From the NCBI RefSeq assembly GCF_002310815.1, contig NZ_CP011032.1:2768001-2832000 (forward strand): DNA of 64,000 nt. The letters are read 5' to 3'. A program made the translations under genes and the position numbers. Shown piece by piece: positions 1-64,000 of the stretch. This DNA is from Pseudoalteromonas tunicata. Its GTDB lineage: Bacteria > Pseudomonadota > Gammaproteobacteria > Enterobacterales > Alteromonadaceae. The notes beneath the pieces were generated by a model. It searched no databases, was not told the DNA's origin, and was given only the letters and a program-made list of their open reading frames with translations. Numbering within the stretch: the stretch's first letter is position 1; every line of letters starts with the position of its first letter.

Positions 1-214
1 AGTCATTTACTAAAGTAGGACTGTCGTTCGAACGAATACGTTGCACAATGTCGTTAGCAAGCGCAAGTGCCGCTGCACGCTGCACTGAATCATAGCTCGC
101 CTGTTTTGCTTTTGCTTGCAGCGCAACAGTGCCAAGTAAACCAACAGTTAAGACAATAAATGCAATGAGCACTTCAAGTAGGGTGAAACCAATTTGACGT
201 TTTGGATAAGCCAT
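1..214 (-). CDS. pilV: Type IV pilus modification protein PilV, N-terminal part (runs off the window)
   Basis: About 71 codons are visible, starting at the ATG at 214; the rest lies beyond base 1. The N-terminus has the class III (prepilin) signal: a short basic leader, then G-FTLLEVLIAFIVL, with cleavage expected between Gly9 and Phe10 and Glu at +5 of the mature protein. A hydrophobic helix follows, then a stretch ending in ALANDIVQRIRSND, typical of PilV/minor pilins. Minor pilins prime assembly of type IV pili in the inner membrane. It lies downstream of the AlgR-like regulator in the same direction, which matches the link between AlgR and the fimU-pilVWX genes known in Pseudomonas aeruginosa. 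A TTGATT/CATACT promoter-like pair lies within the 113-bp gap upstream. Confidence 0.85.
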   Translation of the reverse strand, partial: MAYPKRQIGFTLLEVLIAFIVLTVGLLGTVALQAKAKQASYDSVQRAAALALANDIVQRIRSNDSPTLVND

Positions 215-289
215 AATAAGTACACTATTAGAATAATCTAAGGGTAAGAGTATGCAGATTTGACCTTAATACAATCAATGAAGGAGTGA

Positions 290-319
290 GCGGTTAAGAA
301 TTCCCGATAAATGGTCAAG
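290..319 (+). promoter_or_regulatory. Possible LytTR-type direct repeat upstream of pilV
   Basis: Two nonamers, GCGGTTAAG (290-298) and ATGGTCAAG (311-319), stand 12 bp apart. Other LytTR-domain regulators bind 9-bp direct repeats with about 12 bp between them. The match to the ACAGTTAAG-like consensus is imperfect, especially in the second copy. The site lies 76-105 bp upstream of pilV and just past the end of the gene for the LytTR regulator. Tentative. Confidence 0.25.
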
Positions 320-327
320 CAATTAAA

Positions 328-1038
328 TTATTGAGTTTGAAATAGTAGTTTTACTTTTTTACTTTCGCGGCGGCTTACTTCCAAGCGCTTATCAAGCCCG
401 GTTAGGGATACAAATAAACCCTGTTCGGTATTAAACAAAGCATCAAGTTTATTTTGATTAATGAGTATTTTACGGTGGATTCTGAGCAATTGTTGCGGAT
501 ATTTTAGCTCTAATTGCTTCAAAGATGTATCGAGTAAGACCTCACCACCATGGTGAAATACTTTGGAAAACTTATCATCCGCTTCAATATAAAGCACCTC
601 AGAAACTAATAACTGACGCGTATTTGATCCTAGCTGATATTGAATACTGGCTTCTTTTTGGCTCTCAAGTTGCGCTCGATTTAATTTGCCTAAAGACGCA
701 ATCACTTTAGCCAGCGCCTCGGCTTCTAATGGTTTAACTAAGTAACCCGTAGGAACCGTTTGAATCGCAGCGAGTGCATGATTAGTATGAGCGGTTATAA
801 ATACTAATGCCGGTGGAATTTTAAATAAATTAAGTTGTTCAGCTAATTCTAAGCCGTTCATCAGCGGCATTTCGATGTCTAAAAAAACAACTTGCGGTAA
901 GTGCATTTTTGCCAGTGTGAGTGCTTCGACACCATTTTGAGCTTCACCAACCACAAGGAAATGTGGATGATTTTCATTTAGTAATCGCTTTAATCTCAAT
1001 CTAGCTAAAGGTTCATCATCAACAATTAATACCCTCAC
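328..1038 (-). CDS. LytTR-family response regulator, AlgR-like
   Basis: A 236-residue two-domain regulator. Residues 1-120 form a receiver with the acidic pair D7-D8, the phosphoacceptor D54 (FLDIEMP) and the conserved Lys in YLVKPLEAE. Residues about 130-230 form a LytTR DNA-binding domain (IEADDKFSKVF; LLRIHRKILIN). The start is GTG at 1038, preceded by AGGAGAA. It lies 1 bp after the stop of the sensor kinase gene, so the two are co-transcribed and very likely translationally coupled. AlgR of Pseudomonas is the best-known relative and controls pilus and surface functions. The downstream pilV gene suggests a similar job here, but that is inference. Confidence 0.85.
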   Translation of the reverse strand: MRVLIVDDEPLARLRLKRLLNENHPHFLVVGEAQNGVEALTLAKMHLPQVVFLDIEMPLMNGLELAEQLNLFKIPPALVFITAHTNHALAAIQTVPTGYLVKPLEAEALAKVIASLGKLNRAQLESQKEASIQYQLGSNTRQLLVSEVLYIEADDKFSKVFHHGGEVLLDTSLKQLELKYPQQLLRIHRKILINQNKLDALFNTEQGLFVSLTGLDKRLEVSRRESKKVKLLFQTQ

Positions 1039-1039
1039 T

Positions 1040-2056
1040 TTATTCTCCTAGTGGCAATACTAATTTAACCCGATATTGTTCAGGCCGTTTGTGAGTAGTT
1101 AAAGATGCTTTATCCGCAAAAGCTAAACTTAAACGCTTTTGAATATTAGCCACAGCAACACCGTTATTTTCGCGCACGCAATGTGCATCTTTAGCAATAG
1201 GATTGATAATCATAACAGTGACTGACTGCGAAGTAACATGCATTTCAACTCGGATCACTCCCGTTGTTGATAATGGTTCAATCCCATGATTAACCGCATT
1301 TTCTAGCAAAGGCTGAATTGTTAAACTTGGTAGCTGGAGTTCAGGGATCTCAGGGGGCATGTGCCACTCAAGGGCTAATCGATTGCCTAGCCGCCATTGT
1401 TCTATCTGTAAATATTGCTGCGCTAATTTAATCTCATGCGTTAAGGTCACTGACTTTCCAGCTTGCATTGCAGCGCGGGCTAAGGCAGCAAGTGCAAGAA
1501 TCGTTTTTTCGGCTTCTTTAGCATCATGATGCACTAATTCAGCGGCAGTATTTAAACTGTTAAATAAAAAATGTGGTCTGATCCGAGCTTGCAGTGCATC
1601 AAGTTCAGCCCGATCAAAAGCCGATTTAGCTTGATTGTGCTCTTGATGCATCACACTAAATTGTACAAACAACAAAGCCAAAATGGTCGCTATGAGTAAG
1701 TTTTTTCCAAGCACATCATTAAAAGCACTGAGTTCTAAGAGCGCTAATTGCACGAGCAATACTGTAGCTAAACTCGTCACCCCATTAATGACCAATAAAA
1801 TAATCAGCACTTGTGGTGTTAAAGTGTTTTTTTTAATCAAGGGTTTAATAATTGAGAGTAAAAATAAACTTATCAGCGCAACAACATGAATAAAAAGACT
1901 GATCAAACCAAGTCTTAACCAAGGGTCGCCTTGTGTGAACGGAGAAAATGAAAGGATAATAGCAAGAAATTGGCCAACCACTAAGGTGGCCAATGTAATA
2001 CGATCGTTAATGAGGCTTGGTAAAAGATACCCTTGAAACTGAGCATAATAGGTCAT
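1040..2056 (-). CDS. LytS/AlgZ-type sensor histidine kinase
   Basis: A 338-residue membrane kinase. Roughly the first 140 residues are four to five hydrophobic segments with no obvious extracellular sensor domain. The His_kinase motif ARIRPHFLFNSLN follows, with H162 as the likely phosphorylated residue. A HATPase_c domain comes next (PLLENAVNHGIEP is the N-box). This is the LytS/FimS(AlgZ) class, which pairs with LytTR regulators. It is the first gene of a tight pair with the regulator. It starts 25 bp after ispH on the same strand, so it could be read through from the housekeeping operon. The signal it senses cannot be told from the sequence. Confidence 0.85.
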   Translation of the reverse strand: MTYYAQFQGYLLPSLINDRITLATLVVGQFLAIILSFSPFTQGDPWLRLGLISLFIHVVALISLFLLSIIKPLIKKNTLTPQVLIILLVINGVTSLATVLLVQLALLELSAFNDVLGKNLLIATILALLFVQFSVMHQEHNQAKSAFDRAELDALQARIRPHFLFNSLNTAAELVHHDAKEAEKTILALAALARAAMQAGKSVTLTHEIKLAQQYLQIEQWRLGNRLALEWHMPPEIPELQLPSLTIQPLLENAVNHGIEPLSTTGVIRVEMHVTSQSVTVMIINPIAKDAHCVRENNGVAVANIQKRLSLAFADKASLTTHKRPEQYRVKLVLPLGE

Positions 2057-2081
2057 GTTCGGGCCTCATTTCGATAAAATG

Positions 2082-3011
2082 TTATCTTAGTTCAACAGGC
2101 ACTGCAAAAACGATATTCTCTATCTCGCCTGGATTCTCAACCACATCATCTGCACCCCATTCTTTTAGTTGTGCAACAACCTGCTTAACTAAAATTTCGG
2201 GCGCCGATGCGCCAGCTGTCACACCAATAGTATCACTTGCTTTAAACCATGTTTGTTCCATTGAACTGGCATCATCAATTAAATAAGCTGTGGTGCCCAT
2301 TTTATCAGCAAGCTCACGTAAACGATTAGAATTGGAACTATTTTTAGCGCCCACCACGAGCAATACATCTGCTTTTTCAGCCAGCTCTCGCACCGCATCT
2401 TGACGATTTTGCGTGGCATAGCAAATATCATCTTTGCGAGGACCATCAATTTGAGGAAACTTAGCGCGCAGTGCGTCAATCACATCCGCCGTATCATCAA
2501 CTGATAAAGTGGTTTGACTGCAATAAAAAAGATTACTCGGGTCTTTGACAACTAAATTGGTTACATCTTCAGCTGTTTCAACCAAATAAATGCCACCTTT
2601 CTTACTGTCGTATTGGCCCATGGTACCTTCGACTTCAGGATGTCCCTGATGACCAATTAAAATACACTCTGTGCCACGACGACTTGCGCGAGTTACTTCC
2701 ATATGCACTTTAGTAACCAAGGGACAGGTTGCGTCAAATACTCGTAAAGCACGGCGCTTTGCCTCGGCTCTCACCGCCTGAGACACACCGTGAGCACTGA
2801 AAATAACAATATTATCATCAGGTACTTGGTCTAGTTCATCTACAAATACGGCACCACGTTTTTTTAAGCTATCAACCACGTATTTGTTATGTACAACTTC
2901 ATGGCGAACATAAATCGGCGCAGTAAAAATATCTAGAGCACGCTCAACGATACTGATGGCTCTATCAACACCAGCGCAAAAACCACGAGGATTGGCCAAT
3001 AAAACTTTCAT
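2082..3011 (-). CDS. ispH: 4-hydroxy-3-methylbut-2-enyl diphosphate reductase (IspH/LytB)
   Basis: The last step of the MEP isoprenoid pathway: an iron-sulfur enzyme that converts HMBPP to IPP and DMAPP. The 309-residue length is normal. All three cluster-binding cysteines are present: C12 (NPRGFCAG), C96 (DATCPLV) and C197 (DDICYATQ). The [14 protein letters not shown] and [11 protein letters not shown] family motifs are also present. Its ATG overlaps the stop codon of fkpB (TAATG), which indicates translational coupling. The order lspA-fkpB-ispH is the usual gammaproteobacterial one. Confidence 0.97.
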
Positions 3012-3451
3012 TAATTGGCCACCGAAATAATTTCAACATCAAACGTTAAATGCTGACCAGCTAAAGGATGATTAAAATCAACCGTTACAGAATCACCAGC
3101 AACCTCACGAATAAGTCCAGGAAGCTCAGTACCATCTTGCTGCGTAAAAGCAATGATTGCACCTACCTGAGCGGGTGCATCCACGCCAAACTTACTGCGG
3201 TCAAGATGATAGATGTTATCAGGGTTCGGCTGACCAAAAGCATCTTCAGGTGCAAGTTCAAAAGATTTATTTTCACCCGCTTTTAAACCTAACAAACACT
3301 TTTCAAAATTAGCCGTAAGACTCCCGTCTCCCATTACTAATTTCGCTGGTTTATTATGCACTTTGCTTGAATCAGCAGCAGAGCCGTCAGATAACTTAAT
3401 TGAAAAGTGAAATACAACTTCAGATTGCGCACCAATTACTACATCAGTCAT
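3011..3451 (-). CDS. fkpB: FKBP-type peptidyl-prolyl cis-trans isomerase, SlyD/FkpB type
   Basis: A 146-residue FkpB (SlpA)-type prolyl isomerase. It has the split FKBP domain with an inserted-in-flap region: [23 protein letters not shown], then [12 protein letters not shown], then [18 protein letters not shown]. There is no signal peptide, so it is cytoplasmic and probably assists folding. It overlaps lspA by 8 bp upstream and ispH by 1 bp downstream, so it sits inside a tightly coupled operon. It lacks the His/Cys-rich metal-binding tail of SlyD, which supports FkpB over SlyD. Confidence 0.93.
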
Positions 3452-3941
3452 GCTTTAACTCCTCTGATTTTTGATCGCGAAATGCATCTAATAATAACAA
3501 TCCAGCACCAATACAAATTGCGCTATCGGCAATATTAAAAGCTGGGAAATGCCAATTATCATAATAAACATGAATAAAATCGATTACATAACCATAAGTT
3601 AAACGATCGTATAAGTTACCCAACGCACCGGCCAAAACCAGAGAATAAGCGCTGCATAATACAATGTTTTTTGCTGGTAGCTTTTTCAACCACCAAGTTA
3701 ACAACACACTAATGCTAAGAGCTATAATGCTGAAAAACCATCGTTGCCAACCACCGGCTTCACTTAAAAAGCTAAACGCAGCACCATAATTATGTACATA
3801 TGTCAGGTTAAACACAGGCAAAAGCTCTATCGACTGATAGAGCTCCATTTGTGTGCTAACGACATACTTTGATACTTGGTCAACAATTAATAAGATCACT
3901 GTTAACCATAACCAAACTAAACCACTTTTGTTATTTAGCAC
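3444..3941 (-). CDS. lspA: Lipoprotein signal peptidase (signal peptidase II)
   Basis: A 165-residue inner-membrane aspartyl protease that removes the signal peptide from diacylglyceryl-modified prolipoproteins. Four hydrophobic segments are evident. Both catalytic Asp motifs are present: GNLYDRLTYGYVIDFIHV and FNIADSAICIG. The early VDQVSKYVV signature is also there. It lies 9 bp after ileS and overlaps fkpB by 8 bp. The window encodes several predicted lipoproteins that would be its substrates (wza, the OmpA-like protein, the VWA protein, the cyclophilin and the M16 protease). Confidence 0.96.
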   Translation of the reverse strand: MLNNKSGLVWLWLTVILLIVDQVSKYVVSTQMELYQSIELLPVFNLTYVHNYGAAFSFLSEAGGWQRWFFSIIALSISVLLTWWLKKLPAKNIVLCSAYSLVLAGALGNLYDRLTYGYVIDFIHVYYDNWHFPAFNIADSAICIGAGLLLLDAFRDQKSEELKHD

Positions 3942-3950
3942 ACCTTGCTC

Positions 3951-6779
3951 CTAAGCAAATTGACGCACTTCACCATCGCCGTCAACGTTGGTCACACAGC
4001 GACCACAAATATCAGGGTGCTGTTCATTAGTACCAACATCATCGGTGTAATGCCAACAACGCTCACATTTTTTACCGTTAGTAGCAGCAACACTAATCGA
4101 TAAACCATCAATTTCAGTTGCTTTAGCCGTTGCACCAGCACTGTCGCTTGCTGCAATTGATACTTTTGAACATAACAATACAAAGCGTAGTTCAGAAGCG
4201 ACTCGGTTTAATTGAACGCCAAGTTCATCATCTGCATATAAAGTCACTTCAGCCTGTAAAGCAGCACCAATTAGCTCAGCTTTACGGGCACTTTCAAGCT
4301 CTTTATTTACTTGGTCGCGCACAGTTAAAATTAACTGCCAAAATGCATTGGTTGCTTCAGCGTTTTCAGCTTTAACCAGACCCTGATACCACTCACCGGT
4401 AAAGACAAATTGCTCACGCTCACCCGGTAATACTTGCCAAATTTCCTGCGCAGTAAAACTCATAATTGGCGCCATCCAACGTGTCATTGCTTCAGCAATA
4501 TGGAATAAAGCGGTTTGACATGAGCGACGGGCAAGACCATCTGCTTTAGCTGTATATTGACGGTCTTTAATCACATCTAAATAGAATGAACCAAGCTCAA
4601 CAGTACAAAAATTCATCAACTTTTGCGTCACAACCAACATTTGGTAGTCATCATATGCTGCTATGATTTCCTCTTGAATCACCGCTGCTCGGTCTAAAAT
4701 CCAACGATCAAGCTCAACCATATCTTCCACTGCAACTAAATCAGTCGCGGGATTAAAGCCATTTAAGTTTGATAATAAGTAACGGCTAGTATTGCGGATA
4801 CGGCGGTAACGATCCGCTGCACGGTTGAATATTTCATCAGAAACTGTCATCTCGGCAGTGTAATCTGTTGAAGCAACCCACAAACGTAAAATATCGGCAC
4901 CCAATTTATTCATCACATCTTGTGGTGAAATAACGTTGCCTAATGATTTAGACATTTTGCGGCCATTTTCATCAACCGTAAAACCATGGGTAAGCACTTG
5001 ACGATAAGGTGCATGACCATTAATCGCGACTGAGGTCATCATTGATGACATAAACCAACCACGGTGTTGATCTGAACCTTCAAGGTATAAATCAGCTGGG
5101 CCAACTAAATCTTCACGTGCATCAACCACACAAGCATGAGTCACACCCGAGTCGAACCACACGTCTAAGGTATCTTGTACTTTGACATACTGCTCAGCAT
5201 CTTGGGTGCTTAATAGCTCAGTAAGATCCAGGTCATACCAAGCTTGAATACCCTTTTCTTCGATGCGAACAGCCACTTGCTCAATTAAGTTAGCGGTATC
5301 TGGGTGTAAATCACCAGTATCTTTATCAACAAAGAGTGCAATTGGCACGCCCCAGGTACGTTGACGTGAAATACACCAATCTGGACGGGCAGCAACCATG
5401 TTTTCAATGCGGCTTTCGCCCCACTCAGGTAACCACTGCGTCTTTTTAATTTCGCGTAATGAATCTTCGCGCAAATTAGCTTGGTCCATGCTGACAAACC
5501 ATTGTGGCGTTGCACGGAAAATAATAGGTGTTTTATGACGCCAGCAATGTGGATAACTATGCATTAACGCCTGATGATGCATTAAAGTGCCTTTTTCTTT
5601 TAGCACTTCAATCACACTTGCATTCGCTTTAAAGACATGTTGTCCAGCAAAAATTGGTGTATCTGGTAAATAAACACCATTGGCACCCACTGGGTTTGCC
5701 ACTTCTAGATCATATAATTTACCCACCACGAAATCTTCTTGACCGTGACCTGGTGCTGTATGAACAGCGCCCGTACCTGAATCAATTGTAACGTGCTCAC
5801 CTAAAATAACAGGCACAGTAAAATCATAAAACGGGTGCTGAACTTGAAGATGTTCAAGCTGCGCGCCTTGGCAATAACCTAATGCATGATATTGACTAAA
5901 ACCATAACGATCCATTGCATCTTTAACTAGATCAGAAGCAATCACTAATCGCTGCTTACCTGCGTCAGTGTCAACTTGAACCAAGCTGTATTCTACATTG
6001 GCATGGATTGCAACGGCACGATTGGCTGGTAAAGTCCAAGGTGTCGTAGTCCAAATTACAATTTTAGCTTCGCCTTCACCTTGGTGATCAGCAAGTAAAG
6101 AAAATTTATCCGCAAGTAATGCTTGGTCGATAAAACTAAAACTCACATCAATAGCTGGAGATTGTTTATCTTGGTATTCCACTTCAGCTTCAGCAAGTGC
6201 CGACCCACAATCTGTGCACCAATGCACAGGTTTAGAACCTTTATGAAAATGACCGTTTTTGATGATGCGGCCCAATGCACGTACAGCATTCGCTTCAAAA
6301 TCAAAATTCATGGTTAGATATGGACGATCCCAATCACCTAATACGCCTAAACGAATAAAGTCGGTTTTTTGGCCATTCACTTGTTGATTTGCATACTCAC
6401 GGCATTTTTCACGAAATTCAGCGGCAGTGACTTTTTGACCAGGCTTGCCAACTTTCTTTTCAACTTGTAATTCAATCGGTAAACCGTGGCAATCCCAACC
6501 TGGTACATATGGCGCGTCGAAATCAGAAAGCGTTTTTGCTTTGATAATAATATCTTTTAAAATTTTATTAACTGAGTGACCTAAATGAATATTACCATTA
6601 GCGTATGGCGGTCCATCGTGCAAAATAAAGGTTTTTTTACCTTTTTTAGCCTTACGAATTTGGCCATATAAATCCTGTTCATACCATGTTTTGAGCATGC
6701 TTGGTTCGCGATTGGCAAGATTGCCGCGCATTGGAAACTCGGTTTCCGGTAGATTCAAAGTATGTTTGTAGTCGCTCAT
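3951..6779 (-). CDS. ileS: Isoleucyl-tRNA synthetase
   Basis: A 942-residue class I synthetase charging tRNA-Ile. The HIGH-type motif appears as GNIHLGH, the editing (CP1) domain covers roughly residues 190-420, and the KMSKS loop is [10 protein letters not shown]. The C-terminus carries a zinc-binding module with four cysteines (CERCW and CGRC), as in the common bacterial IleS1 type. The ATG at 6779 is preceded by GTAGGATT. It sits between ribF and lspA in the classical operon. Nothing abnormal was seen. Confidence 0.98.
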
Positions 6780-6809
6780 TAATCCTACTTTCCGTATCGG
6801 CTACTGAAA

Positions 6810-7730
6810 TTAAATAAAACACTGTTTAGCAATTTTCACATCTGCTTGGATTTGTGAAATAAGGTGCGCTAACGTGTCAAATTTTTGCTCATCGCGTAGT
6901 TTTTTAACTATTTCTACGCTAATAAATTTTCCGTACAAATCACCTGAAAAATCAAATAAATGTACTTCTAATAATGTGGTTTTACCATTGAGTGTTGGTT
7001 TACAGCCAATATTAGCTACGCCCCGTAAAATCCCGTTAGCGGTTGCTACACTCACAGCAAACACCCCGTGTAATGGACTTACTTGTCTTTTTAACGCTAT
7101 GTTAGCCGTTGGAAAACCTAACTCTCGACCCTTTTTCCAACCATGGATCACTCGACCTGAAATAGAATAAGAGTGACCCAACATCTGTTGTGCTGCAGCA
7201 AAATCCGCATTTTCGAGTGATTTACGAATAGCGGTGCTACTAACACGACTATTTTGCTGACGAAAGCTAGCCGTGTTTTGCACTGAAATATTTAACTTCT
7301 CGCCTAATTGCTGCAATAAGTTAAAATCACCACTGCGATTAATGCCAAATTTAAAATCGTCACCCACCGTGAGTGCTTTTACACCTAATTTTTGATGCAA
7401 AATTACATCTACAAAATATTCAGGTGCTAATTTAGCAAAAGTTGCATTGAATTGGATACAAATAACACGCTCGATACCAATTTTCTTCAATAAAGTAAGC
7501 TTGTCTCGTAAACGAGTTAAGCGAGCAGGCGCATTATTTTTGGCAAAAAACTCTTGTGGCTGAGGTTCAAATAGCATTACGGTACTAGGTAACCCAAGTC
7601 GCTTTGCATCGGCGATTAAACCATTAAGTACCGCAACATGGCCTAAATGCACACCATCAAAATTACCAATTGTGAGGACACAACCTCGATGTCGGTCTCT
7701 AATGTTATGAACGCCTCTCACTAGCTCCAT
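6810..7730 (-). CDS. ribF: Bifunctional riboflavin kinase / FAD synthetase
   Basis: Makes FMN and FAD from riboflavin. The N-terminal nucleotidyl-transferase domain has the TIGNFDGVHLGH motif. The C-terminal flavokinase domain has GRVIHGWKKGRELGFPTANI followed by GVFAV. I chose the ATG at 7730 (MELVRGVHNI), which gives 306 residues, the usual RibF length. The open frame continues upstream to 7769, but the 13 extra residues are not family-like. It is followed after 30 bp by ileS. No FMN riboswitch is evident upstream, where only 68 bp separate it from murJ. Confidence 0.95.
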   Translation of the reverse strand: MELVRGVHNIRDRHRGCVLTIGNFDGVHLGHVAVLNGLIADAKRLGLPSTVMLFEPQPQEFFAKNNAPARLTRLRDKLTLLKKIGIERVICIQFNATFAKLAPEYFVDVILHQKLGVKALTVGDDFKFGINRSGDFNLLQQLGEKLNISVQNTASFRQQNSRVSSTAIRKSLENADFAAAQQMLGHSYSISGRVIHGWKKGRELGFPTANIALKRQVSPLHGVFAVSVATANGILRGVANIGCKPTLNGKTTLLEVHLFDFSGDLYGKFISVEIVKKLRDEQKFDTLAHLISQIQADVKIAKQCFI

Positions 7731-7798
7731 CGAGTTAATAACCTTTTCTATTTTTTTAAGCCAAAGCACACCAAACGCCGAGTATAATCTTTTTTTTG

Positions 7799-9376
7799 TT
7801 AGGATTCAGCACCCATCACATTTTTTATCATGTAAGGTCGAATGCCTAGCAACAGCAACATGCTAAAGTAGCTAAACGCAGCAAGAATTAATAAACCGGA
7901 TAAGATGATAATTTGACCCGAAAGTGTATCTTGTTGCCAAGCACATAAACGCTCAACATAAAAAACCAGACCCGCCATAACACCTGCTGAAACAAGGCAC
8001 TTAAAGCTAAAAATCACGCTAAAACGAGAAATGTGATAAACACCTTGCTTAGAAAGAAAATAAAATAACAGCAGCGCATTACACGTTGCAGAAAGCGATG
8101 TAGCCAGTGCTAAACCGACATACCCCCAAAATGGAGCAAGCATGATATTAAACACCATGTTAAGCACCAGAGCTATGATGCCTACTTTAACGGGTGTTTT
8201 AGTGTTTTGTTGAGCATAAAAGCCTGGTGCTAATACTTTTATCAACATAAAGCTCACAAGACCAAGCGCGTATGCGGTAACGCCATAAGATACTTTTTCG
8301 ATATTATTCGCCCCTTCAGCCATAAACTCTCCATGACCAAATAAAACCGTAATAATAATTGGGCTAATCACAATCAAACCGAACAACGCGGGTAAACCAA
8401 GCCAAATGACAAAGCGTACTCCCCAATCAAGCGTGGCCTGAAAACGATGGCCTTGTTGTTCAACATGAAGTTTAGACAATGCAGGTAATATGACCGTCGC
8501 AATACCAATACCAAATAACCCAAGTGGAAACTCAATCAATCTGTCTGAATAATATAACCACGCAATTGAGCCAGTCGTTAATAAAGAAGCAATCACAGTA
8601 TCGAGTAATAAGTTGATTTGGCTGACTGATACTCCAAAAATTGCGGGTAACATTAGTGTTCGGACTTTCTTAATATTTTCATCTTGCCAAGCCCATTTGG
8701 GTTTGGCCAATAAGCGCGCTTTATATAAAAATGGGATTTGAAATAAAAGTTGCACCACCCCACCTAAAAACACTCCAACCGCAAGCGCAAAGCCTGGTGA
8801 GCTAAATTGATCATGTAGCAATAAAGCACACGCAATTAGACAGATATTGAGTAACACTGGAGTAAATGCAGCGACGGCAAAACGATTATAAACATTAAGC
8901 ACCGCCCCAGAAAGGGCCACTAAACTGATAAAAAACAAATAGGGAAAAGTAAGTTTTAGCATCATAGCGGCAAGCTCAAACTTCTCTCCCGCAGGCTCTC
9001 CATCAAGCCAAGCCATAAACCAACCAGTACCAAACACTGCAACAATGATTGGTGAGCCAATCACTCCCAAAATAGTGATGATCAGCAAAATTACACCCAG
9101 TGTACCACTGGCTTTTGCGATAAACTCCCTGACCTTATCATCACCATGCTGGGATTTGATTTCACTTAAAACAGGAACAAAAGCCTGAGCAAAAGCCCCT
9201 TCGGCAAATAAACGGCGTAAAAAATTAGGGATCCGATTAGCAAATAAAAATACATCAGCCGCAGCACTGGCACCAAGTAAATTAGCAACCACAGAATCTC
9301 GAACTAACCCCAAGACTCTTGATATCATAGTCATTGCACTGACGATCATTCCTGACCTAAATAACCCTTTACTCAC
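7799..9376 (-). CDS. murJ: Lipid II flippase MurJ (MviN)
   Basis: A 525-residue MOP-superfamily transporter with about 14 hydrophobic helices that flips lipid II across the inner membrane for peptidoglycan synthesis. Family signatures include the N-terminal SRVLGLVRDSVVANLLG, FANRIPNFLRRLFAEGAFAQ and the conserved P-x-L-x-K motif region. It is the first gene of the reverse-strand housekeeping operon and is divergent from rpsT, as in most gammaproteobacteria. Confidence 0.96.
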   Translation of the reverse strand: MSKGLFRSGMIVSAMTMISRVLGLVRDSVVANLLGASAAADVFLFANRIPNFLRRLFAEGAFAQAFVPVLSEIKSQHGDDKVREFIAKASGTLGVILLIITILGVIGSPIIVAVFGTGWFMAWLDGEPAGEKFELAAMMLKLTFPYLFFISLVALSGAVLNVYNRFAVAAFTPVLLNICLIACALLLHDQFSSPGFALAVGVFLGGVVQLLFQIPFLYKARLLAKPKWAWQDENIKKVRTLMLPAIFGVSVSQINLLLDTVIASLLTTGSIAWLYYSDRLIEFPLGLFGIGIATVILPALSKLHVEQQGHRFQATLDWGVRFVIWLGLPALFGLIVISPIIITVLFGHGEFMAEGANNIEKVSYGVTAYALGLVSFMLIKVLAPGFYAQQNTKTPVKVGIIALVLNMVFNIMLAPFWGYVGLALATSLSATCNALLLFYFLSKQGVYHISRFSVIFSFKCLVSAGVMAGLVFYVERLCAWQQDTLSGQIIILSGLLILAAFSYFSMLLLLGIRPYMIKNVMGAES

Positions 9377-9670
9377 GCCCCACCTTTAGATTCTATCGAA
9401 ATAACATGTTATTATGCCATAAATCCTACTTCTGCCAATGACGTAAACATCTGAGCAAGCTGTTTATTTTTTTTCTGATAATTACAGGCAATTAAGACTA
9501 GTACTGATACTGACTACTTTGTTACAATAGCGGTATTAACTGCTAGAGCGGCCAAACCGATGTTCGTTAAGAAGTGGTTTTTATGAAAAGATAATTGACA
9601 TTATCACGAAATAAAGGCATATTCCTCGGCCTTTAAATTAAGCTTTATTTAAGATTGTTAGGAGCAAACC
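9377..9670. promoter_or_regulatory. Divergent murJ/rpsT intergenic region with rpsT promoter
   Basis: A 294-bp region between divergent genes, with no coding sequence seen. A good forward promoter lies at 9595-9623: TTGACA, 17 bp, CATATT. It leaves a leader of about 40 nt before the rpsT start. GTTAGGAGC just before 9671 supplies the ribosome binding site. No clear murJ promoter was pinned down on the reverse strand. Confidence 0.6.
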
Positions 9671-9931
9671 TTGGCTAACATCAAGTCTGCAAAGAAACGC
9701 GCTTTAACTAGCGAAAAACGCCGTCAACACAACGCAAGTCGTCGTTCAATGATGCGTACTTTTTTCAAAAAAGTAATTGCCGCTATTGAAGCTGGCAACA
9801 AAGAAGCTGCACAAGCAGCTTTTACAGTAGCTGTACCTGTATTAGATCGTTACGCAACTAAAGGTCTAATTCACAAAAACAAAGCTGCTCGTCATAAGAG
9901 CCGTTTAGCTGCAAAAATCAAAGCACTATAA
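9671..9931 (+). CDS. rpsT: 30S ribosomal protein S20
   Basis: An 86-residue basic protein of the small ribosomal subunit that binds 16S rRNA. It begins [17 protein letters not shown] after the initiator, the usual S20 opening. The start is TTG at 9671 behind GTTAGGAG. A UUG start is also used by E. coli rpsT, where it is tied to autogenous control. It is monocistronic, with its own promoter (9595-9623) and a strong terminator directly downstream. Confidence 0.98.
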
Positions 9932-9947
9932 TTTGTTTTGATCGCAG

Positions 9948-9976
9948 AAAAAAACCGGCCTAGGCCGGTTTTTTTA
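9948..9976 (+). terminator. Rho-independent terminator of rpsT
   Basis: The perfect palindrome AACCGGCCTAGGCCGGTT is flanked by an A-run and a T-run. It starts about 16 bp after the rpsT stop and could work in both directions. Confidence 0.9.
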
Positions 9977-10063
9977 TATCTAAAATTCAGTATTAATAAT
10001 TTATTTTCTACATACTAGCAGGAACAGTAAACTCACTTGAGACAATCCCTGCTTATTCAGTAT

Positions 10064-10447
10064 TTAAGGCAATCTTAAATCTGGAGCAAATTTTTTCAAA
10101 ATAGCTGCAATTTTCTTGGGCGAAAATGGTTTAACGACAAAACCTTTTGCACCTTTATCAATGGCATCTTTGACATTTTCAACTGTAGAATGAGCCGATA
10201 CCATCACCACATTACTACTTGGTGATATATCATTAAGCTTTTCAATAATTTCCTTACCATTGCCATCAGGTAACTCGATATCTAAAAAGATAATCGAATA
10301 CTTGTTATCCTGTGTTAATTGTAAACACTGTCCAGCTGTTGATGCCTGATCTATATTATCAATCCCTAAATGCACTAATGTTTGCTGAAGAAAATTTCGT
10401 ACGGTGCCAACATCGTCAACAATTAATACAGAGAAATCTGCATCCAT
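10064..10447 (-). CDS. Orphan CheY-like response regulator (receiver domain only)
   Basis: A 127-residue single receiver domain. It has the acidic pocket at D11-D12, the phosphoacceptor D56 (IIFLDIELPDG), a conserved Ser in VVMVSAHS and the Lys in GFVVKPFSPKK. No output domain is attached and no histidine kinase is adjacent, so the partner and output are unknown. The start at 10447 follows TAGGATGAATT. Such stand-alone receivers act in chemotaxis-like or phosphorelay circuits; nothing here says which. Confidence 0.85.
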   Translation of the reverse strand: MDADFSVLIVDDVGTVRNFLQQTLVHLGIDNIDQASTAGQCLQLTQDNKYSIIFLDIELPDGNGKEIIEKLNDISPSSNVVMVSAHSTVENVKDAIDKGAKGFVVKPFSPKKIAAILKKFAPDLRLP

Positions 10448-10589
10448 AATTCATCCTATTAATTTAATTCTTATACTTGCGCTGCGGTTGTTACATGAAC
10501 TACATGAGCTATTATAGACGTTAACCAATAACTTGTGTGCTAAATTATCAGTTTACATGCTTTCAAACAGTCTAATTTAAAAAATAATT

Positions 10590-11030
10590 ATGTCCATAAA
10601 GATTAAACAGCAAAAACTTTTATCTGCCACTGAACTCAAAAAACAACAGCAGGCAAAAAAATTAAAGCAATCCGCAGACCAGATAAAGTCTGATGTTCCA
10701 AAACTCTCGCAACAAACCAGCTCAAAATCTAAGTTAGCTCTTTTAAAATTATTATTTTTAGCCCTAGTTACAGTAATAGGTTTTTTATCACCTAAACCTA
10801 GCTTAATTATTTATGAAAAATCAGGTCTCGTAGCAAAGAGTATTTACTGGCCTGGTATATTTAATCTAGAGCAAGTTATTCTTGACAGCAACCTCAAGGT
10901 AACCCTTGATAATAAAGAAGAAAATATATTTTTTTGTCATTCAAAATCTAATATTTCTGGATGCCAAAAATATCGAATCATTAAAAAAGAAGGCGTTTTA
11001 TCTGCACTGACTCATTTAACTTTGGATTAG
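10590..11030 (+). CDS. Unrecognised single-pass membrane protein with lysine-rich N-terminus
   Basis: I do not recognise this 146-residue protein. Residues 1-50 are rich in Lys, Gln and Ser (KIKQQKLLSATELKKQQQAKK), probably a cytoplasmic, partly coiled segment. Residues about 52-70 form one membrane helix (LLKLLFLALVTVIGFL). The remaining 75 or so residues would face the periplasm and contain two close cysteines (FFCHSKSNISGCQK) that could form a disulfide. It is divergent from the orphan receiver gene. The start at 10590 lacks a strong ribosome binding site. Confidence 0.55.
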   Translation: MSIKIKQQKLLSATELKKQQQAKKLKQSADQIKSDVPKLSQQTSSKSKLALLKLLFLALVTVIGFLSPKPSLIIYEKSGLVAKSIYWPGIFNLEQVILDSNLKVTLDNKEENIFFCHSKSNISGCQKYRIIKKEGVLSALTHLTLD

Positions 11031-11125
11031 AAAAACTAATAGTAAAATTTTAATTATTCTCATTTGTCGTCCGCCTAACTTTTCACCATAATAGCGCTCC
11101 AAATTATCATATCGGAAAAGGAATA

Positions 11126-11365
11126 ATGGAGCTTCTAGCTGCACAATCAATCAACTTATTAGGTCTCGCACTTTGCATTGGCGCTTTTTTTATCAATAAC
11201 GTCACGTGGCTTCGCATTGCTGCATTAGGTGGTTGTATTATTCTTTTTTTATGTTATCGCTTTGATGCGATCCCTACTGGCAATATTTCTAATATCACCC
11301 TGGTACTAATAAATGCGTTTTACTTATTCAAAGTATATACACATGGCCAACTAGATTTAGAATAA
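11126..11365 (+). CDS. Small multi-pass membrane protein (CBU_0592/YgjV-like)
   Basis: A 79-residue protein made almost entirely of three hydrophobic segments: SINLLGLALCIGAFFI, LRIAALGGCIILFLCY and NITLVLINAFYLFKVY. The pattern and length recall the small CBU_0592-type domain family of inner-membrane proteins of unknown function. That assignment is from memory and not certain. It starts at ATG 11126 after AAAAGGAATA, a good ribosome binding site. It may be transcribed alone, since 95 bp separate it from the upstream gene. Confidence 0.6.
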   Translation: MELLAAQSINLLGLALCIGAFFINNVTWLRIAALGGCIILFLCYRFDAIPTGNISNITLVLINAFYLFKVYTHGQLDLE

Positions 11366-11473
11366 ACACAGCAACAAGTACCTTATAATCAGGTTTTGCC
11401 AATAAAATAACGGCAAAACCTCGTCTCATATTTAGATAGTGGTTATAATAAGTAAAAAATTTAGAGGTGAGTT

Positions 11474-12055
11474 ATGACCATTTCTGATGACGCTTTATTT
11501 GCTGAACTTATGCAAGATGTAGTGCCCATTGAGCAGAGCTCTTTCATCCGCACAACCAAATCACTCTCGCCAACCTATGCCCAGCTAGAGAAACAAAAAG
11601 CAGCGTTGGCTGATGTTCATTTAAATCAAGATTATTTAATCCAAGAACCAGTTATCTTTGTCGACCCATACGATGAACTAACTTACAAAAAAACCGGTGT
11701 CCAAGCTGGTGTATTTAAAAATCTACGCTTAGGAAAATATCAAGTTGATGCCAGCTTAGAGCTACAATCCGTTAAACTTAATCGAGCAAAAAACACTTTA
11801 ATAAGCTTCTTAAATGAATGCCAGCAACGTAATATTCGAACGGTTTTAATTCGTCATGGCATTGGGCTTTATAATCAACCCACGGCAGCCATACTAAAAA
11901 GTTACTGTGCTAAATGGTTGGCCGAACTACCAGCTGTTCTTGCTTACTACAGCGCACAAAAGCACCATGGCGGTGTTGGTGCAACCTATGTATTGCTAAC
12001 CAAAAGCTGCGAAAAAAAACTCGAAAATAGAGAGGCACACTTTAGAAAAAGATAA
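11474..12055 (+). CDS. smrA: Smr-domain protein SmrA (putative DNA endonuclease)
   Basis: A 193-residue protein of the YdaL/SmrA family. The N-terminus (DDALFAELMQDVVPI) and the GKYQVDASLEL segment match the family opening. The Smr domain covers about residues 95-180 with RHGIG and the closing HHGGVGATYVLL motif. As in E. coli SmrA, the LDLH motif of MutS2-type Smr domains is absent (here LELQ). Smr domains nick DNA or RNA; the cellular role of SmrA is poorly defined. The start at 11474 follows TAGAGGTGAGTT. The gene ends in a terminator shared with the convergent small gene. Confidence 0.85.
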   Translation: MTISDDALFAELMQDVVPIEQSSFIRTTKSLSPTYAQLEKQKAALADVHLNQDYLIQEPVIFVDPYDELTYKKTGVQAGVFKNLRLGKYQVDASLELQSVKLNRAKNTLISFLNECQQRNIRTVLIRHGIGLYNQPTAAILKSYCAKWLAELPAVLAYYSAQKHHGGVGATYVLLTKSCEKKLENREAHFRKR

Positions 12056-12074
12056 AGCCCATCAGGGCTTTATT
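12054..12074. terminator. Short bidirectional terminator between smrA and the convergent small ORF
   Basis: The stem AAAGCCC / GGGCTTT has a 4-base ATCA loop and overlaps the stop codons of both converging genes. It is short but correctly placed. Confidence 0.6.
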
Positions 12075-12207
12075 TAGTTTGAATAGTCACAACGCTTATA
12101 TCTGTACTTTGCGCTGAAGCTTGATTGAACCAAGCAGAAATAGCCAATACTGCAACAGCTAAAGCAACGGAACTTAGTTTAACCCCACGGCTCGCAGATC
12201 GCTGCAT
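12070..12207 (-). CDS. Small secreted protein (45 residues), unrecognised
   Basis: A 45-codon reading frame from ATG 12207. CAATTGGGGGAGTT stands just before the start and gives a strong ribosome binding site. The product has a basic N-terminus (MQRSASRGVK), a hydrophobic core (LSSVALAVAVLAISAWF) and a likely signal-peptidase cut after QASA. That leaves only about 13 mature residues, QSTDISVVTIQTK. It could instead stay anchored by the core helix. It converges on smrA and ends in the shared terminator. No family is recognised. The support is the start signal, the signal peptide and the terminator. Confidence 0.5.
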   Translation of the reverse strand: MQRSASRGVKLSSVALAVAVLAISAWFNQASAQSTDISVVTIQTK

Positions 12208-12329
12208 AACTCCCCCAATTGAATTTATTATTAGTTATTATTGGAATCTTTATTATTGTTATTCGCACATTTATTGTACGAACAGCAGTCTAGCTAACTT
12301 TATAATTTTTAACAATACATTTACAGAAA

Positions 12330-13247
12330 TTAATATCCATTTTTTCGATTAATACAATTAATTAGCGCATTTCCAGATTGACTGCGTTGATAATTATCTG
12401 CAATTTGCGCCACAACGGTATTGATATCGGTCAAAGCCGATGCATGGGGTGTAATTGTTATTTGTTTACAACGCCAAAATGGATGATCCGCGGGCAATGG
12501 TTCGATAGTAAATACATCTAAAATAGCGTGGCTTATTGTTTGTTTTTGCAGCGCAACAAATAAATCATCTTCAATTAAATGCTTACCACGTCCAACATTG
12601 ATTAATACACTATGGTTTGGCATGACACTAAATAATTGCTGATTTAAGACTCCTTGAGTTTTTATTGTCAGTGGCAACAGACAAACTAAATAATCCGACT
12701 CTGACGCCATGCTTAACAATCCCTCATCGCCATAAAAACAAGTCACAGTTTGATGATTTTTTTCATTTTTAGACCATGCGCTCACAACAAAATTATTTTC
12801 CACCAATACTTCTGCTACTTTTTGTCCTAATTGACCAAATCCTAAAATCCCTACTCTACGCCCTTGATGGGCTCGTTTAGGATACCAATGTGCGCCTTGC
12901 TGCTGCTGTAAATACTGAGACACCCGCAACTTATACGCCAAAATATGGCCAAGCACATATTCAGCCATATCGTGTGCCAGCATCGAATCGACGATACGGG
13001 CAATCGGCACATCAGGCACGGCATCACTCAATAAACCATCCACTCCAGCGCCAAAAGACGATATTGCTCTCACATTTGGCAGCTGCTGCCAAATATCTTC
13101 TGGCGGCAACCAAGCTAATACAAACGTTACCGCGTCAAAATCTTGCACGTTAGGCCAAACTTCAATGGTTTCGCCGGGTAATAACTCAAATAACTTTTGT
13201 TCTAACTTGGTGGTATCGCGATTGGGGATCACAATTAATAAGCTCAT
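12330..13247 (-). CDS. ghrA: D-2-hydroxyacid dehydrogenase, glyoxylate/hydroxypyruvate reductase A type
   Basis: A 305-residue NAD(P)-dependent reductase of 2-oxoacids. The Rossmann motif is GILGFGQLGQKVAEVL. The catalytic Arg lies in LINVGRGKHL, a Glu in FTIEPLP and the His in ITITPHASA. Size and pattern fit the GhrA branch, which acts on glyoxylate and hydroxypyruvate, but the exact substrate is inferred. I chose ATG 13247 (MSLLIVIPN) because ACAGGAAT lies just upstream; the frame extends five codons further. It is divergent from the PlcP gene. The first heptamer of that gene's Pho-box array lies 9-15 bp upstream of this start codon. Confidence 0.8.
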   Translation of the reverse strand: MSLLIVIPNRDTTKLEQKLFELLPGETIEVWPNVQDFDAVTFVLAWLPPEDIWQQLPNVRAISSFGAGVDGLLSDAVPDVPIARIVDSMLAHDMAEYVLGHILAYKLRVSQYLQQQQGAHWYPKRAHQGRRVGILGFGQLGQKVAEVLVENNFVVSAWSKNEKNHQTVTCFYGDEGLLSMASESDYLVCLLPLTIKTQGVLNQQLFSVMPNHSVLINVGRGKHLIEDDLFVALQKQTISHAILDVFTIEPLPADHPFWRCKQITITPHASALTDINTVVAQIADNYQRSQSGNALINCINRKNGY

Positions 13248-13255
13248 ATTTATTC

Positions 13256-13311
13256 CTGTCATTAAAGCATCATGGTTTCATCATTGCTTTGTCACCAAGG
13301 CTTTTTACTTT
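13256..13311 (+). promoter_or_regulatory. Pho-box array and -10 element upstream of the PlcP-type gene
   Basis: Four heptamers stand on an exact 11-bp period: CTGTCAT (13256), GCATCAT (13267), TCATCAT (13278) and TTGTCAC (13289). PhoB binds CTGTCAT-like direct repeats spaced by 4 bp, so period and sequence both fit. Ten bases after the last heptamer comes TACTTT (13306-13311), a plausible -10 with no separate -35, as in PhoB-dependent promoters. The same layout recurs before olsF. Confidence 0.75.
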
Positions 13312-13349
13312 TAAATCATACTGAGTTTGACTAACAAGGTACCCGTGTA

Positions 13350-14138
13350 ATGGATAAAACACTCAAAGTAAAAAGTCTCTTTATCTCCGATTTACACTTA
13401 GGCTATAAAGATTGTAAAGCAAACTATTTGCTCGATATGTTAAAACATATCCAACCTGAAGTCCTCTATCTGGTTGGTGATATCATTGATTTTCAATCCC
13501 TTAAAAACAAGCTTTACTGGCCTAATAGCCATTATGAAGTACTGCAACAATTCATTGCTATGCAACAACAAGGCTGTAAAGTTATTTATATTCCCGGTAA
13601 TCATGATGCCTCAGTTCGGCGCTACGCTAATCATTTTTTTGCAGGGATCGAAATAAAACAACAAGTCATTTTTCAAAGCCTTTCAGGTAAACGATTTTTA
13701 GTCTGTCATGGCGATATTTTTGATGCCGAAGTCTGCCTCGGAAAATGGCAAGCACGTTTAGGTGATGTCCTCTATGATTTATTATTATTTTTAAACCGTT
13801 GGTATAACAAAGCTCGAAGATTACTTGGCTTAGAATATTTATCGTTAGCGGCTTACATCAAATCGAAAATCAGTGGCGCCACATTAGCTATTAGCCGCTA
13901 TCAAGATGCCGCCTTAAAATACGCAAAAAAACAAAATCTTGATGGCGTGATTTGCGGCCATATTCACAGCGCCGAAATTGTTTATAAACATCAAATGATA
14001 TACATCAACGATGGTGACTGGATAGAAAGCTGCACTGCCTTTGTTGAACATCACGATGCAAGCATGGAACTTATTTTTTGGACTGAACAACAAAAAAGTA
14101 TCGAAAAAATCAGTTCGAACGTCGTTCATGCCGCTTAA
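13350..14138 (+). CDS. plcP: PlcP-type metallophosphoesterase (phospholipase C-like)
   Basis: A 262-residue calcineurin-like phosphoesterase. The metal-binding motifs are all present: SDLHLG, GDIIDF, PGNHD, CHGDIFD and GHIHSAE. The sequence pattern (YLVGDIID, INDGDWIESCTAFVEH) fits the COG2908 branch containing Sinorhizobium PlcP, which strips headgroups from membrane phospholipids during phosphate starvation. Automatic annotation often calls this branch UDP-2,3-diacylglucosamine diphosphatase (LpxH). Two facts favour PlcP: the Pho-box array upstream and the ornithine-lipid synthase gene just downstream. Diacylglycerol and phosphate would be its products. The start at 13350 follows AAGGT. Confidence 0.8.
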   Translation: MDKTLKVKSLFISDLHLGYKDCKANYLLDMLKHIQPEVLYLVGDIIDFQSLKNKLYWPNSHYEVLQQFIAMQQQGCKVIYIPGNHDASVRRYANHFFAGIEIKQQVIFQSLSGKRFLVCHGDIFDAEVCLGKWQARLGDVLYDLLLFLNRWYNKARRLLGLEYLSLAAYIKSKISGATLAISRYQDAALKYAKKQNLDGVICGHIHSAEIVYKHQMIYINDGDWIESCTAFVEHHDASMELIFWTEQQKSIEKISSNVVHAA

Positions 14139-14145
14139 TTTCACC

Positions 14146-14212
14146 CTGACAATTTAGCGTCTTAAAACTGTCATTTTTTTAACGCTAATTTGTCACAGCC
14201 TCTTTTTAATCT
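14146..14212 (+). promoter_or_regulatory. Pho-box array and -10 element upstream of olsF
   Basis: Heptamers on an 11-bp period: CTGACAA (14146), GCGTCTT (14157), CTGTCAT (14168), TTAACGC (14179, weak) and TTGTCAC (14190). Ten bases after the last one is TAATCT (14207-14212), a -10-like hexamer. The final TTGTCAC and the 10-bp spacing are identical to the array upstream of plcP. This would give olsF its own PhoB-dependent promoter in addition to read-through. Confidence 0.7.
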
Positions 14213-14242
14213 TGCTGTAACTAGATTGTTTTTGAGGTTACT

Positions 14243-15967
14243 ATGATTAATGTCGAAAATGTCGTGGAAAATAATCTTCCACAATTAAACAACTCACCAA
14301 AATTAAAAAGCATCGTCACTAAAGGGCTTGGTTACTTATTGCATGAGCAAGAGTTTGTAAACTTCGCAGCCCAGTATCCGCACCTCAAAGGCATTGAATT
14401 TGTTGAGCAAGTCCTTGAAGAACTTGAATTTAAGACTCGCTTTAACCCCCAACAAATCGACAACATTCCAACTGAAGGTAAGGTAGTGATTGTTTCAAAT
14501 CACCCTATTGGTTCCTTAGATGCCTTAGCATTGATAAACCTTCTTCATCAAGTTCGTAAAGACATTAAGGTCGTTGCAAATCGCATGTTGATGGCGATTG
14601 AGCCAATGCACAACTTATTATTACCCGTTAATAATCTTTCTGGAAATAGTAAAAAGCGAGAGCTTGCAAATATCAGCCAACATTTAAAAAATGAAGGGGC
14701 TCTGCTTATTTTTCCTGCGGGAGAAGTCTCACGCCTAAGCCCAACCGGCATTAAAGACGGCACTTGGAACAGTGGTTTTTTACGCTTTGCCAGTAAATGT
14801 CACGCACCCATTTTGCCAATTCAAATTATAGCCAAAAACAGCCCGCTTTTTTATGGCACTTCAATGATTTACAAACCGCTTGCAAGCTTATTATTAGTGC
14901 AAGAAATGTTTAAGCAACGCCATAAATCCCTTGAGTTTGAAATTGGCTCTCCCATCGCACCAGAAGCTTACACACTCGATAATGTCAGTGATAAAGTGGT
15001 TGCAGAGTTAATAAAAAAACAACTGTATAGACTCAATAGCAAAAAAGAATTGCCATTTAAAACTCAAAATCCAATTGCGCAACCAGAGTGCCGCAAAAGC
15101 TTAAAACAAGCGATTGAAGCCACTGAATTATTGGGCATGACCCAAGATAAAATGCAAATTCGACTGTATCGTTATGATGGCAGCTCCCCTATTTTTAGAG
15201 AGCTAGGTCGGTTGCGTGAAATTGCTTTTCGTGCGGTAGGTGAAGGGACAGGTAAACGTCGTGACATTGATAAATATGATATGACTTATCAGCATTTAGT
15301 ATTGTGGGATAACGACCAGTTAGAAATTGTTGGCGCCTACCGATTAGCAGATGCCGATACCATTACCGAAAAAGAAGGCCATGATGGCCTCTATACTGCA
15401 AGCTTATTTAACTACCTACCGACAATGCAGCCTTATTTTGCTCAAGGATTAGAGCTGGGCCGCAGCTTCGTACAACCTAAATATTGGGGTAAACGAAGTC
15501 TAGATTATTTATGGTACGGAATTGGGGCATTTATTACTCGCTACCCTAAATATCGCTACCTGTTTGGCCCGGTGAGTATTTCCAATAGCTTACCAATGAC
15601 AGCTAAATCGCTGTTGGTTTACTACTACCAACATTATTTTCCAGCCGCAAATACTTTAGCCCAACCACAATGTCCATTCATCTCCGATGCTAATCAACAA
15701 GCTGAATTTGAAGGGATTTTTGTTGGTAATGATGCCAAAGCAGACTTTGTAACGTTAAAGCATTTACTGGCCAATATGGGCGTACAAATACCGACGTTAT
15801 TAAAACAATATTCTGATTTATGCCACGATAACGGTGTTCAGTTTTTAAGTTTCAGCGTCGACCCTGAATTTAACTACTGCGTAGATGGTTTAGTTCTAGT
15901 TGACCTAGAGGCGCTAAAAGAGCAAAAAATAAAACGCTATTTAGCAGTACATCAAACCTCTCATTAA
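14243..15967 (+). CDS. olsF: Bifunctional ornithine-lipid synthase OlsF (acyltransferase fusion)
   Basis: A 574-residue fusion of two acyltransferases. The N-terminal half is a PlsC-type O-acyltransferase (VSNHPIGSLDAL as the H-x4-D box; FPAGEVSR further on). The C-terminal half is a GNAT-like N-acyltransferase of the OlsB type (REIAFRAVGEGTGKRRDIDKYD; GAYRLADAD; LELGRSFVQP). This order matches OlsF of Serratia, where the C-terminal part N-acylates ornithine and the N-terminal part adds the second acyl chain. The product is a phosphorus-free ornithine lipid. The start at 14243 follows TTTGAGGTT. It lies 104 bp after the PlcP gene with its own Pho-box array. Substrate is inferred from family. 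Confidence 0.88.
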   Translation: MINVENVVENNLPQLNNSPKLKSIVTKGLGYLLHEQEFVNFAAQYPHLKGIEFVEQVLEELEFKTRFNPQQIDNIPTEGKVVIVSNHPIGSLDALALINLLHQVRKDIKVVANRMLMAIEPMHNLLLPVNNLSGNSKKRELANISQHLKNEGALLIFPAGEVSRLSPTGIKDGTWNSGFLRFASKCHAPILPIQIIAKNSPLFYGTSMIYKPLASLLLVQEMFKQRHKSLEFEIGSPIAPEAYTLDNVSDKVVAELIKKQLYRLNSKKELPFKTQNPIAQPECRKSLKQAIEATELLGMTQDKMQIRLYRYDGSSPIFRELGRLREIAFRAVGEGTGKRRDIDKYDMTYQHLVLWDNDQLEIVGAYRLADADTITEKEGHDGLYTASLFNYLPTMQPYFAQGLELGRSFVQPKYWGKRSLDYLWYGIGAFITRYPKYRYLFGPVSISNSLPMTAKSLLVYYYQHYFPAANTLAQPQCPFISDANQQAEFEGIFVGNDAKADFVTLKHLLANMGVQIPTLLKQYSDLCHDNGVQFLSFSVDPEFNYCVDGLVLVDLEALKEQKIKRYLAVHQTSH

Positions 15968-15989
15968 TAAAAAAATAGTTTCGAAAAAT

Positions 15990-16017
15990 AAATAGGCCGC
16001 TAAATAGCGGCCTATTT
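15990..16017. terminator. Bidirectional terminator between olsF and dapE
   Basis: The long stem AAATAGGCCGCTA / TAGCGGCCTATTT has a 2-base apex, with A/T-rich flanks on both sides. It sits between the two converging stop codons. Confidence 0.9.
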
Positions 16018-16027
16018 ATTTATAAAT

Positions 16028-17197
16028 TTAAGCCCGTAAAGCCCGATGCAAAAAATCACAATAGATTGCGGTTAACTCTTCAAGCTCATGTAAAGCAACA
16101 CGTTCATTTACTTGATGAATCGAGAAGTTTCTTAAGCCAAACTCAAATACTTGCGTACTTTCTGCTGAAAAAAAGCGACCATCAGAAGTGCCACCGGAGG
16201 TACTTAAAGCGGGGTATATTTGACAGCACTGCACTATGCTTGCTTCAAGTAACTGCATATAATCAACACCATTAAGCTTAGCTCCACCATTATAATAAGC
16301 TTCACAAGGACGCTGCCATGTGAGTTGATAATTTATAGCGCACTTTCCTACCGCTTGATTAATTAACCAGTGAATATCATTACTTTGATAGCTATGGCTG
16401 TAACGAATATTAAAACGTAATTCAGCAACAGCGGGCACTAAATTATCAAAAGGATTTGGCACATTTAAATCTGTGATCTGTAAAGAGGTTTTAGACCCTT
16501 CATTATCTTTTTGCCAATCAATTGCCAATAACTGCTGCATTACTTCACTTATTTGGTGCGCGGCATTAGAAGCAAGCTCCGGATAAGCAACATGTCCCGC
16601 TTTTCCATAAACCGCTAAATGGCCAGATAACGCACCTCGACGACCATTTTTGATAGTATCGCCAATTTTATTTTCACAGCTAGGTTCACCGACTAGGCAT
16701 GCGTCTAAGGTAATACCTTGCTCGGCTAAATGTGCCAGCATCATTTTAGTTCCAAATTCAGCTTCCCCTTCCTCATCACTGGTAATGAGCCAATAAAAGC
16801 TGCCAGATTGAGGATAAGGTTGAGCTAACCATAACTCGCATGCGCGAAGCATGGCTGCAATGGCCCCTTTCATATCAGCAGCGCCTCTGCCATATATGTG
16901 TTGATCAATAATTTGGCCGCTAAAAGGTTCGCTATACCAGCCTTTGTTATTTGCAGGTACAACATCAACATGCCCGCAAAAACCAATATTTGGCCCTTCG
17001 CCAAATGTTCGTTTAGCAATAAAGTTTCTTACTCCTTCTTGCTCAAGCCATGTTATTTCAAAATCTAACAAGACAAGTTTTTCAGATAACCAAGCTAAAG
17101 CTCCAGCGTCATTTGGAGTAATTGATTTAAACTGGATAAGTTGCTGTAAATAACGTGCAACTTCGCTACATGGCAGCTGAGATTGTATTGACTGCAT
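16028..17197 (-). CDS. dapE: Succinyl-diaminopimelate desuccinylase
   Basis: An M20-family zinc amidohydrolase that releases LL-diaminopimelate in lysine and peptidoglycan precursor synthesis. Metal and catalytic motifs: GFCGHVDVVPA (His, Asp), GRGAADMKGA, and the catalytic Glu in SDEEGEAEFG. Near the C-terminus is TSGGTSDGRF. I chose ATG 17197 (MQSIQSQLPC), which gives 389 residues. The frame opens at a TTG at 17224, but the nine extra residues have no support. It converges on olsF. Confidence 0.9.
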   Translation of the reverse strand: MQSIQSQLPCSEVARYLQQLIQFKSITPNDAGALAWLSEKLVLLDFEITWLEQEGVRNFIAKRTFGEGPNIGFCGHVDVVPANNKGWYSEPFSGQIIDQHIYGRGAADMKGAIAAMLRACELWLAQPYPQSGSFYWLITSDEEGEAEFGTKMMLAHLAEQGITLDACLVGEPSCENKIGDTIKNGRRGALSGHLAVYGKAGHVAYPELASNAAHQISEVMQQLLAIDWQKDNEGSKTSLQITDLNVPNPFDNLVPAVAELRFNIRYSHSYQSNDIHWLINQAVGKCAINYQLTWQRPCEAYYNGGAKLNGVDYMQLLEASIVQCCQIYPALSTSGGTSDGRFFSAESTQVFEFGLRNFSIHQVNERVALHELEELTAIYCDFLHRALRA

Positions 17198-17335
17198 AAA
17201 TGAGTCACTCGCATCGATAATCAAGAAACTCTATTTAACCGAGCAAAGATGTCATTAACATGTCAATGATCAAAAATATACGAAAGTTTAATGCACACTA
17301 AACAGCAAAAAAACACCACGCTAGTGCTGAAAAAC

Positions 17336-17426
17336 TTAATCTAAATCAAGTTTTAAATTAATGACATGCCAACCTAAGAGATAACTTGATCTAGAACAGG
17401 TTTTGTTTTTTTTGACCCGCCATAAT
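17336..17426 (+). promoter_or_regulatory. Two FNR-like sites and a -10 element upstream of ompW
   Basis: TTAATCTAAATCAA (17336-17349) matches the FNR/CRP-family palindrome TTGAT-N4-ATCAA at 9 of 10 positions. TTGATCTAGAACAG (17386-17399) matches at 8 of 10. CATAAT (17421-17426) is a fair -10 with no good -35. With a start near 17433 the sites centre at about -41 and -91, a known class II plus upstream arrangement for FNR activation. The remaining gap between dapE and ompW shows no gene. Confidence 0.5.
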
Positions 17427-17476
17427 AGCGCCATACCAACGAATACAGACAAAGATTAAAACCTCGGAGAACCAAT

Positions 17477-18130
17477 ATGAGCAAATTATTAAAAAGCGCA
17501 CTATTAACAGCGGGCCTTCTTTCAGCACCTTTCGCTAATGCAAATTTAAGTGTCAATATCGGGGCAATCCACGTAAATCCAAACAGCAGTTCCTCCTCAA
17601 TTAATGAGGCCCCAACGTTAGGTTTAGGTGTTGATTCAAACACTCAGCTAGGTATAACATTTGATTATGCTTTAAATAACAATTGGGTAATCGAATTAGT
17701 CGCAGCGACACCTTTTAGTCATGATATCACTGGTGAAGATGGTTTAGCAGGCGCAAGTATTGGTAAAACAAAGCATTTACCACCTACACTACTGGCACAA
17801 TACCATTTTGGTGATGCGAGTGCTGCGTTTCGCCCATTCATTGGGGCTGGTTTAAACTACACCATTTTCTTTGATGAGCAAGCAGGTGCCGATTTAAAAG
17901 CGACATTACAAACTAACGATGTTGAAATTAAATTAGATGATTCATTCGGTTTAGCTGCACAAGCCGGTTTTAACTACAGCTTAAATGAACAATGGGGGAT
18001 CCATGCCATGGTATCACTCATTGATATCGATACTGATGCAACTGTGTATGCCAATGGCGCAAAAGCACTCACCTCAACCGTCAATATCGACCCTGTAGTC
18101 TTTATGTTAGGTGCTAAATTTAAGTTTTAA
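17477..18130 (+). CDS. ompW: OmpW-family outer-membrane porin
   Basis: A 217-residue protein with a signal peptide cut after SAPFANA (about residue 22), followed by an eight-stranded beta-barrel. Family features: VNIGAIHVNP near the start, LPPTLLAQYHFGDAS in the middle, FIGAGLNYT, and a C-terminal aromatic (FKF). OmpW forms a narrow hydrophobic channel in the outer membrane; in enterics it is controlled by FNR/ArcA. Here FNR-like sites lie upstream. The start at 17477 follows CTCGGAGAACCAAT, a strong ribosome binding site. Confidence 0.93.
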   Translation: MSKLLKSALLTAGLLSAPFANANLSVNIGAIHVNPNSSSSSINEAPTLGLGVDSNTQLGITFDYALNNNWVIELVAATPFSHDITGEDGLAGASIGKTKHLPPTLLAQYHFGDASAAFRPFIGAGLNYTIFFDEQAGADLKATLQTNDVEIKLDDSFGLAAQAGFNYSLNEQWGIHAMVSLIDIDTDATVYANGAKALTSTVNIDPVVFMLGAKFKF

Positions 18131-18148
18131 TTTCCCAAACGAAAATTA

Positions 18149-18182
18149 AATAACAAACCTCAATTATTGAGGTTTGTTATTC
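18149..18182. terminator. Bidirectional terminator between ompW and the thioesterase gene
   Basis: The inverted repeat AATAACAAACCTCA / TGAGGTTTGTTATT has a short loop and contains the stop codon of the reverse-strand thioesterase gene. Confidence 0.85.
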
Positions 18183-18700
18183 ATTTTTTTCTGCTCCAGC
18201 ATTTCTTTCCAATGAATAATTTCTGCAGGTAAAATAGGGGCTACGCCATCAAAATCAGCCACTTCTAACATCTCTTCAATACTCACAATACCGCTACGTT
18301 TTTTAAATACGCCACGTACATAAGCAATTGCATGCAAACCACGTTCAGATTCAAAACGTTGCTCAATATAAAAATATTTATGATCCCAACCCACTAAACG
18401 CGTTTTAATCTCAAATTTTTGCCACGGTTTAATATCACGGATGTAAGTAATTGCGGTCGCATTTACAATTGGAAACCAGCGGCGTTTCAACATTTTGCTA
18501 AGCAAACCAAAACGCTCCGTCATCCAAGTACGAGCAATATCCATTAATGCTAAATAACGAGAGTTAGTAAGATGAAAATTAATATCGCAGTCGGTGGGCA
18601 ACGCCGTGAACGAGATACTGACTTCATCTAATAGCGGCTGATAGATTTTATTGCGTTTGATCCGAAAAAATAAAAGCAACAAGCGAAAATATAGATTCAT
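18164..18700 (-). CDS. Thioesterase-family protein (hot-dog fold, 4HBT/THEM6-like)
   Basis: From ATG 18700 the protein has 178 residues. It has a short hydrophobic N-terminus (LYFRLLLLFFRI) that may anchor it to the membrane. The hot-dog thioesterase core contains TDCDINFHLTNSRYLALMDIARTWM, where the D-x-N-x-H-x-N-S pattern marks the acyl-CoA thioesterase active-site region. The substrate is unknown. In-frame ATGs also occur at 18718 and 18733. None has a convincing ribosome binding site, so the start is uncertain by up to 11 codons. It converges on ompW and shares a terminator with it. Confidence 0.75.
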   Translation of the reverse strand: MNLYFRLLLLFFRIKRNKIYQPLLDEVSISFTALPTDCDINFHLTNSRYLALMDIARTWMTERFGLLSKMLKRRWFPIVNATAITYIRDIKPWQKFEIKTRLVGWDHKYFYIEQRFESERGLHAIAYVRGVFKKRSGIVSIEEMLEVADFDGVAPILPAEIIHWKEMLEQKKMNNKPQ

Positions 18701-18841
18701 TTTTTTACCAGAGGTCATACCAGGGAAACACATTTTCGCTGATAATCAAAATATTACAAGTGACAATTAATACTGCTATTTTGGCAGCTCGCTAAATTCT
18801 TCCTATACTGATTATCATTATCTCTTTTGGTTTTTCCGATT

Positions 18842-19330
18842 ATGACCCGAACGCTTACTACAATAACGTTAATGTTAAGTCTGTGCAGTTTTAGCTGTTT
18901 TGCCGATTTTGATTTTGCCGGTAAAGGCACATTAACCTACCCTACAGGGTTAAAAAAAGAGTTTGAATTTGGTTTTTCTTGGCAAGCGACTACGGGTCAA
19001 ATGCGCATTGGCAAAAAAAGTTATGCTATGAAAGAGCTCCCTGAATCCTATTCAGTAGCACTCGCATTAAGCCAAGACGATAAAAATGTTTGGGTGCAAG
19101 AGTTTGCCAAAGGATATTTTGAACAATTTGAATGGGCTTTAGGTGAACATACAATTACTTTGAAAAAACAAGTGCTTAGCAACCAGGTTAAAGGTGATTA
19201 TGTATTAAATATTGATGGCACAGATTATTTTTTTACTGGCCGAGTAAGCAGCTTAAATATTGAGTTTGATGAAGCAGGAATTAAACAAATTACCGCTGAT
19301 GGTGTCAGTAAAGATATGGGCAATAAATAA
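18842..19330 (+). CDS. Small secreted protein of unknown function
   Basis: A 162-residue protein. It has a signal peptide (LTTITLMLSLCSFSCFA) with a cut expected before DFDFAGKG. The mature part of about 140 residues alternates short charged and aromatic segments, consistent with a beta-rich periplasmic domain, and has no cysteine. I do not recognise the family. I chose ATG 18842 (MTRTLTT); the frame opens at a TTG at 18827. It is divergent from the thioesterase gene and ends in a terminator shared with tyrR. Confidence 0.7.
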   Translation: MTRTLTTITLMLSLCSFSCFADFDFAGKGTLTYPTGLKKEFEFGFSWQATTGQMRIGKKSYAMKELPESYSVALALSQDDKNVWVQEFAKGYFEQFEWALGEHTITLKKQVLSNQVKGDYVLNIDGTDYFFTGRVSSLNIEFDEAGIKQITADGVSKDMGNK

Positions 19331-19354
19331 CAGCCCCACTCCTCATTTCCAACC

Positions 19355-19387
19355 AAATAGCGTTACTCATTCGAATAACGCTATTTT
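19355..19387. terminator. Bidirectional terminator before tyrR
   Basis: The stem AAATAGCGTTA / TAACGCTATTT has a loop of about 9 bases followed by T residues. It sits between the converging stops of the small secreted protein gene and tyrR. Confidence 0.85.
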
Positions 19388-19394
19388 AATCCAA

Positions 19395-20951
19395 CTATAC
19401 TTTTATCGATTTGCGGTTAATACCATATTCTCGCAATTTATTTGCCACTGCGGTGTGACTGAGGCCTAAACGTTTAGCCAGTTGCCTAGAGCTTGGATAA
19501 GCAGGATAAAGTTTACGCAGTAAGGTCGATTCAAATCGTTTCACCGCTTGCTCTAAGGAGCCTTCAAAATCAGATTCCAAATAGCCTAAATCATTGGTAA
19601 AACTAGGTAATTGTAAATGTTCTGCGCTAAGTACATCATCATCAAGTAACGATACAGCACGATAAATGGCATTTTCTAATTGACGCACATTACCAGGCCA
19701 AGGGTACTGTTGTAAATACTCTAAACAACCAGACTCTAATGTTGGCGCTGCTCGACCTACTTGATGAGCATATTTTTGTAAAAAATGTTCGGTCAAAGGC
19801 CCAATATCTGCACTGCGATCACGAAGAGGTGCAATATCTAAATTCAGCACATTAATACGATAATACAGATCTTCCCGAAACGTTCCTTCTTGCACCATGC
19901 CTGGCAAGTCTTTTTGAGTAGAAGCAATAATGCGCACATTCACTTTAATTTCGTTTTCACTGCCAACGCGGCGAAATGTCCCATCTTGTAAAAATCGTAG
20001 CAATTTGGTTTGCAGACGAGCAGACATTTCACCCACTTCATCAAAAAAGACCGTGCCACCATCCGCTTGTTCTAAAATGCCCCGACTCGGTTTTGCGCCA
20101 TCTTCATAACCGGCATAACCAAATAATTCAGTTTCAGCGACATCATCAGGCAATGAAGCACACGATAATGCTAAAAAAGATTTCATCGAACGGTGCGAGG
20201 CATAATGACAAGCACGTGCCAGTAACTCTTTACCCGTTCCTGTTTCACCCGTAATTAAAATAGGCGCTTCAAGTTGTGCCATTTTTCGTGCTTCACGCAC
20301 CACACGGCGCATGGCTGTACTATTGGTTTGAATCGTTGAAAAACTTTCTTGGCCATAACGACGAAATGCACTGACCTGCTGACCCAAACGGCTTTGTGAT
20401 TTAATGTTGATAACAGCACCAGCAAGGATTTTATCAACTTGGTTTTCAGGCACGGAAATTGGCAAAATATCGGCAATAAAATCTTCGCCGTCGACTTCAA
20501 CTCGAGTTGTTTGCCCTAAGACCTCTTTTCCTTCTAACCAACGGTTAAAATTAAAACCTTTAAGTAACGTATTAATATTACAGCCAATAATTTCAGACTG
20601 CGTAACATTAAGGTCGCGACAAGCGGCATCATTACATAAACGAACCATGCCTTTTGCATCAATTGAAATAATGCCGTCAGGGAGCGCGCTAAGTAAGGTA
20701 TTGAGTTCGTTATGCTCACGCTCTGATGGCATAAATGCCGTGGTGCGCACATCTTCAACGCCATCAATCAAACGTATTGAAGGCATTATTTTTTGAAATT
20801 GTTCAAACTCAATCGGAGGAAAAGACACATACATACGGCAATGTTTCGAATCAACCTCAATACCTTTGAGATCAACATGATAACTTACCAAAATATTCAG
20901 AATCTCCTGTGCAATACCGATTCGATCAGCACAATGGATCTCTAAGCGCAT
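19395..20951 (-). CDS. tyrR: Aromatic amino acid regulator TyrR
   Basis: A 518-residue regulator with the TyrR domain order: N-terminal ACT domain (residues 1-70, MRLEIHCADRIGIAQEIL), PAS domain (about 80-190), AAA+ domain with Walker A GETGTGKE, and a C-terminal helix-turn-helix (SSRQLAKRLGLSHTAVANKL). The GAFTGA loop needed to contact sigma-54 is replaced (LFGYAGYEDGAKPSRG), as in E. coli TyrR, which works with sigma-70. TyrR binds TGTAAA-N6-TTTACA boxes. Candidates lie upstream of hppD about 29 kb away in this window. Confidence 0.93.
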   Translation of the reverse strand: MRLEIHCADRIGIAQEILNILVSYHVDLKGIEVDSKHCRMYVSFPPIEFEQFQKIMPSIRLIDGVEDVRTTAFMPSEREHNELNTLLSALPDGIISIDAKGMVRLCNDAACRDLNVTQSEIIGCNINTLLKGFNFNRWLEGKEVLGQTTRVEVDGEDFIADILPISVPENQVDKILAGAVINIKSQSRLGQQVSAFRRYGQESFSTIQTNSTAMRRVVREARKMAQLEAPILITGETGTGKELLARACHYASHRSMKSFLALSCASLPDDVAETELFGYAGYEDGAKPSRGILEQADGGTVFFDEVGEMSARLQTKLLRFLQDGTFRRVGSENEIKVNVRIIASTQKDLPGMVQEGTFREDLYYRINVLNLDIAPLRDRSADIGPLTEHFLQKYAHQVGRAAPTLESGCLEYLQQYPWPGNVRQLENAIYRAVSLLDDDVLSAEHLQLPSFTNDLGYLESDFEGSLEQAVKRFESTLLRKLYPAYPSSRQLAKRLGLSHTAVANKLREYGINRKSIKV

Positions 20952-21251
20952 TCAAACCTCAAGTCACGCAATATTAGATAGCCGAATCATACTCGAAAAA
21001 AAAGTCTTGAGAAGAGACTTTTGTAAAGAATATTGAACAAAATACTGTTTATTTCGCTTTATTGCCAAAATTAAAAAATCAACTAGGGGTTTTAATTTAA
21101 GTTTACGAAATTATTTCCTTAAAATTTAGGTTCCCTAAGACCAATTAAATGAGATAGATCAGCCATTCGTCGTATAGCACTCTATGCGGTTACGTTAAAA
21201 CATGTAATAATTATCACAAATCAATAACAACAAAAAATATAAGATAACAGC
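20952..21251. promoter_or_regulatory. Divergent tyrR/uxs intergenic region
   Basis: 300 bp, AT-rich, with no gene seen on either strand. It holds one inverted repeat, AAAAGTCT / AGACTTTT (21000-21022), which looks like a weak terminator or a protein-binding site just outside tyrR. No confident promoter or JUMPstart/ops element was found before the EPS genes. Confidence 0.4.
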
Positions 21252-22202
21252 ATGTTAAATAAGAAAAAAATACTCGTAACTGGTGGTGCAGGTTTTTTGG
21301 GGTCACATTTATGTCGCCGCTTGATTGACCAAGGGCATGATGTTATTTGTGTTGATAACTTTTTTACTGGAGATAAATCAAACATCATTGATTTACTCGA
21401 CAATAAACGTTTTGAATTAATGCGTCATGACGTTACCTTTCCTCTCTATGTTGAAGTGAATGAAATTTATAATCTTGCTTGTCCCGCTTCTCCAATTCAT
21501 TATCAACACGATCCGGTTCAAACCACCAAAACCAGCGTGCATGGCGCCATTAACATGTTAGGTCTTGCTAAGCGCACCGGGGCAAAAATATTTCAAGCCT
21601 CAACCAGTGAAGTGTATGGCGATCCTATTATTCATCCTCAAGTTGAATCGTATTGGGGTAATGTAAATCCGATTGGTGACCGCTCTTGCTACGATGAGGG
21701 GAAACGTTGTGCTGAAACATTATTTTTTGATTATAAAAAACAACACGATGTAAACATTAAAGTGGCTCGTATCTTTAATACATACGGTCCAAATATGCAT
21801 CCTGATGATGGCCGCGTTGTCTCAAACTTTATTATGCAAGCCTTACAAAATAAAGATATTACGCTCTATGGCCAAGGTACTCAAACTCGCTCGTTTTGTT
21901 ATGTGAGTGATCTTATTGATGCTTTTTTACTGTTTATGGATACACCGAAGGAAGTCTCTGGCCCTATCAACTTAGGTAATCCAGTTGAATTTACCATTCG
22001 TGAGTTAGCCGAAAAAGTAATTGCTTTAACAGGCTCTAGTTCAAAAATAACCTTTGCGCCATTACCTAACGATGACCCAAAACAACGTCAACCCGATATT
22101 TCTTTAGCTAAAAAAGCGCTCAATTGGGAACCTAAAATTCATTTAGAAGAAGGCCTAATTAAAACTATTAACTATTTCGACAATATCATTAAGAATTCGT
22201 AA
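21252..22202 (+). CDS. uxs: UDP-glucuronate decarboxylase (UDP-xylose synthase)
   Basis: A 316-residue extended short-chain dehydrogenase. The NAD site is [12 protein letters not shown], the catalytic triad includes the Ser/Thr in [10 protein letters not shown] and the YxxxK of [11 protein letters not shown], and the family tag is [13 protein letters not shown]. These match UXS enzymes, which turn UDP-glucuronate into UDP-xylose. It is the first gene of the EPS locus, so xylose is a likely component of the polymer. No UDP-glucose dehydrogenase lies in the window; it must be elsewhere. The start at 21252 has a weak ribosome binding site. Confidence 0.9.
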
Positions 22203-22226
22203 TAAGCGATTATTGATAGGGAAACA

Positions 22227-23387
22227 ATGTTAATTAACATCTTAAACGTTATTGCATGGGCAGTTTTATTTATTGCAGCTTTGCCCATCGTATATACGGG
22301 GATCATCACATTGGCCGCAGTGAGGAGGCAAACTCCTGCGCCAAACAATGCCAAACAATTAAAAATAGCCATTATTATTCCGGCACATAATGAAGCGTTA
22401 TTGATACAAGACACGGTCAAACATGCTCTTGCACAAAGCTATCCCACCGATAAATATGCCGTATTTGTGGTTGCAGATAACTGTGACGATGACACCGCAT
22501 ATCTTGCTCAAGCTAGCGGCGCTCAAGTCTTTGAAAGACATGATAATCCCGGGAAAGGTCAAGCTCTGGAGTACGCATTTAACGCATTATTACTCGATGA
22601 CTGGGAGGCATTTTTAGTTATCGATGCCGATTCAACCCTGAGCCATAACGCCTTATTAGCACTTAATAATGAGTTCGCAACTGGCGCAACTGCATTACAG
22701 CTATTTGATACCATCAAAAACCCGACCGCCAGTATGCGCACCTTAGCGATGCAAATGGGGATGTCATCATTTAATGGTCTTCGCCCTGCAGGTAGAACTG
22801 CTCTTGGTCAATCTGCGGGCTTATTTGGCAATGGTTTTAGTCTACTGCGCCATACTATCGAACAATGCCCTTATAAAGCGCATTCAATTGTTGAGGATTT
22901 GGAATACCATATTTTTTTACTCGAACATGGTCACAAAGTAAGACTGGTTGAATATGCAAGTTCTGCTGCGCAAATGCCCGTCACAGCAAAAAATGCGTCA
23001 TCGCAACGAGAGCGTTGGGAATTGGGCCGAATTGCAATGATCAAACATTATGCAAAGCCACTTTATAAAAAAACACTGCAAGGCCATCGCTGGGCGCTTG
23101 AAGCCTTAGTTGATATCATTATGCCTCCAGCAAGCTTAATGATGTTGCTCACTGTTGTTGCTATGGTGCTCGGAAGCCAATTAGTAAAAATAGCGAGCTT
23201 GATTTTAATTGCAACCTTGGTATTACATTATTTAATTGCTAGCCTAAGATTTGGCTCGCTGTTAGGCTTTTTAAAGGTTTCCATTTTTGTACCTTGGTAT
23301 ATTATTTGGAAAACTTGGTTAGTATTAAAATCAATTATTCGTAAAAAGAAATTACCTTGGATCAGGACAACTCGGCATAAAGAATAA
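22227..23387 (+). CDS. Membrane glycosyltransferase, family 2
   Basis: A 386-residue GT-A transferase. An N-terminal membrane helix (residues about 5-30) comes first. The GT2 core follows with IIPAHNEALLIQDTV, VADNCDDDT, the DxD-type VIDADS and the acceptor motif QRERWELGR. Two or three further membrane helices lie after residue 300. The layout resembles processive or lipid-linked-sugar GT2 enzymes; the sugar is unknown. It lies 24 bp after uxs with AGGGAAAC before its ATG, and is part of a three-gene forward operon. Confidence 0.85.
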   Translation: MLINILNVIAWAVLFIAALPIVYTGIITLAAVRRQTPAPNNAKQLKIAIIIPAHNEALLIQDTVKHALAQSYPTDKYAVFVVADNCDDDTAYLAQASGAQVFERHDNPGKGQALEYAFNALLLDDWEAFLVIDADSTLSHNALLALNNEFATGATALQLFDTIKNPTASMRTLAMQMGMSSFNGLRPAGRTALGQSAGLFGNGFSLLRHTIEQCPYKAHSIVEDLEYHIFLLEHGHKVRLVEYASSAAQMPVTAKNASSQRERWELGRIAMIKHYAKPLYKKTLQGHRWALEALVDIIMPPASLMMLLTVVAMVLGSQLVKIASLILIATLVLHYLIASLRFGSLLGFLKVSIFVPWYIIWKTWLVLKSIIRKKKLPWIRTTRHKE

Positions 23388-23397
23388 GGAGATACCT

Positions 23398-24198
23398 ATG
23401 TCATCATTTGGCCAAAAAGGGCTCACCGCGTTATTACTATTATTCAGTATCAGTATTCACGCAGATCCCCCTCGTTATGGCGAGTGGAAATATCTCGCTC
23501 ACGTATCTGATGAGTTTAATGATGACAGTATAAATCTAAATAAATGGCAAAATATTCACCCTCACTGGGCTGGCCGTGCGCCTGGTATTTTTATGCAAGA
23601 TAACGTCAATTTAGTGAATGGCGAACTTGTACTTTCAGTGACCGATGAATCTAATGGCAAAGGAACGCTTATTGGTACTTCATTTGCCAGAACAAAAGAA
23701 AAAGTAAAATACGGTTATTTTGAAATCAGAGCTAAAGCAAATCGTTCTCGCGCTTCAAGTGCTTTTTTTCTCTATAACTGGACAACCACTGGCACCTATG
23801 AAATCGATATTGTTGAAATTGGTGGCGCCTCTACAGGTAAAGAAAGAAATCATCATTCAAATGCTCACGTCTATTATGGCGACCCAGCATTAGAAGATGA
23901 CACAAATCGAATCTCTGATCCTAAAACCTATGTTAACGACACTGCTCTTGCGGATGATTACCATGTATATGCCGTTGATTGGGATGAATTAGAGATCCGC
24001 TGGTATTTCGATAATCAATTAATCCGTCGAAAAAAGAATATCCATTGGCATACCCCCATGCAAATCACCATAGATACCGAAACATTTCCAAGTTGGCTTG
24101 GCATGCCTCGTAGCAGCAATTTACCTGCTGAATTTAAAGTAGACTACTTACGCGTTTGGCAACGCAGTGACATAGTCTATGGCGAGATCAAACGCTAA
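23398..24198 (+). CDS. Secreted glycoside hydrolase, family 16
   Basis: A 266-residue secreted enzyme with a signal peptide of about 22 residues (ALLLLFSISIHA). It has a beta-jelly-roll GH16 domain with the catalytic signature EIDIVE: nucleophile E135, assisting D137, acid/base E140. Other family marks are KYGYFEIRAKAN and YAVDWDELEIRWYFDN. GH16 cleaves beta-1,4 or beta-1,3 glycans such as agar, carrageenan or laminarin. Inside an EPS operon it more likely trims or releases the cell's own polymer. The start follows AAGGAGATACCT, a very strong ribosome binding site. Its stop overlaps the convergent GT4 stop by 4 bp. Confidence 0.9.
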   Translation: MSSFGQKGLTALLLLFSISIHADPPRYGEWKYLAHVSDEFNDDSINLNKWQNIHPHWAGRAPGIFMQDNVNLVNGELVLSVTDESNGKGTLIGTSFARTKEKVKYGYFEIRAKANRSRASSAFFLYNWTTTGTYEIDIVEIGGASTGKERNHHSNAHVYYGDPALEDDTNRISDPKTYVNDTALADDYHVYAVDWDELEIRWYFDNQLIRRKKNIHWHTPMQITIDTETFPSWLGMPRSSNLPAEFKVDYLRVWQRSDIVYGEIKR

Positions 24199-25394
24199 TA
24201 TTGCTGATGAACTTGTTCAAGTAACGACATAACGTTTTGCGCGTTATGTCGCCAAGTAAAATGTTCAGCTACTCGCAAATGAGCCTGCTTTCCCAGTAAA
24301 ACTGCAAGCTCAGGCTTATCTATTAATTTCATTAACTGCGCTTGAAATTGCTGTACATCACCACGTTCAAACACTAGCCCCTCTATATCTGATCGCATCA
24401 CTGAAATTACCGGTGCAGTACATACAGCCACGGTAGGCTTCGCCATAGCCATATATTCAAACAATTTAAGTGGTGAGCAATAATCTTCTGTATTAGGCAA
24501 AGTCGTAATGTCCATTTGCTGGATATAACGAGGAATGTCTTCTCTTTCGACATAGCCAGTAATAGTGACATGTGGTTTTACATCCGCAGCATTCAAACGA
24601 GCCAATAGTTGACGCGAATCTTGTTTCGCATGACCCACTAACAGTAAATGTACTTTATAGCCAAGCGTTAATAAGTTAATAAAACAGGTGATTAATAAGT
24701 CAACCCCATGCCATGGCGCAAAACTCCCGACAAAGCCAATTACAATCTCCTCTTGTGAAGGCTTGTTACTCTTAGGCATATTTATTGGTACAAGTTCTTT
24801 ATTAAACGCCTGTAAATCAACGCCATTGGCAATGGTCTCAAACGGTTTGTCGATTCCCTCGAGCTTCGCTTCGGCAACAATTTCATCAGAAACGGCAAAT
24901 GCACCAGAGGCTAATCTAAATACATTTTGATTAGAAAATAACTGTTTGAAATAAGAAAACTGACGATAATCTGAGGTTAAACTTTCGATAGAAGGAGAGT
25001 TAAACTCAAGCACAACCGGAATATTTAACCAGCGACACGCCCAAATAATAGAAATGGTATTGCCACCATAACGGGTCAGTACAATATCCGGCTGCTCTGC
25101 TTTTAATAGTTCAATCTCTCGATACATACGAGCGATATTGGCAAGTAAGGTTTTAAAGTCTTTTAAATACCATTTGGCTAAGTGAGTCTTAAGCTTGTCT
25201 AATTTTGACTCAGCTTTAATATCCTGCTCTTTAGGTAACACTTGCGTAGGAGCAATTACAGAAAAATCAATGCCCTGTTCATTACACAGTTGGCCAAAAT
25301 GCTCTTTAAATGCATGAGTATGGGTATTTGAACCGTCACTGCGATACTTTTGATAGTGAAAATACAGGCATTTGGTGATTTTATTATTTTTCAT
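24195..25394 (-). CDS. Glycosyltransferase, family 4
   Basis: A GT-B enzyme of about 399 residues. The N-terminal acceptor domain is followed by the C-terminal donor domain with IGFVGSFAPWHGVDLLI and the nucleotide-sugar loop SPLKLFEYMAMAKPTVA (the E-x7-E region). Typical retaining GT4. I chose ATG 25394; two upstream codons (GTG, GTA) are also open. It is the last gene of the long reverse EPS operon. The sugar and linkage cannot be told from the sequence. Confidence 0.85.
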   Translation of the reverse strand: MKNNKITKCLYFHYQKYRSDGSNTHTHAFKEHFGQLCNEQGIDFSVIAPTQVLPKEQDIKAESKLDKLKTHLAKWYLKDFKTLLANIARMYREIELLKAEQPDIVLTRYGGNTISIIWACRWLNIPVVLEFNSPSIESLTSDYRQFSYFKQLFSNQNVFRLASGAFAVSDEIVAEAKLEGIDKPFETIANGVDLQAFNKELVPINMPKSNKPSQEEIVIGFVGSFAPWHGVDLLITCFINLLTLGYKVHLLLVGHAKQDSRQLLARLNAADVKPHVTITGYVEREDIPRYIQQMDITTLPNTEDYCSPLKLFEYMAMAKPTVAVCTAPVISVMRSDIEGLVFERGDVQQFQAQLMKLIDKPELAVLLGKQAHLRVAEHFTWRHNAQNVMSLLEQVHQQY

Positions 25395-25412
25395 TACCAC
25401 TGGCTCTTCGCG

Positions 25413-25901
25413 TTAATCTATCGGATGGATTGAATTGACATTATATACTTTTAACAATTTTGCTCGTGTTAACATCCCTTTATAGTTATGAATATTCACC
25501 ATAACTCGAGTCCATCCTTGTGGAACAATTTCTACTCGGCTCATATAAATGGTTTGATCAATTACCACATTATTTAAATCGTCTTTCATACCAGATTGAA
25601 CTTGAATATCAATCCAACTGCGATTAACTAAAGTACTTCTATCGTCATAGATATACAAAACCAAGCCATTTGGGGGCTCTTGCTCCCAGCCATAAATATA
25701 AATAGTCCCAGCCAGCATATTTTCACTGTCATTAAAGCCTTTTGGCCAATAAACAAAACGAGGATCATAAGCAGGATCTAAGTTTTCAAATGGCGTGGGT
25801 GTATAATTATCAGGAAAAACGCGCTCAACCTCTTGTTTAGTCGTTGATGCAAATAAAGAGGTTGATAATATCAGCAGCGTGAAAAAAATTGTTCGCAACA
25901 T
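25413..25901 (-). CDS. Periplasmic protein of unknown function in the EPS operon
   Basis: A 162-residue protein with a signal peptide (IFFTLLILSTSLFA, cut near residue 19). The mature part has no cysteine and is rich in aromatic and beta-forming residues (FVYWPKGFNDSEN; TIYIYGWEQEPPNGLVLYIYDD). I recognise no domain. It lies between wzx and the GT4 gene with spacings of a few bases, so it is surely part of the EPS operon. It may act on the polymer in the periplasm. Confidence 0.7.
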   Translation of the reverse strand: MLRTIFFTLLILSTSLFASTTKQEVERVFPDNYTPTPFENLDPAYDPRFVYWPKGFNDSENMLAGTIYIYGWEQEPPNGLVLYIYDDRSTLVNRSWIDIQVQSGMKDDLNNVVIDQTIYMSRVEIVPQGWTRVMVNIHNYKGMLTRAKLLKVYNVNSIHPID

Positions 25902-25902
25902 A

Positions 25903-27426
25903 TCAGTACATTCCTGAGTAATGAGGTGAAAATCGAATCAAGTAACGAATTAAAATTGCTGGCATTTTATGCTGCACTTTATCTAAACAAATATTAGGCA
26001 TGGTGCCAATTAACGCTTTTGGTAAAAATAAAAAACCTGCAATAAAAGTAATCGCACACACAACGATAAATAACCCTAACGAAATCTCATAAGGTAAACC
26101 TTCGACCTGCAACATCAAGCGATTAAATACAATGCCAACTATCAAAATCAGCGCCGATAATACAATTGCGGCTTGTTGTGATTTAAAAAATTCAAACCAA
26201 GAAATAGCGACTAAACGTAGCACTAACTGAGCCATCATGATGTACAAGAAAAAAGATGCTATCACCACAACCCAAGCAACATATTCAAGTCCCCACTGCA
26301 CAGCAAAAAAGCAACCGACGCCGAGCTGGACCAAATAAACACATTGCCTGCGAAGTTCAGCATAAACAAACCCCAAAGCTTGCACTAACGAACCGGCTAA
26401 ATTAAAAACACATTTAAATAAACCAGCTAAACACAAAATTTGAAACGGCACGATAGCTTCAAGCCAATTTTGGCCAAATAATCCTAAAATCACCCATTTA
26501 GCACCTATAAAAAAGCCAGCCAAAATAGGAAATATAATCAAAGAAGTAAGTTCAACAACCATCAAATAATCACGCTTTAATTGCGATTTTTTATGTTGAT
26601 TTTTAGAATAAGATGAAAACATCACCCCGGTTATTGACGCTGATATTTTTGCAATTGGCAAGGTCACCAAGTGATACGCCCTTGAATATAAACCCAAGGC
26701 TGAAGCGCCCAAGTATTTCCCTATAAAAACGTAATCGACGTTAGCTGCAAAATAATTGACGAATCCAGTCGCACTTTGCCCCGCGCCAAAACTCATAAGC
26801 CTCAAGGCAATTGCATGTTTATAACAAAATCTAAGTGGAGGTTTTGCAAAAAATAATAATAAACACAGCATTAAAAAGCTTTGGCATATTGCACCAAAGA
26901 CTAAGGCATAAACGCCAAAATCAAGTAACGCAAAAACTACTGTAACAACAACATAACCAACTAGATACGATATAAAATCAACCATAAACAATGCTTTAAA
27001 ATTCATTTCTCGCACCAACAAGCCACGCGCGATTGAACCAAAGGCACTAAAAAGCAGTGTAACTGACAACAAAATGAGGATGTTTTCTAATGCAGCAAAG
27101 GTAAAATAATCTACGAGTAAGGGAGTGAGAATACAAATTGCGCCAGTCACTAGCAGACCAAAAAATACCGAAATAGTATGAGCGATTTGAATGTCCTCTA
27201 AAGACAAATCCTTTTTTTGTACAATTGCAGGGCCCATGCCTAACGAAGATGCTAAATCACCCAACCCAATCACTAAAATAGCGATAGCCATTAACCCAAA
27301 GTCGGTAGGTGGTAATAAACGAGCCAAAATAGCCATAACAACAATAGAAGAAACTGCCTGAAAGGCAACGCGCAAGCCGTTCCAGCTTATGCCTTTAATC
27401 ACAGAGTGCGGATTTTGCTCACTCAT
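25903..27426 (-). CDS. wzx: EPS repeat-unit flippase (Wzx-like, MOP superfamily)
   Basis: A 507-residue protein with about 12-14 membrane helices. The N-terminal GISWNGLRVAFQAVSSIVV and LARLLPPTDFGLMAIA segments are typical of the WzxC/polysaccharide transporter branch of the MOP flippases. It would flip undecaprenyl-linked repeat units to the periplasm for Wzy. I chose ATG 27426 (MSEQNPHSV); the frame opens two codons earlier at a TTG. It sits between wzy and the secreted protein gene. Confidence 0.88.
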   Translation of the reverse strand: MSEQNPHSVIKGISWNGLRVAFQAVSSIVVMAILARLLPPTDFGLMAIAILVIGLGDLASSLGMGPAIVQKKDLSLEDIQIAHTISVFFGLLVTGAICILTPLLVDYFTFAALENILILLSVTLLFSAFGSIARGLLVREMNFKALFMVDFISYLVGYVVVTVVFALLDFGVYALVFGAICQSFLMLCLLLFFAKPPLRFCYKHAIALRLMSFGAGQSATGFVNYFAANVDYVFIGKYLGASALGLYSRAYHLVTLPIAKISASITGVMFSSYSKNQHKKSQLKRDYLMVVELTSLIIFPILAGFFIGAKWVILGLFGQNWLEAIVPFQILCLAGLFKCVFNLAGSLVQALGFVYAELRRQCVYLVQLGVGCFFAVQWGLEYVAWVVVIASFFLYIMMAQLVLRLVAISWFEFFKSQQAAIVLSALILIVGIVFNRLMLQVEGLPYEISLGLFIVVCAITFIAGFLFLPKALIGTMPNICLDKVQHKMPAILIRYLIRFSPHYSGMY

Positions 27427-27453
27427 CAACAACTCGTCATCAAAAGCAATTGG

Positions 27454-28950
27454 TTACTCATTGATATTATCTACTTCTCGTTGCTTAAATTTAATTTTCT
27501 GACTGTAGGCAAGGCCTGCAATCATACCCAGCAGCACCCAAACAGCCTTATTCATATAGGCATCATCAAGATTTACCAGGTTGTGAATAAGCCAAGTCAC
27601 TACCCCACCCATCAGGCCTAAAATCATTTTTTCATTGATGCCTTTTAGGTGATAAAACGAGCGCAGTCCAAGCCATAAAATATAAACAATTAAGGCTAAA
27701 AACAGAATTAACGATGGCAGTCCTGATTCTGCAGCCATTAACAGATAGGTATTATGAACAGGGAAAGGATAGTACCTAGAAACATATTCATTTGTATTAT
27801 CATAATGCTGCATCCGAGCAGCATAAACATTGAGGCCAACACCCAGTACTGGGTTATCAACAATCATGTTTTCAGCGACCTGCATTAGAGGTACGCGCAA
27901 ATCCGCCGTGCCATAATCTTCACCAAATATTCGGGTGCGAAATGTTTCTGAAGCAGTTAATAAAACCGTAGCAGCTAAAATAGATACCATGATAAAACTA
28001 AGTAAAACTTTAATTAAATTAAAACCTTGCTTATGCATTATCAGAATAAAACAAATACTGCCCGAAAATGCCAATGCAAGCCAACCACCACGCGAAGAAG
28101 TCCAAAGTTCAGCCAAGAGTGCCAAAAAGATACTAATACCAAAAAACATCCGCCAAGCGACCTTCTTTTCTTCAAAAAAGAGTAAACAAGCCACAGGCAA
28201 AAATAAATTAAGAAACATAGCCAAGTTATTAGGGTGCGAGAGTGAGCCTGCAACCCGCTTTACTTCCTGATTACCAATCAAACTCACAATGTTAATTTGC
28301 TTACCAATCACTTGCTCGGTAAAGATGGCACCTACAAACTTTTGCTCAAGCACAATAATCCCTTGCAGCAATAAAATAAGGGCAAAGATCCGTCCTAATA
28401 TTTGTAAGGTTGCTTCGTCTTTATAATTATTTCGAAAAAAAGTGAAGATAAGTATCGCTTTAAAAAACCACGACAATGCACTAAAGCTATAAAATGGGAA
28501 GGGGGAAATTAAGCTTGAAAGTAGATTGAAAAAAAACAACAGTGAAAAAAACCAAATAAAAACAGGCTCAAAGCGAAACGAACTGCTTTTATCTTGATTA
28601 TGCTTCCATAGCCAGTAAAAAAACAAAGGAAAGAAAAACAAATCGAATAGAGTAACTGAAAAACCATTAGCCGAAACATAAAAAGGCGTGTAATCGCGAT
28701 AAAAAAAGTTAATATCAAAAAATATTGGCAAACTAAGTAATGCAGCGATTAACAGCGACAGTTTTAGTTTATTTGAAAACACAGTCACAAATAATAATAA
28801 CGCAACTGCAATCACAGATCCTAAAATAACTAAGGTCCAACGAGCAGAAACATTGCTCATAGACACCACAAATGCAGCACCAACTAATGCACCAAATAAG
28901 ATAGCAAAGACGAGCTCTAGAGATATCTTTGAAAAGTTTGGTGGCATCAT
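27454..28950 (-). CDS. wzy: O-antigen ligase / Wzy-type EPS polymerase
   Basis: A 498-residue membrane protein with about 12 helices. The central Wzy_C (O-antigen ligase) region contains AGSLSHPNNLAMFLNLFLPV, LWTSSRGGWLAL, and the large periplasmic loop ending VGLNVYAARMQHYD...PVHNTYLLMAAESG, where the Arg and His residues are the usual key ones. With wzx, wzz and wza beside it, the polymerase role is more likely than ligase. It starts 12 bp after the kinase-like gene. Confidence 0.85.
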   Translation of the reverse strand: MMPPNFSKISLELVFAILFGALVGAAFVVSMSNVSARWTLVILGSVIAVALLLFVTVFSNKLKLSLLIAALLSLPIFFDINFFYRDYTPFYVSANGFSVTLFDLFFFPLFFYWLWKHNQDKSSSFRFEPVFIWFFSLLFFFNLLSSLISPFPFYSFSALSWFFKAILIFTFFRNNYKDEATLQILGRIFALILLLQGIIVLEQKFVGAIFTEQVIGKQINIVSLIGNQEVKRVAGSLSHPNNLAMFLNLFLPVACLLFFEEKKVAWRMFFGISIFLALLAELWTSSRGGWLALAFSGSICFILIMHKQGFNLIKVLLSFIMVSILAATVLLTASETFRTRIFGEDYGTADLRVPLMQVAENMIVDNPVLGVGLNVYAARMQHYDNTNEYVSRYYPFPVHNTYLLMAAESGLPSLILFLALIVYILWLGLRSFYHLKGINEKMILGLMGGVVTWLIHNLVNLDDAYMNKAVWVLLGMIAGLAYSQKIKFKQREVDNINE

Positions 28951-28962
28951 GAGAATTCGTAT

Positions 28963-29784
28963 TTAAATAAACTTCATTAAAAATCTAGGAATAGGAAATG
29001 TCCTGAAATTCAAGATTGAACCTATTATGTTTGCACCGCACTCTTCTAAATCTTCAATTAACGCATTTAGTGCCGGTAGTCGAGTTTCACCCGATTTACT
29101 GATCAAAACCACTCCATCTGCTAAATGAAACAAAGATAAAAAGCTTGGCACTTGCGCAACAGATGGCATATCGACAATCACCCAGCGATAATCTTGTTTA
29201 AAAACAGCTAACAAACTAGAAATGATACTTAAAGTACCCGCTGATTGAATATCTTTTAAATTAATGTCAAAACAGACTTCGGTAAAATTACAATACTCAA
29301 GCTCATTGATAAATTCATCAACTGACTTGTTTTTCTCTACCAACGCTTGAAATATCGGCGAGGTCTGTTGTTTTGTCAGCTTAATAGAAAAAAAGATACA
29401 GGCTTTTTCAGAGTCATAAGACGAAAGTAAACGGGTAGCATAATACGAAATCGTGGTATTACCCACTTTCGGATTAACGCCTAAAAACATCAGCATCTGT
29501 GGTTCATCATCAGCACTTGAAATTAAACCTGATGTGATTTTGTTCAATGAACGTAACCAGACAGTATTATCTAAAGGTTTAAGAGTATGGCTTTGCAAAG
29601 CTCGCTGTTTTGTTACTGCAACGTTATCAAGCTGCTCTATTTCTTCTAGCTGGGCTAAAGGCTCTGCTAACTTCTGTTTCAGACTAGCAATATCAGCTTC
29701 ATTTACTTGTTCGGTTTCTCCACTGACATTGATCCGATTCAACTGTGGATAAAGTTTGTTCATTGCATCAAATACGTTAGCCAT
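28963..29784 (-). CDS. CpsD/BY-kinase-like protein with a degenerate P-loop
   Basis: A 273-residue protein placed exactly where the bacterial tyrosine autokinase partner of Wzz normally sits. The fold follows the MinD/CpsD pattern: MLMFLGVNPKVGNTTIS at the P-loop, a Walker B-like WVIVDMPSV, and LADGVVLISKSGETR. But the invariant P-loop Lys is replaced by Asn109 (GVNPKVGNTT) and the C-terminal tyrosine cluster is missing (it ends PIPRFLMKFI). ATP binding and kinase activity are therefore doubtful. It may be a structural regulator of Wzz. It lies 18 bp after wzz in the same operon. Confidence 0.75.
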   Translation of the reverse strand: MANVFDAMNKLYPQLNRINVSGETEQVNEADIASLKQKLAEPLAQLEEIEQLDNVAVTKQRALQSHTLKPLDNTVWLRSLNKITSGLISSADDEPQMLMFLGVNPKVGNTTISYYATRLLSSYDSEKACIFFSIKLTKQQTSPIFQALVEKNKSVDEFINELEYCNFTEVCFDINLKDIQSAGTLSIISSLLAVFKQDYRWVIVDMPSVAQVPSFLSLFHLADGVVLISKSGETRLPALNALIEDLEECGANIIGSILNFRTFPIPRFLMKFI

Positions 29785-29802
29785 TTTATTACCTAAAAAG
29801 AA

Positions 29803-31224
29803 TTAAGCAGAGGTGTCATCTAGCGAGCCTAGATACCTAATTTTTGTTTTTGAAATAATATCATTTGGCATAACCACTCGTTGATCTAGCGAGTAAGCTG
29901 CGATACATAAGCCCATTGCTAAGAAAAAAGCCAATATAATTGCCATTAACATAATTTTTGTTTTTTGTGGAAACCAAGGAACTAATGGTTTTACCGGACG
30001 TGTTGCAATTGAAACGTTTGCAAACAAAGCTTGGTCTTTTTCTAAATTGATCCGCGCTTCTTCACGTTTAGTGCTGTATAGGGTGTAGTTATTTTTAGCT
30101 AAATCGTGCTCTAGCTGCAAACGTTCTAAATTAATCGACGATGCGGTTAATAAACCAAGGTCTTGCTGTGCTTCAGCTATTTTAATTTCTATTTCTTTAA
30201 GCTCACTTTGACGACTTTTTACTTTAGTCTCTAACTCGTCAATAATTTGCTTCATTTGAATATGGATTTGCTTATGCATATTACGATATTGACTTTCTGC
30301 ATCTGTCACAGCTTTTGAGTCTGGTAAGTAATCACTCATAGCGCGCTGTTTATTGATAATTAATTGAGCTAATGACTTAGACATTTCAATTAATGCAGGA
30401 AAACTGTCTAAAATATCCCGCGGCAAACCGACCCATTTATCATCACCTTTAATATTTTTCTTAATTTTAGTGATTAATAATAAACGTTCGTTTAGTGAGC
30501 TCGTGTCCATTGCCACTTCCGTTTTGCGATACTCCAAATCTCTAATTAACTGTAAAATATTTTCTTTTTGTAATGTAGGGCTTGCTACATTCACTCGTTG
30601 GCTTTCATTAGCTAAATTATTAGTTAACTCAGTAAAACGGGTCTGAAAAGTATCTGTTTGTTTATCAAAAAAATCTAAACTACTTTTTGAAGTTTGATTT
30701 ACATTAATATGATAAGAAATATAGGTATCGATAATACTATTTAGTTGCTCAACAATCGCTTGTGGATCACCACCTCGCAGTTTTAGCTGAATAATATTTG
30801 ATAGAGATAATGGCTCAGCTTTAAATCCGGCACTTAATTTTAAAATGGCTTTTTGAATTTCAAATTCATCGTTACTTGGCGCCAGATGGTGACTCATCAC
30901 CACTTCGGTCATAACAGGTTCAGACTTTAATAATTCGATAACGGTATTGATCATTTGAGTATCAACACGATTTTCGTAATTCACCCGAGAAACATCTTTA
31001 TCAAACACTACAGGGGTTTCAATTTGCGGCTTAATCACCAATTTAGCATTTACTTCATAAATAGGCGGATACAACAATACCACAGCCAAAGCAGCAAAAA
31101 CGACTGCAAAAAAACTGCCTAAAAACAATGTTTTTTTAATGAAAAAGATACCAACTATGTCACGGATGGTTTGATTTTGTTCTTGCTTAGGCAATTTTTT
31201 ATTTTTATATGTTCCGTGTTCCAT
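29803..31224 (-). CDS. wzz: Polysaccharide co-polymerase (Wzz/GumC-type chain-length protein)
   Basis: A 473-residue PCP protein. An N-terminal membrane helix (about residues 33-52, KKTLFLGSFFAVVFAALAV) is followed by a Wzz domain (PPIYEVNAKLVIKP). A long coiled-coil periplasmic region covers about residues 170-400. The closing proline-rich segment RPVKPLVPWFPQKTK leads into the second membrane helix. No kinase domain is fused; a separate kinase-like gene follows. It overlaps the wza stop by one base (TAATG), so it is translationally coupled to wza. Confidence 0.9.
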   Translation of the reverse strand: MEHGTYKNKKLPKQEQNQTIRDIVGIFFIKKTLFLGSFFAVVFAALAVVLLYPPIYEVNAKLVIKPQIETPVVFDKDVSRVNYENRVDTQMINTVIELLKSEPVMTEVVMSHHLAPSNDEFEIQKAILKLSAGFKAEPLSLSNIIQLKLRGGDPQAIVEQLNSIIDTYISYHINVNQTSKSSLDFFDKQTDTFQTRFTELTNNLANESQRVNVASPTLQKENILQLIRDLEYRKTEVAMDTSSLNERLLLITKIKKNIKGDDKWVGLPRDILDSFPALIEMSKSLAQLIINKQRAMSDYLPDSKAVTDAESQYRNMHKQIHIQMKQIIDELETKVKSRQSELKEIEIKIAEAQQDLGLLTASSINLERLQLEHDLAKNNYTLYSTKREEARINLEKDQALFANVSIATRPVKPLVPWFPQKTKIMLMAIILAFFLAMGLCIAAYSLDQRVVMPNDIISKTKIRYLGSLDDTSA

Positions 31225-32231
31225 TAATCACCACTATGGATAAAATTGACTGATTCAGAAACGCTATAAATTAACCCCAAATCAGCAGGGATTAAGCGAC
31301 GAATAGTATCACCAACAATTGCAGCCCGACCTAAACGACTAGTTGGTACGTAAATAACATCGGCTTGACGAAGTAAGGTATCGCTTCCTATGTTTCCAGT
31401 ATCAAAAATATTCTCGATATCAACTAAACGACCCACCGCATTATTTCTTTCATCACGGGTAATTAATAAAGTATCCGATGCAACTGCATTAGGCATAAAC
31501 CCTTTTGCCATAGCAACAGCCTGAGTAACCGTGGTTGGCCCCTGCAATTGATAATAGCCAGGCTCTTTCACTGCGCCCATAATATAAACTCGGTTACCTG
31601 TTGCATTAATTAATGTTACTGAAGTAAACATACCTGGAACAAGCTTTTGATATTCATCATTAATTTCTTTTTGAATTTCTTCAACTCGCATTCCGGCAAC
31701 GCGCATCGGCTCAATCAGAGGAATTGCAATACGGCCATCAGGCTGAACAAGCGCTAAACGGCTTTGGCCTCGGGTAGCTGTTTTTATTGATTCTTTAAGT
31801 TCGCGAATACTTTCGCCATAACGCACTAACGCCACAGTACATTTAGGATTTCTAAGAATTGGGGTATAAGCCTCTTCTATTTTGGCCGCAAGTTCCATTG
31901 GTGTAAAACCAAAGGCCTCGATATCGCCTAAATGAGGCACTGTGATCATACCATCGGGACGCACATTTAATGAGCGGTCGAACTGGGGATAGTGTGGAAA
32001 TTCAATTCGAACCTGATCACTAACAGCAATTCGGTACACATCTTGTTTTCTTACATCGATATGATATGAAATTTCAATTTGATCGCCAGAGGAAATCATA
32101 TAATCATGACTGATGTACAATACTTTATCGTCATATACTTGGCGATTATTCGCTATCTGCGCAGGGCCAAAAGGTGCTGTACAAGCGACTAGCAAGGACA
32201 CAAGTAATGAAACAATAAACAATCTATACAT
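31224..32231 (-). CDS. wza: Outer-membrane polysaccharide export lipoprotein (Wza/GumB-like)
   Basis: A 335-residue secretin-like export protein. The lipobox LLVAC lies at the end of a short signal peptide. The Poly_export domain (YMISSGDQIEISYHID; VRPDGMITVPHLGDIEAFG) is followed by SLBB-type repeats (VYIMGAVKEPGYYQLQ). It forms the outer-membrane channel for EPS. I chose ATG 32231 (MYRLFIVSLLV), which gives a clean lipoprotein signal; the open frame begins at a TTG at 32255. It is the first gene of the seven-gene reverse EPS operon. Confidence 0.9.
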   Translation of the reverse strand: MYRLFIVSLLVSLLVACTAPFGPAQIANNRQVYDDKVLYISHDYMISSGDQIEISYHIDVRKQDVYRIAVSDQVRIEFPHYPQFDRSLNVRPDGMITVPHLGDIEAFGFTPMELAAKIEEAYTPILRNPKCTVALVRYGESIRELKESIKTATRGQSRLALVQPDGRIAIPLIEPMRVAGMRVEEIQKEINDEYQKLVPGMFTSVTLINATGNRVYIMGAVKEPGYYQLQGPTTVTQAVAMAKGFMPNAVASDTLLITRDERNNAVGRLVDIENIFDTGNIGSDTLLRQADVIYVPTSRLGRAAIVGDTIRRLIPADLGLIYSVSESVNFIHSGD

Positions 32232-32605
32232 ATTTAATGAATCCCAATAACCCAAACGGCAAATAACACAAGAGAATCTAATTAATTAGCCACTAGACGC
32301 AGACTAAACTAGCCATATATTATATTTTTTGGCTTAAGTTTGACAATAACATAATATTACAAACTAATCCTTATTTCTGAACTACTGCTGAATAATTATT
32401 TCCGTAAAATCAATCGACTTGCAATCGCTGCAATAATAGAAGTTAATGAAGCGTAAATAAATCATTTGCAATGCCACAACAAATTGCGTAATAAAAAAGC
32501 AATAAAAATCAATCAGGCTTGAACCTATCATTACTATTAAAAACAATAAACTATGTTATTATCTTTAGCGATTTTCAATAACAATGGACTATTTTGGAAC
32601 TACTT
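32232..32605. promoter_or_regulatory. Divergent wza / OmpA-like intergenic region with EPS operon promoter
   Basis: 374 bp, very AT-rich, with no gene seen. A strong reverse-strand promoter lies at 32319-32346: TTGTCA, 16 bp, TATAAT. It would give a leader of about 80 nt before wza. I searched for an RfaH ops/JUMPstart motif and found none. No equally clear promoter was found for the forward OmpA-like gene. Confidence 0.6.
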
Positions 32606-33544
32606 ATGAACACTCATTTACTACCTCGTCTCTTCTATATTTCATTGTTTTTTATTGGATTTAGCTCCATAAACGGCTGTACAAGCCAAACTCCCCCTCC
32701 AGAAACATACCAACCTGAAGGGCTATACGAAGAAGATTATTCGAGCTTTTATTATTATTTATACGAAGGGTATTTAGGCCTAGCAAAACAAGAAGATAAT
32801 GAAAATGATGTCGCCGATCACGCATTATTCAGTGAAAAAGCTCAGCGCGTTAACAATGGTAGAATTGTAGAGCCACAGCAACTTAACATGCGTCGTATCC
32901 CTGAACATGCATATGAAGAATTAAAAGTCGCACGTCACGCATTAATGCAAGCATTCTCATTAGGCAGTAAAGAACGCCTGCCCGCACCTTCAGCACAAGC
33001 CCAAGTAATGTTTGATTGTTGGATGCAAGAACAAGAAGAAAACTTCCAACAACATGACATTGACGTCTGCAAACGTGACTTCTTTAAAGCGCTTGCATTA
33101 ATAGCACCACAACCTACAACAAAAGCAGAACCCGAGACAAGAGTAGCCAAAGTTGAGCCGTGTGCCTGTGATGAAAAGCCAGCCAAAAAAGAACCAGCAA
33201 AGAACAAACAGCCACCTGAATTTATTGTTTATTTCGAATTTGATAAAGATCATCTAACCAAAACAGCGATTGCTACTATTAATGAAGTAAAACAAGCTGT
33301 AAATGAATGGAAACCAAAGACGGTTGTACTCTCTGGTCATACCGATTTAGCCGGTCAAAATATTTATAACGAAGGCTTATCGACCAGACGTGTAACAAAT
33401 GTGCTTAATGGACTTATTTTGGCTGGTGTTCCTGAAAATAAAATAGACATCAGCGCACTTGGTGAGCGCCACCCTGCAGTTAGAACTCCTGATGGCACTA
33501 AAAAAGCAGAAAACCGCCGTGTTGAAATTCATTTAGTACTTTAA
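32606..33544 (+). CDS. OmpA-family lipoprotein in the EPS locus
   Basis: A 312-residue protein. The lipobox INGC follows a short signal peptide, then comes a region rich in Glu, Tyr and Gln. A small cysteine cluster (CACDEK) and a Lys/Pro-rich linker precede the C-terminal OmpA domain. That domain has the peptidoglycan-binding pattern VYFEFDKDHLTKTA, LSGHTDLAGQ, LSTRRVTNVL and ALGERHPAV...NRRVEIHL. It would tether the outer membrane to peptidoglycan next to the EPS export machine. I chose ATG 32606; the frame opens at a TTG at 32594. The next gene follows after 20 bp. Confidence 0.85.
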   Translation: MNTHLLPRLFYISLFFIGFSSINGCTSQTPPPETYQPEGLYEEDYSSFYYYLYEGYLGLAKQEDNENDVADHALFSEKAQRVNNGRIVEPQQLNMRRIPEHAYEELKVARHALMQAFSLGSKERLPAPSAQAQVMFDCWMQEQEENFQQHDIDVCKRDFFKALALIAPQPTTKAEPETRVAKVEPCACDEKPAKKEPAKNKQPPEFIVYFEFDKDHLTKTAIATINEVKQAVNEWKPKTVVLSGHTDLAGQNIYNEGLSTRRVTNVLNGLILAGVPENKIDISALGERHPAVRTPDGTKKAENRRVEIHLVL

Positions 33545-33564
33545 AGAACATAGCTACAAAAATT

Positions 33565-35400
33565 ATGAGCGATTTTTTATTAGGTCAAAACAGTGTCTAT
33601 CCACTTGAGCATGCAACAGATAATCGCTTCACCGACCATGCCAACCTCTTTACGCTAAAGACCGACAACGTCGGTCTAAGTATGAGCCGTAACGACAGCT
33701 CGGAGCTTTGGCAACCAAGTTTTGATGAGAAAAGCCAAACGCATTTATTTGTTTTAGGTCGCCCTGTATTGGCTAAAAAAGACTTAGCATTCGCGCAGAC
33801 TTTAAACCTAAGCGGCGGTTTAGTCGGCCGATTTCTGCTTCATCATTGGCTCAATCAGCCTCAGTCATTCAGTCAGGTGCTCAATGGTTATTTTGCGGTC
33901 ATAATTATTTGTGCTCAGAAGGTCACCTTATTCACAGATAAACTTGGTATTTATAATGTTTACCAAGCCAAAAATCAGCCCAAATTGATGCTAAGCTCTC
34001 ATCCAGATAATTTAGCAAGCTGGCTGCATCAAGAATGCACGACACCTAGTTTAAATCACCTAGCCGTAGCTGAAGTTCTTGCGACAGGCAGTAGCTTTGA
34101 TCAAGCCTGTTTTTATAATGAAATAACAGTATTAAAACCTGCTAGTCACTATACCTTTGAACTCAATGCAGCTGGATTTACAGAACAGCAAACAAGCTAT
34201 TGGTCAGAAATTCAAGTTGAATCCAATATGAGTCAACTTGAATGGTCAAAAAAGATTGCCTGCGCAATTTCAACTGCCATGCAAAAACGCACTCATAGCT
34301 TCATAAAATCGTCAGCATTATTGCTAAGTGGTGGCGCGGATTCTCGCTCAATTTTATTTAGTCATCCACAACCATCAAAACTCACGACCATAACCTTTTG
34401 TGACTCACTTAATTTAGAAGCAAAAACGGCGCAAAAACTGGCTCAAATCGCAAGTTCAGATCACCACACTTATTTTAGAGAGTTCGATCACTACGCTTTA
34501 GGCTTTGATGAAAGCATTAGGGTTAGTGGCGGAATGTGGTCAATCAAAGATGCACATTATCATCAATTTGGTAACAAACTTATTGATACCAAATGGGACA
34601 GCTTACTGACTGGTTGTTATACCGATTATTTATTAAAGGGCCTTGCCTTTAATAAACAAGCAAAGAAATGTTTGGGCCGCCCACTGCCGCTCTATCAAGC
34701 AAGTCAAACACAAGCGAGCTTTTATCAACCTCATTTCCAGTTAGGAGATGAGTGGCAATCTAAAGTAAGACATAGCATTAATCGCTATTTTGACTTTGAG
34801 CAGTGCACAGTTCAACAACTGGAAGATAAACGCATTCGCCCACTCTATCGCGAAGCAGATGCTATGGGCCGATTGTATTTAATGCGCTGTACACCGTGGG
34901 ATCCACTATTTTGCGATAATGAAATAATTGATATTTATCGCACTATGCCCAAAGCACATAAGCTCAATTACCGTACATTTGCTGATGCAGTTCAAATGCT
35001 GCTGCCAAAAGCCGCGCAAAAAGTACCAAATAATAACCATGGCGGGCGTTTAAATGCATCCGAAACTATGATCAAGCTACACTTTTTTAGCCGCAGAGTT
35101 AAGTTTAAGTTAATTAGACACTTCAAAGAGCTCTTTAAACATTCTAAATCTATTTCAACCCATAACTCTTGGCCTGATTTTGCAACTTATTTGCAACATA
35201 GTCAGCTATTTCAAGACAGATGGTACGCAATATCAGAGCCCTCTCGCAATGTAATAAACCATATTATGGGCCAAGATCTATGGCAAAAACCATTTTGTGA
35301 CTGGAATGAAGACAATCATGATTTATTATTACGTGCTATTACAATCGGGCTTTGGTTAGATCAACGCGCTAAGCAGATTAAAATTAACCAAATAGCTTAG
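33565..35400 (+). CDS. Asparagine-synthetase-like amidotransferase without the glutaminase cysteine
   Basis: A 611-residue protein of the asparagine synthetase B superfamily. The C-terminal PP-loop ATP pyrophosphatase is clear (LLLSGGADSRSI, residues 253-264). The N-terminal half resembles a class II amidotransferase fold (LNGYFAVIII, FTDKLGIYNVY), but the protein begins MSDF, not MC. The N-terminal Cys nucleophile is absent, so glutamine cannot be hydrolysed in the usual way. Such proteins in EPS loci probably form an amide on a sugar acid or another acyl substrate, using free ammonia or another amine. It overlaps the convergent wecG-like gene by 17 bp. Confidence 0.8.
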   Translation: MSDFLLGQNSVYPLEHATDNRFTDHANLFTLKTDNVGLSMSRNDSSELWQPSFDEKSQTHLFVLGRPVLAKKDLAFAQTLNLSGGLVGRFLLHHWLNQPQSFSQVLNGYFAVIIICAQKVTLFTDKLGIYNVYQAKNQPKLMLSSHPDNLASWLHQECTTPSLNHLAVAEVLATGSSFDQACFYNEITVLKPASHYTFELNAAGFTEQQTSYWSEIQVESNMSQLEWSKKIACAISTAMQKRTHSFIKSSALLLSGGADSRSILFSHPQPSKLTTITFCDSLNLEAKTAQKLAQIASSDHHTYFREFDHYALGFDESIRVSGGMWSIKDAHYHQFGNKLIDTKWDSLLTGCYTDYLLKGLAFNKQAKKCLGRPLPLYQASQTQASFYQPHFQLGDEWQSKVRHSINRYFDFEQCTVQQLEDKRIRPLYREADAMGRLYLMRCTPWDPLFCDNEIIDIYRTMPKAHKLNYRTFADAVQMLLPKAAQKVPNNNHGGRLNASETMIKLHFFSRRVKFKLIRHFKELFKHSKSISTHNSWPDFATYLQHSQLFQDRWYAISEPSRNVINHIMGQDLWQKPFCDWNEDNHDLLLRAITIGLWLDQRAKQIKINQIA

Positions 35401-36139
35401 CTTTGAGGATCCGGATTAAAAATAACGGATTTCCTAGCACATAACGACGCCAGGTCTTTTTTGGTTCGACAAATAAACGATATAACCACTCAAGGCCGTT
35501 ATCCGTCATCCACTTTGGACCACGAGAAATATTGCCGGTATATACGCGATGAAACGCACCTGTGGCTATTTTGACCGGTGCAGTTAATTTATGCGCATTT
35601 GCAGCTATCCATTTCTCTTGAATAGGCATACTCATGCCAACCAAAACTATTTTGGCACCACTTTGATTGATGAGGTCCACAACAGCATCATTTTCATGAT
35701 TATCACGATTAAAAAAACCATGGTGATGACCAACAAAAGGACATTCAGGATGTCGCTTTTTTAATTGCTCTGCAAACGCAATACCTTGTTCAGTTTCATC
35801 ACCGAGTAAAAAAAGAGGCCAATGGTGCAATGTTGCTAAGCTAAATAGTTCATCAAGCCAATCCATCGGTGTCATTCGCTGACCCACCTCTAATCCAAGT
35901 ATTTTAGCGCCTAGTTTTACACCTGCGCCATCAACAAAAATTAAATCGCCACTGTTAAGTACTTCCCTGTAAGCCAAATCGGTAAAACTCAAATTAACTG
36001 CGTGCACATTGAGGTTATAGACATTAAGAGGCTCATTGCTGCTTACTTGCTGTTTTATCACTTCAAAAAGCTCAACTTTATTAATTACATGATAATTAAG
36101 GCCAAGTAACTTAGCCGAACGAAATGGAGTTAATAACAT
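35384..36139 (-). CDS. WecG/TagA/CpsF-family glycosyltransferase
   Basis: A 251-residue GT26 transferase. Family motifs: LNVHAVNLS near the start, DGAGVKLGAKILGL, QRMTPMDWLDEL, and the terminal GLEWLYRLFVEPKKTWRRY. These enzymes usually add the second sugar (ManNAc or ManNAcA) to an undecaprenyl-linked first sugar. It would therefore act after the WcaJ-type transferase encoded nearby. I chose ATG 36139 because TTGAGGGCTTT precedes it; the frame extends 13 codons further. It follows the GT4 gene by 7 bp. Confidence 0.88.
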   Translation of the reverse strand: MLLTPFRSAKLLGLNYHVINKVELFEVIKQQVSSNEPLNVYNLNVHAVNLSFTDLAYREVLNSGDLIFVDGAGVKLGAKILGLEVGQRMTPMDWLDELFSLATLHHWPLFLLGDETEQGIAFAEQLKKRHPECPFVGHHHGFFNRDNHENDAVVDLINQSGAKIVLVGMSMPIQEKWIAANAHKLTAPVKIATGAFHRVYTGNISRGPKWMTDNGLEWLYRLFVEPKKTWRRYVLGNPLFLIRILKAKLFG

Positions 36140-36146
36140 AAAGCCC

Positions 36147-37351
36147 TCAAGAAAATAATGATCTAAAAATAGCAGCAAACATACGGGTGTTTTTATCTAA
36201 ATCAAAATGCTGCTGAATGTGAAAAATAGCATGCTGCTGCATGGTTAAAGTCGAAGAAGGATCTAAAGCGGCTTTTTCGATTGCGTCACTTAATGCTTGT
36301 ACGTCATTAACAGGTACTAATATTCCAGCTTTGCCAGCATCTAATAGTTCAGGGATCCCAGCAATATCCGGCGCAATCACTAACACCCCATTTTGCATCG
36401 CTTCCATCAATACCAGCGGCATCCCTTCAGTAATACTCGACAGTACAAATACATCTGCGTTTGCATAAGAGGCCAATACCTCATGGTGAAACTTTGCACC
36501 AACAAGTTGCACATGCTCAGCTAAAGAATATTGCTCAATAAGCTGCGTAAGCGCTTGACGCTCAGGACCCTCGCCAATGATTGTACAATTAAATTTAATA
36601 TTGTTTTTTTGCAGCAAACTACATGCTTCAATGAGTAAATGCTGGGCTTTATGTATCGATAAGCGCCCTACAGATAAAATCTCTAACGGCTGCTGTAATT
36701 GATTCGTCTGTGGTGAGACAGATAATTTTGCCGGCACACCTAAAGGAATGACTTGGCAACAGTTTAGATCTACCGCAGGAAAATACTTGTTAAGATAATC
36801 AAGATTAAACTGGGAAATTGATACGATTTTATCTGCATTTTGCATCTTCAGCGCTAAATCGGGCACTTTATCAAAAGTAAGATCAGCACCATGTAAAGTA
36901 ATCGAATAGGGAGTATCACTTATGTACTTGAGCCAAAATGCAATTGCAGTTGCACCATAGGTAAAATGGCTATGAACCCAAGTTAGTTCAGGATAACGGC
37001 GTTTTAATAATAAGGCGCCCGTTAAATGGGCAATTGAAGTTTTGAGCTTTTCTTCTAATAAAAATGCTCTTAAAAGTGCTTTAAAATAAACAACAGGCGA
37101 AGAAATTAAAAATAACCAATGCGATAATAACAACTCACCCCATCGCGCCTCACATAAATAGCTCACCTCATTTTGCATCGCTTTCATGTGAGGGTGTACT
37201 TCATTATCTGAAGGTTTATGACTTGAGATAATCTCAAACTCTAAACCTTCAGATTTAAGCCTCTGATACTGATCGAAAATAAAAGTTTCACTTAAAATCG
37301 GAAATATAGAGTTTAAAAAAAGCAGTTTTTTTTTGAGTGTTCCGATTGCAT
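36147..37351 (-). CDS. Glycosyltransferase family 4, start and body in different frames (A9 slippery tract)
   Basis: A GT-B enzyme of about 400 residues. The N-terminal LFLNSIFPILSETFIFDQY and the C-terminal EILSVGRLSIHKAQHLLIEAC and SSITEGMPLVLMEAMQNG are typical GT4. The natural start is ATG 37351, immediately after the wcaJ stop and 8 bp after AGGGAG. Read from there, the frame meets a stop after 12 codons. The body is in the -1 frame, reached at an A9 tract (37326-37334) carrying A-AAA-AAC. With a -1 slip or one extra A the product begins MQSEHSKKKLLFLN, as expected for the family. Without that, only TTG codons inside wcaJ, with no good ribosome binding site, could start the body frame. 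A sequencing error is also possible. Confidence 0.75.
37326..37334 (-). repeat. Homopolymer A9 tract (slippery/phase-variable candidate) in the GT4 gene
   Basis: Nine A on the coding strand at codons 6-9 of the GT4 reading frame. Read in the ATG frame it is TCA AAA AAA AAC, which contains the X-XXY-YYZ heptamer A-AAA-AAC. A run of seven T follows four bases later (37315-37321). Runs of nine A are also prone to RNA-polymerase slippage and to replication slippage. Confidence 0.8.
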
Positions 37352-38812
37352 TTAAGAAGCTCCCTTGCCTTTTAAAACCGCAGGGATGGTTTTTAGTAAT
37401 ATTTTGATATCTAACCAATGATCCCAATTGTCAATGTAATCGCAATCAAGTTTCATCCATTCATTAAATGATAAGTTATTACGGCCATCAACCTGCCAGC
37501 TTCCTGTGATCCCCGGCAATACACTTAATCGTCTTAAATGCCTAAAATCAGTGAAACGGTCATAATCTGCTTTTGGTAAAGGACGCGGTCCAACCAAACT
37601 CATATCCCCTTTAAGGACATTAATTAATTGCGGTAGTTCATCGATACTTGATTTGCGTAAAAAACGGCCTAACGCCGTGATCCGCGGATCATTTTTCATT
37701 TTAAACGCCGCGCCATCAAGTTCATTGCTAGTTTCTCTAAGCTTATCTTGCATGGCATCTGCACCGGCAATCATGGTTCTAAATTTGATCAGTTTAAAAA
37801 TGCGACCATTATAACCATAACGTTCTTGCACAAAAAACGCACCACCGCGTGATTGCAAGTTAATTAAAATAATACACACTAAAAATAACGGACTTAATAC
37901 TATTAAACCAAGTACAGCCGCAGTTAAATCAATAATACGTTTAAAAATAAATGCACCACCAATATGGTAACCAGATTGTACAGTAAGCTCTGGTGCTGCT
38001 TTATCAGTAGATGAAAAACTAATATTATCGAGATTAATTTTTGTCATTTCAGTATTTTTAAATAATGTACTGACCACTGAAGCCATAGGAAAGCGTAACA
38101 TTATACCTTGGGAATGAGCCCGGTATATCACACTATCTAAATCTGGATTTCTGGCGGAGGTATCAGTAAAAATAACAAGATCATCAATAATGTTGTATTT
38201 CAAAATTTCGTCAAAATCTTTAAAAGTGCCAATCACTTTATCGTTATGATTTGAACCTAATGCATCTGCAGACAAATGGCCAATGATATGGCTTTCTTGA
38301 TTTTTAAGTTTATTTGCATACGCAAATGCGTACTCACAGTCACCTAAAAATAAAATATGGCGGCGATTTGAATCACCTAGGTGGAAGCGTTTAATCGAGA
38401 ACCAGACTATGTGTCTAAATAATAATGTTAATACAACCGTAGCAGGAAATAATACCAGTATAACCAACCAACCGGTGAAGATAGAAATATTCAGTAAATT
38501 ACCCGTAGCGAGTACAAGAATATTAATAATCAGTTGTGCTTTAATAATCGAAAAAGCATCTGTTATTAAGGTATGAGGTAAATACTTAGGCTGATAAAGC
38601 GAGAGTTGCTCAAAGAAAAAACTATATAAGCCAAACAAAATAGAAACAATAATAAAATTGACCATCGAAACACGCATAGTCAAAAAATCATAGATATTAT
38701 TCGATTCAATTAACGTACTGTTAAAACCGACTAAAATAAATAGTGATACTATAAATGCTAGTAAATCACTAAATTTAAAAACCTTATAGATTAAATTATT
38801 GGAGCGAGTCAC
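37352..38812 (-). CDS. wcaJ: Undecaprenyl-phosphate sugar-1-phosphate transferase (WcaJ family)
   Basis: A polyprenyl glycosylphosphotransferase of 486 residues that starts the EPS repeat unit by moving a hexose-1-phosphate to undecaprenyl phosphate. Four N-terminal membrane helices are followed by a CoA-binding-like domain (RRHILFLGDCEYA). A re-entrant helix precedes the catalytic Bac_transf domain: KFRTMIAGADA, SSIDELPQLINVLKGDMSLVGPRPL and LPGITGSWQVDGRN. Start choice: the frame opens at GTG 38821, but GTG 38812 (MTRSNNLIYK) has AAGG 8 bp upstream. The GT4 gene follows directly. Confidence 0.92.
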   Translation of the reverse strand: MTRSNNLIYKVFKFSDLLAFIVSLFILVGFNSTLIESNNIYDFLTMRVSMVNFIIVSILFGLYSFFFEQLSLYQPKYLPHTLITDAFSIIKAQLIINILVLATGNLLNISIFTGWLVILVLFPATVVLTLLFRHIVWFSIKRFHLGDSNRRHILFLGDCEYAFAYANKLKNQESHIIGHLSADALGSNHNDKVIGTFKDFDEILKYNIIDDLVIFTDTSARNPDLDSVIYRAHSQGIMLRFPMASVVSTLFKNTEMTKINLDNISFSSTDKAAPELTVQSGYHIGGAFIFKRIIDLTAAVLGLIVLSPLFLVCIILINLQSRGGAFFVQERYGYNGRIFKLIKFRTMIAGADAMQDKLRETSNELDGAAFKMKNDPRITALGRFLRKSSIDELPQLINVLKGDMSLVGPRPLPKADYDRFTDFRHLRRLSVLPGITGSWQVDGRNNLSFNEWMKLDCDYIDNWDHWLDIKILLKTIPAVLKGKGAS

Positions 38813-38855
38813 ATCTACCACCTTAATACTCGAACTAACATCTAACTAATTGATA

Positions 38856-38889
38856 AAACTCGGGAAAATAAAAAACCTAACCTGAGTTT
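38856..38889 (-). terminator. Hairpin between the ExeA-like gene and wcaJ, possible attenuator
   Basis: On the reverse strand, AAACTCAGG pairs with CCCGAGTTT (one G-U) around a 16-base U-rich loop, followed by TTATC. It could weaken read-through from the ATPase gene into wcaJ. The large loop makes this uncertain. Confidence 0.3.
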
Positions 38890-38891
38890 AA

Positions 38892-40718
38892 TTAATTAAA
38901 AATTTTCTCAAAATCCTTAAAGCTCAAATTAACAATTGCATCCTGCGCTTGGTCAAATGATGCATAAGGCCCTATAAACACTCTTGAAACATAGCGATAA
39001 TCCCATTTTTCACTTTGAAAAACGGTTTTAAACCCCAGTTGATTCAAGTAATCAGCGCTTTGTTTTGCCGCACTCTGTTTGGTAAAAGAACCATAATAGA
39101 CATATACACTTCCGGTCTTAGTCCGAGTTAATAAACCAATCTCAGATAAAATAGGTAACTGAAGATCATGCTGGCTATTAACTTCATTTAAGTTATTTAT
39201 ATGAGGGTTAACCTGCCTGACAATATCTTCAATTGTCGCATTCCACGCGCCGTATTGATTTTTTATAACTTGGCTAAGTGCAACACCTTCATCGACTCGA
39301 ATCGCATTTAAACCCTGCATATTAGGATGGAAAGGAAAATAAATATCATGCTCTGAATCCCATGATGACTCAGATACAGCTGCTGTATTTGTGGTTGAAA
39401 TTTTACTTTTATCAACCGCAGCCAAAGGCATACTAAGACGATGATCATTCATCGCTGCTGGATTTGAAGGGGCAACCTTTTCAAAACTACGGTCAAAATT
39501 CGACTGTACACTAGTTGGAGATTTAATCTGATACCGACTGTTAGAATTATCAACTGGCATCGAAGGTCTCATATCAGCATTTGCCTCTTCAGAATCATAT
39601 CGCAGTGGCGTTTGGCTATAAGATGATGATGGCAACTTTTGCTGCATATTACGTTGTGAACTTGAATTGCTATTTGCTTGATTTGATAACGAAATCGTTA
39701 AATAAACTAAGTAAATCAATAACAAAACCACCAAAACACCTGCAAGTTTAATGAGCATGGCTTTATCAAATGAGATACGTGATGGTTGATTTATTTTTTT
39801 ACTTGGTAAAGGAATGGCAACTAATGGTTCAGGCTCATTTTGAACAGCTTCAGTTAAAACCGCGTCATTTACCTGCTCTACCGATGTTTGTGCTGGCGGT
39901 ACACTACTTAAAAAGGGTAGATCGGCTTTAGCTAGAGTGACAATTTTATCATCAATAGTGTCACATTTTTTCAGATAACCATGAAATAAACTCGCATCAC
40001 AAACCTGATTAATTAAGCGAGGACTCCCTGACGAAATGGTATAAATTAAATCAACCGCAGCGTGCGTAAATACTTTTCGTGTAACACCTGCTGTTTTTAA
40101 ACGATAATCGATGTAATTTTCTGTAAGGGCACGATTTAAGTAACCCAACGCTTTACTAATAGCCACCCGCTGTAACAAAGCACGATTTGGACCACTGTTT
40201 AGCTTTGTCAGTAATTCTGGTTGGCCAACTAATACAAATTGCACCATTTTTTTACTTAGATGTTCTAAATTAGATAATAACCTTACTTTCTCAAGGGCAT
40301 CATCATTGAGCATCTGAGCTTCGTCAATTAAAATAACAAAGCGAAAATCATCACTGCGACCGGTTAATAATTTGTTTTTAATTTCAGCAACAAGTTGATT
40401 TGCGCCCATATCAGCGGCATTTTCAATCATTAAACAACTAGCAATAAAATAGAAAAACTCATCAGACCCCAATTTAGGGTTCGTTATTTCGATAATTTTG
40501 TTATTTTTATCATCTGTGAGTAAGTCTTTAAGTACTTTTAATGCTTGCGTTTTTCCGGCGCCAATCTCACCTGTTAATAGCAACACCCCTTTGGCTTGTT
40601 TAATGCCATACATTAAAGAGGCTAAGACTTCCCGATGACTATCACTCGGGAAAAAGAATTTTGCATTTAATGTATTTTCAAAAGGCTCACTTTTAAAATT
40701 ATAAAAGTCGTTATACAT
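38892..40718 (-). CDS. ExeA-like AAA ATPase with membrane segment and C-terminal SPOR domain
   Basis: A 608-residue inner-membrane protein. Residues about 1-270 form an ExeA/GspA-type AAA+ ATPase: FFPSDSHREVLASL, Walker A LLTGEIGAGKT, Walker B FVILIDEAQML, and GSPRLINQVCDASL. One membrane helix lies near residue 330 (LIKLAGVLVVLLLIYLVYL). A low-complexity Ser/Asn/Gln-rich periplasmic linker follows, and the C-terminal 80 residues are a SPOR peptidoglycan-binding domain (VYVYYGSFTKQSAAKQSADYL). Relatives of the ATPase occur in type II secretion, MSHA pilus and exosortase-linked EPS loci. Here it may help the export complex pass the cell wall. Confidence 0.85.
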   Translation of the reverse strand: MYNDFYNFKSEPFENTLNAKFFFPSDSHREVLASLMYGIKQAKGVLLLTGEIGAGKTQALKVLKDLLTDDKNNKIIEITNPKLGSDEFFYFIASCLMIENAADMGANQLVAEIKNKLLTGRSDDFRFVILIDEAQMLNDDALEKVRLLSNLEHLSKKMVQFVLVGQPELLTKLNSGPNRALLQRVAISKALGYLNRALTENYIDYRLKTAGVTRKVFTHAAVDLIYTISSGSPRLINQVCDASLFHGYLKKCDTIDDKIVTLAKADLPFLSSVPPAQTSVEQVNDAVLTEAVQNEPEPLVAIPLPSKKINQPSRISFDKAMLIKLAGVLVVLLLIYLVYLTISLSNQANSNSSSQRNMQQKLPSSSYSQTPLRYDSEEANADMRPSMPVDNSNSRYQIKSPTSVQSNFDRSFEKVAPSNPAAMNDHRLSMPLAAVDKSKISTTNTAAVSESSWDSEHDIYFPFHPNMQGLNAIRVDEGVALSQVIKNQYGAWNATIEDIVRQVNPHINNLNEVNSQHDLQLPILSEIGLLTRTKTGSVYVYYGSFTKQSAAKQSADYLNQLGFKTVFQSEKWDYRYVSRVFIGPYASFDQAQDAIVNLSFKDFEKIFN

Positions 40719-40852
40719 TGATTACTTCACCCCAAGTCAAAATTACGTAATAACAAATATTAAATTCACTAATTTGTTTATCTTACGCTATTTTTTTTTG
40801 TTGTTCAGCTCTTTGTAATACTTTGTTATGAATATTATTGCACTTACAACAA

Positions 40853-43756
40853 TTATTTTTTTAGAACTATGTTGTCCAGAGTGATTTGATTACCATTTTG
40901 CGCAGGATTGTTTGAGCGTATAAAAATCCACTCCAACAAGAACGGCGCTTCATAACCATCAAACGTATAAGTGGCTGTTGTTTTAAATTCGCTATCATTT
41001 TCAGCTTTATCACTATAAAAAGCGGCTTTGGTATACGCCTTATTGATAAAAAAGCCAAATTCATCTCCTGCACCTTTATTAAGCTTATATTGGAACTGAA
41101 TACTTTTGGCTTCTCGAACCGTCATTCGAAGCACGCTCGCTTTCCCCTCAGCTAACTCTTTTTTAGAATGGACCTGATATTGCCCCTGCGTTGCTGTATA
41201 GGTATTTTCACTAACAACCCAATCACCTGTCATAGAAGCGGCAAGTTGGCCATCTTCGAAATCTATTAGTTTTTCATCTGATGGATTATAGGCTGACATA
41301 TCAATCGCAGTGCCCTGTTCATTAATTACAATATACTGATCAAAAATGGCCCCATCATTTGCTAAATCAATGACTCGAATAACACAGCTACCTGGTAACT
41401 TAGTTTCTGAGTTAATTTTTAATTTGGCCTCAGTAACATTAAATAAGGTATCTGCAAATGTCGTTGAATCTTTGGCGGCCAATTTGCAATCAGCGCCAGC
41501 AAGTTCTTCGACAATACGCCAATTAAATAAACTCGGTGCACTGGCTGAGCTTAGCGCCAAGATATTTATTTCTTCTTTATCAACTAATTTATATTTGGAT
41601 AATACCAGCTCGGTATGAGAGCTATTTACTGCCAGTTCAAAGCTCACGTTTTGCGCAGGCGAAGTCCCTGCAACATAGTTATTCTTATCAATAATTTTAA
41701 TTACATCACTTTGTGCATCATCCATTTTCAAAGCAGCAATCGTATTATCTGTTGGGTTTTTTACCAAAAAGGAGTGATTAGTCCAAACATAATCAGGTTG
41801 TTTGGCCGTCCAATTGGTAGTCGCTTTTATCAATTTCTCTGTTTGTGGCGATACATTAAAATAAGCCTTGGTTGAAGAACCTTTAGCAGACACTCCAGAT
41901 AGTTTTATTTCAGCGGGTGTCGTTTTTGTAAATTTGCTTGCATCATATTGACCAAAAATATACGGCACATTTTCACTACCATCGAGCAAGCTAACTTTTA
42001 ACTCCCAAGTTCCTTGGCGTTTAGGTGTTACGTATTCAAGCTGATAAATTGAACTGAGTTGATCACTGATAAGCTGATTTTGTGTATCAACAGCCAAAGT
42101 AATAAGTGAAAAATCCCCTTTAGTAGTAATTACTTGACCATTAGAAGCGATTTTACTCAGCTCAGTCGGTATTGCAGCACCGGCTTCAAGCTCAGCGGTA
42201 AAAATCACCACCACGTCTTTATTACCTCGCGCTGCAATAACATCGCTAAGTGAAGAAGTACCGGACTCATGGGCGCCATCGGTAATTAACACTAAAAAGC
42301 CCTGTACAATCCCTTCAGAACTTGACTCATTATTCCACTGCGACAATCCCTTTATTGTCCCGCCGTATAAATCGGTGGAATTATTATCAACCCGAGATTG
42401 ACGATTCAAAAGGGCGAGCTCATTAAGTTTTTGAGCTATGATGGTTAAATTATTTGTCGCACCAAACCAGACATCAGCCGTTTGGTCAAAAATGACCAAA
42501 GAAACCGTCTGACCTGCTAACAATTTAGATTCTAATTGGCCACCGCTCGCTTGAACATAAATCATATTACGGATGCTTTCGATCAATAAGCTAAAATCGC
42601 TATCACTGATACTCGCGCTTATGTCTAGAGCAAAAACTAGAGGTTGGACCAAACCCGCATCTTCAATCGGAATTATCTGAGCAAAAGATTCACTACGCTT
42701 ACCAACATCAACTCCATTTTCTTCCACTAAAAATTTCGTTTTCCAACTATCACTTCCAGAAGCAGCTAAACCAGTGATAGGCTTGCCTTGACCATCAAGT
42801 ACTTTAAAAGTAGATACAATTTTTGACGGCAATTTTCCAAAAGCTTGAATTGGCTCAATTGAATTAGTTTCAATTTCATCAATATAAATACTCAGCGTAG
42901 TTTCTAAATTAAATACTGTAGCGCTAATATCAACCGGCCCCACAGTTAAGGGATTAAGTAAACCATCTTGAGTCACTGTTGCTCTGGAGTCATCACTGGT
43001 TTGCCAAACAATTCCATCAACTATTTTTTCAGAGCTGTTATCGGTAAATGCGGCGAGTAAAGACAACTGAACAAAATCCCCCATGGCAAAATAGCTTTGT
43101 TGTGTTGAGGTAATCGCAATACTTTTAATACCAGGTTTTACTGTTATTTTTTGTGAAGCTGAGAAATCTTGATAGATTGCATTAATTTCTACCTCGCCTT
43201 CAGCTTTAAAAACCAAATTCCCTAATGCATCTATTGTGGCGATAGTTTGGTTGCTACTTCCCCATGTGATCCCTGTCGCAATTTCGCTAAAACTGCTGTC
43301 TTTGTAAAAAACAAAAATGCTGAATTTAACGCCACTTTGTCCAATTAAATAAGCATTTGCAGTGGTTTTTATCCCTATCGAGACGATTTCTTCCGCGGGT
43401 AAAAGATCCGATAAAATAGTAAAACTATAACTTGCAGAGACACCTTTATAAGTTGTAGAGATAATTACGGTACCAGGTGCAACTGCTTGTAATTGTCCAC
43501 TGTTGCTGATTTTTGCAATACTCTCATCTGAACTAGCCCATGTTGCTTTTGCCGTAAGATCTTCAGTTAGACCACCGGCAAAGGTGCCAATCAAACTTAA
43601 TTGAATCGCTGCAGAGCTTTGATAAATCGGATTGGTATAAGGGACTATTGAAATTTTCTCAGGGGTTGGAACCGCTGAATCTTCCGCTGGAGGGCTGCCA
43701 CATGCAGTTAAAAGCAGTAAAATAAAGGCACTAAAAAATACTTTTAAAACAGGCAT
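40853..43756 (-). CDS. Large lipoprotein with Ig-like repeats and a von Willebrand factor A domain
   Basis: A lipoprotein of about 967 residues: lipobox LLTAC after a hydrophobic signal, then three bacterial Ig-like (BIG2) repeats (ATWASSDESIAKIS...GTVIIST pattern, recurring twice). A VWA domain begins near residue 380 with the MIDAS motif DISASIS and continues to ITDGAHES. The C-terminal 120 residues look like a carbohydrate-binding or jelly-roll domain (LIDFEDGQLAASMTGDW). It is probably on the outer surface and may bind the polymer or another protein. I chose ATG 43756; ATG 43780 is also in frame. Both starts have weak ribosome binding sites. It lies upstream of the ExeA-like gene, which follows 134 bp later in the same direction. 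Confidence 0.8.
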   Translation of the reverse strand: MPVLKVFFSAFILLLLTACGSPPAEDSAVPTPEKISIVPYTNPIYQSSAAIQLSLIGTFAGGLTEDLTAKATWASSDESIAKISNSGQLQAVAPGTVIISTTYKGVSASYSFTILSDLLPAEEIVSIGIKTTANAYLIGQSGVKFSIFVFYKDSSFSEIATGITWGSSNQTIATIDALGNLVFKAEGEVEINAIYQDFSASQKITVKPGIKSIAITSTQQSYFAMGDFVQLSLLAAFTDNSSEKIVDGIVWQTSDDSRATVTQDGLLNPLTVGPVDISATVFNLETTLSIYIDEIETNSIEPIQAFGKLPSKIVSTFKVLDGQGKPITGLAASGSDSWKTKFLVEENGVDVGKRSESFAQIIPIEDAGLVQPLVFALDISASISDSDFSLLIESIRNMIYVQASGGQLESKLLAGQTVSLVIFDQTADVWFGATNNLTIIAQKLNELALLNRQSRVDNNSTDLYGGTIKGLSQWNNESSSEGIVQGFLVLITDGAHESGTSSLSDVIAARGNKDVVVIFTAELEAGAAIPTELSKIASNGQVITTKGDFSLITLAVDTQNQLISDQLSSIYQLEYVTPKRQGTWELKVSLLDGSENVPYIFGQYDASKFTKTTPAEIKLSGVSAKGSSTKAYFNVSPQTEKLIKATTNWTAKQPDYVWTNHSFLVKNPTDNTIAALKMDDAQSDVIKIIDKNNYVAGTSPAQNVSFELAVNSSHTELVLSKYKLVDKEEINILALSSASAPSLFNWRIVEELAGADCKLAAKDSTTFADTLFNVTEAKLKINSETKLPGSCVIRVIDLANDGAIFDQYIVINEQGTAIDMSAYNPSDEKLIDFEDGQLAASMTGDWVVSENTYTATQGQYQVHSKKELAEGKASVLRMTVREAKSIQFQYKLNKGAGDEFGFFINKAYTKAAFYSDKAENDSEFKTTATYTFDGYEAPFLLEWIFIRSNNPAQNGNQITLDNIVLKK

Positions 43757-43942
43757 ATGACACCAAAGACTTTTAATCATTTACAATTTATTAAGACATT
43801 TTACCTAGTTTAAGCTCAAAAAAAAGTAGTTTTGTGGCTTTAACAAAAATAGCAGTCCCCAAAAACACGTTGCTGACTCGCAATCGAGTTATTTTTACAA
43901 TAGAATCAAGGTCGGTATTTTAGATTAAAGTATGAATTAATA

Positions 43943-44950
43943 ATGGGGCAACGTTCAAATTGGGTTGATTATTGTAAAGCTATTGGCATTTTCTTAGTCG
44001 TTTTTGGCCATGTTTTAAGTGGTTTAGTAAATGCTGGCTTTGAAATGAATCAAACTTATTTCACCCTCATTTATAGTGTTATTTATACCTTTCATATGCC
44101 GTTATTCTTTTTTCTTTCTGGATTATTTTTTTACTCTTCGCTACAAAAATATCATGTCGGTGGCCTAATAAATCAAAAAATAGATACCCTTTTTTATATT
44201 TATATTTTTTGGTCGCTATTTCAAGGCTCGATAGAAGTTGTGCTAAGCCAATTCACCACCAACGGTATTACCTTTAGAGAAGTATTCCAGCTTTTTACTG
44301 AACCAAGAATGCAGTTTTGGTTTCTCTATGCCCTCATTTATATTTTTATAATCTCATTGGCGGCTTATAAATTTATGAGTGTGAAATACACACCTATTTT
44401 ATTTATATTCACGGCGGCTCTTTATGTGTTTGCGGCCCAATTACCTCAAGGTTTTAACTTATATTTGGTTTATCAGAATTTAGTGTTTTTTGTTGCAGGG
44501 ATTTATTTTAATCAGCTCAATAAAGAACCTGCGTCTAATAACACGCTATTATTGTTAAGTGCGATTGCTTTCTTAATGGTGCAATATTTTTTCCATCAAG
44601 ATCATGTTTTTAGCGATAGAGGATTATTTTCACTGTTAACCGCTTTAACCAGTATCTATTTTGTTATACAACTAGCTTGCTTAATTAATAAGCACCCACT
44701 TCAGTGGCTATTAACTATTGGCACTTATTCTTTGAGTATTTATCTCATTCACATTTTAGTTGGCAGTGGAATACGAATTCTTTTAGCGAAGGTTTTACAT
44801 CTCGAAAATTTCGCCATCCACCTTTTACTCGGAGTCGCTTTTGGCATAGCCATTCCACTGCTATTTCAAAAAATAGTGAATGACTATCGCATCAACTTTA
44901 TTTTCAGTGCGCCCATCAGCCGTTTGTGGCGCACTAAATATCACCTTTAG
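43943..44950 (+). CDS. Membrane acyltransferase, family 3 (OafA/WcaF-type sugar acetylase)
   Basis: A 335-residue protein with about 10 membrane helices. The family-3 acyltransferase opening is clear (WVDYCKAIGIFLVVFGHVLSG, with the catalytic His in FGHV), and a second mark is YTFHMPLFFFLSGLFF. Such enzymes O-acetylate exported polysaccharides, so it likely decorates the EPS. It is divergent from the VWA lipoprotein gene and overlaps the convergent ABC transporter gene by 17 bp. The start at 43943 has no strong ribosome binding site. Confidence 0.88.
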   Translation: MGQRSNWVDYCKAIGIFLVVFGHVLSGLVNAGFEMNQTYFTLIYSVIYTFHMPLFFFLSGLFFYSSLQKYHVGGLINQKIDTLFYIYIFWSLFQGSIEVVLSQFTTNGITFREVFQLFTEPRMQFWFLYALIYIFIISLAAYKFMSVKYTPILFIFTAALYVFAAQLPQGFNLYLVYQNLVFFVAGIYFNQLNKEPASNNTLLLLSAIAFLMVQYFFHQDHVFSDRGLFSLLTALTSIYFVIQLACLINKHPLQWLLTIGTYSLSIYLIHILVGSGIRILLAKVLHLENFAIHLLLGVAFGIAIPLLFQKIVNDYRINFIFSAPISRLWRTKYHL

Positions 44951-46724
44951 TATGTGATTGAGCATGCCATAACTTGGCATATTGACCATTTAGGGCTAAC
45001 AACTGCTGGTGATTACCGCGCTCTGCTAATTCTCCATTAGCCAGCAAAATAATTTCATCGGCATCAACAACTGTTGATAAACGATGGGCAATCACTAAGG
45101 TTGTATGACCTTTTGATACCGATTTAAGCGTATTCATTATTTGCGCTTCATTGTGGCTGTCGAGTGATGAGGTTGCCTCATCAAAAATAAAAATTGCGCT
45201 ATTTTTTAGCAATGTACGGGCAATCGCGACCCGCTGTTTTTCTCCACCCGATAGTTTTAAGCCTCGTTCACCCACCTCGGTCTGAACACCTTTAGGTAGG
45301 GCTGCAACAAAATCACCTAGCTGGGCGTCATTTATTGCTTGTATTACTTGCTCATCGGTTGCTTCTAAGTCACCGTATCGTACATTTTCTAAAATACTGT
45401 TGTTAAACAGCACTGTATCTTGCGGGACTATGCCAATTTGTTTACGCAATGAATCTATTGTTAGTGTGCTTATATTTTGGCCATCGATTTGAATACTGCC
45501 ACTTTCTATGTCATAAAAACGATAGAGCAATTTTGTTAGGGTAGATTTACCTGCGCCACTGGGGCCAACAATTGCTACTTTTTTACCACCTGCAATACTG
45601 AAACTAAGATTTTTAATAATCTCTCGCCCTTTGCCGTAAGAAAAACAAACATTGTCAAATCGCACCGCGCCTTGCCTTAATACTAAGGATTGAGGATCGG
45701 ATTGCTCTTTAATCGCTGTTGGCTGAGCAAGTAAATCAAACATATTCTCAATATTGGTGAGCGAGCCTTTTATTTCGCGATAAACAAAACCTAAAAAATT
45801 GAGTGGCATAAATATTTGCATCATAAACGCATTCACTAATACAAAATCACCAATAGTCATTTTACCTTGCTCAACATCCAGTGCTGCAAGGACTAACATT
45901 GCGGTCATCGCCAGTGCAATGATAAGCGCCTGGCCTGCATTTAAGTTAAATAACGATAAACGATTACTACGACGGGCATTTTCCCAATCAGCCAAAGCTT
46001 TATCGTAGCTGCGCTCTTCGTGCGGTTCGTTATTAAAATATTTAACAGTTTCAAAGTTCAACAAACTATCAAGCGCACGAGAGTTCGATTGATTATCCGC
46101 AAGGTTAGCTTCACGAATGTACTTTAGGCGCCAATTAGTAACCTTTATGGTAAAAAACACATATGCCACCACCGCAAGCGCAATAATGCACGCATACTTA
46201 AGGCCGTAATTAACCGATAAAATACCAATTACAAAGGCAAGTTCAATAATGGTTGGGCCAATATTGAAGACAAAAAAGCGCATCACAAAACTAATGCCCG
46301 ATACACCACGCTCAATATCGCGAGCCAGTCCACCAGTTTTACGTGACAAGTGAAAATCTAAATCTAATTGATGTAAATGAGAGAAAACCTGTAAACCAAT
46401 GCGACGCATCGCGCGCTCAGTGACTCGACCAAACAACATATCACGCAACTCGCCAAACAATACATTGGCAAATCGCACTAATCCGTAAGCTACAACCAAG
46501 CCCAAAGGGGCAGCAAGTAAGGCACTGTGCGGTTGACCATTTAGCGCATCAACTGCATATTTTAGAATAAAGGGCAATGCAACACTGGCTAATTTTGCAA
46601 AAACCAAACACAAAAAGGCTAAAATAATCCGATGCTTAAACTCTAATAAATAGGGCCAAACTTTTTTAAAAACCGCTAAGTTAAAACTATCATTTTCATT
46701 GGGCGTGCTAAAACCGTGGCGCAT
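44934..46724 (-). CDS. ABC transporter, Atm1/HMT1-type half-exporter
   Basis: A 596-residue fused membrane and ATPase half-transporter. Six helices are followed by a nucleotide-binding domain with Walker A GPSGAGKSTL, signature LSGGEKQRVAIART and Walker B IFIFDEATSSLD. The opening VWPYLLEFKHRIILAFLCLV and the GRVTERAMRRIGLQVF segment fit the Atm1/ABCB7 branch, which exports glutathione-linked metal or sulfur compounds. Lipid A exporters (MsbA) are the alternative but fit less well. It is monocistronic on the reverse strand at the edge of the EPS locus, and probably unrelated to it. Confidence 0.85.
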   Translation of the reverse strand: MRHGFSTPNENDSFNLAVFKKVWPYLLEFKHRIILAFLCLVFAKLASVALPFILKYAVDALNGQPHSALLAAPLGLVVAYGLVRFANVLFGELRDMLFGRVTERAMRRIGLQVFSHLHQLDLDFHLSRKTGGLARDIERGVSGISFVMRFFVFNIGPTIIELAFVIGILSVNYGLKYACIIALAVVAYVFFTIKVTNWRLKYIREANLADNQSNSRALDSLLNFETVKYFNNEPHEERSYDKALADWENARRSNRLSLFNLNAGQALIIALAMTAMLVLAALDVEQGKMTIGDFVLVNAFMMQIFMPLNFLGFVYREIKGSLTNIENMFDLLAQPTAIKEQSDPQSLVLRQGAVRFDNVCFSYGKGREIIKNLSFSIAGGKKVAIVGPSGAGKSTLTKLLYRFYDIESGSIQIDGQNISTLTIDSLRKQIGIVPQDTVLFNNSILENVRYGDLEATDEQVIQAINDAQLGDFVAALPKGVQTEVGERGLKLSGGEKQRVAIARTLLKNSAIFIFDEATSSLDSHNEAQIMNTLKSVSKGHTTLVIAHRLSTVVDADEIILLANGELAERGNHQQLLALNGQYAKLWHAQSHTKGDI

Positions 46725-46929
46725 TCAGTAACCTATTAATGTTAGAGTTATAATTAAATATTAAACAACCAATCCACAATCTGAAATTCAGATGATAATT
46801 TACATACGCTGATTTATCGTTAACCTGTGAAGAGTTCATTTACTTGAGGCAGATAAATGCCTTTTATATCTCAAGTAAGTGCCAGTATATACCTTAGCGA
46901 ATAATGACTGTAAAAAAAGTGAAGTGAAT

Positions 46930-47718
46930 ATGATTTGGCAAACAGCAAACAATATTGCAACCCAGGCATTAGAAAATAACTCATTACAGCCTATTGCATC
47001 TCAATTGGTCACTACATACGCCCACGGTGTGCAATTTACTTATCATTTAAGAAATGAATTTGCCGAAAAAAAACCGCACCAAACCACTCAAACAAATAAC
47101 CCTTTTTTACCTCATGAACCCGCTATGTTTGTCGCACAATGTGGTTTGCAACATAAAGTATTATTGAATAAATATCCGGTTATCCAACCCCACTTGCTGG
47201 TCTGTGCCAATCAATTTGTGGCTCAAAATACTGTATTAAACCTATCCGATTTTAACGCTTGGTTGCGCATCATTAATGATAAAAGCGCTCAGCACCCTAC
47301 ACTTGGCTTTTATAATTCAGAACCCACAGCAGGAGCAAGCCAACCTCACAGGCATATGCAAGTGGTACAACTTACCTTAGCACTCATAGATGAGCGCCCT
47401 TATCTGAGTCATTTTTTAGCTGGCGCTGACTTTGTTGCCTATCACAATAGCGACCCACAAACACTCTACACAGTTTATTTAAAAGGTCTTTCAGCTCTCA
47501 ATTTAATGAAAAACGAGCAACAAACACATCCTCACAACCTTTTGGTTACGCATAATTTACTTTGGATCTTGCCACGAAGCCAAGTTCAAACCGATGGCAT
47601 TTATGCCAATGGATTAAACTTTGCAGGGCATTTTCTTCTTAAAAATAAAACGCAACTGACTTGGCTACTCGAGCACGATCCCTTTGATATATTGAAGAAG
47701 TTAATCAAAATTAACTAA
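46930..47718 (+). CDS. ATP adenylyltransferase-like protein (Ap4A phosphorylase family)
   Basis: A 262-residue protein from ATG 46930 (MIWQTANNIA); the frame opens at a GTG at 46879. The HIT-superfamily active site is ASQPHRHMQVV, where the central His is the expected nucleophile. The N-terminal FLPHEPAMFVAQ and LLVCANQFVAQN segments match the APA1/APA2-type enzymes. These split diadenosine tetraphosphate with phosphate to give ATP and ADP. It has no operon partner; the peptide transporter gene follows after 268 bp. Such proteins are common in marine gammaproteobacteria and cyanobacteria. Confidence 0.82.
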   Translation: MIWQTANNIATQALENNSLQPIASQLVTTYAHGVQFTYHLRNEFAEKKPHQTTQTNNPFLPHEPAMFVAQCGLQHKVLLNKYPVIQPHLLVCANQFVAQNTVLNLSDFNAWLRIINDKSAQHPTLGFYNSEPTAGASQPHRHMQVVQLTLALIDERPYLSHFLAGADFVAYHNSDPQTLYTVYLKGLSALNLMKNEQQTHPHNLLVTHNLLWILPRSQVQTDGIYANGLNFAGHFLLKNKTQLTWLLEHDPFDILKKLIKIN

Positions 47719-47986
47719 CCGCATTCGTCTGACCACTTAGAATTTATAGCTTTTGCTTATCAAAAGCTTTTCCTTGATAGGCGGTCTATGTATACTGGCT
47801 CGATGCATTTTGCCCAACCAATCCAATTTTTATGCATATTTACCGAATAATATATGTATAAAAAATGCATTGATGGCATCTTACATAATACTTGGCCACC
47901 CGTTCACTTTGCGTCATTCATGTCTGCTTAGAAACACATAAAATATAAATAAGGCCGCAACAATAGTTTTAATTAGGAAGTTAACA

Positions 47987-49414
47987 ATGAGTTCAATTCC
48001 AAAAACAGGCGACTTTTTAGGTCACCCTAAGGGTTTATTCCTGTTATTCGGTACCGAAATGTGGGAGCGTTTTGGTTATTACGGTATGCGTGCCATCTTA
48101 GTTTTGTATCTTGTCGCTATGGTGCAAGATGGTGGATTTGGCTGGAGCAATGCTGATGCACTTAGCTTATACGGTACCTTCACCATGGCTGTTTATATCA
48201 CGCCATTATTTGGTGGTTGGTTAGCTGATAATGTTTTAGGTCAGCGTAAAGCCATTATTATTGGTGGTTTACTCATGGCTGCAGGTCATTTCACTATGGG
48301 TATTCCGCATAGTGCACTTGCGGGACAAGAAGTGAACGTTTTTTATCTTGGTTTAGTTTTATTATGTTTGGGTAATGGTTTATTTAAACCTAACATCTCA
48401 ACTATGGTGGGCGACTTATATCAAGAAGGTGACCAACGTCGTGATGGCGCATTCACCATTTTCTACATGGGTATTAATTTAGGTGGTGCATTAGGCCCAT
48501 TAGTAGCCGGAGCTGTTGCTGCATCACTAGGATGGCAATACGGTTTTGTTGCTGCAGGTATCGGTATGGTACTTTCTGTTTTACTACAACTTGCACTAAG
48601 CAATAAATACTTAGGTGACATTGGTGTTGTGCCTGCTGCAACACTTGCTCAACAACGTTCAAACTCAGATACCAAAGAGCCACTAACAAAAGTTGAGATG
48701 GATCGTATCAAAGTTATCTTCACGATGAGTGTTTTTAGTATCATCTTCTGGATGGGCTTTGAGCAAGCCGGTGGTTTAATGAATTTATTCGCCAATGATT
48801 ACACTAATCGTGTATTGATGGGCTTTGAGATCCCAGCTTCTTGGTTCCAATCGCTAAATTCTTTATTCATCATCATATTCGCACCTATGGTTGCGATTGT
48901 TTGGTTAAAACTTGATAAACGCGAACCTAACTCACCGGTTAAATTCGCTATTGCTCTTGTTTTCTTAGCGCTTGGTTTCTTAACTATGGTGCTTGCACTT
49001 GCCACTCAAGGTCAAGGTGAACAATTACAAATCAGCATGATGTGGTTAGTGCTTTTCTACTTATTCCACACTTTAGGTGAATTATGTTTATCACCTATCG
49101 GTTTATCTATGGTAAGTAAACTTGCTCCACTGCGCTTAGCCTCATTACTAATGGGTATTTGGTTCCTATGTACTGCGATTGCAAATAAAATTGCTGGTTT
49201 TGTTGGTTCTTATCTTGGTGAAGGTGAAGAGGCCCTTGGTAATGCAATGGGGATTTTCATCGGCTTAGGCGCAACAGCGTTAATCTCAGCGGTAGCAATG
49301 TACTTATTAAGTGATCGCTTAGTAATATGGATGCATGGCGCTGAAGGTCAGGCACCTATAAAAACCGAAGAGCAAATTCTAAACGAAGAATTAAAAGTAA
49401 CCGCTTCTCGTTAA
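47987..49414 (+). CDS. POT-family proton-coupled di/tripeptide transporter
   Basis: A 475-residue MFS transporter with about 12-14 membrane helices. It has the POT hallmark ExxERFxYYG, seen as EMWERFGYYGMRAIL. Other POT marks are GGWLADNVLGQRKAI, GNGLFKPNIS and FYMGINLGGALGPLVAG. It imports small peptides with protons. It has its own GTTAGGAAG-like ribosome binding site (TAGGAAGTTAAC) and a strong terminator directly downstream, so it is monocistronic. Confidence 0.94.
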   Translation: MSSIPKTGDFLGHPKGLFLLFGTEMWERFGYYGMRAILVLYLVAMVQDGGFGWSNADALSLYGTFTMAVYITPLFGGWLADNVLGQRKAIIIGGLLMAAGHFTMGIPHSALAGQEVNVFYLGLVLLCLGNGLFKPNISTMVGDLYQEGDQRRDGAFTIFYMGINLGGALGPLVAGAVAASLGWQYGFVAAGIGMVLSVLLQLALSNKYLGDIGVVPAATLAQQRSNSDTKEPLTKVEMDRIKVIFTMSVFSIIFWMGFEQAGGLMNLFANDYTNRVLMGFEIPASWFQSLNSLFIIIFAPMVAIVWLKLDKREPNSPVKFAIALVFLALGFLTMVLALATQGQGEQLQISMMWLVLFYLFHTLGELCLSPIGLSMVSKLAPLRLASLLMGIWFLCTAIANKIAGFVGSYLGEGEEALGNAMGIFIGLGATALISAVAMYLLSDRLVIWMHGAEGQAPIKTEEQILNEELKVTASR

Positions 49415-49891
49415 GTTTAATTCTATTTAAAACCCGCACCTTGTTGCGGGTTTTTTTTTGCGTCTACCGTCTATCAGTTCAAAAACCTAAAAATGGACAC
49501 AAATCTTTACACTTGAAAATTAGTTTAATTGATTAATATTTCACAGTACTGACTATTTTATAGAAACGCTGAATTTTCCACATCGCCAAAAAATATAATT
49601 TTTAACATTAAAAATCATAAAGTTATGAATTATTATTTTTAAATTTTCTTTTCAAACTCGGTTAAATAGTTCGTTCTCAGGTAAAAATAAGACAAACAAC
49701 TTCCCTAACGATTCAAAACCGAATTAGGACAGAGTCACTTTTTTCAGCAGCCAAATACATTGTCCGTATAAATTTACAAAACCAAGTTTGACTAAATGAA
49801 GCCGCCCTCTTCCACTTGATCACAGAATCAGGAATCATCCGCACAACAGCAAGTAACACTAAGCGCCTTAATCGGCCCAGTATTCGGAGTT
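49415..49891. promoter_or_regulatory. hppD upstream region with two TyrR-box-like sites
   Basis: 477 bp, with no gene recognised. Besides the terminator at its left end it holds two 18-bp matches to the TyrR box TGTAAA-N6-TTTACA. TGGACACAAATCTTTACA (49494-49511) lies about 380 bp before hppD. TGTCCGTATAAATTTACA (49761-49778) lies 113 bp before the hppD start. Both keep the essential G and C at positions 2 and 17. With tyrR in this window, TyrR control of hppD is plausible. The space between the sites is AT-rich and otherwise featureless. Confidence 0.5.
49429..49459 (+). terminator. Rho-independent terminator of the POT transporter gene
   Basis: The stem AAACCCGCA / TGCGGGTTT is followed by a run of nine T. 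Confidence 0.93.
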
Positions 49892-50944
49892 ATGAACATG
49901 AGTGAAGTATTAAATCCTTTAGGATTAGTGGGTATTGAATTTACAGAATATGCCACTCCAGATGCAGATTATATGGAAAAGGTTTTTACTGATTTTGGTT
50001 TTTCCAAATTAAAAAAATTCAAAGGTAAAGACATTGTTTATTTCAATCAAAACGATATTCACTTCTTACTGAACAATGAACGTGAAGGTTTCTCGGCTGA
50101 GTTTGCCAAAAGCCACGGCCCAGCAATTTGCTCTATGGGCTGGCGTGTAGAAAATGCCCAAAAAGCATTTGATGTTGCAGTTGAGCGTGGTGCAAAACCA
50201 GCAACTGATTCAGCAAATAAAGATTTACCTTACCCTGCAATATATGGCATTGGCGACAGCCTAATTTATTTCATCGAAGTATTTGGTGATAAAGGCTCTA
50301 TCTTTGAAAACGACTTTGAAGATTTAAGCGAACAAAACCTAGTTGAAGATAAAGGCTTTTTGCGTATCGATCATTTAACTAACAACGTTTATAAAGGCAC
50401 TATGGAAACATGGGCTAATTTCTACAAAAACGTGTTTGGTTTTACCGAAGTGCGTTATTTCGATATCAAAGGTCAAAAAACAGCGCTTATTTCATACGCG
50501 CTTAAATCGCCATGTGGTACTTTCTCTATCCCAATCAATGAAGGTAAAGACAACAACAATAACCAAATTGATGAGTACTTAAACGAATACAATGGCCCTG
50601 GTGTTCAGCATTTAGCATTTTTAACCAATGACTTAGTAAGCTCATTAGATAAACTTGATAAATCAACCATTGCCACGCTTGATATCATTCCTGAGTACTA
50701 TGAAACGATTTTTGATCGTGTGCCTTGGGTTAAAGAAGATAAAGAAAAAATTAAAGAGCACCAAATCTTGGTTGATAGTCAAAGTGAAGATTGTTACTTA
50801 CTGCAAATTTTCTCTAAAAACCTATTTGGCCCAATCTTCATTGAAATGATCCAACGTGTTGATGATGGCGGTTTTGGTGAAGGTAACTTCCAAGCGCTAT
50901 TTGAATCTATCGAACGTGATCAAGAGCGCCGTGGCGTACTTTAA
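49892..50944 (+). CDS. hppD: 4-hydroxyphenylpyruvate dioxygenase
   Basis: A 350-residue non-heme iron enzyme that converts 4-hydroxyphenylpyruvate to homogentisate in tyrosine degradation. Two vicinal-oxygen-chelate domains are visible. The iron ligands are the His in RIDHLTNNV, the His in GVQHLAFLTND and the Glu in FIEMIQRV near the C-terminus. The opening LNPLGLVGIEFTEYATPD is the usual bacterial one. ATG 49892 and 49898 are both possible starts. fahA follows, but behind a terminator-like hairpin. Confidence 0.95.
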   Translation: MNMSEVLNPLGLVGIEFTEYATPDADYMEKVFTDFGFSKLKKFKGKDIVYFNQNDIHFLLNNEREGFSAEFAKSHGPAICSMGWRVENAQKAFDVAVERGAKPATDSANKDLPYPAIYGIGDSLIYFIEVFGDKGSIFENDFEDLSEQNLVEDKGFLRIDHLTNNVYKGTMETWANFYKNVFGFTEVRYFDIKGQKTALISYALKSPCGTFSIPINEGKDNNNNQIDEYLNEYNGPGVQHLAFLTNDLVSSLDKLDKSTIATLDIIPEYYETIFDRVPWVKEDKEKIKEHQILVDSQSEDCYLLQIFSKNLFGPIFIEMIQRVDDGGFGEGNFQALFESIERDQERRGVL

Positions 50945-50972
50945 TTAACGGCTCAGTTAATTAACTCAAAAT

Positions 50973-51000
50973 AAGCAGTGGCATTTATGCCCTGCTTTTT
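50973..51000 (+). terminator. Terminator-like hairpin between hppD and fahA
   Basis: The stem AAGCAG-(T)-GGCA / TGCC-CTGCTT has a TTTA loop and ends in TTTTT. It suggests that fahA is at least partly transcribed from its own promoter. Confidence 0.75.
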
Positions 51001-51083
51001 CTGTATTGGACTTTAAATAATTTTAATCGCCACCATTTGTACTACAATACTGGCCGATTGTGCATCGCACCAAAGGAAATAAA

Positions 51084-52394
51084 ATGAATTTAATCAATGA
51101 AACACACGATATTAATCTAACTAGCTGGGTTGAATCAGCCAACACAACAACTGACTTTCCAATTCAAAATTTACCTTTTGCTGTATTTCGCCGTAAAGGC
51201 AGCAGCGAAGCGTTTCGTGGCGGTGTAGCAATTGGTGATCAAGTTGTTGACTTAGCCGTTGTGGATGCTGCAAATATTTTTTCTGGCCTAGCGCAAGAAG
51301 CTGTCCACGCAGCCAATGCGCCAAGCCTTAACGAATTTATGGGAATGGGCCAAGCTCATTGGTCAGCGCTTCGTTTAGCATTATCACAAGCATTACGTAC
51401 TGGTTCAGCGCACCAAGCCTCTTTTGAAGCAGCCTTAATTGCTCAAGCTGATATCGAGTTTAGCCTGCCATGTCGCATTGGTGATTATACCGACTTTTAT
51501 ACTTCGATTTATCATGCAACTGCGGTCGGTCGTTTATTTCGCCCAGATAACCCATTATTACCAAACTACAAATGGGTTCCAATTGGCTATCACGGTCGCT
51601 CATCATCAATTGATGTTTCTGGTCAAACATTCCATCGCCCAAATGGTCAAACAAAAGCACCTGATGCTGAGATTCCTTCATTTGGACCATGTAAACGCTT
51701 AGATTACGAGCTTGAACTCGGTATTTATTTAGGTAAAGGAAACAAGTTAGGTGATGCAATTGCTATTGAAGATGCAGAAAACCATGTCTTTGGTTTATGT
51801 GTATTTAATGATTGGTCGGCACGTGATTTACAAGCGTGGGAGTACCAACCACTTGGTCCATTTTTAGCGAAAAACTTTGCATCAACGGTTTCACCTTGGA
51901 TTGTGACGACTGAAGCGCTTGCGCCATTTAAAACCAATTGGCACCGTGATGAAAACGATCCACAACCATTGTCTTACTTAGATTCAACAGCTAATCGTGA
52001 AGCTGGTGCATTTGATATTCAAATGGATGTATTACTTGAATCAGAAAAAATGCGCACTGAAGGTACACCTGCGAGCAAGTTATCGCAATCAAGTTTTAAA
52101 CATTCATACTGGACCGTCGCTCAAATGGTGACGCACCATACGGTGAATGGTTGTAACTTCTTACCAGGCGATATGCTTGGCTCTGGCACACAATCAGGCC
52201 CAGAGCATGAAGAAGCAGGCTCAATGCTTGAGCTTTCGCGTGGCGGTAAAGAGTCTATTACCCTTAATAATGGTGAAACACGCACATTCTTAAACGATGG
52301 TGATAAAGTCATTATGCGCGGCTGGTGTGAAAAAGACGGCTTTAAACGCATTGGGTTTGGCTCAGTAGAAGGAACTATTTTACCTGCTAAATAA
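51084..52394 (+). CDS. fahA: Fumarylacetoacetase
   Basis: A 436-residue hydrolase splitting fumarylacetoacetate into fumarate and acetoacetate, the last step of tyrosine catabolism. Key parts: the N-terminal SH3-like domain, then the catalytic FAH domain with DYTDFYTSIYHATAVGRLFRP (metal Asp and the catalytic His), YELELGIYLGKGN (metal Glu), FNDWSARDLQAWEYQPLGPF and GDMLGSGTQSGP. I chose ATG 51084 because AAAGGAAATAAA precedes it; the frame opens at a GTG at 51060. The middle enzyme of the pathway, homogentisate dioxygenase, is not encoded in this window. Confidence 0.95.
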   Translation: MNLINETHDINLTSWVESANTTTDFPIQNLPFAVFRRKGSSEAFRGGVAIGDQVVDLAVVDAANIFSGLAQEAVHAANAPSLNEFMGMGQAHWSALRLALSQALRTGSAHQASFEAALIAQADIEFSLPCRIGDYTDFYTSIYHATAVGRLFRPDNPLLPNYKWVPIGYHGRSSSIDVSGQTFHRPNGQTKAPDAEIPSFGPCKRLDYELELGIYLGKGNKLGDAIAIEDAENHVFGLCVFNDWSARDLQAWEYQPLGPFLAKNFASTVSPWIVTTEALAPFKTNWHRDENDPQPLSYLDSTANREAGAFDIQMDVLLESEKMRTEGTPASKLSQSSFKHSYWTVAQMVTHHTVNGCNFLPGDMLGSGTQSGPEHEEAGSMLELSRGGKESITLNNGETRTFLNDGDKVIMRGWCEKDGFKRIGFGSVEGTILPAK

Positions 52395-52400
52395 TAACTA

Positions 52401-52436
52401 AGTGCTGGAGTTCAAATGAACTCTAGCACTCCTTTG
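52401..52436 (+). terminator. Hairpin downstream of fahA
   Basis: The inverted repeat AGTGCTGGAGTTC / GAACTCTAGCACT has an AAAT loop and one mismatch. The T-tract after it is weak (CCTTTGT). Confidence 0.65.
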
Positions 52437-52513
52437 TGACACTCAAATCAACGAAAAACTAGATTTTTTGATAAATCTTGGTATCTTTGAATAAAAAATA
52501 ATACTCGGCTTCC

Positions 52514-53785
52514 ATGTTTAAAATAATAACAAACTGTTTTTTATGGTTATTTCAAGAGAAACAACTTTTTGTCCGCCAAAATGGCGCGGTTAAATTTGTT
52601 ACTTTTTCAAGCTTTTTACAGTTTTTATTGTTTTTAACGATTGGCGGTGCCATCGCGTGGACGGCCTTTACCAGTAATCAATTTTTTACCTTACATCAAA
52701 CCGTTGTCGAAAAAGACCAAGCTATCGCTCAAGTAAAAGCCGAATTAGCCGCACTTAATCAAGCTTATGCCGAAAAACAAGAAACCTTACAGACTCAACT
52801 TGCTAAACTCAATCAGCAACAAACTTTGGTTCATGATTTAATTGAATCAATGCCTGGCACAATTGAACCTGATACTACACTCAAGCAGGTGCTCAGTAGC
52901 GAATTAGATCAAAGCGATATTCCGCTTGAAAACCAAACAGAAACTGCATTTACCGAACATTTACCAGAAGATGATTCACAGTTTGTGCCAGAGGTGCCTC
53001 AAGAACTTGACAGCAAAACACCACCAGTACAAACACCGGCAGTAAAATCTGAATCTGAGCAATCAAAACCGGCAACATCACAAATAAAGTCCGTACATTT
53101 ACTGCAAGTGATGGATGAACAACAAAACCAACTTGCAGCGGTTGACCTGAACTTAGAAAATAATTTCACCACTCTTTTGAACAAAGTCTTACAACGAAAA
53201 AATACCCTACAAGCGGCCATCGATAATTCAGGTATAAATTTGGCACTAGCTTTGCCACAAGCAAGCCAAGCGCAAGGTGGACCTTTGTACCAAGTCTCTC
53301 AAGCACCTCTTTCAGACACGCAACAATTACTGGTTGAAAATTTAATTACACTTAAAGAGCTTGAAGAAGCCATTAGCTTATTACCCAATCAGTTACCTGC
53401 TAAAGATTTTTACATTTCCAGTAGCTATGGGGTTCGAAAAGATCCTATGACAGGTAAAGCAGCAATGCATAAAGGCATTGATATGGCGGGCTGGAAAAAT
53501 ACTAAAATATTCAGCCCTGCGAATGGCATCGTCAAAAGAGCGGGCAATAACGGTGGTTACGGTCGTTTTATTGAGATTGAGCATGAAAATGGATTTGTTA
53601 CGCGTTTTGGCCATTTAGCCAAAATAAAGGTTAAAACCGGACAAAAAATAGAAAAAGATGAGCTTATCGGATTAATGGGCAGCACAGGTCGCAGTACCAG
53701 CACTCATTTACACTACGAAGTACTTCATAATAATAAACACGTCAATCCATTAAAATTAGCAAAGGCATTTGCCCATGTTCTCTAA
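52514..53785 (+). CDS. M23-family metallopeptidase with coiled coil (cell-wall hydrolase)
   Basis: A 423-residue inner-membrane-anchored protein. A membrane helix lies at about residues 35-55 (FLQFLLFLTIGGAIAWTAF), followed by a coiled coil (about 65-110) and a low-complexity acidic linker. The C-terminal LytM/M23 domain has SSYGVRKDPMTGKAAMHKGIDMAG (first His and Asp ligands), RFGHLAKI and THLHYEV (the H-x-H ligand). The zinc site is intact, so it is probably an active DD-endopeptidase. Its end overlaps the bactofilin gene by 11 bp, a pairing known from cell-shape systems. Confidence 0.9.
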   Translation: MFKIITNCFLWLFQEKQLFVRQNGAVKFVTFSSFLQFLLFLTIGGAIAWTAFTSNQFFTLHQTVVEKDQAIAQVKAELAALNQAYAEKQETLQTQLAKLNQQQTLVHDLIESMPGTIEPDTTLKQVLSSELDQSDIPLENQTETAFTEHLPEDDSQFVPEVPQELDSKTPPVQTPAVKSESEQSKPATSQIKSVHLLQVMDEQQNQLAAVDLNLENNFTTLLNKVLQRKNTLQAAIDNSGINLALALPQASQAQGGPLYQVSQAPLSDTQQLLVENLITLKELEEAISLLPNQLPAKDFYISSSYGVRKDPMTGKAAMHKGIDMAGWKNTKIFSPANGIVKRAGNNGGYGRFIEIEHENGFVTRFGHLAKIKVKTGQKIEKDELIGLMGSTGRSTSTHLHYEVLHNNKHVNPLKLAKAFAHVL

Positions 53786-54161
53786 AAAACAGATCCCATC
53801 ATTAATTTCAGCCGATGTTATCCTCGAAGGTGAAATTAAAAGTACTGGTATGATCCAATTCGATGGCACCATTACAGGCCAAATTAGTGTCAATCATTTA
53901 ACTGTCGGAGAGTTAGGCACAGTTAATGGTAGTATTAAAGCCGATGAAGTCATCATCAAAGGTAAAGTTGCAGGTTCGGTGCACGCCAACAGAGTAATCT
54001 TAGAAAAAACAGCTAAAGTAGAAGGTGATATTTTTCATCAAACCATCAGCATCGCTACAGGTGCATCGGTTGCCGGGACCATCAAACAACTTACTGAAGC
54101 TGAAAATGTGACAGATATTGCAGCATCAAAAGTGTCTAAATCAGCTAAAACGGCTCCCTAA
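53775..54161 (+). CDS. Bactofilin (polymer-forming cytoskeletal protein)
   Basis: A 128-residue bactofilin (DUF583). It is a regular beta-helix of short repeats: GEIKSTGMIQFDGTITGQIS, LTVGELGTVNGSIKADEVIIKG and ANRVILEKTAKVEGDI, with flexible ends. Bactofilins self-assemble into filaments and position cell-wall enzymes. I chose ATG 53775 (MFSKKQIPSL) with AAAGG upstream; the frame opens at a TTG at 53769. The 11-bp overlap with the M23 peptidase gene implies coupled translation and joint function. Confidence 0.92.
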   Translation: MFSKKQIPSLISADVILEGEIKSTGMIQFDGTITGQISVNHLTVGELGTVNGSIKADEVIIKGKVAGSVHANRVILEKTAKVEGDIFHQTISIATGASVAGTIKQLTEAENVTDIAASKVSKSAKTAP

Positions 54162-54246
54162 GTACTCATTCAGTTACAATTTCATAAACACACTGCTGCT
54201 GTTGGTAGTGTGCTGCAAATAACAATTATTTTAAGGTCTTCTTTGT

Positions 54247-54897
54247 ATGAAAACGCTGTTAAAAGTTTTTTTACCCTTAACCCTCACTTTAACATTAAGT
54301 GGCTGTTTTGGCCCTGATCAGGCAATTAAAGAAACAAATCAATTTATTAGTAGCCAACAAGTTGATAAAGAAAATAAAGATTGGAAAACAACACTCAAAC
54401 AACCGCCACTGCTAACCTTTACTGAAGGTAAAAAATACTTCTGGGATTTAGCAACCAATCAGGGTGAGATAAGCATTGAGTTATTCCATACTTCTGCACC
54501 GATGCATGTTAGTAGCACTATTTATTTAACTGAACTTGGTTTTTATGATGGCTTGATTTTTCACCGTATTATCCCTGAATTTATGGCGCAAGGCGGCGAT
54601 CCTTTAGGTTCAGGCCGTGGCAATCCAGGCTATAAATACGCAGGTGAGTTTGATGCAAAACTGTCTCACGACAAACCAGGTATTTTAAGCATGGCCAATG
54701 CAGGCCCTAATACCGATGGCAGCCAATTTTTTATTACTTTTAAACCGACTCCTTTTTTAGATGGCCGCCACACTATTTTTGGCCAAGTCGTTAAAGGGCT
54801 TGATGAGACCTTGGCCAAACTTGAAACCTTAGGCAGTCGTTCAGGCAAAACCAGTACCGAAGTTGTAATCAACAAAGCCACTATTCGAATCGAATAA
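54247..54897 (+). CDS. Cyclophilin-type peptidyl-prolyl isomerase, lipoprotein
   Basis: A 216-residue protein with the lipobox LTLSGC and a linker of about 50 residues, followed by a cyclophilin domain. Catalytic and binding residues are visible: FHRIIPEFMAQGGDPLGSGRGNPGYKY (Arg, Phe, Gln) and SMANAGPNTDGSQFFITF, then FLDGRHTIFGQV. As a lipoprotein it would fold proteins in the periplasm, probably at the outer membrane. It lies 85 bp after the bactofilin gene, with AAGGTCTTCTTTGT before its ATG, and ends in its own terminator. Confidence 0.92.
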   Translation: MKTLLKVFLPLTLTLTLSGCFGPDQAIKETNQFISSQQVDKENKDWKTTLKQPPLLTFTEGKKYFWDLATNQGEISIELFHTSAPMHVSSTIYLTELGFYDGLIFHRIIPEFMAQGGDPLGSGRGNPGYKYAGEFDAKLSHDKPGILSMANAGPNTDGSQFFITFKPTPFLDGRHTIFGQVVKGLDETLAKLETLGSRSGKTSTEVVINKATIRIE

Positions 54898-54957
54898 TAA
54901 CCATTGCATACGTTTGGATATGTTTAACTGTTTCAATTGTTAAAAAGACCCCTTACA

Positions 54958-54994
54958 ATGCGCTGCTCATTCTTTTGAGCGGCGCATTTTGTTT
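54958..54994 (+). terminator. Rho-independent terminator after the cyclophilin gene
   Basis: The stem ATGCGCTGCTCA / TGAGCGGCGCAT (one mismatch) is followed by TTTGTTTTT. Confidence 0.88.
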
Positions 54995-55032
54995 TTAAGT
55001 GCTGCCATGTTTCCCTACAAGCAAGAAGTATT

Positions 55033-56220
55033 ATGCCTAAAACCAGTAACACACCAGCCTCTACCATTTTAATTTTGATTTTATTGGTTGTATTTTGCCC
55101 TCTTGCGATAGATATTTATCTGCCAGCCTTTCCGGTTATTGCCTCACAACTAGCTGTGCCTGAACAACATATTCAACAAACAATCAGTCTTTTTTTACTT
55201 ACTGTCGGGCTTGGTCAACTGATTGCCGGACCACTTGCCGATAAATATGGGCGAAAACCACTCACTCTGTTTGGTATGACTTTATATGGTGTCAGTGCCT
55301 TAGCGGCCTCTTACGCTACAAGTTTTGAAATGTTATTACTTGCTCGTTTAATTCAAGGCTTTGGGGCATGTGCTACATTTGTTTGTGCCTTTGCGATGGT
55401 CAGAGACAGCTTTAACGCCAATAAAAGTGCACAAGTGATGTCTTATTTGAATGGCGTGATTTGTTTTATTCCCGCGCTTGCGCCAATTTTAGGCGCTTGG
55501 TTAACACTTAATTTTGGTTGGCAAAGTAACTTTTTATTTTTAGCTAGCTTTGCCTTCATCTCATTATTTTTAGTACTATTTTTTGCTAAAGAGACTCGGC
55601 CAGAAAACACGCTTTACCAGGGCAAAATTACCGATTTCAGTCGTTTTATTCCGATTTTAAAAAATCATGTTTTTTTGTTCCACGCTATGATTTGTTTACT
55701 CGCGATGGCAGTCATTATTGCGTTTGTCAGTACTGCGCCAAGCTGGTTGATGAGCCATTTGGGACTCTCAACCCATGAGTTTACCGTGTGGTTTACTATT
55801 AATGCAGTGTTATCAATTTTAGCTAGTTTTACCGCGCCTTATTTCATCAAACGCTCAACCAGAAAAGCACTGCTACTCGGTCTCGGAGTATTATTTTTCA
55901 GTGGCTTACTCATGCTAACGTTAATCGGGTTTAATACCCCTTGGGCGTTTATGCTTCCTATTTTTGTCGCTTCGATTGGTTTTTCGCTTACGCTCGGCTC
56001 TGCGGTTGGCAAAGCCCTTGAACCTTTTGCAACCCAAGCAGGCACGGCATCAGCTTTAATTGGGGTTATGCAAATGAGTGGCGCAGGTTTACTGGTCAGT
56101 ATCACCTTACAATTTGGACTGTCAGCCCCATTATTGGTCTTAATGCATTTAACCTTGTTGGTTCCTTTACTCATTTTATTATATTGCGATAAAACACAAC
56201 GCTTACATCCGAGTAGTTAA
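55033..56220 (+). CDS. Bcr/CflA-family multidrug efflux MFS transporter
   Basis: A 395-residue transporter with 12 membrane helices. The opening CPLAIDIYLPAFPVIA is the Bcr/CflA signature (TDMYLPA-like). The MFS motif A is GPLADKYGRKPL and motif C-like residues follow in helix 5. Members export drugs such as bicyclomycin or chloramphenicol, or cysteine. The real substrate is unknown. It is monocistronic, with AAGAAGT before the ATG at 55033. Confidence 0.9.
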   Translation: MPKTSNTPASTILILILLVVFCPLAIDIYLPAFPVIASQLAVPEQHIQQTISLFLLTVGLGQLIAGPLADKYGRKPLTLFGMTLYGVSALAASYATSFEMLLLARLIQGFGACATFVCAFAMVRDSFNANKSAQVMSYLNGVICFIPALAPILGAWLTLNFGWQSNFLFLASFAFISLFLVLFFAKETRPENTLYQGKITDFSRFIPILKNHVFLFHAMICLLAMAVIIAFVSTAPSWLMSHLGLSTHEFTVWFTINAVLSILASFTAPYFIKRSTRKALLLGLGVLFFSGLLMLTLIGFNTPWAFMLPIFVASIGFSLTLGSAVGKALEPFATQAGTASALIGVMQMSGAGLLVSITLQFGLSAPLLVLMHLTLLVPLLILLYCDKTQRLHPSS

Positions 56221-56311
56221 AACCTTTGAGGATTGTATTTTTAGCTAATATTTAACTTTTCAGCTTGAAAAACAACTGATAAGCTGCGATTTTTATTCGT
56301 ATAAAATATTC

Positions 56312-56941
56312 ATGATCAGCATCGAATCGTTAATTTCATTTTTAAGCATTAGCTTCTTACTCGCTATTTCCCCAGGCCCCTCAAATGCTTTTTTAATGGC
56401 ACAAACCTTTACCAAAGGCAAAACGGCCGGGATGCAAACCGCATTTGGTTTTGCAATTGCAGGGGTCATCCATACCATTTTTGCTGTGCTTGGGTTATCA
56501 GCCATTTTAAAAACGTCGCCTATCGCCTACCAAGCTGTGCAATGGTGTGGTGCAGCCTATTTAGTGTATTTAGGCATTATGGCGCTGCGTGATAGCTTTA
56601 AAGCCGCTCATTGCTCTGATAAACCTCATGTTTCAACAAAAAAAGAAAAAAATGTGATGTTTCAAGCCATGATGACGGAAGTATTAAACCCCAAAGTTGC
56701 ACTGTTTTTTATTGCCTTTTTACCACAGTTTGTTGATACCAGCTTAAGTCTTTCAGCAAGCTGGCAACTGGCTATTTTTGGCTTACTCTATCCTATTTTT
56801 GCATTTCCAATTGATGCAATGTATGTTCATTTTGGCGATAAAATTGCAAGTTATTTTCGTCATCATCCGAGTGCACAACAGTGGCTTGATAGGATCACCG
56901 GCATCGTCTTTATTACCTTAGCAATCAACATTATTCTATAA
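56312..56941 (+). CDS. LysE/RhtB-family amino-acid exporter
   Basis: A 209-residue protein with six hydrophobic helices. The family opening is FLAISPGPSNAFLMAQTF (P-G-P-x-N motif) and the next mark is GMQTAFGFAIAGVIHT. Members export amino acids or homoserine lactones. The substrate is unknown. The nearest neighbours (Bcr/CflA upstream, mgsA downstream) give no hint. The start at 56312 has only a weak ribosome binding site. Confidence 0.9.
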   Translation: MISIESLISFLSISFLLAISPGPSNAFLMAQTFTKGKTAGMQTAFGFAIAGVIHTIFAVLGLSAILKTSPIAYQAVQWCGAAYLVYLGIMALRDSFKAAHCSDKPHVSTKKEKNVMFQAMMTEVLNPKVALFFIAFLPQFVDTSLSLSASWQLAIFGLLYPIFAFPIDAMYVHFGDKIASYFRHHPSAQQWLDRITGIVFITLAINIIL

Positions 56942-57001
56942 AATCAGTTTACAGATTAATGTTATTTCACCATATTACAGCTGTTGGAATGAGGAAGAAT
57001 A

Positions 57002-57463
57002 ATGAAGACAATACAACAGGCTTTACCTGCAAAAAAAACCATTGCCTTGGTTGCCCATGATGGCAAAAAACACGCCCTGGAACTTTGGTGCTCAAAACAC
57101 CTTAATATACTTAGTCAACATACACTGTATGGCACAGGCACAACCGGTCACTTAATCGAAAAGAGAACCGGCCTTCCTGTGCATAAACTCCTTAGCGGCC
57201 CGTTAGGGGGCGACCAACAACTTGGTGCGCTCATAGCTGAGCATGAAATCCATTTATTGATATTTTTTTGGGATCCGTTGGCCTCGCAACCACATGATCC
57301 TGATGTAAAAGCCTTATTACGATTAGCCGCGGTGTGGAATATTCCAGTTGCGTGTAATGAATCAAGTGCTGATATGTTACTGTCATCACCCCTTATGAAC
57401 AGTCAAATGCCCCGTGAAATGCCCGATTACCAAGGCTATTTAGCGCAGCGCCTTACCATATAA
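57002..57463 (+). CDS. mgsA: Methylglyoxal synthase
   Basis: A 153-residue enzyme that converts dihydroxyacetone phosphate to methylglyoxal and phosphate, relieving sugar-phosphate build-up. Family motifs are complete: ALVAHDGKK (substrate phosphate site), [10 protein letters not shown], the catalytic D71 in [12 protein letters not shown], and [20 protein letters not shown]. The length equals the E. coli enzyme. The start follows GGAATGAGGAAGAATA. The enzyme releases phosphate and is inhibited by it, which is notable beside the phosphate-related genes, but they are 40 kb apart. Confidence 0.95.
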
Positions 57464-57483
57464 ATCTGAATATTAAACAATAA

Positions 57484-57509
57484 AAAAGCCTACATTATGT
57501 AGGCTTTTA
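57484..57509. terminator. Bidirectional terminator between mgsA and the M16 protease gene
   Basis: The stem AAAAGCCTACA / TGTAGGCTTTT has a TTA loop, with A-run and T-run flanks, and sits between converging stops. Confidence 0.92.
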
Positions 57510-57535
57510 ACATTTTTAAGATTTAGCTTAATTAT

Positions 57536-60313
57536 TTAATTCGCTGGTAAATACGTAATTTCACCTAAATTAAGCGATTCTATTTCAGCTTTAATTTTTG
57601 CAACATCACCAACAATAACCCAAGTAAGTTGCTCTTCTTTAATCAAGTCTTTGGCTTGTTGTTGCACTTGAGCTAAACTCACTTGCTGTACTTTAGTTGG
57701 ATACTGCTCTAAGTACTTTTCATCGCGACCTTTGTCATATGCATTAGCAAGCGCACTTAATAAAGACCATTTTTTCTCATAGCTACCTGGCACTTTAGCA
57801 ACTTTGTTACTCACTACTTTTTCAAGTTCTTGCGCATTTGCAGGGTTAGTACCTGTATAAGCTTTTAACTCTTTGATTATTTCGCTAATAGACTCTTTGG
57901 TTTTATCGGTTTGTACCGGCGCATAAACAAAAAATGGTGCCTGACCTTCAGCTTTGCTCATTGATGAACGCGCGCCATAAGACCAGCCTTTATCTTCTCG
58001 TAAATTCATATTAATACGAGATGTAAAACTACCACCAATAATAGTATTCATTAGATCAAGTTTAATATCTTGGCCTTCGGCTAAATCTTTACGCGCAGGG
58101 CCTAACAAACCAGCAACAATCAATGATTGAGGTGATTCTGGTTTATCAATAACAAAAACACGAGGTTTGCTAGGAAGTGCTACTTTTGCGAGTTGTTTTT
58201 GTGGTTTTGCAGTATTAGGGTTTTGCCAAGCTGCCAATTCTTTATTAAGCGTTGTGGTTAATTCAGCCATGGTAATATCACCCACAACCACTAAACGCGC
58301 GTTGTCAGGGCGTAACCAAGTGCGAGTGTAGTCTGCTAAATCTTCACGGCTGAAGTTTTTCACTGTTTCTTCAGAACCAGAACCGGTTAAAGGCTGAGAA
58401 TACGCATGGTTATCACCATATAACAATGGCGGTAAGATGCGAAGCGCATTACTCATTGGACTCGCTTTTTCTTTATTGATGCCATCAAGTGTCAATGTAC
58501 GCAAACGCTCCATATCAGCTTGATTAAAAGCAGGATTCATTAATACATCAGCAAAAATTTGCGCACTACGTTGCCAATTTATTTTCATAGCAGATAAACT
58601 TAAGCTTGAACCATCAAGGTTTGAACCTGAGTAAATACCAGCACCCAAATTTTCAAGTTCGGCTGCTAATTCCAGGCTTGAAAGCGATGTTGTACCTTCT
58701 TTCAACATGCCCATAGCAAAATCAGATAAACCAGCCTTAGCGCCAACAGTTGATGCAAAACCTGCGTCAAAATTCAGTTGTAAATTAACGGTAGGTGTAT
58801 CAGTGCGACGTGCAAGTATTACTTCAAGGCCATTGGCTAATGTGGCTTTTTCCACTGTTGGTAAAACTAATTTTGGTAAAGATTCAACCGCAGGAACTTT
58901 CGAGCGATCAGCGCCCACGTCTTGATTTGTCAGCTGAGCAAAAGGTTCGATTGTTAATACAAAATCACCATCAGTTAACCAACGTTTACCTGCTGCTTTA
59001 ACATCTTCAACGGTAGCTACATTTTGAATAGCTTGTTGTTTTTTATAAAAAACAGGGTCATTATGATAAACTGCGCCCGATGCTAATACATCAGATTTAC
59101 CACCAAAACCGCCGACTCCTTCAACACTTTTAACCCAGCTAGCTGCATTTGAGAATTTAATACGATTAAGCTCGGCAACGGTTGGACCTTCTTCGATTAA
59201 GCGTGCAAGCTCTTCATTCACTATGGCTTCAATTTCAGCTAGATCAGCGTCTTTTAGTGCATCAGCACCAATAATAATTTGACCCGCCATTACACGAGAA
59301 TAATTAAAAGCAAAGACACTCGATGCTTTTTGCTCTTGGTACACTAAGCGCTGGTATAAACGTGAGTTTTTACCGCCCGCTAATACATCCGCTAACAGAG
59401 ATAAATATTCTCCATCTGCAGTCCCAAGTTCAGCAGTATTCCATACTTTCACTAAACGCGGATTTGGCACGCGATCTTGCATCGACATACGTTTAGTACC
59501 CGTGCGCTTTGCAACCCAAGCATCTATCTGATCAACAGGTTTACCCGGTTTAATATCACCAAAGTACTGCTGTGCTTTTTGTTTTGCGGTTGCTAAATCA
59601 ATGTCACCAGCTAAAACTAATACAGCATTATTTGGACCATAATAATCTTTAAACCATTGGTGAACATCATCTAAGGAAGCGGCATTTAAATCTTCCATTG
59701 AACCAATAACAGACCAAGAATATGGGTGGCCTTTTGGAAAAGTATTTTCAGACATTACGGTCCACATTCTGCCATAAGGCTGACTTTCACCCTGCCGTTT
59801 CTCGTTTTGCACTACGCCGCGCTGCTCATCAAGCTTGTCTTGAGTAATTGCACCTAATAAATGCCCCATACGGTCAGATTCCATCCACAGTGCCATATCA
59901 ACCGCCGAGGTTGGGACATTCTGGAAATAGTTAGTCCGGTCATTGTTGGTTGTACCGTTTTGCTCAGTAGCACCTGCACGCTCAAACGGACCAAAATACT
60001 CATCATTGTAGTTTTCACTACCATTAAACATTAAATGTTCAAATAAATGTGCAAAACCAGTTTTGCCTAATCTTTCATGTTTAGAGCCCACTTTGTACCA
60101 AACATTCACAGCCACAATCGGTGCTTTTTTATCCGTATGCACTACAACAGTTAAGCCATTGTCGAGCGTAAATGTTTCATATTGAATATCGACACTTGGA
60201 ATAGCAACTGCAGCAACATTAGCTTTTGCAGCATTTGTTCCCGCTGTTGTATTACAGCCTGTTAAAGCGAGCGATACCGCAACCGCTAAGGCACTTAGCA
60301 TGTTCTTTTTCAT
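57536..60313 (-). CDS. M16-family zinc protease, lipoprotein with two M16 units
   Basis: A 925-residue protein with the lipobox ALTGC (Cys20), followed by two M16 halves. The first carries the inverted zinc site HLFEH (H89, E92, H93) and the distal Glu in VVQNEKRQ. The second half (about residues 490-920) lacks HxxEH and is the usual inactive partner domain. It is probably located in the outer membrane or periplasm and degrades peptides. The start follows AAGGGAAATAA. It is on the same strand as sixA upstream, separated by 293 bp. Confidence 0.9.
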   Translation of the reverse strand: MKKNMLSALAVAVSLALTGCNTTAGTNAAKANVAAVAIPSVDIQYETFTLDNGLTVVVHTDKKAPIVAVNVWYKVGSKHERLGKTGFAHLFEHLMFNGSENYNDEYFGPFERAGATEQNGTTNNDRTNYFQNVPTSAVDMALWMESDRMGHLLGAITQDKLDEQRGVVQNEKRQGESQPYGRMWTVMSENTFPKGHPYSWSVIGSMEDLNAASLDDVHQWFKDYYGPNNAVLVLAGDIDLATAKQKAQQYFGDIKPGKPVDQIDAWVAKRTGTKRMSMQDRVPNPRLVKVWNTAELGTADGEYLSLLADVLAGGKNSRLYQRLVYQEQKASSVFAFNYSRVMAGQIIIGADALKDADLAEIEAIVNEELARLIEEGPTVAELNRIKFSNAASWVKSVEGVGGFGGKSDVLASGAVYHNDPVFYKKQQAIQNVATVEDVKAAGKRWLTDGDFVLTIEPFAQLTNQDVGADRSKVPAVESLPKLVLPTVEKATLANGLEVILARRTDTPTVNLQLNFDAGFASTVGAKAGLSDFAMGMLKEGTTSLSSLELAAELENLGAGIYSGSNLDGSSLSLSAMKINWQRSAQIFADVLMNPAFNQADMERLRTLTLDGINKEKASPMSNALRILPPLLYGDNHAYSQPLTGSGSEETVKNFSREDLADYTRTWLRPDNARLVVVGDITMAELTTTLNKELAAWQNPNTAKPQKQLAKVALPSKPRVFVIDKPESPQSLIVAGLLGPARKDLAEGQDIKLDLMNTIIGGSFTSRINMNLREDKGWSYGARSSMSKAEGQAPFFVYAPVQTDKTKESISEIIKELKAYTGTNPANAQELEKVVSNKVAKVPGSYEKKWSLLSALANAYDKGRDEKYLEQYPTKVQQVSLAQVQQQAKDLIKEEQLTWVIVGDVAKIKAEIESLNLGEITYLPAN

Positions 60314-60606
60314 TTATTTCCCTTAATTTTAGACAAAATATGGTTGTGAAACTTAAACGTTTCTGCACCATTTGAGGTATTAATTAAGCGTTTAATTTAA
60401 TTGGTAAAAAATACGCTGTAATTGAGAACCAAGGCATGAACATATTCGAGACCAAAACATGAGCTTTGTGGATCTCAACTTGGTTATAAAACAGGAAATG
60501 GCTGAGGATTTCAATGGCCAATATAAACTAATGTAAACAACAAGGTAAAAACAAGGATTGAAATTGTTTCCAAATGTAAATAGAACTAACTACCAGTCTG
60601 GATTGA
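60314..60606. promoter_or_regulatory. Intergenic region between sixA and the M16 lipoprotein gene
   Basis: 293 bp, AT-rich. Apart from the ribosome binding site AAGGGAAATAA before the M16 gene, I see no convincing promoter, terminator or gene here. An open frame on the reverse strand that reaches into sixA looks like a shadow of that gene. Confidence 0.35.
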
Positions 60607-61089
60607 TTAAAATGCACACACTTGTGGTGAACTGATTGCCACCAAACGACCAGCTTGCGTTGCAAGGTCAAATTCGATTTCAGCAATAGCCGCGGTATTA
60701 AAAATTGGCATCTTTCCGGGGCAAAGTTGGTCAACTAAATAACTCACCATTGGCATATGTGAAACAATAAGCCAAGTATCTAAATTAGGATTGAGTGCCA
60801 TTAAAGCAAGCAAATAATCAGCTGCAGTTTGAGGAGATGCATCTGGGATAAAATCAGCGCAGGTTTGTTCAAATTCAATCTTAGGATGCCGGCGCTTGAT
60901 TTGCGCTGCGGTTTGCTGCGCACGAAGATAAGGGCTAACTAAAAGTGCATCGAGCTGTGGGATCCATAAACTCAGCTTCACAGCCATGTCATCAGCCTCT
61001 TTTTTACCTAAAAGGGTCAATTGACGACTCACATCATCAGCCTTCATCGGCTCAGCTTGTCCATGTCGCATGATAAATATTCTATTCAT
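60607..61089 (-). CDS. sixA: Phosphohistidine phosphatase SixA
   Basis: A 160-residue histidine-phosphatase-superfamily protein. The RHG motif is at residues 8-10 (IFIMRHGQAEP, with H9 the phosphorylated His). The second Arg lies in VSPYLRAQQTA and the second catalytic His in LIVSHMPMVS. SixA removes phosphate from His-phosphorylated proteins such as ArcB or the nitrogen-PTS. It is divergent from the pitrilysin-like gene and transcribed toward the M16 lipoprotein gene. Confidence 0.92.
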   Translation of the reverse strand: MNRIFIMRHGQAEPMKADDVSRQLTLLGKKEADDMAVKLSLWIPQLDALLVSPYLRAQQTAAQIKRRHPKIEFEQTCADFIPDASPQTAADYLLALMALNPNLDTWLIVSHMPMVSYLVDQLCPGKMPIFNTAAIAEIEFDLATQAGRLVAISSPQVCAF

Positions 61090-61278
61090 TTATAATTTAA
61101 CCACTTAAGAACAAAAAGAAATCGTAAAGACTATAGCCATAACAGGCATAACTCAGCTATATTTAATTTTCATTTATGATTTTGACATTCAGGCAAGCTT
61201 GTTTTTTAAATTAAGTTGTCTTCTTCCCTGAGCCTATCAACTTACAAGAATTTCTGTAGTGACATTCAGGAGCCGCTT

Positions 61279-63999
61279 TTGAATATCAGCAGCAATGATA
61301 ACAGAGTTTATCATCCACTCAAACTGGACAATGGTCTAAAAGTTTTATTTATCCAAGACCTACAAAGCGAAAAATCAGCCGCATCTTTAACTGTAAATGT
61401 TGGCCATTTTGATGATCCTTGGCAACGCCAAGGCATGGCTCATTTTCTTGAACATATGCTTTTTTTAGGTACTGACCGTCATCCAGAGCCCGGCACATTA
61501 TCACAATTTACTAGCCAACATGGTGGCAGTTGTAATGCATGGACAGGTACTGAGCATTCGAGTTATTTTTTTGATATTAATAATGAGTTTTTTTACCAAG
61601 CCCTCGAAATTTTTAGCCGCTTTTTTATCGCACCTCTGATTAGTGAAGCCGCTACGGAAAAAGAGCGCAATGCAATTGATGCTGAATTTAAGCTCAAGCT
61701 TAAAGACGATAGCCGCAGAATTTATCAAGTTCATAAAGAAACCGTAAATCCTCTGCATCCATTTGCAAAATTCTCTGTTGGTAATAAAGAAACCCTCGCG
61801 GATCATGGCCGTTGTATCAGCCATGAAATTAAAGATTTTTTTAATCAGCATTATCTTGCTAATCACATGACGCTGGCTATTTGTAGCCCAGTGGAAATTG
61901 CGCAACAAATCGTATGGATTAAATCATTATTTGCGGATATTAAATCAAATTTAAATATCAAAGCTGCGATTGCGGTGCCGCTTTATTTGCCTGAACATCA
62001 AGCAAAACAAATTTACATCACACCTCATAAGCATATGCAAAAACTAATAGTCAGCTTTGCAATGCCCAATATTGATGGTTTTTATCGCCATAAATCTGTC
62101 AGCTTTTTAGCCCACATTTTAGGCTATGAAGGTCAAGGATCGCTTTATGCAATTTTAAAACAGCGCGGCTGGATCAACGGGCTTTCGGCTGGCGGTGGTA
62201 TTAATGGCAGTAACTTTAAAGACTTTAATTTAAGTATTAATTTAACTGATGAAGGTGTAGCGCATTATCGCGATATTGTAGAAAGTATTTTTGCTTATCT
62301 GCCGCTATTAAAAAATCCGAACGCTCATTTTGATGCGCTGTATCAGGACAAAAAAACATTATTAGATGTCGCCTTTGATAATCAAGAAAAATCACGACTG
62401 CTCGATTGGATTAGCGGACTAAGTGCCAATATGCACCATTATCCTGAGCACGAATACATTAGTGGTGACTTTTTAATGCAGTGCTTTGAAAAAAATCACT
62501 GGCAACAGTTATTAGCCTGGCTTACACCGCTTAATATGCGAATTGTTTTAATCGACCCTGATGTACCAACAACTGCGACCACAGCGTGGTATCACACTCC
62601 CTATTCGATAGAAGATTTAAGCCCCAAATGGCTACAACAACTTGATAGAATTGCGACCCCGCAACCAGATATGGCATTGCCCGAGGTTAATCCTTACCTT
62701 AAGCAAAAAATAACATTACTTGAACTCGAGTCCAAATCAGCCATTCCTCAACGCCTAATCAATGAAACAGGGTTTGAGTTTTGGTTTAAACAAGATAACC
62801 AATATCGGGTAGCCAAAGGCCACTTTTATCTTGCTATCGACAGTTTAACAGCCGTAAAAGATGTTCAGCATATGGCAATGACACGGTTACTTGCTGACTT
62901 ATTTATGGATAAAGTGGCTGAAGAGTTCTATCCTGCGGAACTAGCAGGTCTGAGCTATCAACTCACAACGCATCAAGGTGGTTTAACACTTCATACTTCG
63001 GGTTTATCAACAAACCAATTAGGGTTAGTGGATAAATTACTCAATCATCTATATGACGGTCGCTACAACCCACAACGCTTTGCTGAATATAAAAAACAGC
63101 TCTGTCGCCATTGGCAAAGTGGTAATCATAATAAACCCGTAAGCCAATTATTTAGCCAACTCAGCGCATCTTTATTACCTTGGAATCCTACCCCTGAAGA
63201 CTTAGCACAAGCACTTGAGCAATGTTGCTTTGCCCAATTTGAGCAGTTTTGTACTGAAATACTCAGCGAAATTCGCCTGCAAGCTTTATTACATGGCAAT
63301 TGGCAGCGCCAAGATGCTGAAAGATTCATTAACATGATATCGCTTCGTACGAAAACCAGCGCAAAAAACGCTGAATTTGCGAAACCGAATCATTATTTAA
63401 CACAGCAAACTCAGCATCGAGTATTACTTGAGCATGCAGATCATGCCCTAGTGGTTTATTTTCAGGCCGCTACCGATGAAATAAGCGAAAAAGTATCGCT
63501 AATGTGCCTTAATCATGTTGTGAGTCAAGATTACTTTCAGTATATGCGTACCGAAAAACAACTTGGCTATTTAGTCGGTACTGGTTATGCACCTCTTAAT
63601 AGCAGAGCTGGTATGGCAATGTATGTGCAATCGCCGAATTATACTGCCGATGAGCTATTAAAATTTCATAATACCTTTAGCAACAGTTATGCCGATAATA
63701 TTTTACAATTGAGTGATCTTGACTGGCATCAAATCAAGATGGGATTACTGACACAAATTCAAGAAGAAGATAAAAACTTGCGCGTACGTTCACAGCGTTA
63801 TTGGCTTAGTTTAAATAACAATGATCTTACTTTCGATATGCAAAATCGTTTGGCAACATGCTTAAATTCGTTAACAAAACAACAACTCGCTGATTTTTGT
63901 AAGCAAGTTTTTAATGTAAATAGTATAAAAATGACCCTACTTTCAGAGCAAAGCAAAAAAAATATACAAACAGTCGTGCAGCAGTCAAAGTCTCTTTGA
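61279..63999 (+). CDS. Pitrilysin/insulinase-type M16 protease
   Basis: A protease of about 906 residues. The inverted zinc motif is AHFLEHMLFLGT, with H55, E58 and H59 counted from my start. The distal Glu lies in KERNAIDAEFKLKL, and the C-terminal half has the RTEKQLGYLVGTGY motif of insulysins. I chose TTG 61279 (LNISSNDN) because AGGAG lies 6 bp upstream. The frame opens at another TTG at 61216 with no ribosome binding site. There is no signal peptide, so it is probably cytoplasmic, unlike periplasmic E. coli pitrilysin. The stop at 63999 lies one base before the window ends. Confidence 0.88.
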   Translation: MNISSNDNRVYHPLKLDNGLKVLFIQDLQSEKSAASLTVNVGHFDDPWQRQGMAHFLEHMLFLGTDRHPEPGTLSQFTSQHGGSCNAWTGTEHSSYFFDINNEFFYQALEIFSRFFIAPLISEAATEKERNAIDAEFKLKLKDDSRRIYQVHKETVNPLHPFAKFSVGNKETLADHGRCISHEIKDFFNQHYLANHMTLAICSPVEIAQQIVWIKSLFADIKSNLNIKAAIAVPLYLPEHQAKQIYITPHKHMQKLIVSFAMPNIDGFYRHKSVSFLAHILGYEGQGSLYAILKQRGWINGLSAGGGINGSNFKDFNLSINLTDEGVAHYRDIVESIFAYLPLLKNPNAHFDALYQDKKTLLDVAFDNQEKSRLLDWISGLSANMHHYPEHEYISGDFLMQCFEKNHWQQLLAWLTPLNMRIVLIDPDVPTTATTAWYHTPYSIEDLSPKWLQQLDRIATPQPDMALPEVNPYLKQKITLLELESKSAIPQRLINETGFEFWFKQDNQYRVAKGHFYLAIDSLTAVKDVQHMAMTRLLADLFMDKVAEEFYPAELAGLSYQLTTHQGGLTLHTSGLSTNQLGLVDKLLNHLYDGRYNPQRFAEYKKQLCRHWQSGNHNKPVSQLFSQLSASLLPWNPTPEDLAQALEQCCFAQFEQFCTEILSEIRLQALLHGNWQRQDAERFINMISLRTKTSAKNAEFAKPNHYLTQQTQHRVLLEHADHALVVYFQAATDEISEKVSLMCLNHVVSQDYFQYMRTEKQLGYLVGTGYAPLNSRAGMAMYVQSPNYTADELLKFHNTFSNSYADNILQLSDLDWHQIKMGLLTQIQEEDKNLRVRSQRYWLSLNNNDLTFDMQNRLATCLNSLTKQQLADFCKQVFNVNSIKMTLLSEQSKKNIQTVVQQSKSL

Positions 64000-64000
64000 C

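Follow-up and report, generated by a model that had tools for sequence, protein, structure and literature searches.

The closest described relatives of the locus presented here are the plcP-agt and plcP-btaAB clusters (Sebastian et al., PMC4796936; P. aeruginosa PA3219-PA3218, PMC8528852; Methylosinus OB3b, PMC9239053). In the passages of these papers that deal with the clusters, plcP lies beside a gene for a phosphorus-free lipid, and PlcP supplies the diacylglycerol that the partner enzyme consumes. Pho boxes are reported for plcP clusters in passages of two of these papers (PMC4796936, PMC8528852). The main text of PMC4796936 distinguishes six plcP context types, and an ornithine lipid synthase is named in none of them.

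Two further systems share single traits with our locus. According to the main text of PMC12186959, the bifunctional OlsF of Vibrio cholerae (VC0489) is of the type found here, is made at low phosphate in a PhoB-dependent manner, and is required for full growth under this condition; that text mentions no phospholipase neighbor, and the word phospholipase occurs in it 0 times. In Pseudomonas putida BIRD-1, phospholipid breakdown by PlcP and ornithine lipid synthesis by OlsAB jointly depend on PhoBR, as described in passages of PMC5082522. There, however, two separate acyltransferases, OlsA and OlsB, take the place of the fused OlsF, and plcP (1390) and olsAB (0974-0975) are not neighbors by locus tag.

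Results

The window, that is, the whole 64-kb stretch of Pseudoalteromonas tunicata DNA that was analyzed, contains plcP (13350-14138, + strand), an ORF of 262 amino acids with a Pfam Metallophos domain that encodes a COG2908-type metallophosphoesterase and probable intracellular phospholipase C. It is followed by olsF (14243-15967, + strand), an ORF of 574 amino acids for a predicted bifunctional ornithine lipid synthase with an N-terminal O-acyltransferase and a C-terminal GNAT N-acyltransferase. ORFs and Pfam domains agree with the order of a metallophosphoesterase gene and an acyltransferase-GNAT fusion gene proposed earlier in a sequence-only reading of this DNA. As in the clusters described above, plcP is adjacent to a phosphorus-free-lipid gene, and, as reported in two of those papers, Pho boxes are present. 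In contrast to those clusters, as their passages describe them, the product encoded next to plcP is OlsF rather than a glycosyltransferase or a synthase of betaine lipids, no use of PlcP-derived diacylglycerol by OlsF is known, and each of the two genes has its own array. The pair is flanked by a divergent 2-hydroxyacid dehydrogenase gene (12330-13262, - strand; GhrA-like, 193 bits against a cut-off of 403) and a convergent M20 peptidase gene (16028-17224, - strand), DapE-like by our own reading. These genes are members of a conserved block and stand outside the plcP-olsF pair. The first ATG of the dehydrogenase gene falls inside the plcP array, and translation more likely begins at the following ATG (13247).

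The PlcP motif residues D14, H16, G43-D44, G83-N84-H85-D86, H120, G203-H204, and H206 are invariant among 20 aligned sequences, and we take these residues (D-x-H, GD, GNHD, H, GHxH) to be the metal-site motifs of metallophosphoesterases. Two LpxH models matched the first gene with 41.6 and 39.6 bits, below their cut-offs of 134 and 190. A quick tree separated 14 LpxH from 67 PlcP-type proteins with 100 % SH-aLRT support, and a separate LpxH-like protein encoded elsewhere in the P. tunicata genome grouped with E. coli LpxH. In place of the assayed enzymes of Sinorhizobium, Phaeobacter MED193, Pseudomonas, and SAR11, this tree included the plcP products of Erythrobacter sp. SD-21, Labrys, Burkholderia, Sphingomonas, and others. 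The phosphoesterase, as had been supposed, thus sits with PlcP and away from LpxH; it is probably a PlcP-type enzyme with predicted phospholipase C activity. The identification of the second gene as bifunctional OlsF likewise held: its product matched the curated model NF052615.1 with 857.5 bits (cut-off 620; profile positions 1-569 of 570) and has the fused domains in Pfam (Acyltransf_2/Acyltransferase, Acyltransf_2 at 26-265; Acetyltransf_5 at 324-424). The glycine-lipid models GlsA and GlsB remained below their cut-offs, and a search by sequence for solved structures of OlsF gave no match at E 0.01. Ornithine lipid is probably the product, as predicted from this family assignment.

Upstream of plcP, the heptamers CTGTCAT, GCATCAT, TCATCAT, and TTGTCAC follow one another in 11-bp steps (13256-13295, + strand), as confirmed letter by letter, with the first and last units strong. 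Upstream of olsF (14146-14196, + strand), the heptamers are CTGACAA, GCGTCTT, CTGTCAT, TTAACGC, and TTGTCAC. The five positions had been read correctly, but three of them, and not two, are weak by matrix score, leaving two strong. The weak units of the two arrays (units 2 and 3 before plcP; units 1, 2, and 4 before olsF) score between -4.2 and 3.3 bits each. Reading of the sequence also bore out that both arrays end in TTGTCAC and that a TA-N3-T hexamer begins after exactly 10 bp, namely the -10-like hexamers TACTTT (13306-13311, + strand) for plcP and TAATCT (14207-14212, + strand) for olsF. A -10 hexamer about 10 bp after the heptamer array is the typical spacing of a Pho promoter.

The plain pattern CTGTCAT-N4-CTGTCAT with up to 3 mismatches gave 10 matches in the window against 4.75 expected and did not single out the two sites; genome-wide there were 32 matches compared with 19 for the reversed pattern. 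Because the plain consensus is a poor detector, we used an array matrix instead, built from 14 units of seven E. coli promoters, and scanned both strands of the window. Across 127,922 positions, the four-unit scan ranked 13256 first (23.1 bits) and 14157, which falls inside the olsF array, second (13.7 bits), with the next independent site at 6.5 bits. The five-unit scan ranked 14146 first (14.1 bits) and 13256 second (13.3 bits), followed by an independent site at -0.8 bits. The weight-matrix scan suggested earlier as a check therefore places both arrays above background. Out of 2000 dinucleotide shuffles per intergenic stretch, the four-unit score was reached by 0 for either gene, the three-unit score by 1 (plcP) and 0 (olsF), and the two-unit score by 18 (plcP) and 23 (olsF). 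In consensus scans of 13200-16100, neither array had a sigma-70-type promoter, and the stretch between plcP and olsF was free of terminators. A terminator-like hairpin at 13286-13301, one of 3 in the scan with 2.6 expected, overlaps the plcP array at its end; it probably arose by chance.

Elsewhere in the genome, the same matrix found a four-unit array at pstS (23.0 bits), comparable to that of plcP, and a two-unit site at phoB (14.2 bits). Among 30 loci seeded by the Pho pattern, the three best-scoring places lay at a DUF3083 gene, at pstS, and at a gene that matches PstC weakly and in part. PhoB is encoded in the genome (370.9 bits; cut-off 296.2) and followed by an open frame of 447 amino acids where phoR is expected, a candidate phoR by position. 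Two DgkA-type kinases are present. A search for Agt-like glycosyltransferases over 222 kb (overlaps included) of the 4.96-Mb genome gave partial matches of up to 56 bits to a single window gene (36147-37427).

The pair is kept in related genomes, the last of the checks proposed beforehand. Among 57 sampled genomes of the family having both genes, 48 carry plcP and olsF no more than 300 bp apart, 46 of them in the order plcP then olsF. In other families of the order, pairing was found at 30 of 63 plcP loci, and altogether no fewer than five families of this order have the pair, including many marine gammaproteobacteria. In Pseudoalteromonas itself, only 2 of 94 genomes with both genes have them paired; in the remaining 92 they are non-adjacent, in 26 of these on one contig and more than 100 kb apart, and 10 further genomes have olsF without a plcP-grade match. 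The arrangement is distinct from plcP-agt, as had been claimed, but not special to P. tunicata, being common in the sampled family and rare in its own genus. We found no description of a plcP-olsF pair among the openly available papers that we searched; the parts are known, and the arrangement is conserved and apparently uncatalogued.

Recurrence of the arrays was scored at best-match loci only, against the 99 % shuffle level and in-gene controls. Arrays above this level precede plcP at 18/29 family and 12/29 genus loci and olsF at 22/26 family and 27/32 genus loci, whereas the controls gave 0 in every set. A TA-N3-T hexamer stands at an offset of exactly 10 after the olsF arrays in 32/32 genus and 19/25 family cases, and after the plcP arrays in 17/23 genus cases. 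In the family, 6 of 25 plcP arrays have it at offset 10 and 8 of 25 at offset 21, one repeat further. Both genes exceed the 99 % level in 8 of the 17 paired family genomes examined at both loci (14 at 95 %). Among nine named pairs, an array above the 95 % level is missing from the intergenic gap in four (Shewanella fidelis, S. metallivivens, Glaciecola KUL10, and Alteromonadaceae MAG4) and from the region before plcP in two (BrNp21-10 and S. metallivivens). In pairs with little space between the genes, transcription from plcP may continue into olsF.

Other genera share parts of the block (murJ, rpsT ... dapE-like) within which the pair lies. Outside the lineage, the named PlcP most similar to that of the window comes from Vibrio nigripulchritudo (64 %), and a quick tree placed the window PlcP, P. 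ulvae, and V. nigripulchritudo apart from 11 other sequences of the genus. When these 14 sequences were joined in a single clade, the resulting tree was not rejected (p-AU 0.80); it was more likely by 16.9 log units. Since this tree is acceptable and the block is partly shared, we do not favor a horizontal gain of plcP in the P. tunicata lineage; the simpler reading is that plcP may have kept its old place here and moved elsewhere in the rest of the genus.

Discussion

We consider it about 80 % probable that plcP-olsF is a two-gene Pho-regulon module for phosphorus saving. At low phosphate, phosphorylated PhoB would bind both repeat arrays and recruit RNA polymerase to the -10 hexamers 10 bp downstream, switching on two separate promoters. 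PlcP would then cleave membrane phospholipids, yielding diacylglycerol plus a phosphorylated head group from which phosphorus could be salvaged, while in parallel OlsF would make ornithine lipid from ornithine and acyl donors to fill in for the lost phospholipid. The two arms would be matched through shared regulation without a shared intermediate, and the diacylglycerol may be re-phosphorylated by DgkA or pass to an unlinked glycosyltransferase.

The PlcP reaction releases diacylglycerol, and the substrates from which OlsF forms ornithine lipid are ornithine and acyl donors; to our knowledge, OlsF does not use the diacylglycerol released by PlcP. We therefore propose co-regulated arms and not a relay of the plcP-agt kind. 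Of the earlier proposal that the pair strips and replaces phospholipids, the two co-regulated arms stand, but by these known reactions a relay via diacylglycerol does not.

The same chemistry favors the strongest competing explanation, which we regard as unlikely, that the genes are regulon neighbors without a common task: PlcP would feed an unlinked glycosyltransferase, OlsF would act independently, and their linkage would reflect shared ancestry. Consistent with this, the gene downstream of plcP belongs to one cluster at 26 of 80 named loci, and the two representatives of that cluster that were tested are family 4 glycosyltransferases. The separation of the genes in nearly all genomes of the genus, and the genomes with olsF but no plcP-grade match, point the same way. 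Moreover, the block that holds the pair is old, and a single ancestral event may therefore account for much of the pair's frequency. Against this, plcP and olsF lie within 5 kb of each other in other gene orders and orientations in 8 of 23 genomes of other families of the class that have both genes, although only 3 of the 8 pass the OlsF cut-off.

The weakness of several array units, the paired genomes in which one or both genes stay under the shuffle level, and some literature count against a Pho module. Passages of PMC6298996 report that olsF abundance in ocean metagenomes is unlinked to the nitrogen-phosphate index N*, and a passage of PMC12282109 that one uninfected Pseudoalteromonas strain did not alter its phospholipid synthesis strategy with phosphate. 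The enzymes of the latter passage do not include PlcP or OlsF, and the word ornithine occurs nowhere in that paper.

That another OmpR/PhoB-type regulator reads the arrays, for a stress other than phosphate shortage, appears improbable. Nineteen matches in the genome span nearly the whole PhoB model, but one alone passes the cut-off, the matrix was built on Pho promoters of E. coli, and the organism's own pstS and phoB are preceded by comparable sites. Finally, a general envelope locus with an LpxH-type lipid A enzyme can be dismissed with near certainty: many public records name relatives of PlcP UDP-2,3-diacylglucosamine diphosphatase, LpxH models match weakly, and among solved structures the best match to its sequence is an LpxH (5k8k, E 3.4e-6), but the models stay below their cut-offs, the genome has its own LpxH-like protein, and the tree sets the PlcP group apart with full support. 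As PlcP genes in these bacteria are often named LpxH, surveys by name can miss them.

Returning to the Pho-regulon module, we suggest, tentatively and as a possibility short of even odds, that lipid renovation in Alteromonadaceae, Shewanella-type, and neighboring marine gammaproteobacteria relies mainly on the plcP-olsF pair. The pair would then be a context type that the published list lacks, and its replacement lipid would be made without PlcP-derived diacylglycerol. If so, breakdown and replacement would be balanced solely by two PhoB promoters, and the diacylglycerol would have to be burnt, re-phosphorylated, or tolerated, a renovation logic that differs from plcP-agt. Known responses to phosphate shortage include both phospholipid breakdown driven by PlcP and the synthesis of ornithine lipid. 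Passages of PMC5082522 treat the two together, and a passage of PMC9938194 calls them independent in Ruegeria. The pair raises the question of where the diacylglycerol goes, and easily grown hosts carry it. Its presence in at least five families suggests that in these bacteria both responses may belong to one programme.

Identity of the two genes

On re-reading, plcP (13350..14138, forward strand) and olsF (14243..15967, forward strand), and the arrays of heptamers at 11-bp steps that precede them (13256..13295, four units, and 14146..14196, five units), lay where the sequence-only reading had placed them. The naming of the second gene also holds: its product aligned end to end with the curated model for OlsF, the bifunctional ornithine lipid synthase (857.5 bits against a cut-off of 620), and has the domain order expected for OlsF. 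The plcP product, of 262 residues, is a calcineurin-like phosphoesterase (Pfam Metallophos, 54.4 bits against 21.5).

A phylogeny grouping this phosphoesterase with LpxH had been named as grounds for giving up its assignment to PlcP. In a tree of 81 proteins, obtained by a quick method and with a long separating branch and many unsure inner forks, 14 LpxH proteins including that of Escherichia coli were split at 100% support from 67 PlcP-type proteins, among them that of the window. The PlcP side comprises proteins of Erythrobacter, Burkholderia, Sphingomonas, Labrys, Novispirillum, and others. LpxH models scored far below their cut-offs on the window protein, and a separate LpxH-fitting protein is encoded in the same genome (locus L002). 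On these three results, an identity as LpxH is rejected.

Pho arrays in the window

A heptamer matrix was derived from Pho promoters of E. coli (phoA, phoB, pstS, phnC, ugpB, phoE, and phoH), each of the seven giving its best pair of units (14 in all), and with it we searched both window strands for series of units repeating every 11 bp. Both proposed arrays stood above background: of 127,922 four-unit positions, the plcP array had the highest score (23.1 bits), followed by the olsF array (13.7 bits). With five units, the olsF array came first (14.1) and the plcP array second (13.3), the next independent place scoring -0.8. With two units, the plcP site at 13256 was only third and the olsF site at 14157 only 10th, and a plain two-heptamer pattern search of the window did not single out the two sites. 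Among 2000 dinucleotide shuffles of each intergenic stretch, none reached the four-unit score of either array; 18 and 23 reached the two-unit score. The arrays are present as described, except that three of the five olsF units are weak, not two; the plcP array likewise has two weak units among its four.

Known Pho genes elsewhere in the same genome served as a control for the matrix: pstS is preceded by a four-unit array (23.0 bits) and phoB by a two-unit site (14.2 bits). The strongest Pho array among the places scored in this genome (four units, 25.9 bits) belongs to a DUF3083 gene (L140 325-1449, reverse strand; contig C1 near 2,363 kb; Pfam 264 bits), and this family of unknown function is therefore a candidate member of the Pho regulon. 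The ghrA-like gene divergent from plcP has its first ATG inside the Pho array; translation more likely begins at the following ATG, at 13247 (window 13247-13262). The plcP-side array could also act on this gene.

Recurrence of the arrays in relatives

Three-unit arrays were scored against shuffles in a 260-bp stretch ahead of each locus, the loci being the top matches from each search. The 99% shuffle level was exceeded before plcP at 18/29 loci of the family Alteromonadaceae and 12/29 of Pseudoalteromonas, and before olsF at 22/26 and 27/32; the genus counts are not independent, because many of these loci come from close relatives of one another, and they include the near relative G217 (L062 and L091). 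At the 95% level the numbers were 25/29 and 23/29 for plcP and 25/26 and 32/32 for olsF. On the reverse strand, 1, 0, 0, and 1 loci exceeded the 99% level (plcP family, plcP genus, olsF family, and olsF genus), and control stretches within genes yielded no array at that level in any set. Both genes passed in 8 (99%) or 14 (95%) of the 17 paired family genomes with both loci scored.

Once arrays below 4 bits were dropped (four plcP family, six plcP genus, one olsF family, and no olsF genus), TA-N3-T stood exactly 10 bp past the last unit in 32/32 genus and 19/25 family olsF arrays, and in 17/23 genus and 6/25 family plcP arrays. In eight of the 25 family plcP arrays it stood at offset 21, one weak repeat further.

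Among nine named pairs, no array above the 95% level was found between the genes in four (Glaciecola KUL10, Alteromonadaceae MAG4, Shewanella fidelis, and S. metallivivens), nor before plcP in two (BrNp21-10 and S. metallivivens). The gaps in those four measure 33 to 136 bp; where the gap is short, the two genes may share a transcript.

Distribution of the pair

Conservation in related genomes, which had been suggested as a check, is borne out. From a family draw of 118 genomes we kept PlcP-grade matches in 58, dropping weaker or partial ones (13 genomes), and OlsF-grade matches in 74 of the 92 with a match, the rest being mostly of about 30% identity. In 48 of the 57 genomes with both genes, that of the window included, these lie within 300 bp of each other: plcP comes first in 46 and olsF in one (G108), and in one the genes diverge (G006).

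An order-wide draw of 394 genomes gave PlcP matches in 83, 20 of the same family and 63 of others. At 30 of these 63 loci, all of which were examined, plcP is followed by olsF (called by tblastn with the window protein, not the curated model) after 66 to 254 bp; another 30 have no olsF within about 3 kb on each side, or less at contig ends. By family-level group, pairs occur at 17/20 (f176), 5/5 (f184), 4/7 (f189), and 4/15 (f177) loci, and three further f177 loci have olsF 2 to 3 kb upstream. Three of four f176 proteins fall with Shewanella in the 81-protein tree.

For the best 80 of 577 named plcP loci in the genome collection, an olsF-like match was present in 14, one of them weak, and olsF lay directly downstream in nine (Glaciecola, Thalassotalea, three Alteromonas, two further Alteromonadaceae, and two Shewanella). 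At 26 loci the downstream gene fell into a single cluster, both tested members of which are family 4 glycosyltransferases; 20 loci lacked a usable downstream frame. Outside the family, a class-wide draw (274 genomes) contained both kinds of match in 23 genomes, within 5 kb in eight. The order is reversed in two of the eight, the genes diverge in five, and in one plcP precedes olsF across a gap of 1.3 kb. Only three of these eight OlsF-like proteins passed the OlsF cut-off; the other five scored 414 to 434 bits.

In two Nitrosomonas MAGs (L187 and L192), roughly 3 kb separates plcP from an olsF on the opposite strand. A patatin-like phospholipase gene directly follows plcP in L187, and L192 has the same downstream cluster. 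In Burkholderia guangdongensis (L224 6830-8392), the open frame downstream of plcP has a DgkA-type diacylglycerol kinase domain at its end, so that the partner of plcP there may be an enzyme that uses diacylglycerol.

History of the locus in Pseudoalteromonas

Among 108 Pseudoalteromonas genomes, 94 have a plcP-grade match and all 94 have olsF, yet the two are adjacent only in the genome of the window and in G217; in 26 they share a contig at more than 100 kb. Pho arrays persist at many of these separated genes. Within the genus, olsF seems to be kept longer than plcP: ten further genomes have olsF without a plcP-grade match, and in three of the 94 plcP is in pieces or carries in-frame stops (G160:C1:1258443-1259196, G175:C167:6184-6881, and G202:C110:32248-33356).

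The place of olsF itself looks the same across the genus, with the ghrA-like gene within 1.5 kb at all 32 loci examined and plcP absent from 31 of them, the 32nd being G217. The block murJ, rpsT, (smrA, ghrA-like), plcP, olsF, dapE-like is moreover partly common to other genera and families. For these two reasons, the window is most simply read as an old arrangement that was retained here and split in the rest of the genus. A horizontal origin of the window plcP, with transfer in either direction, is possible. Its closest relative among the matches listed is from P. ulvae (88% identity), and the closest named one outside the window lineage, again among the matches listed, is P0003 of Vibrio nigripulchritudo at 64%, compared with at most 52% (full length) in other genus members, G217 apart, and 53% in the family draw.

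Proposed function and relation to known systems

At low phosphate, PhoB would most likely drive expression of plcP and olsF; PlcP would free phosphorus from membrane phospholipids, and ornithine lipid made by OlsF would fill the membrane. The product of PlcP is diacylglycerol, for which OlsF has no known use. Two DgkA-type kinases over the cut-off are encoded in the genome and could turn diacylglycerol back into phosphatidic acid; their two loci contained no Pho array, the best three-unit scores anywhere in them being 1.5 and 4.7. A search for an Agt-like enzyme in 222 kb of this genome, overlaps included, gave partial matches of up to 56 bits with one window gene (36147-37427).

This lack of a known diacylglycerol-using neighbor sets the pair apart from plcP-agt and plcP-btaAB, in which the neighbor consumes that product (contexts in PMC4796936). 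The main text of that paper gives six plcP contexts, none with an ornithine lipid synthase, and plcP neighbors are reported to differ among methanotrophs (PMC9239053). In the passages covered from open papers naming both PlcP and OlsF (PMC5082522, PMC9938194, PMC6298996, and PMC9239053), the two genes are not described as neighbors. The parts are known already, and the plcP-olsF arrangement is apparently not catalogued, provisionally and with respect to the open literature only. Two reports, neither having the pair as its subject, point the other way from a link to phosphate: olsF abundance ocean-wide did not track a nitrogen-phosphate index (PMC6298996), and one uninfected Pseudoalteromonas strain kept the same strategy of phospholipid synthesis irrespective of phosphate (PMC12282109).

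In conclusion, the plcP-olsF pair is real and conserved, and its function as a phosphorus-saving lipid-remodelling locus is plausible. Most named relatives of the window PlcP among the matches listed are entered in public records as "UDP-2,3-diacylglucosamine diphosphatase," hydrolase, or LpxH (for example, P0004, P0006, and P0011). The tree and the models nonetheless part the window protein from LpxH.
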